The notes beneath the pieces are model-generated. The model saw nothing but the letters and a program-made list of their open reading frames with translations, had not been told where the DNA came from and did no database searches. From assembly GCA_018970165.1 (NCBI GenBank), contig JAGWWZ010000026.1, forward strand, positions 1 to 38,154: a stretch of 38,154 bases of DNA. The letters are read 5' to 3'. A program made the translations under genes and the position numbers. Source of the stretch: Planctomycetota bacterium. Its GTDB lineage: Bacteria > Planctomycetota > Planctomycetia > Pirellulales > Pirellulaceae. Positions 1 through 38,154 of this stretch are shown piece after piece; the first letter of the stretch is position 1; every line of letters starts with the position of its first letter.

Positions 1-68
1 GCCAGAATGCCAAGGTCGCGTCGCGAGTACTTTTGAAGATCTTTTTCAAACGAGTCGGCTTCACACAT
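1..68 (-). CDS. N-terminus of an unidentified protein, possibly Tat-exported (partial)
   Basis: A reading frame starts at the ATG at 68-66 and runs off the left edge, giving 22 complete codons. An AAGGA ribosome-binding site lies about 8 bases upstream of this ATG. An in-frame ATG at 77-75 would overlap that site and is less likely. The peptide begins MCEADSFEKDL and contains S-R-R-D-L-G-I-L, which resembles the start of a twin-arginine signal. MC-acidic starts followed by RR-x-[FL]-G occur in some Tat-exported dienelactone-hydrolase-like proteins. That is a weak association from memory and not an assignment. Too little is present to name the product. Confidence 0.5.
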   Translation of the reverse strand, partial: MCEADSFEKDLQKYSRRDLGIL

Positions 69-542
69 GTTGATCATCCTTTTTGAGAACGGGGATTGGC
101 TGAACGCATATCATCACGGTTGACAGCGGATCCAAGCAAGCGGTCAGAACGAATTCTGTGAACCTGCCACTTCGAATCGCCCCCAGGCAGGCTCAAATGG
201 GCAATTTCTCCCGCGAATTCGGAGCGAGTCACGTCGCTTGAAAGATTCTTTCGCCCCAAAAATCGCGGAAAAAGCCCATTACACAGTCGTTACATCTCCT
301 ATTTTTTCTCGGCCACCAAGACCACCTTGCCGAGCGACAAAAATTGAGATAAGGTTTGGAAAACGGGCATTCAACATAACTTAACGGACACTTAACCGCA
401 CTTGCAGTAGTGTTGCTGGAGTTAACAGGCCGGGTTTCCAAGGTTTTCAAGGGGCCACGGATAGCGCCCGTGGAACGGTTCTCGTCGCACGAGTCGACCG
501 CGAAACGGGTTACAAAAAAGGGATCGTTTGGGAGTTCATGCC
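69..542. other. Intergenic region between divergent genes
   Basis: This 474-base stretch separates the partial minus-strand gene from the E1 gene, so it should hold both promoters. No convincing gene is seen. A 61-codon minus-strand frame (259-74, TTG start) ends 5 bases before the ATG at 68, but it has no good ribosome-binding site and no recognisable motif. A set of helically spaced direct repeats lies at 379-406 and is listed separately. No clear -35/-10 pair was found. Confidence 0.6.
379..406. promoter_or_regulatory. Tandem ACTTAAC-type direct repeats, candidate operator
   Basis: ACTTAAC occurs at 379-385 and again at 390-396, exactly 11 bases apart. A third degenerate copy, ACTTGCA, lies at 400-406. 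The spacing of about one helical turn would put the copies on the same DNA face, as expected for a cooperatively bound regulator. The block is about 140 bases upstream of the E1 start. Function is inferred only from this arrangement. Confidence 0.25.
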
Positions 543-2519
543 ATGAGCCAAAGAAGTTCACGAATGACTTACAACAAATTGGATTTGCTCAAACTGATGT
601 ACCTGAGCCGCGAGGGGGACCGTCGCGAAGGGGTTTTGCTGCGTCAAGGCAAAGGGTGGTTCCAAGTCGCTGGCATGGGACATGAGAGCTTGGCCGTTAT
701 TGCCATGCAACTCGGTGCGGACGATTACCTGTTTCCGTACTATCGAGACCGCGCAATGATGCTGGCCAAAGGGATGTCCAACTTTGAATTGGCGAAGGCC
801 TACTTTGCGAAACGGGAAACGAGCAGTGGCGGCCGACAAATGCCTGGACACCCCAGTTGTCGCGAGAAGAACATTTGGAGCGTTCCCACACCGACAGCAA
901 GCAATCTGCTCCCAGCCTGCGGTGTCGCTTGGGGGATGCAAATGCAGGGCAAGAATAACGTGGTCATCGCCACCACTGGCGACGCAGCGAGTCGCCAAGG
1001 GGAATTCTACGAAGCGATCACGTTTGCGATGGAGCGGAAACTGCCGATCGTCTTTATCGTCGAAGACAACCGTTATGGCATCAGCACCAATACCGACAAA
1101 TTCAACCCATTCAAACTCGGCGTGTTCAGTCAGAACATCGGCCTGGTTCATGTAGATGGCCGACATCCGGATAATGTATGGCAAGCGTCGGCCGAAGCGA
1201 TCGAGCGAGCAAAATTAGGAAAAGGACCATCGGTACTCGTGTGCGAGGTCGACCGCCTGTGTAGCCACACCAGCAGCGACGACCATCGCGTGTACCGTCC
1301 ACCCGCCGAGATCTCGGAAATGATGGAACGAGATCCTATCGATACCGTGGTCGCGGAACTGGTGGAAAGCGGCGAATTGACATATGAACGGTGGGAGGAA
1401 ATTCGCCATACCATCGATAAGCAAGTGGATGAGGAATACCGCAAGGCGGAGACAGAACTAGATCCGACTCCTGCAGACTTGATGAAGGAACTGCTCGGCC
1501 CCGCTCCGAACGCTGCTGCGCCTCCGATCGAAGGGGGTCGCAAATGGCGCATGGTCGATGCGGTAAACGAAGTCTTCAAAGCAGGTTTGCGACAAAACCG
1601 CGACTACGTGTTCTTCGGTGAAGATATCGAGGATCCGAAGGGAGGCGTATTCCGCCTCACCGCTGGCCTTTCGACGGAATTCCAAGATCGAGTTTTCAAC
1701 TCTCCCCTCGCAGAGGCCACGATTGCAGGTGTTGCCGTGGGCTTGGCATGTTATGGCATGCGACCTGTTTTCGAATTGCAGTTTGTCGACTTTGTCGGAC
1801 CAGCATGGTCTCAGATATCCCAGAACATGTCGACCATTCGATGGCGAACGTTCGGTGATTGGAAATGCCCGGCGGTGATCTATTCGCCGTATGGTGCATA
1901 CCTACCCGGTGGTTCGATCTGGCACTCTCAAGCCAACGAAGGAAGCTTCGCCCATATCCCTGGGTTGCGAATCGTGGTACCGAGTACTCCGGAGGACGCA
2001 GCAGGGCTCATCTGGACAGCGATGCACAGCGAAGACCCGACGATTTACTTGATCCCAAAGCACTTATTCCGTCAGCAGATGGATATGCCCGCCAAGCCCG
2101 ATCCTGTGCCGTTCGGAAAGGCGCGTGTGCGACGTTCCGGTCGTGATGTTACGGTGGTCTCATGGGGCAACTGTATCGAGCAAGCGATGGAAGCTGCCGC
2201 AAAGCTCGATGGCGACGTATCTGTCGAAGTCATCGACCTGCGATCAATCGTACCCTGGGACTTTGAAACCATCGCCGATTCGATTGAGAAAACAGGGCGA
2301 CTCGTAGTGGTCCAAGAAGATGCCGAGTCATGCAGTGTCGGCCAGATGATTCTCGCAAAGATTACCTCGAGCCCTGAAACATTTTCAAACTTGCTCAGCC
2401 CGCCTCAACTGGTGTCGCGCGCCGATGTTCATATCGGCTACAATCCGATTTATGAATATGCAGCGTTGCCCGATACGCAACGTGTTATCTCGGCCATTCG
2501 ATTAACCATGGAGGACTAG
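543..2519 (+). CDS. Fused E1 alpha/beta of a branched-chain-type 2-oxoacid dehydrogenase complex
   Basis: This thiamine-diphosphate enzyme decarboxylates a 2-oxoacid and passes the acyl group to the lipoyl arm of E2. The 658-residue protein joins both subunits. The alpha-like half (about 1-320) has the TPP/Mg motif as GDA at 146-148, followed by EDNRYG with Asn176. The beta-like half starts near residue 333 (RKWRMVDAVNEVF) and includes FGEDI and a C-terminal transketolase-type domain. A short Ala/Pro linker lies between them. The family consensus is GDG, so Ala148 is a mild deviation. ATG 543 is chosen because GGGAG at 530-534 sits 8 bases upstream; the TTG at 528 would overlap that site. The stop is 5 bases before the E2 start, so the two are co-transcribed. 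Substrate (branched-chain oxoacids, pyruvate or acetoin) cannot be settled from sequence alone. Confidence 0.93.
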   Translation: MSQRSSRMTYNKLDLLKLMYLSREGDRREGVLLRQGKGWFQVAGMGHESLAVIAMQLGADDYLFPYYRDRAMMLAKGMSNFELAKAYFAKRETSSGGRQMPGHPSCREKNIWSVPTPTASNLLPACGVAWGMQMQGKNNVVIATTGDAASRQGEFYEAITFAMERKLPIVFIVEDNRYGISTNTDKFNPFKLGVFSQNIGLVHVDGRHPDNVWQASAEAIERAKLGKGPSVLVCEVDRLCSHTSSDDHRVYRPPAEISEMMERDPIDTVVAELVESGELTYERWEEIRHTIDKQVDEEYRKAETELDPTPADLMKELLGPAPNAAAPPIEGGRKWRMVDAVNEVFKAGLRQNRDYVFFGEDIEDPKGGVFRLTAGLSTEFQDRVFNSPLAEATIAGVAVGLACYGMRPVFELQFVDFVGPAWSQISQNMSTIRWRTFGDWKCPAVIYSPYGAYLPGGSIWHSQANEGSFAHIPGLRIVVPSTPEDAAGLIWTAMHSEDPTIYLIPKHLFRQQMDMPAKPDPVPFGKARVRRSGRDVTVVSWGNCIEQAMEAAAKLDGDVSVEVIDLRSIVPWDFETIADSIEKTGRLVVVQEDAESCSVGQMILAKITSSPETFSNLLSPPQLVSRADVHIGYNPIYEYAALPDTQRVISAIRLTMED

Positions 2520-2524
2520 GGTCC

Positions 2525-3718
2525 GTGCCAATCGTTTCTGTTCGTATCCCACAGATGGGAGAAGGCTTGCAGGAAGCGCTCCTCGTCAATTTTCTCAAAA
2601 AGCCTGGCGACTTGGTTCGTCGCGATGAACCGATTTATGTGATGGAGACTGACAAGGCCTCTACGGAGGTCGAGTCCCCCTACGCAGGACGTTTGGTCGA
2701 GTGGCTCGAAAAGGAGGGAACGGTTCTACCGATCGGAACCGAGGTCGCTCGGATGGAAGTGGATGAACCGGTCAGCGAATCCGCACCATCGCACGGTTCG
2801 CCTCACACTCCGGCCGTAATAGGCAGTACAACAACCTCATCTACGGATGCCGAAACCGGCAACGAGGATGAAGGAACCGGGGGAAGTGGCGGCGCGATTC
2901 CCCCCCGGACTCGAAAGATGCTGAAAGAAAAAGGGCTGCTGGACATAGCGGACCAAATTCCGCGTCGCGGCAATAAGTTGATGCCGGAGGATGTGGAGCG
3001 TTATTTGGCTGCCGCCTCTGCGAGCACGGCATCCGCTGCCCCGAGCTCACTCTACGACGAAAGCCCCGTCTCTAAACAGCAGATCACGCTCAACTATCGA
3101 CTCCACCGCAGCGTGCAAACCACCGTGCCAGTCACAGTGATGAACGAAGTTGATTGGACCGCCTTGGCTCAAGCGCGACAGCACGTCAAGGAAGCAGGTG
3201 GCAAGGAAACGAGCTTTGCGATGATGCTGTGGTGTGTCGTGCGGTCTATGTCCAGGCACCCGCGGTTTCGAACCAGCCTCGTCGGCGATGGAACCATCTT
3301 CCGCACCTATCGCCATGTCAATCTCGGTGTTGCCGTCGCACTCCCCGAAGACACTCTGGTAACTGCCTCGATCCACGGTGCGGACAGCATGAGTCGAAGC
3401 GAGTTCTTTCAACGCTTGTCGGAACGCATCGAACTGGCGAGACAAGGAGTTGATCAAGCCGACCCATCGATCACGATCAGCGTATCCAATATAGGGACGG
3501 CAAGCATGCGGATGGGTATCCCGGCAATTGTCGCACCCGCAGTCGCGACCCTCGCTTTGGGTGAAGTATTCGATGCTCCCATCCCAAGCGGTTCGAGTTT
3601 CGTTTTTCAGAAACGTGCCCAATTGACACTCGCCTTCGACCATCGCATCATCAACGGTGTGGGTGCTGCATCGTTCATGAATGATCTCAAGGAAGAGATC
3701 CAGAAGTTTCATTTCTGA
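2525..3718 (+). CDS. Dihydrolipoamide acyltransferase (E2) of the 2-oxoacid dehydrogenase complex
   Basis: E2 forms the core of the complex and transfers the acyl group from lipoate to CoA. The 397-residue protein has one lipoyl domain (about 1-78) with the lipoylation site ETDKAS, Lys44. A Thr/Ser/Gly-rich linker follows, then a peripheral-subunit-binding domain (about 125-162, PPRTRKMLKEKG) and the catalytic domain (about 185-397). The C-terminal signature reads DHRIINGVGAASF. His373 is present, but the Asp of the family HxxxDG motif is Asn377. The start is GTG at 2525, with a GGAGG near the end of the E1 gene as ribosome-binding site. No E3 gene or second lipoyl domain is in the window. 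The E2 assignment is firm. Full catalytic competence with Asn377 is unproven. Confidence 0.93.
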   Translation: MPIVSVRIPQMGEGLQEALLVNFLKKPGDLVRRDEPIYVMETDKASTEVESPYAGRLVEWLEKEGTVLPIGTEVARMEVDEPVSESAPSHGSPHTPAVIGSTTTSSTDAETGNEDEGTGGSGGAIPPRTRKMLKEKGLLDIADQIPRRGNKLMPEDVERYLAAASASTASAAPSSLYDESPVSKQQITLNYRLHRSVQTTVPVTVMNEVDWTALAQARQHVKEAGGKETSFAMMLWCVVRSMSRHPRFRTSLVGDGTIFRTYRHVNLGVAVALPEDTLVTASIHGADSMSRSEFFQRLSERIELARQGVDQADPSITISVSNIGTASMRMGIPAIVAPAVATLALGEVFDAPIPSGSSFVFQKRAQLTLAFDHRIINGVGAASFMNDLKEEIQKFHF

Positions 3719-3777
3719 AACTTTTCGCTTAAAGGGTGAGTTACGTCCACCGTGCGCCCTGAATAGGTGAATTCCTT

Positions 3778-4377
3778 GTGAACTGGTTAGCCCATGCGTT
3801 CCTATCCACGCCCGATATGGAATTCCGTTTAGGGAATCTCCTCGCGGATATGATTCGTGGCAGGGCGCGAGCCGCGATGCCAGCGAGATTTCTGGAAGGT
3901 GTTCGGCATCATCAAGCGATCGATGCCTTCACGGACACGCATCGAATCGTCTACCGTAGTCGCAGTAGGATTGGAGGCCGATTCGGACATGCGAGCGGTA
4001 TCCTGATCGATATCTTCTACGATCACTTTCTCGCATTGGACTGGGACCAGTATTCGAATGAACCTTTCGAAGCGTTCACGTCGAAAGTTTACGACGACAT
4101 GCGGTCCGGGCTCGAGTGTTTTCCCGAAGATGCTCGGCAGGCGATGCACAAAATCGCCGACGACGATCGATTGGGTGCGTACCGAAGGCTGGAGGGTATA
4201 GAAGATTCATTGCGTAAAGTCTCGCGTCGATTGGCGAAGCGGATAGGCCGTGATCTGGAATTAGAGCGAGGTGTCGAGGACTTAATCAATCATTTCGACG
4301 GCTTGCAGGATGATTTCACCGAGTTCTTTCCCGAATTGCATCGGTATTCCAACGAGCGACTGCGTGCCGTTGGGTGA
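3778..4377 (+). CDS. acpH: Acyl carrier protein phosphodiesterase-like protein (AcpH/DUF479)
   Basis: AcpH-family enzymes hydrolyse the phosphopantetheine prosthetic group from holo-acyl carrier protein. The 199-residue protein opens MNWLAHAFLS, contains GNLLADMIRGR near residues 19-29 and has an H-H-x-x-I-D-x-F-T-D block near 46-54. These match the HD-like AcpH/DUF479 family, and the length is typical (about 190-200). The start is GTG at 3778 with an AGGTG about 8 bases upstream. It lies 59 bases after the E2 stop on the same strand and may be read through from the dehydrogenase operon, although no functional link is evident. Family membership is clear. Activity on ACP is carried over from the E. 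coli enzyme. Confidence 0.85.
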   Translation: MNWLAHAFLSTPDMEFRLGNLLADMIRGRARAAMPARFLEGVRHHQAIDAFTDTHRIVYRSRSRIGGRFGHASGILIDIFYDHFLALDWDQYSNEPFEAFTSKVYDDMRSGLECFPEDARQAMHKIADDDRLGAYRRLEGIEDSLRKVSRRLAKRIGRDLELERGVEDLINHFDGLQDDFTEFFPELHRYSNERLRAVG

Positions 4378-4452
4378 TCGGTCCGGTATCCTGTAGCCGA
4401 TCCAAAACGCATTGGCCGCCTTGGCACCATTTGATATATCCTGGAGTTATCG

Positions 4453-5847
4453 ATGAGAACATTGGCATTTGGCAGAACCCTGATCTGCTTCGCCCTGATC
4501 TGGCTTGCCCCCCTAGCGACCGCCAACCAACCTCCAAATGTTGTTTTGATCATCTCAGACGATCACGCTTGGACCGATTACGGATTCATGGGGCATCGAT
4601 TCATCGAGACACCCAACTTAGATCACTTGGCCAGATGCAGCGCACTTTTTGAAAGGGGTTATGTTCCGACCGCCCTTTGTCGACCGTCTTTGGCAACACT
4701 ATTAACCGGCAAATATGCGCATCAGCATCGCCTCACCGGTAACGACCCCGCACCGCTCCCTTCGATGATGGGTCCGAACGCAAGCCGCGAGGAACCCGAG
4801 GAATATCGACATCTGCGCAGTCAACTGATCTCTCTTGTGGATCAACAAGCTACCCTTCCCAAGTTACTTGCCTCCAAAGGTTACGTCAGCTTTCAATCTG
4901 GCAAGTGGTGGGAGGGTAACTATCGTCGCGGAGGCTTCACGGAGGGGATGACACGAGGGTTCCCCGAACCAGGTGGAAGGCACGGAGATGATGGCCTAAA
5001 GATCGGACGCAACGGCATGCAACCGATCACCGATTTCATCGATCGAGCGGTAGCATCCGAGAAGCCGTTCTTCGTCTGGTACGCCCCCTTCCTGCCGCAT
5101 ACTCCGCATACTCCACCCAAGGCTCTCTTTGACAAGTACAAAGCCAAGGGCATCGAATCAGACCATATCGCTCGCTACTATGCCATGGTCGAATGGTTCG
5201 ATGAAACATGCGGTGAACTCATGCAACATCTCGACCGCAAGAATCTGACCGACAGTACCCTTATCATTTACATTGCGGACAACGGTTGGATTCAGCGAGA
5301 GGATTCCCAGGAATTCGCGCCGCGTTCAAAGCAATCACCCAATGAAGGGGGAGTGCGTCAGCCCATTCTTTTCAGCTTGCCCAGTAAAATCCGTCCCGGC
5401 TCGAGGGGAAGTCAACTTTGCTCCAGCGTCGACATCTTGCCTACGATCCTACATGCGGCGGGGGCAGAGATTCCTGACGATCTTCCCGGTTATGACTTGA
5501 TGCCATGCCTAATATCAGGGGATCCCACCCCCAGACAGGAAGTCCTCGGCGAAGCCTTCTCCCACGACATCGCTGATATCGATCAACCAGAGACAACGTT
5601 GATTTATCGCTGGGTGATCGAGGATCGCTGGAAGTTGATCCTGTCCTACGATGGTCTCGCAGGGCGATCCGCGAGATACCACTCGCGTGATGACATACGT
5701 CCACAACTCTACGATCTTCTTTCAGATCCCATGGAAACAAAGAATGTAGCCGCCGACCATCCTGATCTGCTAAAACGATTGAGTGAGAAGTTGCAATCCT
5801 GGTGGCCGGTCACCGAGCGGAAGGTGCAAACCGAATACATCAAGTGA
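4453..5847 (+). CDS. Secreted sulfatase (arylsulfatase superfamily)
   Basis: Sulfatases hydrolyse sulfate esters, in planctomycetes often from sulfated polysaccharides. The 464-residue protein has an N-terminal signal peptide (hydrophobic 10-24, likely cut near ATA-NQ). It then has the metal-binding start NVVLIISDDHAW and the formylglycine site CRPSLATLLTGK, Cys76. Lys151-type GKWWEG and the later IADNGW block are also present. The classical maturation core is CxPxR; here the fifth residue is Leu80, although the downstream LLTGK is kept. ATG 4453 has GGAG 6 bases upstream. The gene lies 61 bases before a Tat-exported oxidoreductase-like gene, which suggests a shared role in extracytoplasmic carbohydrate breakdown. 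The substrate is not predictable. Confidence 0.9.
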   Translation: MRTLAFGRTLICFALIWLAPLATANQPPNVVLIISDDHAWTDYGFMGHRFIETPNLDHLARCSALFERGYVPTALCRPSLATLLTGKYAHQHRLTGNDPAPLPSMMGPNASREEPEEYRHLRSQLISLVDQQATLPKLLASKGYVSFQSGKWWEGNYRRGGFTEGMTRGFPEPGGRHGDDGLKIGRNGMQPITDFIDRAVASEKPFFVWYAPFLPHTPHTPPKALFDKYKAKGIESDHIARYYAMVEWFDETCGELMQHLDRKNLTDSTLIIYIADNGWIQREDSQEFAPRSKQSPNEGGVRQPILFSLPSKIRPGSRGSQLCSSVDILPTILHAAGAEIPDDLPGYDLMPCLISGDPTPRQEVLGEAFSHDIADIDQPETTLIYRWVIEDRWKLILSYDGLAGRSARYHSRDDIRPQLYDLLSDPMETKNVAADHPDLLKRLSEKLQSWWPVTERKVQTEYIK

Positions 5848-5908
5848 GAGTCCGATTTTTTACCCAACGGCTACGTACCGAACAGATGCATCCAAGGAAC
5901 CGCATACC

Positions 5909-7186
5909 ATGAGTAATCCAAGAATTCAAACCGCCATAAACCGAAGGTCCATACTGAAGATTGGTACCGGTTCACTCATGGCCGGAATGGCGGGTACGTT
6001 CAGTGGCTCAACCGCCAATGCGTTGGGTAACCAATCGCGTGAAACCAAATCGGTAGCTGCCGTAATCACGGTTTACTTTCAGAACTCCCATGCGGATGTG
6101 CTGCTCACCAAGATCATGGAGGGCTGGAAACACGACCGAGGGCCAGGCCCCGATCTGAGATTAGCGTCTATCTACATCGATCAACCCGAAGGGAGTGAAT
6201 TCGGCCTTGAGGTTCTTAAGCGCAACAATACTCCTATTTTTGAGACTATTGAACAAGCGGTCACCGTTGGTGGCAATTCGATCCCGGTCGATGGGGTATT
6301 AAGTATCGGTGAGCACGGCAAGTACCCGGTCAATGCGTTGGGGCAGCAACTCTATCCGAGAAAACGCTTCTTTGAGCAGATTACCGATGCCTTCAAAAAA
6401 TATCAGCGTGTCGTTCCAGTGTTTAACGACAAACACATCAGCACGGTTTGGAACGATGCGAAATGGATGTACGACCGAGCCCAGGAAATGAAGGTTCCTT
6501 TCATGGCAGGTTCCTCGCTGCCGCTCACCTATCGCACTCACCCGATCGACTTACCACTTGGTAGCGAGATCGAGTCGGTGGTTGGGATCGGGTACAGCGG
6601 ACTGGACATTTACGGTTTTCACGCCCTGGAATGTTTCCAAACGCTTGTCGAACGTCGTGCGAATGCTGAACGGGGCGTGAAATGGGTTCGATGTTTGGAG
6701 GGCAAGGCAGTTTGGGAATTGGTCGATAGCGGTTGGGTCGATGCCGATGTGTTGCAAGCCGCACTCGACATTGTCCCGCGATCGGTTCCGACCGTTCGTG
6801 ACGATCCAGGGGTGGTTCTGTTTCAATTCGAGTATGTCGACGGGTTGAGAGGATCTCTGTTCATGGTTCCGAGTGCCAGCCGCAATGGTGTAGCAATCAA
6901 ACGGAAAGGTCACCCGATCATGGCGACGAGCTTTGAGGAACGACCCGAGCCAAAGCATCCTCATTTCGCATATTTACTCAAAGGTATCGAGCAAATGATC
7001 CATTCGGGACGACCTCCCTATCCTGTGGAGCGGACCCTCCTTACAGGCGGTATTCTTGACCGCGCGCTCAAATCGAAGTTCGAAGGTGGCACGGTGCAAC
7101 AGACGCCCGAGTTGCAAATCGCGTATACCCCAGTGGATTATCCCCATGCACCCGAGCCCAATTTGGTTTCGGATATTCAACGCTAA
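5909..7186 (+). CDS. Tat-exported Gfo/Idh/MocA-like protein of unknown function
   Basis: The 425-residue product begins with a twin-arginine signal: Arg12-Arg13 in NRRSILKIG, a hydrophobic stretch at about 17-31 and a possible A-x-A cleavage site at 36-38. The mature part has alternating beta/alpha segments, with VPVFNDKHIS and a later AGSSLPLTYR. This is reminiscent of the Gfo/Idh/MocA fold, in which a lysine sits at the end of an E/DKP-like strand. A classical GxGxxG nucleotide motif is not obvious, so cofactor use is doubtful. ATG 5909 is preferred because AAGGAA lies 9 bases upstream; the longer frame from 5783 overlaps the sulfatase gene. Adjacency to the sulfatase suggests a role in sugar catabolism. 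The CDS is secure and the function is not. Confidence 0.8.
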   Translation: MSNPRIQTAINRRSILKIGTGSLMAGMAGTFSGSTANALGNQSRETKSVAAVITVYFQNSHADVLLTKIMEGWKHDRGPGPDLRLASIYIDQPEGSEFGLEVLKRNNTPIFETIEQAVTVGGNSIPVDGVLSIGEHGKYPVNALGQQLYPRKRFFEQITDAFKKYQRVVPVFNDKHISTVWNDAKWMYDRAQEMKVPFMAGSSLPLTYRTHPIDLPLGSEIESVVGIGYSGLDIYGFHALECFQTLVERRANAERGVKWVRCLEGKAVWELVDSGWVDADVLQAALDIVPRSVPTVRDDPGVVLFQFEYVDGLRGSLFMVPSASRNGVAIKRKGHPIMATSFEERPEPKHPHFAYLLKGIEQMIHSGRPPYPVERTLLTGGILDRALKSKFEGGTVQQTPELQIAYTPVDYPHAPEPNLVSDIQR

Positions 7187-7237
7187 TGATTCACGAGTTG
7201 CAGAACACAACTATGCGACAATAGCCGCTGTATGAAT

Positions 7238-8812
7238 CTATTTTTTAATGGCCGTTTCGGCTTCGGAGAGCGTTTCCTGAAGAGCTTGTAGTTCGGGGAA
7301 TTTAGAAGCGACTGGCTTTAGGATATCTATGGTTGCCCCAAAATCCCCCTTCGCAATCAGAATCTTGCCTAGGACAACATAGAGTGCTGGCTCCTGTATC
7401 TGACCAGCAACGGCTTGACGCGCGAACAGTTCTGCCTCATCAAATCGTTTTGTTTCTGGTCGGGCGAGAACACTCGCAAGATTGCTGTAGGCTAGAGCGA
7501 TTGTAGGTTGGAGCGATTGCGCTTGACCCAAATGCCAAGTCGCCGTGGACGAGCCCTCTGGATTTATTGCGGCCAGGAAACCGATTGCGAAGTGAGCGGC
7601 GGTCGGATTGTATCCGGATACAAGCAATCGTTCAAAGATTGCCGTAAGTTCCTTTCGGCTAGGCTCTTCCATGTTGCGGCTAAACAGCCCTTCCAATCGA
7701 AGGTAAACATCGCGGCTGTTCAAGTCCAGCGTCATGGCCTGCATCAATGGAGAGAGTTTCTCGACAAAGTTGGCCTTTTCGGTCATCCCATCGAACTGCA
7801 AGACAAACAATTCGGAAAGTGCGCTGCGCATATCCTGGTCTTGATGGAACTCAAGACCCGCGATCAATGTTTTCTCTGCTTCTGCAAATCGCTTGAGCTT
7901 CGCGAACGCTGAAGCTAGACGAATGCGGGACGTTTTGTCAGCGGGCCTTTCTTCGATTCTCTTCGCAAAGACCTCCACCGCGCTCTCGAGAGCCTGTTTG
8001 GAAGCGATGGTGTTTTCTCGATTCAACTCAAGTTCGGAGAGTGCGAAGTAATGCAATGGATTCAGCTTCGCTGCTTGTTGGAGTGTTTCTGCCGTCTTGG
8101 TGTCATTGTTGCGAGCTTGATACAGTTTCGCCCACAGGAGAAGACGTTGCTCTTGGTCTCGGAAACTAGAATTTTCCAAATGCCATTGGAGGCTGTCGAG
8201 CTTTTCCTGGCTCGGGCTCGATTCGTAATCCTTGATCAAATCAATGGCGCGAAATTGGTGAGCCGGTGGGTAACCAATCCTCCCATCAGGAGCGATCGCC
8301 GCCATGACAGCCTCTGCGATATCCCTTCGCTCCAAATTCGCGTTTGCGATACCGTAAAGATACAACGTCTCTCGCTCTTGGTTCTTGGGTGGTACGGCCA
8401 CCAACCTTTTCGCATGAAGTATCCCGTCGACTAAATTTTTTTTCCCCATGCTCGCAATGGCTTGAGCGTTGTATCGTCTCGTAAACCTTTCTCGGAAATA
8501 GGCATGCCCAACCACGATCGCCACCATGCAACTAAAGCAAAAAAACGCAGGCAGCCCTCTCAAGTAACATGTTCGATTTGCAGGGGAAAGAAAAAACCCC
8601 CGCACAGGAACCGTGATCAGCCAAAGCGTTGTATTGAACAGCCAAATGACACCACGCAATGGAAGCAGCGACAGCCACCGCATCCAGCTCCTGTCGGGTG
8701 CCGCTTCCTCGTCCAGTTCCGTCAGGGCGAGCCACCTACCCGTGACCCAATCGATTGCCAAGGCAATGATGTGAAGAACTCGAAACGGTAACTCAAAAAG
8801 GAACTGCCACAT
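7238..8812 (-). CDS. Membrane-anchored TPR protein of the exosortase/polysaccharide cluster
   Basis: The 524-residue protein has an N-terminal membrane region with about three hydrophobic segments (roughly 5-25, 48-75 and 83-103). The rest is helical repeat. TPR-like units are visible in the second half, for example LNPLHYFALSEL, KRFAEAEKTLIAGLEF and a final stretch from about 445 to 520 with SNLASVLARPE and LYVVLGKILIAKGDFG. TPR proteins usually act as scaffolds for export or assembly complexes. It starts 12 bases after the stop of the pseudo-exosortase gene, with AGGA 5 bases before the ATG, so it is probably the last gene of that transcription unit. Its precise role is unknown. Scaffolding of polysaccharide or exosortase machinery is inferred from position. 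Confidence 0.85.
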   Translation of the reverse strand: MWQFLFELPFRVLHIIALAIDWVTGRWLALTELDEEAAPDRSWMRWLSLLPLRGVIWLFNTTLWLITVPVRGFFLSPANRTCYLRGLPAFFCFSCMVAIVVGHAYFRERFTRRYNAQAIASMGKKNLVDGILHAKRLVAVPPKNQERETLYLYGIANANLERRDIAEAVMAAIAPDGRIGYPPAHQFRAIDLIKDYESSPSQEKLDSLQWHLENSSFRDQEQRLLLWAKLYQARNNDTKTAETLQQAAKLNPLHYFALSELELNRENTIASKQALESAVEVFAKRIEERPADKTSRIRLASAFAKLKRFAEAEKTLIAGLEFHQDQDMRSALSELFVLQFDGMTEKANFVEKLSPLMQAMTLDLNSRDVYLRLEGLFSRNMEEPSRKELTAIFERLLVSGYNPTAAHFAIGFLAAINPEGSSTATWHLGQAQSLQPTIALAYSNLASVLARPETKRFDEAELFARQAVAGQIQEPALYVVLGKILIAKGDFGATIDILKPVASKFPELQALQETLSEAETAIKK

Positions 8813-8824
8813 ATGCGTCCTGGC

Positions 8825-10438
8825 CTACCTCGACGTCAACTCGAGGACGTCTTTGTTCACCCATGCAGTGATAGCAGTCCAGCACTGTTTCAGCTCTTCA
8901 AGCATCTCGGAGTCAAGCTGTCTGCTCGAAACCACAAACAGTGAAACGGTGCACGATAGTGGTATTTTCAGGTTCCGCTTTTCCGGCTTGAAAGGCATCT
9001 TTCCCAAAGCCCTCAGCAGATTCTCCTGAACGACACCAGGCAATTTACTTCCCAACTCTAAAGGTGAATTTGCAATCAACGGTGAACCGTATTGGTCAGT
9101 ACCCAATGCCAGGACCGTACACACCTCGCCCGGCAATCTCGCTAGCTGAGCCATCATCGGCTTGCCATCAGCCTCATCCCTGTCCAAGAATTCAGGTGCT
9201 TTCTCTAATCGCCAACCGGTCCAAAGCCAAGAATACAGATACGGTTTAGGGGTTGTGGTCGATGTAGCGACCTCCAATATCATCTTCTTTCCATCGCGCT
9301 CAAGAACCCAGGATCGCACGGAACTTCCCGCGGGCAACCATGCGGGAGTCTCAGGTGAATCCAGTTGCTCCACCGTCCAAGAGTCAATCTGGCTCGGCAG
9401 TTCTATACGTTCTGCCAGCGTTTGCGATGGCAATATAGCTCGATAGTAGCCTGACAATCGAATCGACAAACCACAGACCAAAAATAAACCGATCACTAAA
9501 CCATAATGAATCCCTGACAGTTTCCATCGAAGTGGTAGCAGGGGCACTGCCTCGCTATCTTGCCCCTCCACGAGATTGCTTTCGTTGAAGGTCGAACGAA
9601 GAGTGCTCGCAAGAAACTGATCACCGCTCCATGTGAAGAAGAGAATCGCGACGAATTTGACATAGTCCCATAGTGCGACCACAGATGGAAAATCAAGCCA
9701 GTTGCCTCCGTATTGCTTGTTTGCAAGGAGGATGGTTGCTCCCGTAGCATTTCCAACGATCACCCACCCAACCGCTTGAAAAACATTTACCGTGGTCCGG
9801 ATCCAGCCGTACCGATAATGGATCCCCCAAGCAATCACAATGAAGACAGTAGGGAACAGCCAAGATACCCCTTGGAACAGTTCCGGGAAAAGTTTCTGCT
9901 CACTGATCAGCCCGAGTACATTTCCCTCCGAGAAGAAAAAGATTCGCAGAAAATCGAGCATGACCGTCGTCATGCTAGTGGAGGTCGATTGAAGGGCCAA
10001 AGTAGCCCACGGCTCGCAAGCAATCGGGACTGGGTTGAGAAAGATCAGTAGGATGAGGATGGGTCGAATCGCAACGATACCGGGTTTTCCGAACTCCCCG
10101 TAAACAGCCATACCTAGCAGGTACAGAAAAGTGAGCCACCCGAGGAAGGGCGAATGTGCGAGTTGGGCAATAAACGCCAACGTCAGTCCGAGGACTCCCA
10201 ACAAAACGATTGAACTCGGATCACCTTGGACTCGCTCTCTGCGCTGCAACCGTTCGTTGACTAACGTTCGTTGCAATAACTCAGCGCGACGGGTCCAGAG
10301 CAACGCGCCAGCGACCACCAGAGCTGCACCAACCCAAATCCAGCTCCCCTGGGCAAAAGACGCGTAACGCAGGTACTCGAGCAACAGTGCGCCAACGGCC
10401 GCAAGGGTTGCGATGATAAAGAGGATCAGACCTTTCAT
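8825..10438 (-). CDS. Catalytically degenerate exosortase-like membrane protein
   Basis: The 537-residue protein has about eight hydrophobic segments in the first 300 residues and a C-terminal extracytoplasmic domain of about 215 residues. It aligns without gaps to the exosortase encoded at 14691-16466, at a constant offset of 28 residues. NPVPI 135-139 matches LPFPF 163-167, GNVLGL 172-177 matches GNVLEL 200-205, and GN 229-230 matches GN 257-258. The three catalytic positions are all changed: Phe188 for Cys216, Gly233 for Arg261 and Val254 for His282. The C-terminal domains also look related (TGWRLE here, TGWTLT there). The frame is long and intact, so this is a maintained gene and not a decayed copy. 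It lies between the Wzc-type kinase and the TPR gene. A structural or partner role with the active exosortase is inferred. Confidence 0.88.
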   Translation of the reverse strand: MKGLILFIIATLAAVGALLLEYLRYASFAQGSWIWVGAALVVAGALLWTRRAELLQRTLVNERLQRRERVQGDPSSIVLLGVLGLTLAFIAQLAHSPFLGWLTFLYLLGMAVYGEFGKPGIVAIRPILILLIFLNPVPIACEPWATLALQSTSTSMTTVMLDFLRIFFFSEGNVLGLISEQKLFPELFQGVSWLFPTVFIVIAWGIHYRYGWIRTTVNVFQAVGWVIVGNATGATILLANKQYGGNWLDFPSVVALWDYVKFVAILFFTWSGDQFLASTLRSTFNESNLVEGQDSEAVPLLPLRWKLSGIHYGLVIGLFLVCGLSIRLSGYYRAILPSQTLAERIELPSQIDSWTVEQLDSPETPAWLPAGSSVRSWVLERDGKKMILEVATSTTTPKPYLYSWLWTGWRLEKAPEFLDRDEADGKPMMAQLARLPGEVCTVLALGTDQYGSPLIANSPLELGSKLPGVVQENLLRALGKMPFKPEKRNLKIPLSCTVSLFVVSSRQLDSEMLEELKQCWTAITAWVNKDVLELTSR

Positions 10439-10484
10439 AGTGGAATCAAGCTCTACTCTTCAATCCGCTTTGAAAGACTTGAGG

Positions 10485-12929
10485 CTACGCTTTGCCTGCT
10501 TTTTTACTCGAGGTTTGCTTCCCTACAGCGTCGGAATAGTTGGAGTACTCTCGTGCGTAATACTTGGAGTAACGGTACCCGTAGTAATTTGAGCCGTAGT
10601 AGGCACCACGGTAATAGGTCCCGTATTCGTTATAGTACAAGTTTTGATCCATTCCGTTGACGATGACACCCATCAAATTGCCTTTGACCATGTCGAGTCG
10701 CTCTTTGGCCTTGTGAGCAGAGAGGATCACCCCTCTTCTAATCCGAAGAACCATAATGATTCCGTCGGCAACGCTGCAGATGCTTGTGGAATCCGCGACC
10801 GGAATAATGGGAGGGCAATCGATCAGAACGAAGTCGAATCTATTCCGTAGTTCGGTGATCAAGTTCGCATATGCGGGCGAAGAGACCAACTCCCCCGGGT
10901 TTTTTGGCCGTCCCCCAGTGGTCAGGAGCGTTAGATTATTTTGGAACTCACAGGGGCGCATCGCCTCATCGAGCGAAACCTCGCCGGACAAAACTTGCCA
11001 CGCACCCAAATCATCCTGGATTCCGAAATTCTGCTTTACCCGTGGACGTCGGAAGTCCGAGTCGATCAAACAGACTTTTTTGTCTGTCTGGGCGAGAGAG
11101 ATCGCAAGATTGGCAATGGTCGTCGACTTACCATCCCCCGGCGATGGACTCGTGACCATGAATACTTTATGGCCCGTCTGCCCGGCCGTGAACAGTAGAG
11201 AGGTTCGAGCGGCGCGGAAAGTCTCCGATGCGGAATTGCTCGGACTTCTTGCCGTGATGAGCATGGGAGAGCCTGCAAAATCCTTATCGGACCGACTCGT
11301 CTTGATTCTCGGAACCTTACATAAAACCGGTGCATTCATGCTTTCCTGGATGTCGATGGGGGTTCGATAGGCGAGGTCGGAATGGTCGATGAGAACCGCG
11401 AGAGCAGCGCCGATAAGCCCACCGAGCAAAGTGCCCATAAGAAGGAATCGAGACAGCACGGGGGATACCTGTTGCGGCGATGAAGGTTCGTCGATGATCA
11501 CGACACGAGTCGCCGAGTAATTCTTCTCACTGGAAATCACTTCGAGTGCTGCGAGTTTTTCGAGTACCTGCGACACAGAGGCACCGGAATCCCTGATTTG
11601 ATCCCTCAACATATTTACTTCAACAACATCCTCCAAGATATCCTTGGATTTTTCTGTGAGGACTTTGATGTCCTCATCGATCTTATCAAGATTGTATTTC
11701 GCTCGTTCCCGCCGGCTTTGTAGGGATGCCATGTAAAGACGGAGGACTTCTGCTTCGCGATTTCGAGCATCCTCAATGGCAGCTTCTTCCTTCTTCGACT
11801 TCCCTGCTTCATTATCCGCTATGGCTCTGAGGGCATCCATCTCCTCCATCAATCGATTCTTTGCCACAAGTGCGGTTCGGTATTTCGAGTTGATGAATTC
11901 CACTTGCGGATGGTTCTCACCGAAACGTCTGGCGGTCTCGGTCCGTTCGGCTTCCAAGCCAAGAATGTCGGTATTGAGTATCTCAAGCCGTTGCTCGTAG
12001 CGTTGAAACCGTTGTTGATCTTCCGATGCACCCATCGCGTACCCTGCGTCAGGTCCGATGAGGTTGAAGAATTTCCTCGCCTCAATCACCACCAATTTCA
12101 TCGCATCTTCGTTTGGCGGATTGGCGTCGATCGCTTGCTGTGCTTCCAGAATCAACTGATCCGCATTGCGGTAGTCCTTCATGTAACTATCCCGCTCCAT
12201 CTTCAGTTTTGACAAGTCACTTAGGTAGGGACTCTCGAAACTCCCACCATCCGACTCTGCGACCAAACCAAGTTCTTTTACCAATTGGTAGTAGCGGCTT
12301 TCCGCAGCGGTCTTGTCTTGCTCCAGCTTTTTCTTCAGTTCATTGATCAGATCTTTCGAAGTTTCCCCCGACTCGCGGTAATCATCGGTAGTAGCGGCGG
12401 TGAACTGCTCAACTACTTTTTCTAGAATCGGTTTGAGATCATCGGGATTTCTTCCCTCGCAACGAATCTCAATCGCATCGGAGGAGGCATCTTTGCCCAC
12501 CGCCGTAACGGTCAGCATGCTGCGTAATATGTTCAAAGGAGCACTTGAATTTTCAAAAGTCCCCAGTTTTCCCAAGCTACCAGCCTCGAACGCAGTTTTG
12601 AGAACTTTCGTACTGGACATGAGGGTACGGTGTTTTTCCAGAGCGACACGTTGCGGGATGATGTCTCCATCGATCACGCTCGGGGGGGCCTGAGTCCACA
12701 ACATGATCCGCATCCGCGACATGTAGGATGGAATCTGCTGGGCGCAATAGAGCCACCCTAACCCAGCCCCGACAGCGGCCAATAGAATCACCACCGATTT
12801 CCGACGCCATAAGCCCCCCACGAAATCGATGTTGGGAACAGCCTTGTCCTCGCCGGTGGGTATCTGGGGCATGGACCGATAACCCGGCAAGCCGTCCTCG
12901 GAGTCCTGACTCGCGATCGCTTGATTCAT
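10485..12929 (-). CDS. Wzc/CapB-type polysaccharide chain-length regulator and tyrosine autokinase
   Basis: This inner-membrane protein couples polysaccharide export to tyrosine phosphorylation. The product has 814 residues. An N-terminal membrane segment (about 44-62) precedes a Wzz-like periplasmic domain, a long coiled coil (about 180-460) and a second membrane segment with a Pro/Gly-rich stretch (about 500-525). The cytoplasmic BY-kinase follows: Walker A SPGDGKST with Lys601, A-prime motif CLIDSDFRRPR and Walker B FVLIDCPP. The C-terminus carries 15 tyrosines within about 36 residues, the expected autophosphorylation cluster. ATG 12929 is chosen because AAGGA lies just upstream; the TTG at 12941 has no such site. 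It precedes the pseudo-exosortase gene by 46 bases. No separate phosphatase, Wza or glycosyltransferase gene is in the window. Confidence 0.93.
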   Translation of the reverse strand: MNQAIASQDSEDGLPGYRSMPQIPTGEDKAVPNIDFVGGLWRRKSVVILLAAVGAGLGWLYCAQQIPSYMSRMRIMLWTQAPPSVIDGDIIPQRVALEKHRTLMSSTKVLKTAFEAGSLGKLGTFENSSAPLNILRSMLTVTAVGKDASSDAIEIRCEGRNPDDLKPILEKVVEQFTAATTDDYRESGETSKDLINELKKKLEQDKTAAESRYYQLVKELGLVAESDGGSFESPYLSDLSKLKMERDSYMKDYRNADQLILEAQQAIDANPPNEDAMKLVVIEARKFFNLIGPDAGYAMGASEDQQRFQRYEQRLEILNTDILGLEAERTETARRFGENHPQVEFINSKYRTALVAKNRLMEEMDALRAIADNEAGKSKKEEAAIEDARNREAEVLRLYMASLQSRRERAKYNLDKIDEDIKVLTEKSKDILEDVVEVNMLRDQIRDSGASVSQVLEKLAALEVISSEKNYSATRVVIIDEPSSPQQVSPVLSRFLLMGTLLGGLIGAALAVLIDHSDLAYRTPIDIQESMNAPVLCKVPRIKTSRSDKDFAGSPMLITARSPSNSASETFRAARTSLLFTAGQTGHKVFMVTSPSPGDGKSTTIANLAISLAQTDKKVCLIDSDFRRPRVKQNFGIQDDLGAWQVLSGEVSLDEAMRPCEFQNNLTLLTTGGRPKNPGELVSSPAYANLITELRNRFDFVLIDCPPIIPVADSTSICSVADGIIMVLRIRRGVILSAHKAKERLDMVKGNLMGVIVNGMDQNLYYNEYGTYYRGAYYGSNYYGYRYSKYYAREYSNYSDAVGKQTSSKKAGKA

Positions 12930-13194
12930 AATGTCCTTCAAGATGGGGGCGTTATACTCAGGGCTATCATTGATGTTCCGTTAAGCGTTAGGGATGGTCA
13001 AGTGTTTAGCATGACGAATACTCCGAAAACTAACAGAGTCCCGTTAGGAACTCGCTATCCTCTAGTTGAAGGGGATGGACGACTATGCTGCTTGTATGCA
13101 TTTTGCCGCGTGCGTTGACTATTCCGCCCCTGAAGCTTTCGGAGCGGATCGAATGGGTCCATTCATTCTAAACCCAACGATTCCCAGCGCTTGT
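12930..13194 (-). promoter_or_regulatory. Leader and candidate promoter of the Wzc-type kinase gene
   Basis: This 265-base gap is the only sizeable break inside the five-gene minus-strand cluster, so it may carry its own promoter. On the minus strand a TATAAC box lies at 12956-12951, with a weak GGAACA 17 bases upstream. It would give a leader of about 15 bases containing the AAGGA ribosome-binding site. The -35 match is poor, so this is a suggestion only. No gene is seen in the gap. Confidence 0.3.
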
Positions 13195-14688
13195 TTACGG
13201 CTCATGCGTTGCTTGAGATCCCTTGGAATCCAACTTTTGGCTGTCCATCGCGGAACGCGTCGTCCCGGTTTTTGCGTTCATAAATTCCTCACTTATGCGT
13301 TGCAGGCTGGAGTTTTCCGGGTCAGCCTCCAAAAGTGAATCGAGCATTCTCATAAGAGTGCTATGCTCCACCGGTGTACGCTGTCGAGCAACGCGTATGG
13401 CAACAATCGCACCCGGCACGAAGGATGGGTCTAACCGAGGCAATTCACGCGTAGTATTTGTCGCAGCGATTGCGTCTTCTGCAGCCACTGACCTGACCCA
13501 GTCGATCCAATCGGAGATCCCTGGTTCGTGCCCTCCCTTCATCGTCTCTAACCAATCGTGACCGACGGCATCGACGTTGTTTTCCAATAGCAACCGGATC
13601 ACTTGAACCAACTGTGGCGAATCGGGTGCAAATTTCACCGCAAAGCTGAAAAGCAGGGGGACGTTTCGCTTCGCTTGCGGATCGGATTGGTGGAGTTGAA
13701 CCACCATCGCTCGAAGAGAGCTGGCGGCTACATTCCAACGAAAAATCTCGCGCTCGGCAGCTGGCATGTCGGCGAGACTTGTCCATGCGAAATCGAACGC
13801 CTCGGCGGGATTGCCCATATACAGTCGCAATCGAAAAATCGCCTCGCGAGCCCTCCAATCCCAGGGAATCTGCTTGATATCCCGGACCGATTCAGAAACA
13901 AACTTTATGGCTTCGACGTTTGCACGCTTATGCTCCAACACTGCTGATATCTCCACTTGCGAAGCATTTCTTTCAAGTGATGCAAGCCGTTCCTGATCGA
14001 GAAGTTTCCTCGCTCTTCGCATCGATGCATGAATTTCGTTCCACTTTTCTTGCTCGGGGAATCGCAGTGCGCGGTGGATCATCATGTCCGCAAACAACAG
14101 TTTCGCTGGCACACCCATTGCGATGAGTTCCTCGCACTGCTTCATAGACTCCGGGCTCTCTACGCCCATGTCGGCAGACCGGTCTCGCATGCTGCGAAAA
14201 CTCCAATCTAGAAGCCAATGGCGAGCTTGCAATGCATCGGCCCCTTCGAGTTTAGTTGCCCGTTGCATCGCTTGGATTGCTCGCGCCTTGGCATTAACAG
14301 CGAGTTCATTCCATTTCGTCAAAATTTCCGCTCGTTTGTCCGCATGAGACGCGATGGCGTTCTGGATCCTTTCATACGATACGAGCCCAATCCGTGCCGA
14401 CTGCAGAATCCTTTGCGCCGAATAAGGATTCTCGACCACAAGACGTTTCGCGGCAATTTCAGCCCGCCGCATGTCGCTCTCGCTCCAAAGTTCTCCCTTG
14501 CCCCTGTTTGCCTCCATGTATTCCGCGACGAGCTTCTCGTAACGCGGAATAACTCGTTTCTGGGCAAGGTAACTTGCAACGGTGAAGGATCCCGCGATCA
14601 TCGCTAATGCCAGTGACGGAATACTCCATCGCAAGTATTTGCGCCGGGTTTCTTCGATTTCTGCTAGCGACTTTTGGATATCTCTCAT
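13195..14688 (-). CDS. Membrane-anchored helical-repeat protein next to the exosortase
   Basis: The 497-residue protein has a short cytoplasmic N-terminus rich in charged residues, one membrane helix at about 23-43 (LALAMIAGSFTVASYLA) and a long, mostly helical, highly charged extracytoplasmic part. TPR-like periodicity is suggested by repeated Ala/Leu/Arg helices, but no unit is strong enough to count. The ATG at 14688 lies 2 bases after the exosortase stop, so translation is probably coupled; an upstream TTG at 14694 overlaps that stop. It occupies the same relative position as the TPR gene behind the pseudo-exosortase, and the two products share general architecture. Function is unknown. 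A scaffold or chaperone role for the exosortase is inferred from position. Confidence 0.82.
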   Translation of the reverse strand: MRDIQKSLAEIEETRRKYLRWSIPSLALAMIAGSFTVASYLAQKRVIPRYEKLVAEYMEANRGKGELWSESDMRRAEIAAKRLVVENPYSAQRILQSARIGLVSYERIQNAIASHADKRAEILTKWNELAVNAKARAIQAMQRATKLEGADALQARHWLLDWSFRSMRDRSADMGVESPESMKQCEELIAMGVPAKLLFADMMIHRALRFPEQEKWNEIHASMRRARKLLDQERLASLERNASQVEISAVLEHKRANVEAIKFVSESVRDIKQIPWDWRAREAIFRLRLYMGNPAEAFDFAWTSLADMPAAEREIFRWNVAASSLRAMVVQLHQSDPQAKRNVPLLFSFAVKFAPDSPQLVQVIRLLLENNVDAVGHDWLETMKGGHEPGISDWIDWVRSVAAEDAIAATNTTRELPRLDPSFVPGAIVAIRVARQRTPVEHSTLMRMLDSLLEADPENSSLQRISEEFMNAKTGTTRSAMDSQKLDSKGSQATHEP

Positions 14689-14690
14689 AC

Positions 14691-16466
14691 TCAATCGAAC
14701 TCACGTTGCATAAATTCGAATATGGGTTGCATCTCGATCAGGAACCGCTCGCGACAGGCCTGGAACTCCCTTCGCGTCCCCTCGATATGATCCGCGCTGG
14801 GAACCTCCGTCCCCGAAGTCAGCAACTGAAACTGCACCGTCAGGGGCAAAGCGTTTCTTTTGGATGGGAATACGATAAACCTATCCCGAACAGCTCGCGA
14901 AAACTCATCCAACCACCTTGCGCGATGCTCTGTATCGGCGACGGAATCGACGAATCGTGTCGCGTTGTTATCGAAGGGATTCCCACTGATTTCTGCATGA
15001 ACGAAATGAAGAATTGCCCACTGGCCCTCGGGTCCACGCATAATGATTTCATTGATCGGCCAATTTTTCTTAAGGTGCTCGGAGAACAGATCAATCGTTC
15101 GCTCACTGGTCAACGTCCACCCTGTTCCGGCGTAACAGACCCAGAGGGGGTGGCCACCTCGAAACGGCAAATCAAGGGACAACATTTGCGTGCTGCCAAC
15201 GCTGCTGACTCTCCATGTCCGTGAACATTGCCCCTCTTGATGCCCTCTAAAGCGGCGAACGGTTTCAAATGCGATGTCGCTCGAGCCCAATAGTCTTGGT
15301 ATGGAAGATCTTTCGCCAGGTAGGGAGGCAATGAATCGCTCCGCAAGTAACGGGACATTTGTACTGAAATAGGAACCGCTGATAAAAAACCAACCCAAGG
15401 GAACAAAAATCAAAAGGCCACATGCGACCGAGATTCCGAAGTTTGTAACGGACAAGGAGTTGTGGTTTTGTAAAGTCTCGGATCCTGATAGATGATTCCG
15501 GATACGCGATTGGGTCAATTGACAAGAGGGTGCGATTATCCACTCGAGCCAGTTTAGAAATTGAACTGAACTCCAATGTGCCCACGCGGCCATCGCAAAA
15601 GCAATCAGCCCTAGCAACGTGTGTTGCCAGCCAATCGAAAGATCGATACCCAAGTATTCGACCCCCATCACAATGGAAAATATGCGAAGCATATTTCCCA
15701 AAATCGCCCAGATTGGAACCGTAATAATCGTTAGGATCGAGACCCAAACACTGGCTCGACCAAAAAGCAACAGGATTCCCGCAACTGCCATCAACGCATA
15801 CTGACTATCAACGCCACTGCACGCCTCCTCCACAAGCAGTTGCTTATTGGCCAGCTCCAAGACATTTCCCATTCGCACGTGCAAGATGCCGAGCGAGTCC
15901 ATCATCCGGCTACACGCAAACGAGGAAATACGCTGCAACGTGCGAACCAATTCTTGATCGCCATTGAAAGGAAACGGTAGGGTAATAAGTCCTAGCCCAC
16001 TAATACCGAGCATGCGAGTCAACGATAAATGACCAAACTTTCCAACCATCCAAAAGAAAAGTGCGGCGACGCTTGTGAGGTGTGCGAGCCACGAACTATG
16101 TATGACTGAGGCCACGACTGTCAGACAGATGACCGACCAAGCCCCTATTCGAGCCAATGAACTACGTCGCTCAGACGGCCTTCTCCGTAGCCCTTCCGTG
16201 ACGATGAACCAAATCACGGCCACTATTGCCAAGGGGAAGAATTGCATGTGCTGCTTATTCCACAGCATCCTAGCACCTACCACCAACAAGGGTGAAAGCG
16301 CAAGCAAAGGCAAGGCGAGGCTAAACCAATCCCAGCGGTCCCATCCTCGGACCCATTCAAGGCATAGTTGCGGTAGAGACGAATAAGATTTGGGTGCTGA
16401 ATCTGAGGCGACTTTCTGCTGCGTTTCGCTAGTTGGGTTCGGAGAGGCTTGGTGTTCTACGAGCAT
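14691..16466 (-). CDS. xrtU: Exosortase, XrtU type
   Basis: Exosortases are polytopic membrane cysteine transpeptidases that process proteins with a C-terminal sorting signal and usually accompany exopolysaccharide genes. The 591-residue protein has a soluble N-terminus, about eight to nine membrane helices (about 48-330) and a C-terminal extracytoplasmic domain of about 240 residues. The catalytic triad is complete: Cys216 in EEACSG, Arg261 in GNMLRIF and His282 in GWQH. Length and arrangement fit the planctomycete exosortase group called XrtU, a name recalled and not checked. The ATG at 16466 has no clear ribosome-binding site. It heads the minus-strand surface cluster and is followed 2 bases later by the anchored repeat protein. 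No protein with a PEP-CTERM-like tail was recognised in the window, so substrates lie elsewhere. Confidence 0.92.
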   Translation of the reverse strand: MLVEHQASPNPTSETQQKVASDSAPKSYSSLPQLCLEWVRGWDRWDWFSLALPLLALSPLLVVGARMLWNKQHMQFFPLAIVAVIWFIVTEGLRRRPSERRSSLARIGAWSVICLTVVASVIHSSWLAHLTSVAALFFWMVGKFGHLSLTRMLGISGLGLITLPFPFNGDQELVRTLQRISSFACSRMMDSLGILHVRMGNVLELANKQLLVEEACSGVDSQYALMAVAGILLLFGRASVWVSILTIITVPIWAILGNMLRIFSIVMGVEYLGIDLSIGWQHTLLGLIAFAMAAWAHWSSVQFLNWLEWIIAPSCQLTQSRIRNHLSGSETLQNHNSLSVTNFGISVACGLLIFVPLGWFFISGSYFSTNVPLLAERFIASLPGERSSIPRLLGSSDIAFETVRRFRGHQEGQCSRTWRVSSVGSTQMLSLDLPFRGGHPLWVCYAGTGWTLTSERTIDLFSEHLKKNWPINEIIMRGPEGQWAILHFVHAEISGNPFDNNATRFVDSVADTEHRARWLDEFSRAVRDRFIVFPSKRNALPLTVQFQLLTSGTEVPSADHIEGTRREFQACRERFLIEMQPIFEFMQREFD

Positions 16467-16732
16467 AAAAGAGCAAGTCGCGCTGCCTAATCCATCGTGG
16501 AAAACTGGATGGGCGATTGTGGCAAATGAACTTGAAAGGGCTAAACGTGTCTATCACCTAGTATAAATCTAGCGTCGATTCAGTGAAGTTCCGCGTTTGT
16601 CGCACATTGGACTTTCAAGAAGCTTTTGCGGAATCTTCCCAATTTTCCGATTGTTCTCGACAAATACCCATCTGGTCGCCTAGACCGCCACGCAACACAA
16701 TGTGCTTTTCCTAAGCAAGGACATAGACGCAA
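16467..16732. promoter_or_regulatory. Divergent promoter region between exosortase and M20 peptidase genes
   Basis: The two genes point away from each other, so both promoters should lie in these 266 bases. An AT-rich core flanked by CTAG on both sides is seen at 16558-16572 (CTAG-TATAAAT-CTAG). It reads as a -10-like TATAAA on the plus strand and TATACT on the minus strand. Neither has a convincing -35 box at the usual distance. No small gene is seen. Confidence 0.3.
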
Positions 16733-17974
16733 ATGGCAATTCAGCAGGCATTGGATTGGCTTCAACAACAGACCGATTCCATGGCAGATGACCTGGAATC
16801 GCTGTGCAACAGGAACTCTGGCTCGGATCATCGGGAAGGACTTGAAGACGTTGCCAACTGGCTGGAGGACTTCTTTCGTCCAATACCCGTTCCGTGCCAA
16901 CGGATCCCCTTGTCCAACTACCGCAGTCTCGACGATCACGGGAAATGGGTCGAAAACGCGACCGGACCGGCATTGCGTTGGGATTGGCTAGGAGAAAATT
17001 CGCATTTAGCAAAACAGAAACCTCTTCTGCTCACCATCCATTACGACACCGTGTACGGACCGCAAAACCCGTTTCAGAAATGCGTTCGTCTGGATGGCCA
17101 ACGCATGAATGGTCCTGGAGTGATCGACGCGAAAGGGGGCATCGTGATTCTTCGCTACGCAGCACTCGCAGCCTGCCAGTTCCTAAAGGACTCACCACTT
17201 CGTTTCTCCATCGTTCTTACTCCGGATGAGGAAGTCGGATCTCCCGCGTCCACTCATCTCTGGCGTCAGATTCATAGCGAATTCGACTTCGGACTACTTT
17301 TTGAACCCACCATGTCCGATGGCTCGATGGTGTCGACCCGTAAGGGCACCGGCAATTTCATATTCAAGATTGTCGGAAGGGCAGCGCATGCGGGACGAAA
17401 CTTTCAGGCTGGACGCAACGCTATCGTTCACGCCGCATCCTTGATACGCGACCTCCACCAACTCAATGGCCAGCGCGAAAATGTAACGATCAACATTGGG
17501 CGCATTCGAGGTGGAGACGCCGTAAACGTTGTGCCTGATTTGGCCGTCCTCCGTGTGAATGTGCGCGTTGGTGATTTCGAAGATCAAGCTTGGATTGAAC
17601 AGCAAATGCAACACATCGCATCTCGCTATGATGCGCCCGAGGCGGGTTATCAAGTCCATGTCGAAGGTGGCATCCACTCGCCTCCTAAGCCGATTGATTC
17701 CCAAACCGAAAAATGGATGCGATGGGTAGAGTCCGAGGCGCAGCAACTCGGCCAAACAATACGCTGGAACGCTTCCGGCGGAGCGAGCGATGGAAACAAA
17801 CTACAGGCTCTAGGTCTCAGTAATCTCGACACATTGGGCCCAGACGGTGATGGACTTCACAGTGACAAGGAATGGGTTGATCTGACTAGTTTGCGAAAGA
17901 AAGCCTCTATAGTTGTCCGACTCTTGGACCGTTATGTAGCGGATGAATTCGTCAACAACTCGCGAACCGAATGA
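16733..17974 (+). CDS. M20-family metallopeptidase (glutamate carboxypeptidase-like)
   Basis: M20 enzymes use two zinc ions to remove C-terminal or acyl groups from peptides and amino-acid derivatives. The 413-residue protein shows the full ligand set: His103 and Asp105 in HYDTVYG, bridging Asp132 in IDAKGG, Glu166-Glu167 in DEEVGS as catalytic base and ligand, Glu191 in FEPT and His376 in GLHSDKEW. The dimerisation domain falls at about 205-320, including GRAAHAG. No signal peptide is visible, so it is probably cytoplasmic. The closest recognised group is CPG2-like carboxypeptidases, but substrate cannot be read from sequence. ATG 16733 has only a distant AAGGA, about 13-14 bases upstream. 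It is divergent from the exosortase gene and convergent with the folK gene. Confidence 0.9.
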   Translation: MAIQQALDWLQQQTDSMADDLESLCNRNSGSDHREGLEDVANWLEDFFRPIPVPCQRIPLSNYRSLDDHGKWVENATGPALRWDWLGENSHLAKQKPLLLTIHYDTVYGPQNPFQKCVRLDGQRMNGPGVIDAKGGIVILRYAALAACQFLKDSPLRFSIVLTPDEEVGSPASTHLWRQIHSEFDFGLLFEPTMSDGSMVSTRKGTGNFIFKIVGRAAHAGRNFQAGRNAIVHAASLIRDLHQLNGQRENVTINIGRIRGGDAVNVVPDLAVLRVNVRVGDFEDQAWIEQQMQHIASRYDAPEAGYQVHVEGGIHSPPKPIDSQTEKWMRWVESEAQQLGQTIRWNASGGASDGNKLQALGLSNLDTLGPDGDGLHSDKEWVDLTSLRKKASIVVRLLDRYVADEFVNNSRTE

Positions 17975-17993
17975 GATTCGACGGGATGGTTAG

Positions 17994-18019
17994 CCAATGG
18001 GATCCGACAATCCCACTGG
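17994..18019. terminator. Hairpin between convergent M20 peptidase and folK genes
   Basis: TGGGAT at 17998-18003 pairs with ATCCCA at 18010-18015 around a 6-base loop. After one A/C mismatch, CCA and TGG add three more pairs. It lies in the 69-base gap between convergent genes and could end transcription from both sides. There is no T-run, so intrinsic termination is uncertain. Confidence 0.4.
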
Positions 18020-18043
18020 GTGTATTCCAAGGTAGCACTACTC

Positions 18044-18907
18044 TCAGAATCGACGCTCGATAGGATGAATGGGACATGTTAGAGCTCGACGTGAGGCTTC
18101 GATTTCGTGGACCGTCCAGGATGGATCGTTGTCGGGCATCAAATAGCGAGGACCCTCAAAATCCCAATTCGCATGGCCCTGGGCTAATCCTAATGCATCG
18201 ACCCATGGGCGGGCGTAATCCTCCCATTGGATGGTTTCTGGTTCGGGAGTGCGAACACAGAAGATTCTCAAAGAAACTTTGCCTGGTGGATCTGAGATAC
18301 AGCTTCCGATCTGTTCTGGCGATTTGCATGTCACGAAGCGAACACTTGGCAGACGCAACGGATGGCTTCTCGATGCCATCGACTCAGATAGTTCTCGGCT
18401 CGAATCTTCGGTATTGCTGTAAATCAAAATTGTAGATCGCTCGGCCTGCTGGAGGTTTTGGTGCAATTTCTCAATCGTCCAACCCGTGACAGGTTCTACC
18501 ATATCGGCTGCAACATCCATCGCGGGAACCAATACGAAGGACCTCATACACATCCGAGGATGCGGAACTTTCAGATGGGGCGTCCAGATGCGTGCTCCAT
18601 CAAACAGCAGAATATCCACATCGAGCCGCCTTGCTTCCCAACGATGCTGACGTTGGCGCCCAAGATCCTTTTCAATTCGCTTAACAATATCCCATACTTC
18701 CCAGCAGTCGAGTTCCGTCTGAATGCATGCTACCGCATTTAGAAAATCGGACTGTCCTTCGGGCCCACCAATGGGAGGCGTAACAAAAAGGCGGCTGAGT
18801 TGTACACGTTGGGAACCGAATGCATCACGGAGCATAACGGCCGCCATCGTCATGGTCTCATAGCTGTTGCCCAGGTTGGCTCCCAAACTGATTAGCAACC
18901 TCGCCAT
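18044..18907 (-). CDS. folK: Dihydropterin pyrophosphokinase (HPPK) with a C-terminal extension
   Basis: HPPK transfers pyrophosphate from ATP to 6-hydroxymethyl-dihydropterin in folate synthesis. The first about 160 residues are a complete HPPK domain: LLISLGANLGNS at the start, PPIGGPEGQSDFLNAV, the signature RRLDVDILLFDG and HPRMCMRSFVLVP. The protein continues to 287 residues, where typical HPPK has about 160. The extra about 125 residues have no motif I can name; they are polar with several Trp and Pro (IQWEDYARPW, NDPSWTVHEIEAS). No frameshift is seen at the junction. It stands alone on this strand, without folP or folB nearby. The HPPK call is firm. The extension's role is unknown. Confidence 0.92.
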   Translation of the reverse strand: MARLLISLGANLGNSYETMTMAAVMLRDAFGSQRVQLSRLFVTPPIGGPEGQSDFLNAVACIQTELDCWEVWDIVKRIEKDLGRQRQHRWEARRLDVDILLFDGARIWTPHLKVPHPRMCMRSFVLVPAMDVAADMVEPVTGWTIEKLHQNLQQAERSTILIYSNTEDSSRELSESMASRSHPLRLPSVRFVTCKSPEQIGSCISDPPGKVSLRIFCVRTPEPETIQWEDYARPWVDALGLAQGHANWDFEGPRYLMPDNDPSWTVHEIEASRRALTCPIHPIERRF

Positions 18908-18970
18908 GCGTCCCCACGAGTAGTGAGCTAACGAAGAAAATTCGAACTGGACGCGATCGAACCTACGCGA

Positions 18971-19675
18971 CTATTTCTTTACGGATTCAAGGTTATCGAC
19001 AAACCAATGTACCTTTTTTTGGGTACTAAACTTCGGGCAATTCTTTCTCGCATAGATATGGTACTCGGAGGGAATCGTTTGCCCTTCGTCCCTGTACCGC
19101 AGTTTGTAGGTATGACCGACACTTCCCTGGATTTCACCTTCCAAATCGACAAATACCCACTTGGCTTTCGTCTTGCGGTTTCGAATTTCGAGGTGAGCAG
19201 CATCGTTCTCAAGTCTTGTCTTCGCGCGTTGAATCTCCGGCGTTTCCTTGGTTCCCCCATTTTCATTGGGTTCTCCGGAAAACTGAAAGCCAACCAAGTA
19301 ATAAACCTTGTCGAGCTCTTTTGCGGACAAGCTCTCAAGGTAATACTCAGCGATTTGTTTCGCATGGTTGATATCGCTACTGGTTGCCAAGTACCTCTCG
19401 GAATACCCCCAGGACGCGGAAGTGGCGCCCATTGCTATCCCCAAAAATCCTAGGATTTTCGAAAGTAAACTGATGTTCTGCCGCTTGGCAGTTATCAGGA
19501 CAACCGCCCCGATCAACATGCCTACGACCGCAAACGGAATAATCTGGACGTAACCGATCGCGAACAACCCAACCGCTGAACAGACAACGCCAAGGAGGGA
19601 AAGCACCGAAAACGAGGTCGTATCGGAGATTTCATCTCCTTCACGTTGAAATTGAATCTTAGCTGGTTCTGGCAT
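18971..19675 (-). CDS. Small membrane protein with a soluble C-terminal domain, unknown function
   Basis: The 234-residue protein has a polar N-terminus and about three hydrophobic segments between residues 22 and 90. The first (TSFSVLSLLGVVCSAVG) resembles the start of DUF4190-like membrane domains. A charged C-terminal domain of about 140 residues ends in WFVDNLESVKK. ATG 19675 has GGAG 8 bases upstream. The C-terminal part, with an AEYYLESLSAKELDKVYYL helix, looks like a small cystatin/NTF2-like domain, but this is a guess. It lies 63 bases upstream of the folK start on the same strand and could be co-transcribed with it. Confidence 0.8.
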   Translation of the reverse strand: MPEPAKIQFQREGDEISDTTSFSVLSLLGVVCSAVGLFAIGYVQIIPFAVVGMLIGAVVLITAKRQNISLLSKILGFLGIAMGATSASWGYSERYLATSSDINHAKQIAEYYLESLSAKELDKVYYLVGFQFSGEPNENGGTKETPEIQRAKTRLENDAAHLEIRNRKTKAKWVFVDLEGEIQGSVGHTYKLRYRDEGQTIPSEYHIYARKNCPKFSTQKKVHWFVDNLESVKK

Positions 19676-20161
19676 CCGAGAAGCTCCAAAATCGAGAATG
19701 TCACGCTCCTAGCGCAGTGATGAGTTACGAGAAAAGGTAAGGCTTGGTTCGATCAAATTACTTCGGATTCGACGGCTTACAATGGCTCCCTACAGTAACT
19801 TTCGGAACATCGATCTCGGTGGATTTCATGGGGGCAACCGCAATTTCTCGATCAATTCCTCAAGGAGCGGCAGGTTGGCGGCTATTGGGTTTCCCTCTGA
19901 AAGGAATCCAAGAGGCCACCAATCGAATCTCGCAGGCCTGCAATCTCAGGATCCCAGTTAAGGTGAGACGGAAAACGCCACGCTTCCCAGATTCTTCCAC
20001 GTTATCCGTCATGCAGTCCAAGGCATCGATCACGCTTTGCCCCACCCAGGCGGAATTCGGTATATTGGAGTCTTTGCAAATCTCAGGGAACTGCCCCCGC
20101 CCGATGTGCAACGATGTTTAGGATGGCGTGTTGACCCCGTATTGGTGACTGTATTTGTCCT
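19676..20161. other. Gap without a recognised gene
   Basis: These 486 bases lie between divergent hypothetical genes. Frames of 125 codons (plus, 19744-20121) and 83 codons (minus, 20111-19860) overlap each other, have no convincing ribosome-binding site and show no recognisable motif, so neither is called. No clear promoter, hairpin or repeat was found. Confidence 0.5.
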
Positions 20162-20857
20162 ATGGTTTGGAATCTTCAGTTTCCCCGTGCGGAATTTCGC
20201 ACTCCCGACTTCGCAATCGAAATCGAGTTGGATACGCGTCTGCGTTGCACCGTATCTGACGGTTCAACAACTCACGCCTCGCAAAATGAGCCTGACGGAC
20301 GCTATACCGCAATCAGGGAACCGCTTTTAGCGCTCGCGATCGTTCCGTCGGAAGCAACTCTCCCCATCAACATCGATTTCCCGCCTTGCGGCGATGCGTA
20401 TGTACGAGAATCAGACCTGATTGCTCTCTACCCGCAACAGTACCCTTGGCCATTCGGTTACCAAGCCGATTTTCGCTATCGCGATGATCTACCAAGTGGA
20501 ATGCAGGCGCTGGAATTGTGGATAAGCGTTTCCACTTCCATGCTCGAATGCAATCCAAAGTTGCACTTGATTCCTGAAACGAGAGTAAAGCCAAGTCTGG
20601 TTCGTGAGATTGCGATCGCAACACATGGTCGCTCGGCACTGATCGTGCATCCCCTCGACTCAGCAGACTGTGAACCCGTACTCGCTGGCGACTTCGACGG
20701 AGTGGGGCATTGGGATGTCTTCGGTGGCTTTATGGAGAAAGGGGTGATTCGCCGAGCCCGTTTTCTATGTGCATGGAGCAAACAGCAGGAAGCCTCCCCA
20801 ACATGGGAGCAGGTTTTGGACTGGTTCTCTCAATCCCCACTGCCATTGACTGCATGA
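20162..20857 (+). CDS. Hypothetical protein
   Basis: A 231-residue frame with no signal peptide and no membrane segment. It is rich in Pro, Trp and acidic residues, for example YPQQYPWPFGYQADFRYRDD and DFDGVGHWDVFGGFMEKG. The latter part, with Glu/Lys and RARFLCAWSK, looks like an ordered beta-rich fold. I do not recognise the family. ATG 20162 is the only ATG near the 5' end and lacks a ribosome-binding site. It lies 57 bases upstream of the methyltransferase gene on the same strand and may share its transcript. The even amino-acid composition and lack of conflicting frames support a real gene. Confidence 0.6.
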   Translation: MVWNLQFPRAEFRTPDFAIEIELDTRLRCTVSDGSTTHASQNEPDGRYTAIREPLLALAIVPSEATLPINIDFPPCGDAYVRESDLIALYPQQYPWPFGYQADFRYRDDLPSGMQALELWISVSTSMLECNPKLHLIPETRVKPSLVREIAIATHGRSALIVHPLDSADCEPVLAGDFDGVGHWDVFGGFMEKGVIRRARFLCAWSKQQEASPTWEQVLDWFSQSPLPLTA

Positions 20858-20914
20858 CTCAGGCAACTAGAGTAGTCACGTCGATCGCGCATCTAACAAT
20901 CGAGGGATCTAAAA

Positions 20915-21769
20915 TTGGGGAATCGAGCAAAAACGGAATCTTCATCGTCAAAGGGAACTGCTGCCCGCGGTGCATCTCGTTCTCAACCACACAGGATCGA
21001 CGAAGTTAACTGGTACGATCATCCCGAATGGTACGAACTTGGGTTTCTTAAGGATACTCCTCGCGAAGGCAAATTTCTCGTCGATGTGTTCAAGAAGCAT
21101 GTTCCGTTTCCTGTGACTCGAGTCCTTGAGACAGGGTGTGGCTCCGGTCGATTGGTCCGCGAGATGGCTAGCCGAGGATTTCAAACAACCGGCTTGGATT
21201 TGAACACCACCGCACTCGCATATTGCCGAAAGAAACTTGCTGAGGAAAAACTGGAAGCGAATCTCGTTCAAGGGAACATGGTCGACTTTGATTTCGATCA
21301 GCCCTTTGATGCGGCATTCAATGCCATCAACACGTTTCGCCATTTGGAGACGGAAGCCTCTGCGGTAAAACATCTCAAATGCGTTGCGAGACATCTGAAG
21401 CCCGGAGGTGTGTTTGTCCTGTCGCTGCACTTAGTTCCACGCGGTGGTGATCTATGGGGTACAGAGCGATGGGGAACTCGATCCGCAAATCTCAGCGTCT
21501 ACTATTCCCTGACAGTCACCGAAGTCGATCTCAAGAAGCGGATCGAGCAGCTTAAGATAACCATGAATGTCAAGGAACATGGACTACATCATCGATTGAG
21601 CGACGAAATACGCTTGCGATTGTACGATGTGGAGCAGCTCAAGGAGACGCTCGGCAAGGTCAAGCAACTGCAGCTTGCCGGTGTCTACGATTTCTGGTTT
21701 AACATCCGCCAGCCTCGACGGCTCAGCCACTCGATTTGCGATACGGTGTTGGTGCTTCAGCGGGTTTAG
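20915..21769 (+). CDS. Class I SAM-dependent methyltransferase
   Basis: The 284-residue protein has a Rossmann methyltransferase domain with motif I VLETGCGSGR (about 70-79), the acidic end of strand 2 in TGLDLN and a motif-IV-like FDAAFNAINTFRHL. A post-I segment HLKPGGVFVLSLH follows. The N-terminal 30 residues are polar and probably disordered. No ATG is available before motif I. The TTG at 20915 is chosen because GAGGGA lies 7 bases upstream. The substrate is unknown; the fold covers small molecules and proteins alike. Its 3' end overlaps the end of the convergent LRAT-like gene by 47 bases. Confidence 0.85.
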   Translation: MGNRAKTESSSSKGTAARGASRSQPHRIDEVNWYDHPEWYELGFLKDTPREGKFLVDVFKKHVPFPVTRVLETGCGSGRLVREMASRGFQTTGLDLNTTALAYCRKKLAEEKLEANLVQGNMVDFDFDQPFDAAFNAINTFRHLETEASAVKHLKCVARHLKPGGVFVLSLHLVPRGGDLWGTERWGTRSANLSVYYSLTVTEVDLKKRIEQLKITMNVKEHGLHHRLSDEIRLRLYDVEQLKETLGKVKQLQLAGVYDFWFNIRQPRRLSHSICDTVLVLQRV

Positions 21770-22460
21770 ATCTGGCCTCCCAACGCTTCCAAACCTTGGT
21801 GGTCAGATGGTCGATCGACAGGTAGATCGCTGCGGATGAAGCGCCCCCTAACGGACCTGCGACAACACCTCCGACAATCGCAGCGGTAATCGTCCCAGCT
21901 GTTTTGCCCAGTTTGTCTGCATGGCAATGCTCGATTGAGTAACTGCGCGATGCCGCATACACACCTTGACGAGCGAGTTCCCCGACCAGACTCGATACCC
22001 CAGTCGCACGAGTCACCATAACTCGCGTCATTCCACTCGCAGTTGCAGATGTTGCTGCATATGCCGCGGCCTTCGTCGAGCAAGCGATGGCACCCGCGAT
22101 CCCGGTCCGCAGAGCCGAGCCGATCACGCGGCCTGCTTGATGGCTTACCGATTCACCCGTCTTGCAGGCCCGTGCAAAATGCTCACAGTTCCCTATCGCT
22201 AAATGGTATCCCGCTGTCCCGACAGCTTGTTCAGCTCGCTGGACAACATCGTCGCTCTCTAGCGAGTTCCGGACACTCTCGGTGCGAACTTCCTTACCAT
22301 CAGAAAACTCCTCCCAAGAGACACGGTGCACTTGCATGGTCTGCGAGTCAGCAACGGTAGCCAAATGTACTACGCTCCCATCCCCCATATCGATGCCGAA
22401 ATGGCGATAAGTAATCGGCCCCCAATTGCACAGAACGTAAATTAAATCTGCTCGAGCCAT
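21723..22460 (-). CDS. LRAT-domain (NlpC/P60-like fold) protein with a hydrophobic tail
   Basis: LRAT-type proteins are permuted papain-fold thiol enzymes acting as acyltransferases or phospholipases. The 245-residue protein keeps the family layout. His20 and His32 fall in YRHFGIDMGDGSVVHL, 12 residues apart as in mammalian LRAT, and the nucleophile is Cys92 in GNCEHFA. After residue about 105 comes an Ala/Gly/Thr-rich stretch with two hydrophobic segments (SALRTGIAGAIACSTKAA and ITAAIVGGVVAGPLGGASSA), likely membrane-inserting. ATG 22460 is preferred because AAAGGAGG directly precedes it; the upstream ATG at 22475 would translate that site. It is convergent with, and overlaps, the methyltransferase gene. 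Bacterial LRAT proteins are mostly uncharacterised, so lipid acyl transfer is an inference. Confidence 0.85.
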   Translation of the reverse strand: MARADLIYVLCNWGPITYRHFGIDMGDGSVVHLATVADSQTMQVHRVSWEEFSDGKEVRTESVRNSLESDDVVQRAEQAVGTAGYHLAIGNCEHFARACKTGESVSHQAGRVIGSALRTGIAGAIACSTKAAAYAATSATASGMTRVMVTRATGVSSLVGELARQGVYAASRSYSIEHCHADKLGKTAGTITAAIVGGVVAGPLGGASSAAIYLSIDHLTTKVWKRWEARSKPAEAPTPYRKSSG

Positions 22461-22474
22461 ACCCCCTCCTTTCA

Positions 22475-22501
22475 TTGCTGGGATCCCAGGGTTCCCGGCA
22501 A
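22475..22501 (-). promoter_or_regulatory. Stable hairpin directly upstream of the LRAT gene ribosome-binding site
   Basis: A 9-pair stem with one G-T wobble is formed by 22475-22483 and 22493-22501 around a 9-base loop. On the minus strand it ends a few bases before the AAAGGAGG site of the LRAT-like gene. It could modulate translation, act as an attenuator or be a protein-binding site. No partner sequence for an alternative fold was found. Confidence 0.35.
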
Positions 22502-22631
22502 TAACGATTACTTTCGGTTAGCAATCGGCGCAACTCCGACCCTCGGTACGAAACCGACTGGAATTCTAGGCAGAAAGCCATTCAATTCCAGGCGCGCACA
22601 ACGATCCCGGCTCAGGGTTACACCAGAGCCC

Positions 22632-22667
22632 AAACGAAAACAGCCGCAAAGGGTTGTTCACGGCTGC
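22632..22667 (-). terminator. Intrinsic terminator of the A-type Fe-S carrier gene
   Basis: Read on the minus strand, CAGCCG pairs with CGGCTG (22666-22641) around a 14-base loop, followed at once by TTTTCGTTT. It lies about 85 bases after the stop at 22751, in the right orientation for rho-independent termination. Confidence 0.6.
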
Positions 22668-22750
22668 TGATCGTTTATCTTAAAGTGGACTGCCGCCAAC
22701 AGACGGAATCCAATGGATCGATGATCGATTCCACGTTTGCAGACGGCCGA

Positions 22751-23080
22751 TTACTGGAAGGAACGTCCGCATCCACACGACTTGACTGCGTTGGGATTGT
22801 CGAAAGTGAAGCCCTGACGTTCGAGGCTGGTGTACCAGCCGAGAGTGGTTCCTTCGAGCAACAGAGCGCTTTTGCGATCGATCACCACGGCGACTCCGTT
22901 TTGCTCAACGCGAGTGTCCTTGGCATCGTCGAATTTGTCGTCAAAGTTCAGGGAATACTCAAACCCACTACAGCCACCAGCGACCACGCCGACTCGTACA
23001 AACGTCTCTTCTCCAAATTGGGCTTCGGAATGAGCCCGCTTTAACTGTTCTGCTGCTTCGGGGGTAACATTGATCGCCAT
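22751..23080 (-). CDS. A-type iron-sulfur cluster carrier (IscA/ErpA/HesB family)
   Basis: A-type carriers accept and deliver Fe-S clusters to target apoproteins. The 109-residue protein has the three invariant cysteines: Cys37 in GGCSGF, and Cys102 and Cys104 in SCGCGRSF, matching the IscA pattern (35/99/101). Length is typical. ATG 23080 is chosen because homologues start at MAINVTPEAA and a GAGG lies 6 bases upstream; the longer frame from 23218 adds a non-conserved 46-residue tail. It stands alone, without isc/suf neighbours. Which subfamily it belongs to (ErpA, IscA or SufA) is not decided here. A hairpin with T-run follows the gene. Confidence 0.93.
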   Translation of the reverse strand: MAINVTPEAAEQLKRAHSEAQFGEETFVRVGVVAGGCSGFEYSLNFDDKFDDAKDTRVEQNGVAVVIDRKSALLLEGTTLGWYTSLERQGFTFDNPNAVKSCGCGRSFQ

Positions 23081-23250
23081 ACACAACCTCATGTATTGAT
23101 TAAGATCTCGGAAGTTCTTGCGTCGATTGCCGGAAGCTTCTGAAATTGCCTCCCGTAAATCTCCCGATAATGTTATGCATCCCATGACGCATCTGGCAAG
23201 CCAAAATCGCCTTTCCAAGAACTTCGGGGCCGGTTATTCTAGATAATCTT

Positions 23251-23295
23251 CCGCTAGTCGCGGAGCGGAAAAGGCTCGTCGCCTTGCCGGGCGAC
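23251..23295 (+). promoter_or_regulatory. Two adjacent hairpins upstream of the small basic protein gene
   Basis: CCGCT at 23251-23255 pairs with AGCGG at 23264-23268. GTCGCC at 23278-23283 pairs perfectly with GGCGAC at 23290-23295 around a 6-base loop. Both lie 40-90 bases before the ATG at 23338 and could form a structured leader, or end transcription from upstream. No T-run follows the second stem. Function is unknown. Confidence 0.3.
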
Positions 23296-23337
23296 TTCCC
23301 TTAAACATTGAAATTCTCTAAAAAAACTGCTGAAATC

Positions 23338-23436
23338 ATGGTAAAACCGCATCGAAAACTCAAGAAAGCGAATCACGGCCAGCGAGCCGCCAATAGCAAG
23401 GCACGGAAGGCAAAACGTCGCAAGGTCCGCACCTAG
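23338..23436 (+). CDS. 32-residue highly basic protein
   Basis: A complete small frame begins MVKPHRKLKKANHGQR and ends KVRT, with 14 Lys/Arg and 2 His among 32 residues. Such composition suggests binding to RNA, ribosome or DNA, as for very small ribosomal proteins, but no known ribosomal protein matches by eye. There is no strong ribosome-binding site, and the leader carries two hairpins. It lies 69 bases upstream of the FabZ-like gene on the same strand. I recall similar short basic frames near fabZ-like genes in planctomycetes but cannot verify this. The case for a real gene rests on composition, position and clean termination. Confidence 0.6.
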   Translation: MVKPHRKLKKANHGQRAANSKARKAKRRKVRT

Positions 23437-23505
23437 GCTCCTCCCCGGCCCCTAGGTTACCGCTTCGCCACCGACGATACCGCTTCTCAGGCAGGATAAA
23501 TCTCC

Positions 23506-24027
23506 ATGGCCGTCAAAGACTTCATCGTGGACCCGGCCACGATTGATTTCAACAACGTTGTCGCGGACATTGAAGAAATTCGCAGGTACAACCCTCAGCG
23601 ATTCGAGATGGAACAGCTGACTGCGATCGTTTACGCAGATCCTGTACGCGTTGCCTGCGTTGGCTACAAGGACGTGACGGAAAATGAGTTTTGGGTCCGC
23701 GGTCACATGCCCGGTATGCCCCTGATGCCCGGGGTCATGATGCTCGAGGCCGTTGCTCAGGTTTGTTGCTATTGCTCACACAAATACAAGTTGCTCGGCG
23801 ACTCCATTGTGGGGTTCGGGGGGCTCGAGGATGTACGCTTTCGCGAACCGGTCGTACCCGGTGATAGGTTGGTCGTGATGTGCGAGCTTCTTAAGCTTCG
23901 CAAGCCCCACCTGCTGGTCTGTCGCTTCCAAGGAGTCGTGAACGGAAGAATTGTCGTCGATGGCCGACTCAAGGGAATTCCTATCCCATTGCAGGTCCTC
24001 GCTCCCCAGGAGCAAGGGCGAGAATAA
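23506..24027 (+). CDS. fabZ: FabZ-like 3-hydroxyacyl-ACP dehydratase (hotdog fold)
   Basis: FabZ removes water from 3-hydroxyacyl-ACP in fatty-acid elongation. The 173-residue protein has the active-site block GHMPGMPLMPGVMMLEAVAQ with His67 and Glu81, 14 residues apart as in FabZ (His54/Glu68). The N-terminal 30 residues are longer than in typical FabZ of about 150. The hotdog strand region includes FGGLEDVRFREPVVPGDRL. ATG 23506 has an AGGA about 10 bases upstream. No other fab genes are near, so this may be a second, specialised dehydratase and not the housekeeping one. Family membership is firm. Confidence 0.9.
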   Translation: MAVKDFIVDPATIDFNNVVADIEEIRRYNPQRFEMEQLTAIVYADPVRVACVGYKDVTENEFWVRGHMPGMPLMPGVMMLEAVAQVCCYCSHKYKLLGDSIVGFGGLEDVRFREPVVPGDRLVVMCELLKLRKPHLLVCRFQGVVNGRIVVDGRLKGIPIPLQVLAPQEQGRE

Positions 24028-24080
24028 GTGCTGAACGTACCGCAACGCCCCAGCTACCGTCGATCTCCGTTTACTTTCAA

Positions 24081-24875
24081 CTACGGTTGTTGTGTTGGTG
24101 CTTGCTCTCCTTTCGATTGCTTTGGTGATGGCAGTTGCACCGCACCCGGCTTGGTCGGGATTCCATAAGCATCCGTTTTGGATTGGCTCGACAGAGGCTG
24201 TGCAAGTTCGACTCCAGCAATCAAAGCCAGAAGCAACGTGGCAACAAAGTAGATTGCGTAGTGCAGGAACGACTGACCCACCTCCAATTCGCATGCTCCG
24301 ACGGAGACCGCAACGCCAAGCCCAAACATGAGTGCCAAAAAAATAGCCATCTGCAAGGTCTCAATATCAGCCAAGGTTCTGTTGCCAAAGTAGTAGGCTA
24401 ACAGGGTGTACAGGCCCCAAGTGCCAGCGAAAACAGCAGCACAGATCCCTAAACGAATCCATCGCTCTTTTCCTATGTACCCACCGAGTTCATCATCTTT
24501 GAAGAACGTGTAGCCCATGGATGCCAGCGGGTAGGCTAATGCAATCGCCGCGAGCACCAAGACCCATGTAGGAGGAGATTGAGCCATCATCCGCAGGACA
24601 ATCGCGCCGATCAAACAGACGACAGCTACAGACGATGCCAAGGCGATTTGTAATGTCGACGGATCGAATTCGATTCGCCGAATCGGCTTGAGAACAGGCC
24701 GGCCCGTCGAATCCTTAGGCCCTGATGACTCCGGCGCGTGGATAACCACTTCCTGAGATTTGTCAGGGACCGTGATCACCTGTTTGCACTTTGGACATGG
24801 TCCCTGCTTGCCAGCAAATTTATCGCTGACGGAGAATCGTGCTAGGCAACCTGGACAGGTAACTGGGATTGGCAT
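24081..24875 (-). CDS. Zinc-ribbon membrane protein, unknown function
   Basis: The 264-residue protein opens with a four-cysteine zinc ribbon: Cys7 and Cys10 in CPGC, Cys27 and Cys30 in CPKC. A Pro/Ser-rich linker follows, then five hydrophobic segments (about 78-100, 104-128, 143-168, 173-198 and 205-228) and a polar Gln/Pro-rich tail. This arrangement is common in planctomycete proteins of unknown role. ATG 24875 is chosen over the TTG at 24890 because the ribbon begins directly after it. It is divergent from trmL across a 125-base gap and convergent with fabZ across 53 bases. Confidence 0.82.
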
Positions 24876-25000
24876 GGCGATCCGAAACAAAATGGGTGGT
24901 TGCGAAGAGACGCATCTATTGTAATCAAATTAGAATTCTCCAGTTTAACGAGGGACCCAGCCAACAGGAAAGTATTGGCCCAATAGGAGAGAATCGATCG

Positions 25001-25480
25001 ATGGAAAAAAAATCTTGGCTAAACGTTGTCTTGTTCCAACCCGAAATCCCACAGAATACCGGGAACATCGGCAGGACCTGCGTCGCGTTGGAGGCAAAAC
25101 TCTGGATCGTACGCCCGACCGGATTTCGGCTCGATGATCGCTCCTTGGAGCGGGCAGGACTGGATTACTGGCAGCATCTCGACTGGGAGGTTGTGGATTC
25201 CTGGGATTGCATGAGTCAAATACTCGACCCTGAGCGTGCGTGGTTCTTTACCAAGTTTGCGAAGCGTCATTACACCGACATTGCATTCCAACCCGGCGAT
25301 TGGCTCATCTTCGGTACCGAAACCAGTGGTCTCCCGGAGAGTATTCGCACTGCGTATGCGTCCCAATGTGCTCGTTTGCCGATGACAGGGCCGGTTCGAA
25401 GCCTGAATTTGTCTGTCGCTGCTGGTGTCGCGATGTATGAGGTCTTCCGACAATGCGATCGCAAAGAACTGGACATCTAG
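25001..25480 (+). CDS. trmL: tRNA (cytidine/uridine-34 2'-O)-methyltransferase TrmL
   Basis: TrmL methylates the 2'-OH of the wobble base in certain leucine tRNAs. The 159-residue protein is a minimal SPOUT enzyme of normal length. It contains [17 protein letters not shown] near the start, the central [10 protein letters not shown] motif and the C-terminal knot motif [18 protein letters not shown] 25001 is chosen because homologues begin just before the LFQPEIP strand and AGGAGA lies about 11 bases upstream; the longer frame from 24869 adds an unconserved stretch reaching into the divergent gene. It is a stand-alone housekeeping gene. Confidence 0.94.
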
Positions 25481-25621
25481 AATAGTGAATACTTCACGCG
25501 GTAGGCGAACACCCGTTCTACCCGGCATCCCTCTTTGCGTTATGATTGGCCCATCGATTGGGTTCTTCCTCTTCAGAACCGCGATCTCAGAACGAGTTTT
25601 GGTCTTTTCGGATGGTCCGCT

Positions 25622-28600
25622 ATGAGTATCCGCGTTGCATTGCATCACGAAACGGTCTATCGCTACGATCGCTTGGTAACGCTCGGGCCGCAGATCGTGC
25701 GGTTGCGACCGGCGCCCCACTGCCGAACGAGCATCCTCAGTTACTCCATGCAAGTAACCCCCGAACAGCATTTTTGCAATTGGCAGCAAGATCCACAGGG
25801 TAATTACCTCGCTCGACTCGTTTTCCCGAAACAGACTCGCAACTTCTCGATCGAGGTCGATCTGGTCGCCGACATGACAGCGATCAATCCGTTCGATTTT
25901 TTTCTGGAACCATATGCGGAATCGTTTCCATTCCGCTACGAAGACTGGTTGCTGAAAGAACTCGCTCCCTTTCTGCATACTATCCAAACGAGCGGGAGAC
26001 TGCAGTCTTGGGTTTCCTCGATCGATCGATCCCCAAAACCCACCATCCATGCGATCACCGATTTGAATCGCAAACTTCATGATGCAATCAAGTATGAGAT
26101 TCGCATGGAACCGGGAGTTCAAACCCCAGAAGAAACCCTGCAGCGGGGGAGCGGTTCATGCCGCGACTCGGCATGGCTGTTGGTTCAAATCTTTCGCCAT
26201 CTCGGTGTAGCTGCTCGCTTCGCATCCGGTTATTTGATCCAGCTCGCGCCAGACGTTAGGTCGATTGACGGCCCGAGTGGTCCCGAGGAAGACTTCACCG
26301 ACTTGCACGCGTGGGCCGAGATCTACTTGCCGGGCGCAGGATGGGTCGGACTCGACCCGACGAGCGGTTTGCTGTGCGGCGAGGGACATCTGCCGCTGGC
26401 CTGCACGCCGGACCCCTCGAGCGCCGCGCCAATCACAGGTTCGGTCGACCAAGCCGAGTGCGAGTTCAGCTTCTCGATGTCCATCAAGCGAATTCATGAA
26501 GACCCTCGCTCTACCAAGCCATACAACGATGACCAATGGCATCGCATAGATGGATTGGGCCGCAATGTGGATCAACAGTTGCAAGCGGACGACGCGCGTC
26601 TGACATTCGGTGGTGAACCGACGTTTGTATCGATGGACGACATGCAGGGAGAAGAATGGAATCAGGCGGCTGTCGGTCCCACCAAGCGCAAGATCTCCGG
26701 GGCATTGATCAAACGGCTGCGTCAACGCTTTGCACCCGGCGGACTGTTGCACTACGGACAAGGGAAGTGGTATCCGGGAGAATCTCTTCCTCGTTGGGCG
26801 TTAACTTGCTTGTGGCGACTCGACGGCGAGCCGATCTGGCTCGACGATCAATGGATTGCGGATGAATCGAGGGACTACGGATTTACGTTCGTGCAGGCTC
26901 GCGCTTTCACCGACAAGCTGGCTTCGCATCTTGGTGTGGATCCTCGATGGATGATGCCAGCCTACGAAGACATCTACTACTACATTTGGCGAGAACAGCG
27001 ATTGCCAGTCAACATCACTCCTTGGGATCCCAAACTTGAGGATCCGGAGGAACGAGCGAGACTGGCTCGCGTGTTTCAACGCGGGTTGAATCAGCCGGTC
27101 GGAGTAGTTCTCCCGATCCGTCGTCAATGGTGGCAGGGAAGCCGCACATGGCAGAGTGGCCCATGGCCCGTACGCCCCGAGAGACTTTTCTTGTTGCCTG
27201 GCGATTCTTCGATCGGACTGCGACTGCCCCTCGATACCCTACCGTGGACCAATGTCCCTAACGCCGGTACGATCACTCCATTGGATCCATTCGCGTCACG
27301 ACCTCCTCTACCAACGAACGCTTCCATTCTTCAGCAATTCGGCTCGCGTTCTACGGAATCCATGCGGTTTTCCGAGACATCGCGTTCGGCGAAGATGGAG
27401 ATCGTCAACGAAGAACAACTCGCGGATTCCCACAATTCTGCGGATGGTATGGTCAGAACCGCTCTTTGCGTTGAACCTCGCGAAGGACGCATCTATGTAT
27501 TTATGCCTCCTACCGAGTTGCTCGAGGATTACTTGGAGTTGATCACAGCGATCGAATTGTCGGCAAAAGAGTTGGGGATGCCGGTCGTCATTGAGGGATA
27601 TCTTCCTCCGCGCGATCATCGCGTTCAGTTGATCAAGGTCACCCCCGATCCAGGCGTTATCGAAGTCAACGTGCACCCAAGCAGTAGTTGGGAGGAACTG
27701 GTTTCAAACACGGAAAGCTTGTACGAAGATGCCCGGCACTGTCGCTTGGCAACCGAAAAATTTGATCTCGATGGAAAGCATACCGGGACGGGTGGTGGAA
27801 ATCATATCGTCATGGGAGGACCGACTCCTTGGGACTCCCCATTCCTTCGTCGTCCCGATTTGCTTCGAAGCATCATCGCATTCTGGAACAACCATCCCTC
27901 CCTATCTTATTTTTTCAGCAATCGATTCATTGGTCCCACCAGTCAAGCGCCTCGCGCTGACGAAGGGCGTCGCGATGCTCTCTACGAATTGCAGACAGCA
28001 CTGGAATTGATTCCCGATCGAGGCCAAGATCTGCCGCCGTGGATTGTGGATCGATTGCTTCGAAACATGTTGATCGACCTGACCGGAAACACGCATCGCG
28101 CGGAGATCTGCATCGACAAACTCTATTCCCCCGACAGTGCGACCGGACGCTTGGGTTTGGTCGAACTGCGCGGATTTGAAATGCCTCCCCACGCACAGAT
28201 GAGCCTCGTTACTCAGTTGCTCGTACGATGCCTGATCGCATTCTTTTGGAGAAACCCCTACCGCGAGCCACTGATCCGCTGGGATACGGCGATTCACGAC
28301 CGATTCATGCTTCCCCATTTCCTAAAACGCGATCTCACCGCCGTCCTTTTTGCCTTGCAGGAAGACGGTTGGCCGTGGGAGGAGAACTGGTTTGCCCCCC
28401 ATTACGAGTTCCGATTTCCTTTCATTGGTGAAGTCGCCTACTCCGGTGCATCGATTTGTTTAAGATCTGCAATCGAGCCATGGTATGTCTTGGGGGAAGA
28501 ACCGGGAGGAGGTGGCACGGTGCGTTATGTCGATAGCAGCGTTGAGCGATTGGAAGTGCAGGTTCAAGGACTCGATCTCGATCGCCATAAAGTCCTTTGC

Positions 28601-28966
28601 AATCGGAGAATTCTGCCTCTGCAACCGACCGGCGAAGCGGGTGCCTATGTGGCCGGTGTTCGGTACCGAGCGTGGTGTCCTCCCTCCTGTCTGCATCCAA
28701 CCATTCCGCTCCATGCGCCGCTGGTCTTCGATGTATGGGACGTTCGCGCGGGACGAACGATAGGCGGTTGCACCTATCATGTTGCCCACCCAGGTGGCCG
28801 CAATTACGAAACCTTCCCCATTAACGCTCTTGAAGCGGAAGGGCGACGCGAAGCGCGTTTCTTCCCATATGGCCACACGCCTGGAAGAATCACCCCGATG
28901 ATTCCGCGAGAGAACCCTGAATTTCCTGCGACTTTGGATCTGCGGCGCGAGCGAACCGCATCCTAA
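25622..28966 (+). CDS. Large transglutaminase-like protein with DUF2126 C-terminal region
   Basis: The 1114-residue protein starts with the beta-rich domain typical of bacterial transglutaminase-like proteins (VALHHETVYRYDR). A transglutaminase core follows with the complete triad Cys180 in GSCRDSAW, His229 in DLHAWAEIY and Asp245 in GLDPTSG. The remaining about 800 residues match the DUF2126 type. A segment with GTGGGNHIVMGG recalls the glutamine-synthetase-like amidoligase fold, which I recall being proposed for this family. The combination suggests peptide-bond or isopeptide chemistry. Partner genes often found with it (alpha-E protein, circularly permuted ATP-grasp protein) are absent here. 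ATG 25622 begins at the conserved domain; the upstream ATG at 25535 adds 29 unconserved residues. No signal peptide is visible. Confidence 0.9.
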   Translation: MSIRVALHHETVYRYDRLVTLGPQIVRLRPAPHCRTSILSYSMQVTPEQHFCNWQQDPQGNYLARLVFPKQTRNFSIEVDLVADMTAINPFDFFLEPYAESFPFRYEDWLLKELAPFLHTIQTSGRLQSWVSSIDRSPKPTIHAITDLNRKLHDAIKYEIRMEPGVQTPEETLQRGSGSCRDSAWLLVQIFRHLGVAARFASGYLIQLAPDVRSIDGPSGPEEDFTDLHAWAEIYLPGAGWVGLDPTSGLLCGEGHLPLACTPDPSSAAPITGSVDQAECEFSFSMSIKRIHEDPRSTKPYNDDQWHRIDGLGRNVDQQLQADDARLTFGGEPTFVSMDDMQGEEWNQAAVGPTKRKISGALIKRLRQRFAPGGLLHYGQGKWYPGESLPRWALTCLWRLDGEPIWLDDQWIADESRDYGFTFVQARAFTDKLASHLGVDPRWMMPAYEDIYYYIWREQRLPVNITPWDPKLEDPEERARLARVFQRGLNQPVGVVLPIRRQWWQGSRTWQSGPWPVRPERLFLLPGDSSIGLRLPLDTLPWTNVPNAGTITPLDPFASRPPLPTNASILQQFGSRSTESMRFSETSRSAKMEIVNEEQLADSHNSADGMVRTALCVEPREGRIYVFMPPTELLEDYLELITAIELSAKELGMPVVIEGYLPPRDHRVQLIKVTPDPGVIEVNVHPSSSWEELVSNTESLYEDARHCRLATEKFDLDGKHTGTGGGNHIVMGGPTPWDSPFLRRPDLLRSIIAFWNNHPSLSYFFSNRFIGPTSQAPRADEGRRDALYELQTALELIPDRGQDLPPWIVDRLLRNMLIDLTGNTHRAEICIDKLYSPDSATGRLGLVELRGFEMPPHAQMSLVTQLLVRCLIAFFWRNPYREPLIRWDTAIHDRFMLPHFLKRDLTAVLFALQEDGWPWEENWFAPHYEFRFPFIGEVAYSGASICLRSAIEPWYVLGEEPGGGGTVRYVDSSVERLEVQVQGLDLDRHKVLCNRRILPLQPTGEAGAYVAGVRYRAWCPPSCLHPTIPLHAPLVFDVWDVRAGRTIGGCTYHVAHPGGRNYETFPINALEAEGRREARFFPYGHTPGRITPMIPRENPEFPATLDLRRERTAS

Positions 28967-29013
28967 CGCTCAGTGCATAACGTTTCAGGATTGACTACCG
29001 AAAACGGGATCGT

Positions 29014-30111
29014 TTGGTTACCATTTCGAAAGGGAAATGCGAAACCAATTGCAGCCACTCCGTGAGCCATGGAATAGTGAATCGCGAAGCATCAAGAAAT
29101 CTCGACGAGTCCGTGCGGGCCTTTGGTCAGCTTGTAGACCGTTTTGGGCGGGTGCATACGTCGCTGCGCGTCTCCGTGACGGATGCATGCAACATTCGAT
29201 GCCGTTATTGTATGCCCGAAAGTGTCAAGGGATTCATGCCCCAGCACCAGTTGATGTCTTTCGAACATATCGAGCGTGTCGTGCGGGCACTTTCCCATGT
29301 AGGCGTCAATAAAGTTCGCCTAACAGGCGGAGAACCGTTGATGCGATCCGGGTTGCCGGACCTTGTTCGACGTTTGTCAGGGATACGCGGTCTTGAACAG
29401 ATTGCGATCACCACCAACGGTATGATGCTCCAGGAAGTGATGGTGGACTTAAAGGCGTGCGGGTTGACCCATATTAATATTTCGCTCGACACATTGAGAG
29501 AAGACGCGTTTCAACGCATGTCCCGTCGCGATGGTCTCGATCGCGTCCTTGCAGGAATCGAAACTGCCGTCGCAAGTGGACTACCCTTGCGTCTCAATGC
29601 GGTCGTACTTCGTGATGTCAACTTGGAAGACTGCATTCCCTTGGTCAGATTTGCTGTCAGTAAAGGGGTCACCATCCGCTTCATCGAATTTATGCCTTTG
29701 GATGCGGACCGTTCGTGGAGTCAATCCCAGGTGGTTCCTGGAAACGAGCTAAGGGAACGATTGGAAGCCGAGATAGGTCCCATGCAAGAAAAGACCGGTG
29801 TCGATCCATCGCAACCATCCCGAGACTATGTGTTTCTACACGGCCGGGGAAGCGTGGGATTCATCGATCCTGTATCGCAACCTTTCTGTGGGAATTGCAA
29901 TCGATTGCGTTTGACTGCGGATGGCAAGTTCCGCAACTGCCTGTTTGGTCGCGAAGATTGGGATATCATGTCACTTCTGCAGCGAGGTGCGGCCGATACC
30001 GAGATCCTCGATGTTGCATCGCGATGCGTCGAAGCCAAACACCCATCCCACGGTATTTCCGAGGATGGCTTCGAACCACCCACGCGAGCTATGTACCAGA
30101 TCGGTGGTTGA
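29014..30111 (+). CDS. moaA: GTP 3',8-cyclase MoaA (molybdenum cofactor synthesis)
   Basis: MoaA is a radical-SAM enzyme that converts GTP to 3',8-cyclo-GTP, the first step to molybdopterin. With the longest frame (365 residues) the radical-SAM cluster is Cys59/Cys63/Cys66 in CNIRCRYC, and the C-terminal GTP-binding cluster is Cys292/Cys295/Cys309 in FCGNCNRL and FRNCLF. The protein ends in Gly-Gly, as functional MoaA does. The start is uncertain: TTG 29014 gives about 30 residues more than usual, and GTG at 29062 or 29077 would give a more typical length. No other moa or moe gene is in the window. A PfkB kinase gene follows 42 bases later. Confidence 0.94.
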   Translation: MVTISKGKCETNCSHSVSHGIVNREASRNLDESVRAFGQLVDRFGRVHTSLRVSVTDACNIRCRYCMPESVKGFMPQHQLMSFEHIERVVRALSHVGVNKVRLTGGEPLMRSGLPDLVRRLSGIRGLEQIAITTNGMMLQEVMVDLKACGLTHINISLDTLREDAFQRMSRRDGLDRVLAGIETAVASGLPLRLNAVVLRDVNLEDCIPLVRFAVSKGVTIRFIEFMPLDADRSWSQSQVVPGNELRERLEAEIGPMQEKTGVDPSQPSRDYVFLHGRGSVGFIDPVSQPFCGNCNRLRLTADGKFRNCLFGREDWDIMSLLQRGAADTEILDVASRCVEAKHPSHGISEDGFEPPTRAMYQIGG

Positions 30112-30153
30112 TCCATCGAAAGACTCTTTTGAAACGAGAAAGCAACTTTTGGA

Positions 30154-31173
30154 ATGACCCGATTTGACGTTTGCGGTTTAGGGAATGCGATTGTTGATAT
30201 TTTCTTGGAACTTAGTGATGAGGAATTCGCAAGCCTCGGATTCGATCGAGGGACCATGCGATTGGTCGATCCGGATGAGCAACAAAAGCTACTCCTCCGT
30301 TTCTCGGATCGAGGACACGACTTGCGTCTGGTGAGTGGCGGCTCCGTTGCGAATTCCGTTATCGCTGTTTCGCAATTGGGAGGAACCGGAGCATTCATCG
30401 GATGCGTTGGGGACGACCGCTATGGCCTTCATTATGCAGAGGAATTCCAAGCTCTTCGTATCCACATGGGTAATCCGATCATCGTGGCTCAAACCACCGG
30501 TACGAGCGTGGTCTTAATCACGCCGGATGCCGAGCGGACGATGCGCACAAGCTTGGCCGTTTCGAGCCATCTGTGCGACCGACATATTGACGAAGATCGC
30601 ATTTCGAAATCGACGTGGCTGTTCATCGAAGGCTATGTTTTCGCCAATCCCGATACCGGCCAACATGCAATAAACAAAGCCATCGAGATCGCTAAAAAGC
30701 ATGGCACGAAGATCGCGGTCACCTGCTCGGAGGCGTTCATTCCGGAGGTGTTCGGAGATGCATTCCACGACGCGCTCAAGGCGACGGATCTTCTTTTCTG
30801 CAATGCACCCGAGGCGATGTCAGTGACAGGGCGCAAGACGAGCTCCGAGGCCTTCGCGGCACTTCGTGGGTTGGTCCCCAACAGTGTCGTCACCGATGGT
30901 GGCAACGGAGCTTATATCCGATTTGGAGGGGAAGAGGTTCATGTTCCTGCTTTCGCTTGCCAACCCAAAGATCTGACCGGTGCGGGAGACATGTTCGCTG
31001 GTGGATTCCTCTATGGCATCACCCATGGTTTCGCACCTGCGATCGCGGCGCGAGGAGCCAACTACATGGCATCGAAAGTAATCAGCCAAGTGGGCGCTCG
31101 CTTGCAGGAACCTGCAGTACCTCTTTGGGAAGAAGGGATTGAGGTGCAACGCGCCGATGATGTTGGCGGCTGA
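30154..31173 (+). CDS. PfkB-family sugar/nucleoside kinase (adenosine kinase-like)
   Basis: PfkB kinases phosphorylate sugars or nucleosides with ATP. The 339-residue protein has the N-terminal glycine motif SGGSVANSV (about 61-69) and the C-terminal signature DLTGAGDMFAGGFLYG with catalytic base Asp279. FIGCVGDDRYG is also characteristic. The overall layout, with VCGLGNAIVDI at the start, fits the adenosine kinase/ribokinase branch, but the substrate cannot be fixed. ATG 30154 begins exactly at the conserved first strand; only a weak purine-rich site precedes it. It follows moaA closely, with no obvious metabolic connection. Confidence 0.92.
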   Translation: MTRFDVCGLGNAIVDIFLELSDEEFASLGFDRGTMRLVDPDEQQKLLLRFSDRGHDLRLVSGGSVANSVIAVSQLGGTGAFIGCVGDDRYGLHYAEEFQALRIHMGNPIIVAQTTGTSVVLITPDAERTMRTSLAVSSHLCDRHIDEDRISKSTWLFIEGYVFANPDTGQHAINKAIEIAKKHGTKIAVTCSEAFIPEVFGDAFHDALKATDLLFCNAPEAMSVTGRKTSSEAFAALRGLVPNSVVTDGGNGAYIRFGGEEVHVPAFACQPKDLTGAGDMFAGGFLYGITHGFAPAIAARGANYMASKVISQVGARLQEPAVPLWEEGIEVQRADDVGG

Positions 31174-31236
31174 TCCGATCCCCACATCGCTTGGTCGCAG
31201 GAAAAACCTGGAACGGAACGATGCTATCTAAGATCG

Positions 31237-31869
31237 TTACGCGAACTGATGCTGCACCGCCCAGACGGCGGCTTGCGAGCGATGGTTCACTCCGACCTTC
31301 GATAGGATGTTCTGGATGTGCTCTTTAACCGTCTCGTAACTGATTCCGAGAAACACCGCAATTTCTTTGTTGGTGCCTCCATCAACAAGATGCTTTAAGA
31401 TCTCTTTCTCGCGGTGTGTCAAAGGTATTGGATATTTTTCGCCGGGCACGATGTTCGATGCCGATAATGCCAAACGTCGCAATTCATCCCGCGACCATGA
31501 GGATTGCCCCTCGGCGGCCTGCAAAATCTTTTGCACGATTTTAGGGAAGGGATCGGAATAGAGTACGATCCCGAGCAACCCCATAGATGCTGCGCTGGCT
31601 AAGATCGCTGGGTTCTCTTGCAATGCAAAAAGCATGAGCGATTGTTTCTCAACCGTCCTCTTGATCGCTTCGATCAACGACAAAGGACCATCTCCCGGCA
31701 TATGAGCGTCGATTAACACAACGTCGCATGGTGATCGCTGCAACTGCTGAAGGGCGGATCTCTGATCCGGAGCATTAAACTCCAACGTCAGCCCCGCTCT
31801 GTCCGCCAGTTCACGAAAACCCAACCAATCCACCTCACAGCATCCCACCAAAAGGACCGAAGTAGGCAT
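31237..31869 (-). CDS. NarL/LuxR-type response regulator with a degenerate receiver domain
   Basis: The 210-residue protein has an N-terminal receiver-like domain and a C-terminal LuxR helix-turn-helix (about 146-205, LTHREKEILKHLVDGGTNKEIA and TVKEHIQNILSKVGV). In the receiver the phosphoryl-acceptor position is kept, Asp54 in LIDAHMPG. The N-terminal acidic pair is replaced by G-C-C (residues 9-11), the Thr/Ser position lies in LFALQ, and the conserved Lys is Tyr in GIVLYSD. It may therefore work without phosphorylation. ATG 31869 has GGAG 7 bases upstream. No histidine kinase is adjacent. The gene follows the EssC-like ATPase by 89 bases. Confidence 0.88.
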   Translation of the reverse strand: MPTSVLLVGCCEVDWLGFRELADRAGLTLEFNAPDQRSALQQLQRSPCDVVLIDAHMPGDGPLSLIEAIKRTVEKQSLMLFALQENPAILASAASMGLLGIVLYSDPFPKIVQKILQAAEGQSSWSRDELRRLALSASNIVPGEKYPIPLTHREKEILKHLVDGGTNKEIAVFLGISYETVKEHIQNILSKVGVNHRSQAAVWAVQHQFA

Positions 31870-31910
31870 GACAATCTCCGGAATCAAATGGATCTCGAGC
31901 AAAACAAACC

Positions 31911-31923
31911 GCTATATCATAGC
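31911..31923. promoter_or_regulatory. Palindrome overlapping a -10-like box of the response regulator gene
   Basis: GCTAT-ATC-ATAGC is a perfect 5-base inverted repeat with a 3-base centre. On the minus strand it overlaps TATGAT (31921-31916), a good -10 box; TAGACA lies 19 bases upstream, a near-consensus -35 at slightly long spacing. The regulator may bind here to control its own gene. This is inferred from geometry only. Confidence 0.35.
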
Positions 31924-31958
31924 ACAACGGGGGGATGTGTTGTCTACATAAAAAGCGT

Positions 31959-34900
31959 TTATTGCGCTCCATCATGATCTAGGAGAATAGAACCGATTTC
32001 ATAGGGGCGAAATTTCACAGCTTTTCCGTCGGCATCGTCGTGAACGAGCATGACGTACCGATCGAGGCGGTTGGCCACCGAGGAATCGATCAATTGATTC
32101 GAATCCGCAGCGGACATTTGCATCAGGATGCGTATCTCGATGTCCCGCATGGCATTTCGAGGTAGCCAGCGGCTAAGGGTAGTGGCAGTATCCGACCATA
32201 TGCAAACGTGGATTCCGAGACTCGGACCATCCGCAAGGACCTTCATGAGCAGAGTCTCCGGAGTCATTTCTCCCTCCTGGCTTGAAAAGGAGAATTCATC
32301 GCTGCGACGAAATTCCCGAAATCGCGAGAGATTTGCAATGACAAGGATCAAGGGGGAATAGGTGCGATCGGGAGCAGCGTTGCGAATATTCCATTCGCTC
32401 TGGAGTTCGGAAAGGAGTTCGTTAAGTTCCCGCACTGCCCCAACGCGGACCCGAGAGGGCTGGTTTCTTAGCCATTGCATTGCATTGACCATGAATTCGT
32501 CATCTGCCGAGCTTCCGTCCAGGATCAGAAAGCGAGGACTAGCGTCGTGCTGCAAATCCGATACGAGCGACGTTCGAACCCAGCTGGCAAGCAACCCAGC
32601 GACCAGTGCGCTTTCGTTGCCGACGATCATCACATTTCTACCAGCGACTGGCGGAAAAGCTTTCATCACCGGAGGCTCTATCGAAACGCTCTCTCCGAGG
32701 ACCCAGGGAGCTTGTGAACGAGTGCTCGAGGATGCAGTCCGCAAAGCTTCCTGTATGCTTCTCGACTGCCATCGCGAGGGTTTGTGGCCCTCGAAAACAA
32801 TTGGCTTTCCGATCGGATTGACCGTGGAGTTCGCTTTCCATTGGTGGTTAGGAAGCAACTGAAGCCACTCTGTCTGCTCTACTTTCTCGAGAAAGCAGAC
32901 TTGAAAATTGTGATTCCCCTCGATTCGGCCACCAGCATCGTTGTAAATCCCTTGGCCGGAATGACGCAATCGTTCAGCCGCGCCGTTGTCCTCGCTCAAG
33001 ATCAACATGGCATCGGCGCTGTCGCATTGCAATGCGATTCGAACAGCCATCTGCGCGAGGGTCGTCCGAGGAAGCGAGTAGGAACCACCAAGAGTTTGTG
33101 ACGCGAGTACGAGATGCATGCCAAACGATCGCCCTTGCCGCACCAGACGGTCGACGAGCAACGATGCCTGTTGCGATAACTTATCGTCCTCAACGAACAT
33201 TTCTTGAAATTCGTCGATGACGATCAGAATTCGAGGCAAAATGATATCGGGATATTTGCGTTTCAGGCTGGGTAGATCCTGCACGCCCCATTCGCGGAAA
33301 GCTTCACCTCTCGCAGTCAGAACTCGATCCAGATACTCCAGAGTGCTCAGTCCGAACTCGCGTCGGCTTTCGATTCCTATGATGTCGGCATGTGGAAGCT
33401 GCTCTTGGGCATAGACCTGAAACTCAACCCCCTTCTTAAAGTCTAGCAACACCATTCGCAGTTCCTCGGGCCCGTATCGCAACGCTCCACTGGTGATCAT
33501 GGTATGCAGAAGCGATGATTTACCTGATCCGGTTTTCCCGGCGATCAGCACATGCTGCGCGGTGCCGCTTCCGAGACTTAGCGATTGCGATCGCCCAGAC
33601 TCGGATATTCCAATCGGGATTTCGAGCCCATCGGCAGAGGAAGTCACGAACCGTTGTGATTCAGCCGGAACGATTGAGGCGAACGGTACTATTCTCTTCC
33701 CGATGCTACGAGCGGCCACCAACTGGTGTTCCATGATCGCATGCACTTGCTCGTCACTCGGCGCATCGATCAAATCCAATGAGGAATCATCAAATCCCGA
33801 GTTCAAAAGGGTTGCGCTGGCAGGGTTGCTTCGCAGTTCGATCGCGATCCCATGTTCTCGCAGTTTCGCGGGATCGGCGAAAGCAGGCCACTTGCAATTC
33901 TCGGCTAAACTCAGGATGACACCGACTCCGCAACGCGCACCGGAGGCTAACACAGAACAAAGTGCCTGCCAGGAATGTTCATCCAGTCCAAAAGGAAATC
34001 CCGACCAAACAATGAATCGGTAGGGGACCGCCATCGGACCGGCCTTCTGATTGTATGCGGCCAAGTTCTTGTAGGAGTTTCTCAAACTTTGTTGAATGAC
34101 GTCTTCAACGTGTCTGGCGTTGAGTTCCAACTGATGTGCGATATGCACAGGCTGGGTCCAAACCCGATGATTAACCAATTGAGGATCGATATCCGCCAGA
34201 TGCATAAGCCATGAAAATTCCTTTCCCAATCCCTCTGGATCGATCACGGTAACGTGCATAGAACCGGCTGGCAGGGATGTGACTGCTCGCAGAAGAATCT
34301 GCCGCACCAATCCTTGGGCCAGCGGGCGGGCCCCGGCGTCGTAATCGAGGACGAGGCTTCCGTGATGGAGCAAGTCGAACAGGACTGGAATTCGCTCATC
34401 GATTAAGCCGTGAGTCGATAGATCCTCAGATCCAGTTGGGGTTGGGAACAATCGCTCGATCCCCATATTGCCGATCGGCCACGCCAAGGCACTCGGATCG
34501 CGCCTCCAAGCCCCTTCGAGCATTTTCTGTGACGACCAGGGCGGATAAGCGGCCTGGATCGCTTCCGTTTGTTGGCTGATTCTTGCTGATGTACGGTGAA
34601 CTCCGCTCTTCCAACGCTCTGCCGCCTGTTTCAAAAATGCATCGAACTCCTTTTGCATCGCGAGCAATCGCCTTGCGTGCAGCTGTTTCACCTGCTCACG
34701 TTCCTCGAGTTGTTTAACCTTGGATTCCGAAATCGTCTTCGATTCGGACTGATCGATGCTCACCATTTCTTTGTTGCGATGTGTAGCGTACTCAACTCTT
34801 TTGCGCACCGCGCTCTCTGCGATATTTTTCTTCGTCTCTTGATATTGAGAATCGATCGCGTTCAACTTGGCTTGATGCGATTCCTCCAATGCCTGTAATT

Positions 34901-35891
34901 CTGTCTTGAATTCGCCATCAAGTCTCGCCAGAGTATTGAGATGATTCTGCTCGAGCAACCTTCGACCACGCGTCAGAATCGCATGCAATTCCTTTTCCAT
35001 ATCGACGATCGGAGCGAATAGTTGCTTGAGTTTTCGAGCCAGAAAGGGGGATGAGGCGAGAGAGACCAACGCCGGTACGACGACTGCCGAAGCGATCCCC
35101 GCAATGCCCCGAACCAACGGATCTGTTTGCAAGGCATAGGCAATTCCTCCGCCAGCTACCCCTGCAAAAATACCGAGAACGATCAAAAGTGGAAGGCTGA
35201 CCAAACGCAAAGAAGGGTGTTTTTGCAGTTCCTCCATTCGCTGAATCGCTTCTACTTTCGTTCGCTCGAATTCCTTCAGAACGATATCCATGGTCGCAAT
35301 ACTCGCGATCTCCCCAGCGCGAACAGGAGCAGACTGAGAAGTCCACTGCGCCAAAGCGGGATCACCCGTCTTGGCACCGATCCATTCTCTCGCAGCCTGC
35401 ATGCGTTGATCTAAGCTCTGCTTTTCACGATCGATTTTTCCAAGTTCGGAATCTCGCAGCTTTTTAGCTTGTTCTTTCGCCGAATCGATTCTCTTCTTGA
35501 GTTTCTGTTTCGATTGGTCAAAACCATTCAATTCCGAAGAGCGTTCGGACTTGTAGTTCGATTTTGCCTTTGCCAAGTCCTCTTTTTGGCGATGCAAGCT
35601 TTCAAGTGCTTTTCGCTCGGACTTGCCCAGAAGTGTGTCGAGAGACGAATCCCATCTTGTGATTGCTTTCTGAAGATCCTGTTCCTGCGACCGGAGCAAT
35701 GTCTCGAAGGATTCGCGATGGGCAATTTCTAGTTCAGTACTCTTCAATCGCAAAGATTGTGCACCGATCGAATGGGTCCGGTTGAGAGCTTCCCATCGAC
35801 CACCGAGCCCAACAATACGCCGACGATTGTCCGCGAGTAAGTCTCGTACGGTTATGTGCAAGCCCGATGAGTCGAACGTAGGGGAGTGCAT
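31959..35891 (-). CDS. EssC/FtsK-like membrane ATPase with long coiled coils
   Basis: The 1310-residue protein begins with a coiled-coil region (about 45-225), has two membrane segments (about 228-252 and 262-282) and a second coiled coil (about 295-445). Up to three ATPase-like modules follow. The central one is intact: Walker A GKTGSGKS at 785-792, a DFKKGVEF strand and Walker B LIVIDEF with Asp893-Glu894. The module before it (about 500-740) and the one after it (about 1050-1310) have the alternating strand/helix layout but no GK[ST] loop. Tandem FtsK/SpoIIIE-type modules with only some active are typical of type VII secretion EccC/EssC. The long coiled coils are not. The ATG at 35891 has no clear ribosome-binding site. 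It follows tadC by 89 bases. No WXG100 gene was seen. Membrane translocation is inferred. Confidence 0.88.
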   Translation of the reverse strand: MHSPTFDSSGLHITVRDLLADNRRRIVGLGGRWEALNRTHSIGAQSLRLKSTELEIAHRESFETLLRSQEQDLQKAITRWDSSLDTLLGKSERKALESLHRQKEDLAKAKSNYKSERSSELNGFDQSKQKLKKRIDSAKEQAKKLRDSELGKIDREKQSLDQRMQAAREWIGAKTGDPALAQWTSQSAPVRAGEIASIATMDIVLKEFERTKVEAIQRMEELQKHPSLRLVSLPLLIVLGIFAGVAGGGIAYALQTDPLVRGIAGIASAVVVPALVSLASSPFLARKLKQLFAPIVDMEKELHAILTRGRRLLEQNHLNTLARLDGEFKTELQALEESHQAKLNAIDSQYQETKKNIAESAVRKRVEYATHRNKEMVSIDQSESKTISESKVKQLEEREQVKQLHARRLLAMQKEFDAFLKQAAERWKSGVHRTSARISQQTEAIQAAYPPWSSQKMLEGAWRRDPSALAWPIGNMGIERLFPTPTGSEDLSTHGLIDERIPVLFDLLHHGSLVLDYDAGARPLAQGLVRQILLRAVTSLPAGSMHVTVIDPEGLGKEFSWLMHLADIDPQLVNHRVWTQPVHIAHQLELNARHVEDVIQQSLRNSYKNLAAYNQKAGPMAVPYRFIVWSGFPFGLDEHSWQALCSVLASGARCGVGVILSLAENCKWPAFADPAKLREHGIAIELRSNPASATLLNSGFDDSSLDLIDAPSDEQVHAIMEHQLVAARSIGKRIVPFASIVPAESQRFVTSSADGLEIPIGISESGRSQSLSLGSGTAQHVLIAGKTGSGKSSLLHTMITSGALRYGPEELRMVLLDFKKGVEFQVYAQEQLPHADIIGIESRREFGLSTLEYLDRVLTARGEAFREWGVQDLPSLKRKYPDIILPRILIVIDEFQEMFVEDDKLSQQASLLVDRLVRQGRSFGMHLVLASQTLGGSYSLPRTTLAQMAVRIALQCDSADAMLILSEDNGAAERLRHSGQGIYNDAGGRIEGNHNFQVCFLEKVEQTEWLQLLPNHQWKANSTVNPIGKPIVFEGHKPSRWQSRSIQEALRTASSSTRSQAPWVLGESVSIEPPVMKAFPPVAGRNVMIVGNESALVAGLLASWVRTSLVSDLQHDASPRFLILDGSSADDEFMVNAMQWLRNQPSRVRVGAVRELNELLSELQSEWNIRNAAPDRTYSPLILVIANLSRFREFRRSDEFSFSSQEGEMTPETLLMKVLADGPSLGIHVCIWSDTATTLSRWLPRNAMRDIEIRILMQMSAADSNQLIDSSVANRLDRYVMLVHDDADGKAVKFRPYEIGSILLDHDGAQ

Positions 35892-35938
35892 GAGGCAGTT
35901 TTAATTGCACAGAGGACCAAAGCGATTTTCACAGATCG

Positions 35939-35944
35939 ATTATA
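35939..35944 (-). promoter_or_regulatory. Consensus -10 box upstream of the EssC-like gene
   Basis: A perfect TATAAT on the minus strand lies 48 bases before the ATG at 35891, within the 89-base gap after tadC. The sequence 17 bases further upstream is a poor -35 match. It suggests the ATPase gene may have its own promoter besides read-through from the Tad genes. Confidence 0.3.
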
Positions 35945-35980
35945 CGCGAACCCGCAGATAAACGCACGGAGTTGCGATCA

Positions 35981-36994
35981 TTACTTGCCCGACATCGCCG
36001 TGAACATTTCGCGCGACATTTGAATCGCGGCAGGCCCCACCAGCACAACAAACACACCTGGAAAGATAAAGATCACGAGTGGAAAAATCAGCTTCACCGC
36101 AGTCTTAGCCGCTTTTTCTTCGGCAAGCTGTTGCCTTTTTATTCGCATGGTGTCGCTCTGCACTCTCAAAGCCTGCGCAACCCCCGTCCCGAACTTATCC
36201 GCTTGAACCAGAAGGGATGCAAGAGCTCGAACATCATCTACGCCTGTTCGTGCTCCCAACTCCTGCAAAACCGCCTGCCGGGGACGGCCCATCTGCAAAT
36301 GCAAAGTACTTAATTGCAATTCCTCTACCAAAGTTGGATAGGTTGACTTCATTTCGTCGGAGACCTTCCGGATGGCTTGATCCAAGCCCAACCCCGCTTC
36401 CACACTGACCACGAGCAGGTCCAAACAATCGGGCAAAGCGAGAGTGATCTCCTTCTTGCGTTTGGATCCCAGAAAGCTCAATACGAATTCGGGGAGATAG
36501 AATCCTATGCCACCGCCGAGAAACGCTCGCAACAACAAGACATTGGAAACGCCTGAAGTCAGGAGTCCAAAGCCTCCCCCCAAAAATAGCCCCCCTAGAG
36601 CGCAGGCCATCTTCAACGCAAGAAATACAGTAAACGCATCCTCCGATCGAAATCCTGCCTCCACGAGTCGCTGCCGAAGTTTTCCGATCTCGACCTCCGA
36701 CCTCGGTTGCAAGTGCCTAGCGAGAACCGGGGATGCCGTCTGAACAATATGGTTGATGAATTCCGAAGTCACTTCCTTCGACGACTTCGTTTTCTTCAGC
36801 ATGCTACTGCTGAGTATATCCAGCCGCGTCTCGGCTCGAGTTCGCTGCTCTTTGGTTGTCATGTCCATGGCGAACCAGAATAACGCCATGACTCCCACGA
36901 AGACGGCCCCAATCAAAGCCAGACTCTTCATCGAGACGGCTGCCAGCAAATACGGAGAAAAAGGCTCGATCAGCGAATTCACAATTTCAGTCAT
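35981..36994 (-). CDS. tadC: Tad pilus assembly protein TadC (type II secretion F domain)
   Basis: TadC is an inner-membrane platform protein of Tad/Flp pilus machines and pairs with TadB. The 337-residue protein has an N-terminal membrane helix (about 24-44), a linker, a hydrophobic region (about 127-175) and a T2SSF domain (about 185-310). Within it are ALPDCLDLLVVSVEAGLGLDQAI and QADKFGTGVAQALR, a hallmark of the family. A final membrane helix (about 303-327) follows. It starts 7 bases after the tadB stop. The operon order tadA-tadB-tadC is conserved. Confidence 0.92.
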   Translation of the reverse strand: MTEIVNSLIEPFSPYLLAAVSMKSLALIGAVFVGVMALFWFAMDMTTKEQRTRAETRLDILSSSMLKKTKSSKEVTSEFINHIVQTASPVLARHLQPRSEVEIGKLRQRLVEAGFRSEDAFTVFLALKMACALGGLFLGGGFGLLTSGVSNVLLLRAFLGGGIGFYLPEFVLSFLGSKRKKEITLALPDCLDLLVVSVEAGLGLDQAIRKVSDEMKSTYPTLVEELQLSTLHLQMGRPRQAVLQELGARTGVDDVRALASLLVQADKFGTGVAQALRVQSDTMRIKRQQLAEEKAAKTAVKLIFPLVIFIFPGVFVVLVGPAAIQMSREMFTAMSGK

Positions 36995-37001
36995 CTACGG
37001 G

Positions 37002-37958
37002 TCAAACCTTGATATCGATGATCTTCTTGATAGTCCATGCGCCGATTAATTGCAGTATGATTGTCCCACCGAGCATCCACTTACCCATCGGATCGGTAAA
37101 CAACTTCATGACGTACTCACGATTCGTACAGAACATCATGAGGAACAAGCCTGGCGGCAAAGCGAGCAACACGATTCCTGACAACCGCCCTTCGCCCGTC
37201 AAGGCTTGAATTTGTCCTGCCAGGCGGAAGCGAGCACGAATCAGTTGGCTAATCTTCTCCAGAATCTCCGCCAGATCCCCCCCTGTCTGTCGTTGCAAAA
37301 TAACAGCGGTTGCAAAGAATCGAAGGTCCAGATTCGGGATACGGGTGGCCATGCTCTCGAGTGACTGCTCAAGAGAAACCCCAAGATTTTGTTCCTCAAA
37401 ACATCTACCAAATTCCCGTCCGAGAGGTGCTGCAACCTCTTGCGAGATCAACCCAAAACCCGAACCCAGTGAGTGTCCGGCTTTAAGAGATCGACTCAAC
37501 ATATCCAGGGCATCCGGCAGTTGAGTATTGAATTTCGCTATCCGCCGCTTACCCCTCCATTTCATCAGGAAAATTGGGGCATAGAACATCACGCTACCAG
37601 CCAAGGGTGCGAATAGCGGAGAGATGGGCGCAAGCAAGCATAGGATGGTTGATGCAACCCCCAACCCGATACAAAGCAGGGCAAACTTCTCAACCGTTAT
37701 CTTGGCATCAGCTAGTTCCAACAACGTGGTCACGTTGAACTTCGAGGAGATCAATTTCTCGAATTCGCTCTGGCTTTGCTGATTGTTTCGCAGAAGCGAA
37801 TCGCTGGCCACCGCCTTGATGCTAGCCTTCGTCGCAAGGGTCAACGTCGACAATCGAGCCTCAACGGCCGTCGACGGTTCGACTCGAAACGCGAAAAGGA
37901 TCGAGCCCACAAGGGCAGCGATGCTGGCTCCGACAAATAAGCTAATGACTAATGTCAT
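37002..37958 (-). CDS. tadB: Tad pilus assembly protein TadB (type II secretion F domain)
   Basis: TadB is the first of two inner-membrane platform proteins that interact with the TadA ATPase. The 318-residue protein has an N-terminal helix (about 4-24), a hydrophobic pair (about 92-133), then the T2SSF domain (about 145-270) with LPDALDMLSRSLKAGHSL and ILQRQTGGDLAEILEKIS, and a C-terminal membrane pair. The start ATG 37958 is 7 bases after the tadA stop, so the three genes form one unit. No ribosome-binding site stands out. Confidence 0.92.
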   Translation of the reverse strand: MTLVISLFVGASIAALVGSILFAFRVEPSTAVEARLSTLTLATKASIKAVASDSLLRNNQQSQSEFEKLISSKFNVTTLLELADAKITVEKFALLCIGLGVASTILCLLAPISPLFAPLAGSVMFYAPIFLMKWRGKRRIAKFNTQLPDALDMLSRSLKAGHSLGSGFGLISQEVAAPLGREFGRCFEEQNLGVSLEQSLESMATRIPNLDLRFFATAVILQRQTGGDLAEILEKISQLIRARFRLAGQIQALTGEGRLSGIVLLALPPGLFLMMFCTNREYVMKLFTDPMGKWMLGGTIILQLIGAWTIKKIIDIKV

Positions 37959-37965
37959 GGATGAC

Positions 37966-38154
37966 TTAGGCCCTCATCATGATTCGCTCGCGGAATGCGC
38001 TGGCGGGTAAGCGAACCCCAGCCGCCTCCAGTCTTGGCATGAAGCTCGGGCGAACCCCGGTAGCTTCGAAGTATCCGTGCGCCTTCCCGTTCTCATCAAC
38101 GCCTTCTTGAACAAATCGGTAAATGTCTTGCAAGACTACAGTGTCTTGCTCCAA
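37966..38154 (-). CDS. tadA: Tad/Flp pilus ATPase TadA/CpaF (C-terminal part)
   Basis: Only the last 62 codons are present; the gene enters from the right edge. The segment with QDIYRFVQEGVDENGKAHGYFEATGV and RPSFMPRLEAAG matches the C-terminus of CpaF/TadA secretion ATPases, where the corresponding phrase is (Q)EIFxFxQxGxDExGxVxGxFxATG. Walker motifs lie outside the window. The TadA ATPase powers pilus assembly, and the TadB/TadC genes follow directly. Confidence 0.9.
   Translation of the reverse strand: MEQDTVVLQDIYRFVQEGVDENGKAHGYFEATGVRPSFMPRLEAAGVRLPASAFRERIMMRA

Follow-up and report, generated by a model that had tools for sequence, protein, structure and literature searches.

An exosortase-family protein without the catalytic triad, next to a Wzc-type co-polymerase gene and an intact exosortase U in a planctomycete genus

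The window analysed here, a stretch of 38,154 nucleotides from the Planctomycetota assembly GCA_018970165.1 (family Pirellulaceae; contig JAGWWZ010000026.1), carries on its minus strand a run of five genes that includes two members of the exosortase family, one with and one without the catalytic residues. The run opens with exosortase U (XrtU, 14691..16466; model NF033780 at 79.9 bits against a cut-off of 40, PF09721 at 90 bits), whose full triad of Cys216 (15819..15821), Arg261 (15684..15686) and His282 (15621..15623) was read from the alignment and the DNA. XrtU overlaps by 4 bp the gene behind it, TPR499 (13195..14694), the start codon of which is uncertain and which has no Pfam TPR match of its own. 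After a further 253 bp comes a Wzc-type polysaccharide co-polymerase with a BY tyrosine kinase domain and a Tyr-rich tail (10485..12941; TIGR01007 at 143 bits, cut-off 108), then, after 46 bp, the gene of the triad-less protein, here called pXrt (8825..10438), and 12 bp behind it TPR524 (7238..8812), which encodes a TPR protein (TPR_19, E 2.4e-6) with an N-terminal hydrophobic segment recognized by eye. A profile comparison shows TPR499 to be a homologue of TPR524 (hhalign probability 97.4%, E 1.3e-11), so that the locus can be read as two exosortase-TPR modules arranged around one exporter. Judged by their sequences, XrtU-TPR499 is the active module and pXrt-TPR524 the inactive one, with the single Wzc between them. 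Promoter and terminator scans gave results at chance level.

The pXrt frame is genuine, running for 537 codons from ATG to stop, and its product is homologous to exosortases beyond chance. It matches PF09721 at 37.3 bits (E 2.5e-9; gathering score 25.7) and the XrtU of the window by BLASTP at E 1e-9; its scores against TIGR02602 (28.8 bits) and the XrtD model (38.7 bits) lie below the curated cut-offs of 105.55 and 400. Ten of the 11 pXrt family members scanned, the window copy included, match PF09721 at E 1 or better, and the copy of genome G544 was absent among the PF09721 matches from the genus genomes. In its AlphaFold model, pXrt consists of membrane helices followed by an EpsI-like beta-rich domain. 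The preliminary description had also taken the C-terminal domains of pXrt and XrtU to be related, a claim that is weak for the window copy, which has no match up to E 10 to the XrtU_C model (NF033780, cut-off 40 bits), and that gains support from the four of 11 scanned members that match this model at E 1 or better (best E 3e-4); a profile comparison of the two domains gave 67.7% over 45 columns. A search of viral contigs returned no relative.

According to the account in PMC1569441, active exosortases have conserved Cys, Arg and His residues, and exosortases may also carry a C-terminal region homologous to EpsI. BLASTP and a 114-sequence alignment agree that all three catalytic residues are replaced in pXrt, by Phe188 at the position of XrtU Cys216 (9875..9877, codon TTC), Gly233 at that of Arg261 (9740..9742, GGA) and Val254 at that of His282 (9677..9679, GTC). 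The alignment holds 95 rows with the full triad and 19 without, all retrieved for their similarity to pXrt and XrtU and biased to that extent. The two proteins had been described as aligning free of gaps at an offset of 28 residues; the net offset is indeed 28, and in the BLASTP alignment each of the two sequences has a single 3-residue gap between the Cys and the Arg position.

Orthologues of pXrt reveal a graded picture. Twelve of the 27 genomes of the genus carry the gene, in 13 copies, one of which is cut off before the triad. Among the 12 readable copies, the triad positions read Phe-Gly-Val in the window, Phe-Arg-Met in G541, Cys-Arg-Thr in G010 and G533, Cys-Arg-Leu in G123, Cys-Arg-Phe in G545 and G534, Cys-Arg-Ala and Cys-Trp-Ser in the two copies of G535, Cys-Trp-Ser in G532 and G536, and Gly-Met-Gln in G544; in any copy with a gap nearby, the letter at the His place varies with the alignment. 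The Cys is thus present in nine copies and gone in three, the Arg present in seven and gone in five, both present in six, and the His retained in none, so that the His was probably lost before these lineages parted. The clean triple loss noted at the outset holds for the window copy and recurs in only one relative among the 12. Outside the genus, no pXrt was seen among 241 genomes of the family, in which the search score falls from 414 bits for the weakest full-length pXrt to 169 bits for a triad-bearing sister; the only pXrt below that level is the cut copy of G074 (150 bits).

A second site has also been lost. The EpsI-like domain of triad-bearing relatives contains a motif, derived here, of the form His-x-x-x-x-Cys-Tyr-x-Gly-x-Gly-Trp, seen in XrtU as His439 to Trp450 with Cys444 (15117..15152; alignment and DNA). 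In pXrt it is replaced by Trp404-x-Trp406-x-Gly408-Trp409 (9212..9229; alignment and DNA). None of the 12 pXrt copies retains the His or the Cys of the motif, and all 12 keep Gly408-Trp409. Across the proteins counted, the row L188 included, both residues are kept in 83 of the 86 triad-bearing ones with the domain versus 2 of 25 triad-broken ones, a count over related rows for which no p-value is claimed and in which L150, whose motif is shifted by an insertion, was scored as keeping; the domain is missing or cut in 15 of 95 triad-bearing rows. The exceptions are L121 (with an odd tail), L178 and L179, in which the triad is intact and the His/Cys pair lost, and L132 and L144, in which the triad is broken and the pair kept. 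The His and Cys of triad-bearing exosortases, here at 15117-15152 and in the homologues, may represent a second functional centre.

Structure prediction of each protein singly gave models of pXrt (pLDDT 67.7, pTM 0.65) and XrtU (68.4, 0.52) that share much the same order of elements, namely membrane helices, strands, a helix, a strand and a long last helix, to which the XrtU model adds a short helix and further strands; the two models are not independent, since the alignment used for XrtU also contained pXrt rows. The region of the Trp motif in the pXrt model has a pLDDT under 50. A Foldseek comparison of both models with the PDB returned no match at E 0.001 or better, and searching the sequences of solved structures with the two exosortases of the window returned no relative. 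The C-terminal domains of both models gave many weak Foldseek matches (E above 0.2) to START/Bet v 1-like lipid-binding folds.

Phylogenetic trees were built with the triad columns removed, one of 81 rows that omits 33 of 114 and one of 91 rows that omits 43 of 134, the omitted rows being near-duplicates, long branches, and short or remote sequences. In both, the 12 pXrt copies form one clade with support of 100/100. A pair without the His (L051, L052) joins this clade at 97/83 in the 81-row tree or 95/80 in the 91-row tree, and the combined group is placed near triad-bearing exosortases. A recent duplication of the neighbouring XrtU was ruled out as the origin of pXrt, the two falling into separate lineages; pXrt is a copy from a different exosortase lineage. 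In G549 and G539, genus members without pXrt, a triad-bearing relative stands first in an Xrt-TPR-Wzc series whose TPR gene is a TPR524 homologue. Because the pXrt clade sits near triad-bearing exosortases and such TPR/Wzc modules contain triad-bearing ones, the most likely course, judged from the sequences, is that a triad-bearing module exosortase lost its His first and then Cys and Arg separately.

The triad has changed several times independently in this set. Seven state changes are needed in the 91-row tree, all 7 forced by well-supported branches, and five in the 81-row tree, 4 of them forced; such counts cannot distinguish gain from loss, and two of the changes rest on the long branches L156 and L157 and one on a G024 pair with single replacements. 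A gene matching the TPR524 profile lies 3' of 36 of the 71 testable triad-bearing exosortases and of 12 of 17 triad-broken ones (window excluded), and these exosortase-TPR pairs often have a Wzc-type exporter nearby. The order of the window recurs in G596, from another genus (L128:7162-16001), as a triad-bearing exosortase, a weakly TPR-like gene, Wzc, a triad-broken exosortase (Cys-Lys-Ser) and a TPR gene, with the triad-broken copy in a different part of the trees from pXrt. The gene behind that copy matches the TPR524 profile at 81.6 bits, and the one behind the intact exosortase reaches 22.7 bits with TPR_14, below the cut-off of 23.5, and matches neither the TPR524 nor the TPR499 profile. 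Tandem triad-broken exosortases, with no TPR gene, occur in G569 and G049, whose relatives L134 and L139 have no extra copy.

Within the genus of the window, a second clade, sister to XrtU, comprises L172-L177 (from G543, G548, G539, G550, G549 and G136) and the sisters L178 and L179. Its triad is broken in six of the eight members and the EpsI-like His/Cys pair is absent in all eight; a TPR524-profile gene follows 3' in seven, the eighth being cut by the contig. A large gene (TgpA-like in L172) precedes the exosortase in each of the six loci inspected, and L173 has a gene for ribosomal L21 nearby. None of the 8 genomes with this clade carries pXrt, a split that may be explained by shared ancestry. 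Above its cut-off, the XrtU_C model matches five of 10 triad-broken proteins scanned (L172, L175, L177, L128 and L157), so that automatic annotation can label likely non-enzymes as sorting enzymes.

Further forms were encountered across the phylum. In another family, a triad-broken exosortase of 595 aa (Ser-Arg-Val) adjoins an intact one of 335 aa (L220:3617-6290) and retains an EpsI-type His-x-Pro-x-x-Cys segment; it stands outside the His/Cys count given above. Four genomes from a distant genus of planctomycetes contain short exosortases that lack the catalytic Cys and His (L245, L247, L248 and L250), the letters at the His place varying with the alignment. L221, L222 and L232 were considered as non-triad forms and not counted, since the aligned segments have a His at a distance of one or two columns; L186, L231, L237 and L249 (no triad column aligned), L181 (cut before the Cys) and L244 and L253 (without the His column) were left unscored. 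The phylum sample of 79 distinct rows combines loci of the genus (18), best hits (30) and hits picked by hand, most of them weak (40), and its 56 rows with the full triad therefore do not amount to a frequency.

What surrounds pXrt is highly constant. The Wzc/BY kinase gene precedes it in 13 of 13 copies, and a TPR524 homologue adjoins it 3' in all 11 copies, window included, in which the contig continues far enough to tell. All 8 pXrt copies whose contig runs at least 3 kb past Wzc share that contig with XrtU or with part of it; among the relatives examined, TPR499 and Wzc are separated by 3-5.5 kb of intervening genes, by eye glycosyltransferase-like and sugar-nucleotide genes. The constant neighbours of pXrt are Wzc and the TPR gene, not XrtU. 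PEP-CTERM-like proteins were noticed by eye near pXrt loci in relatives (L048:14650-15471, L049:68-748). The window genome encodes three PF09721 proteins and has one PEP-CTERM match over the cut-off, a search that passes the cut-off in two of 14 control genomes.

The reading we favour, and judge from the sequences to be rather probable, is that pXrt is a pseudo-exosortase kept by selection as a non-catalytic membrane subunit that works with its TPR partner at the polysaccharide exporter. The protein would have lost its peptidase/transpeptidase chemistry and been retained for a structural or adaptor job, anchoring TPR524, as a subunit in the inner membrane, next to the Wzc/BY-kinase exporter in a putative complex. 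Its former substrate channel, together with the remodelled C-terminal domain, might then bind a client without cutting it, candidates being a sorting-signal helix, a lipid or a glycan. It is enticing to guess that such a client is handed to XrtU.

The main competing proposal, which we regard as distinctly less probable without dismissing it, makes pXrt a dedicated partner of XrtU, either one half of a heterodimer or a substrate receptor, and so the exosortase counterpart of iRhom-like pseudoproteases. Besides the contig linkage just described, it draws on the finding that 10 of the 12 pXrt genomes have XrtU, its triad intact in all 10, the two genomes in which none was found being 80% and 83% complete; moreover, triad-broken copies lie near an intact one also at L128, L132, L144, L156 and L157 within the family and at L220 in another. 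A strict partnership is harder to square with the five of the 15 remaining genus genomes that have XrtU and no pXrt (G549, G550, G543, G136 and G551, the last on a cut contig and not placed in any tree), with the gene order, in which pXrt adjoins Wzc and TPR524 while the XrtU-TPR499 pair stands apart, and with the rplU-region clade and L051/L052, which have no intact exosortase in the stretch examined (that of L052 reaches the contig end).

Could pXrt instead be a duplicated gene that is decaying into a pseudogene? The graded loss of the triad would fit such decay, as would the somewhat faster change of pXrt, with dN of 0.08-0.12 versus 0.05-0.06 for XrtU in the same pairs. We nevertheless disfavour this explanation as improbable, because its orthologues are under purifying selection. 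NG86 estimates of dN/dS for pXrt are 0.249, 0.224 and 0.182 among G532, G535 and G536 and 0.156 for G010-G533, with 0.164, 0.149 and 0.177 for XrtU in the same trio of pairs, 0.153, 0.219, 0.157 and 0.078 for TPR524, and 0.01-0.02 for Wzc in the trio. Also against decay stand the uninterrupted frames of all 12 readable copies (511-561 codons), the uniform absence of the His, and new near-invariant residues of the clade: Gly176 (12/12 copies; 2% of the 95 triad-bearing relatives), Pro196 (11/12; 0%), Trp404 (11/12; 0%) and Trp406 (12/12; 0%), which mark the pXrt clade. Gln150, Leu161, Asp162, Gly172 and Gly190 are kept in all 12 copies, and the residues beside the catalytic positions drift. Purifying selection and lost catalytic residues, the combination by which a pseudoenzyme is recognized, thus occur together in the orthologues; on the window branch, whose nearest pXrt orthologue is 44% identical, dS is saturated, so that we infer selection there from the intact frame, the conservation and the sister lineages. 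The earlier proposal of selection for a non-catalytic role is accordingly borne out to the extent that a full-length, triad-less protein appears to have been kept, as orthologue dN/dS of 0.16-0.25, synteny and clade-fixed residues suggest.

Very unlikely, in our estimation, is that pXrt is still an enzyme, its chemistry altered so that it can do without the Cys-Arg-His triad. Since six of the 12 copies keep both Cys and Arg, some of them may retain altered chemistry, and Asp162 and C-terminal Trp residues are invariant; yet neither Cys nor Arg is indispensable within this single family of shared synteny, the His and Cys of the EpsI-like domain are gone as well, and the sole invariant residue among Cys, His and Ser is Ser271, common to 73% of triad-bearing relatives. 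An immunity-like regulator of XrtU, or an artefact of assembly or alignment, is in our view scarcely probable, no support having been found for either. Against an artefact, separate MAGs carry the same replaced residues (Phe188 in the window and G541, Trp in G532, G535 and G536), and the profile and pairwise alignments agree.

Relative to the XrtU/EpsH exosortases (NF033780, PF09721, TIGR02602), pXrt shares the membrane core with conserved Gln, Asp and Gly, the EpsI-like C-terminal region, the polysaccharide locus and the TPR neighbour; it differs in forming its own clade, in the absence of the catalytic His throughout and of the entire triad in the window copy, and in the exchange of the EpsI-like His/Cys motif for Trp residues. 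TPR524 resembles PrsT of the PEP-CTERM/EpsH system (TIGR02917) in that both are TPR genes travelling with an exosortase system, at a match of 34.7 bits (E 4.8e-9), far below the cut-off of 312.2 bits. The iRhom-type pseudoproteases of the rhomboid family have an intramembrane protease fold without catalysis; pXrt is predicted to do likewise, in an unrelated family. Conserved residues of ArtA have reportedly been the subject of a mutagenesis study. In the model for ArtA put forward, as speculation, in PMC7157517, the active-site Cys is joined to the substrate, which is then passed to a lipid; pXrt could not work in this way, because it lacks that Cys. One publication applies the term 'exosortase-like' to archaeosortases. 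A literature search that covered few subscription papers found no published pseudo-exosortase, in keeping with the original remark that no described exosortase/pseudo-exosortase pair was known, and nothing relevant on exosortase U or on catalytically inactive exosortases.

A broader proposal can be advanced tentatively, as a possibility that we rate below an even chance. Pseudo-exosortases may form a recurrent class in Planctomycetota, arising through at least 7 triad-state changes (read as losses), in many cases in an additional exosortase close to an intact one. The inactive protein, in most cases together with a TPR partner, would become a client-binding adaptor of a sorting/polysaccharide machine, a counterpart of the iRhoms, and the EpsI-like second functional centre would be lost either along with the membrane triad or earlier. 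The mechanism of exosortases is poorly understood, and naturally occurring triad-less forms reveal which surfaces are important beyond catalysis; the conserved His and Cys of the EpsI-like domain offer a testable lead on EpsI function. In the surface-polysaccharide cluster of this planctomycete, pXrt suggests that the fold of an enzyme has been put to a non-enzymatic use.
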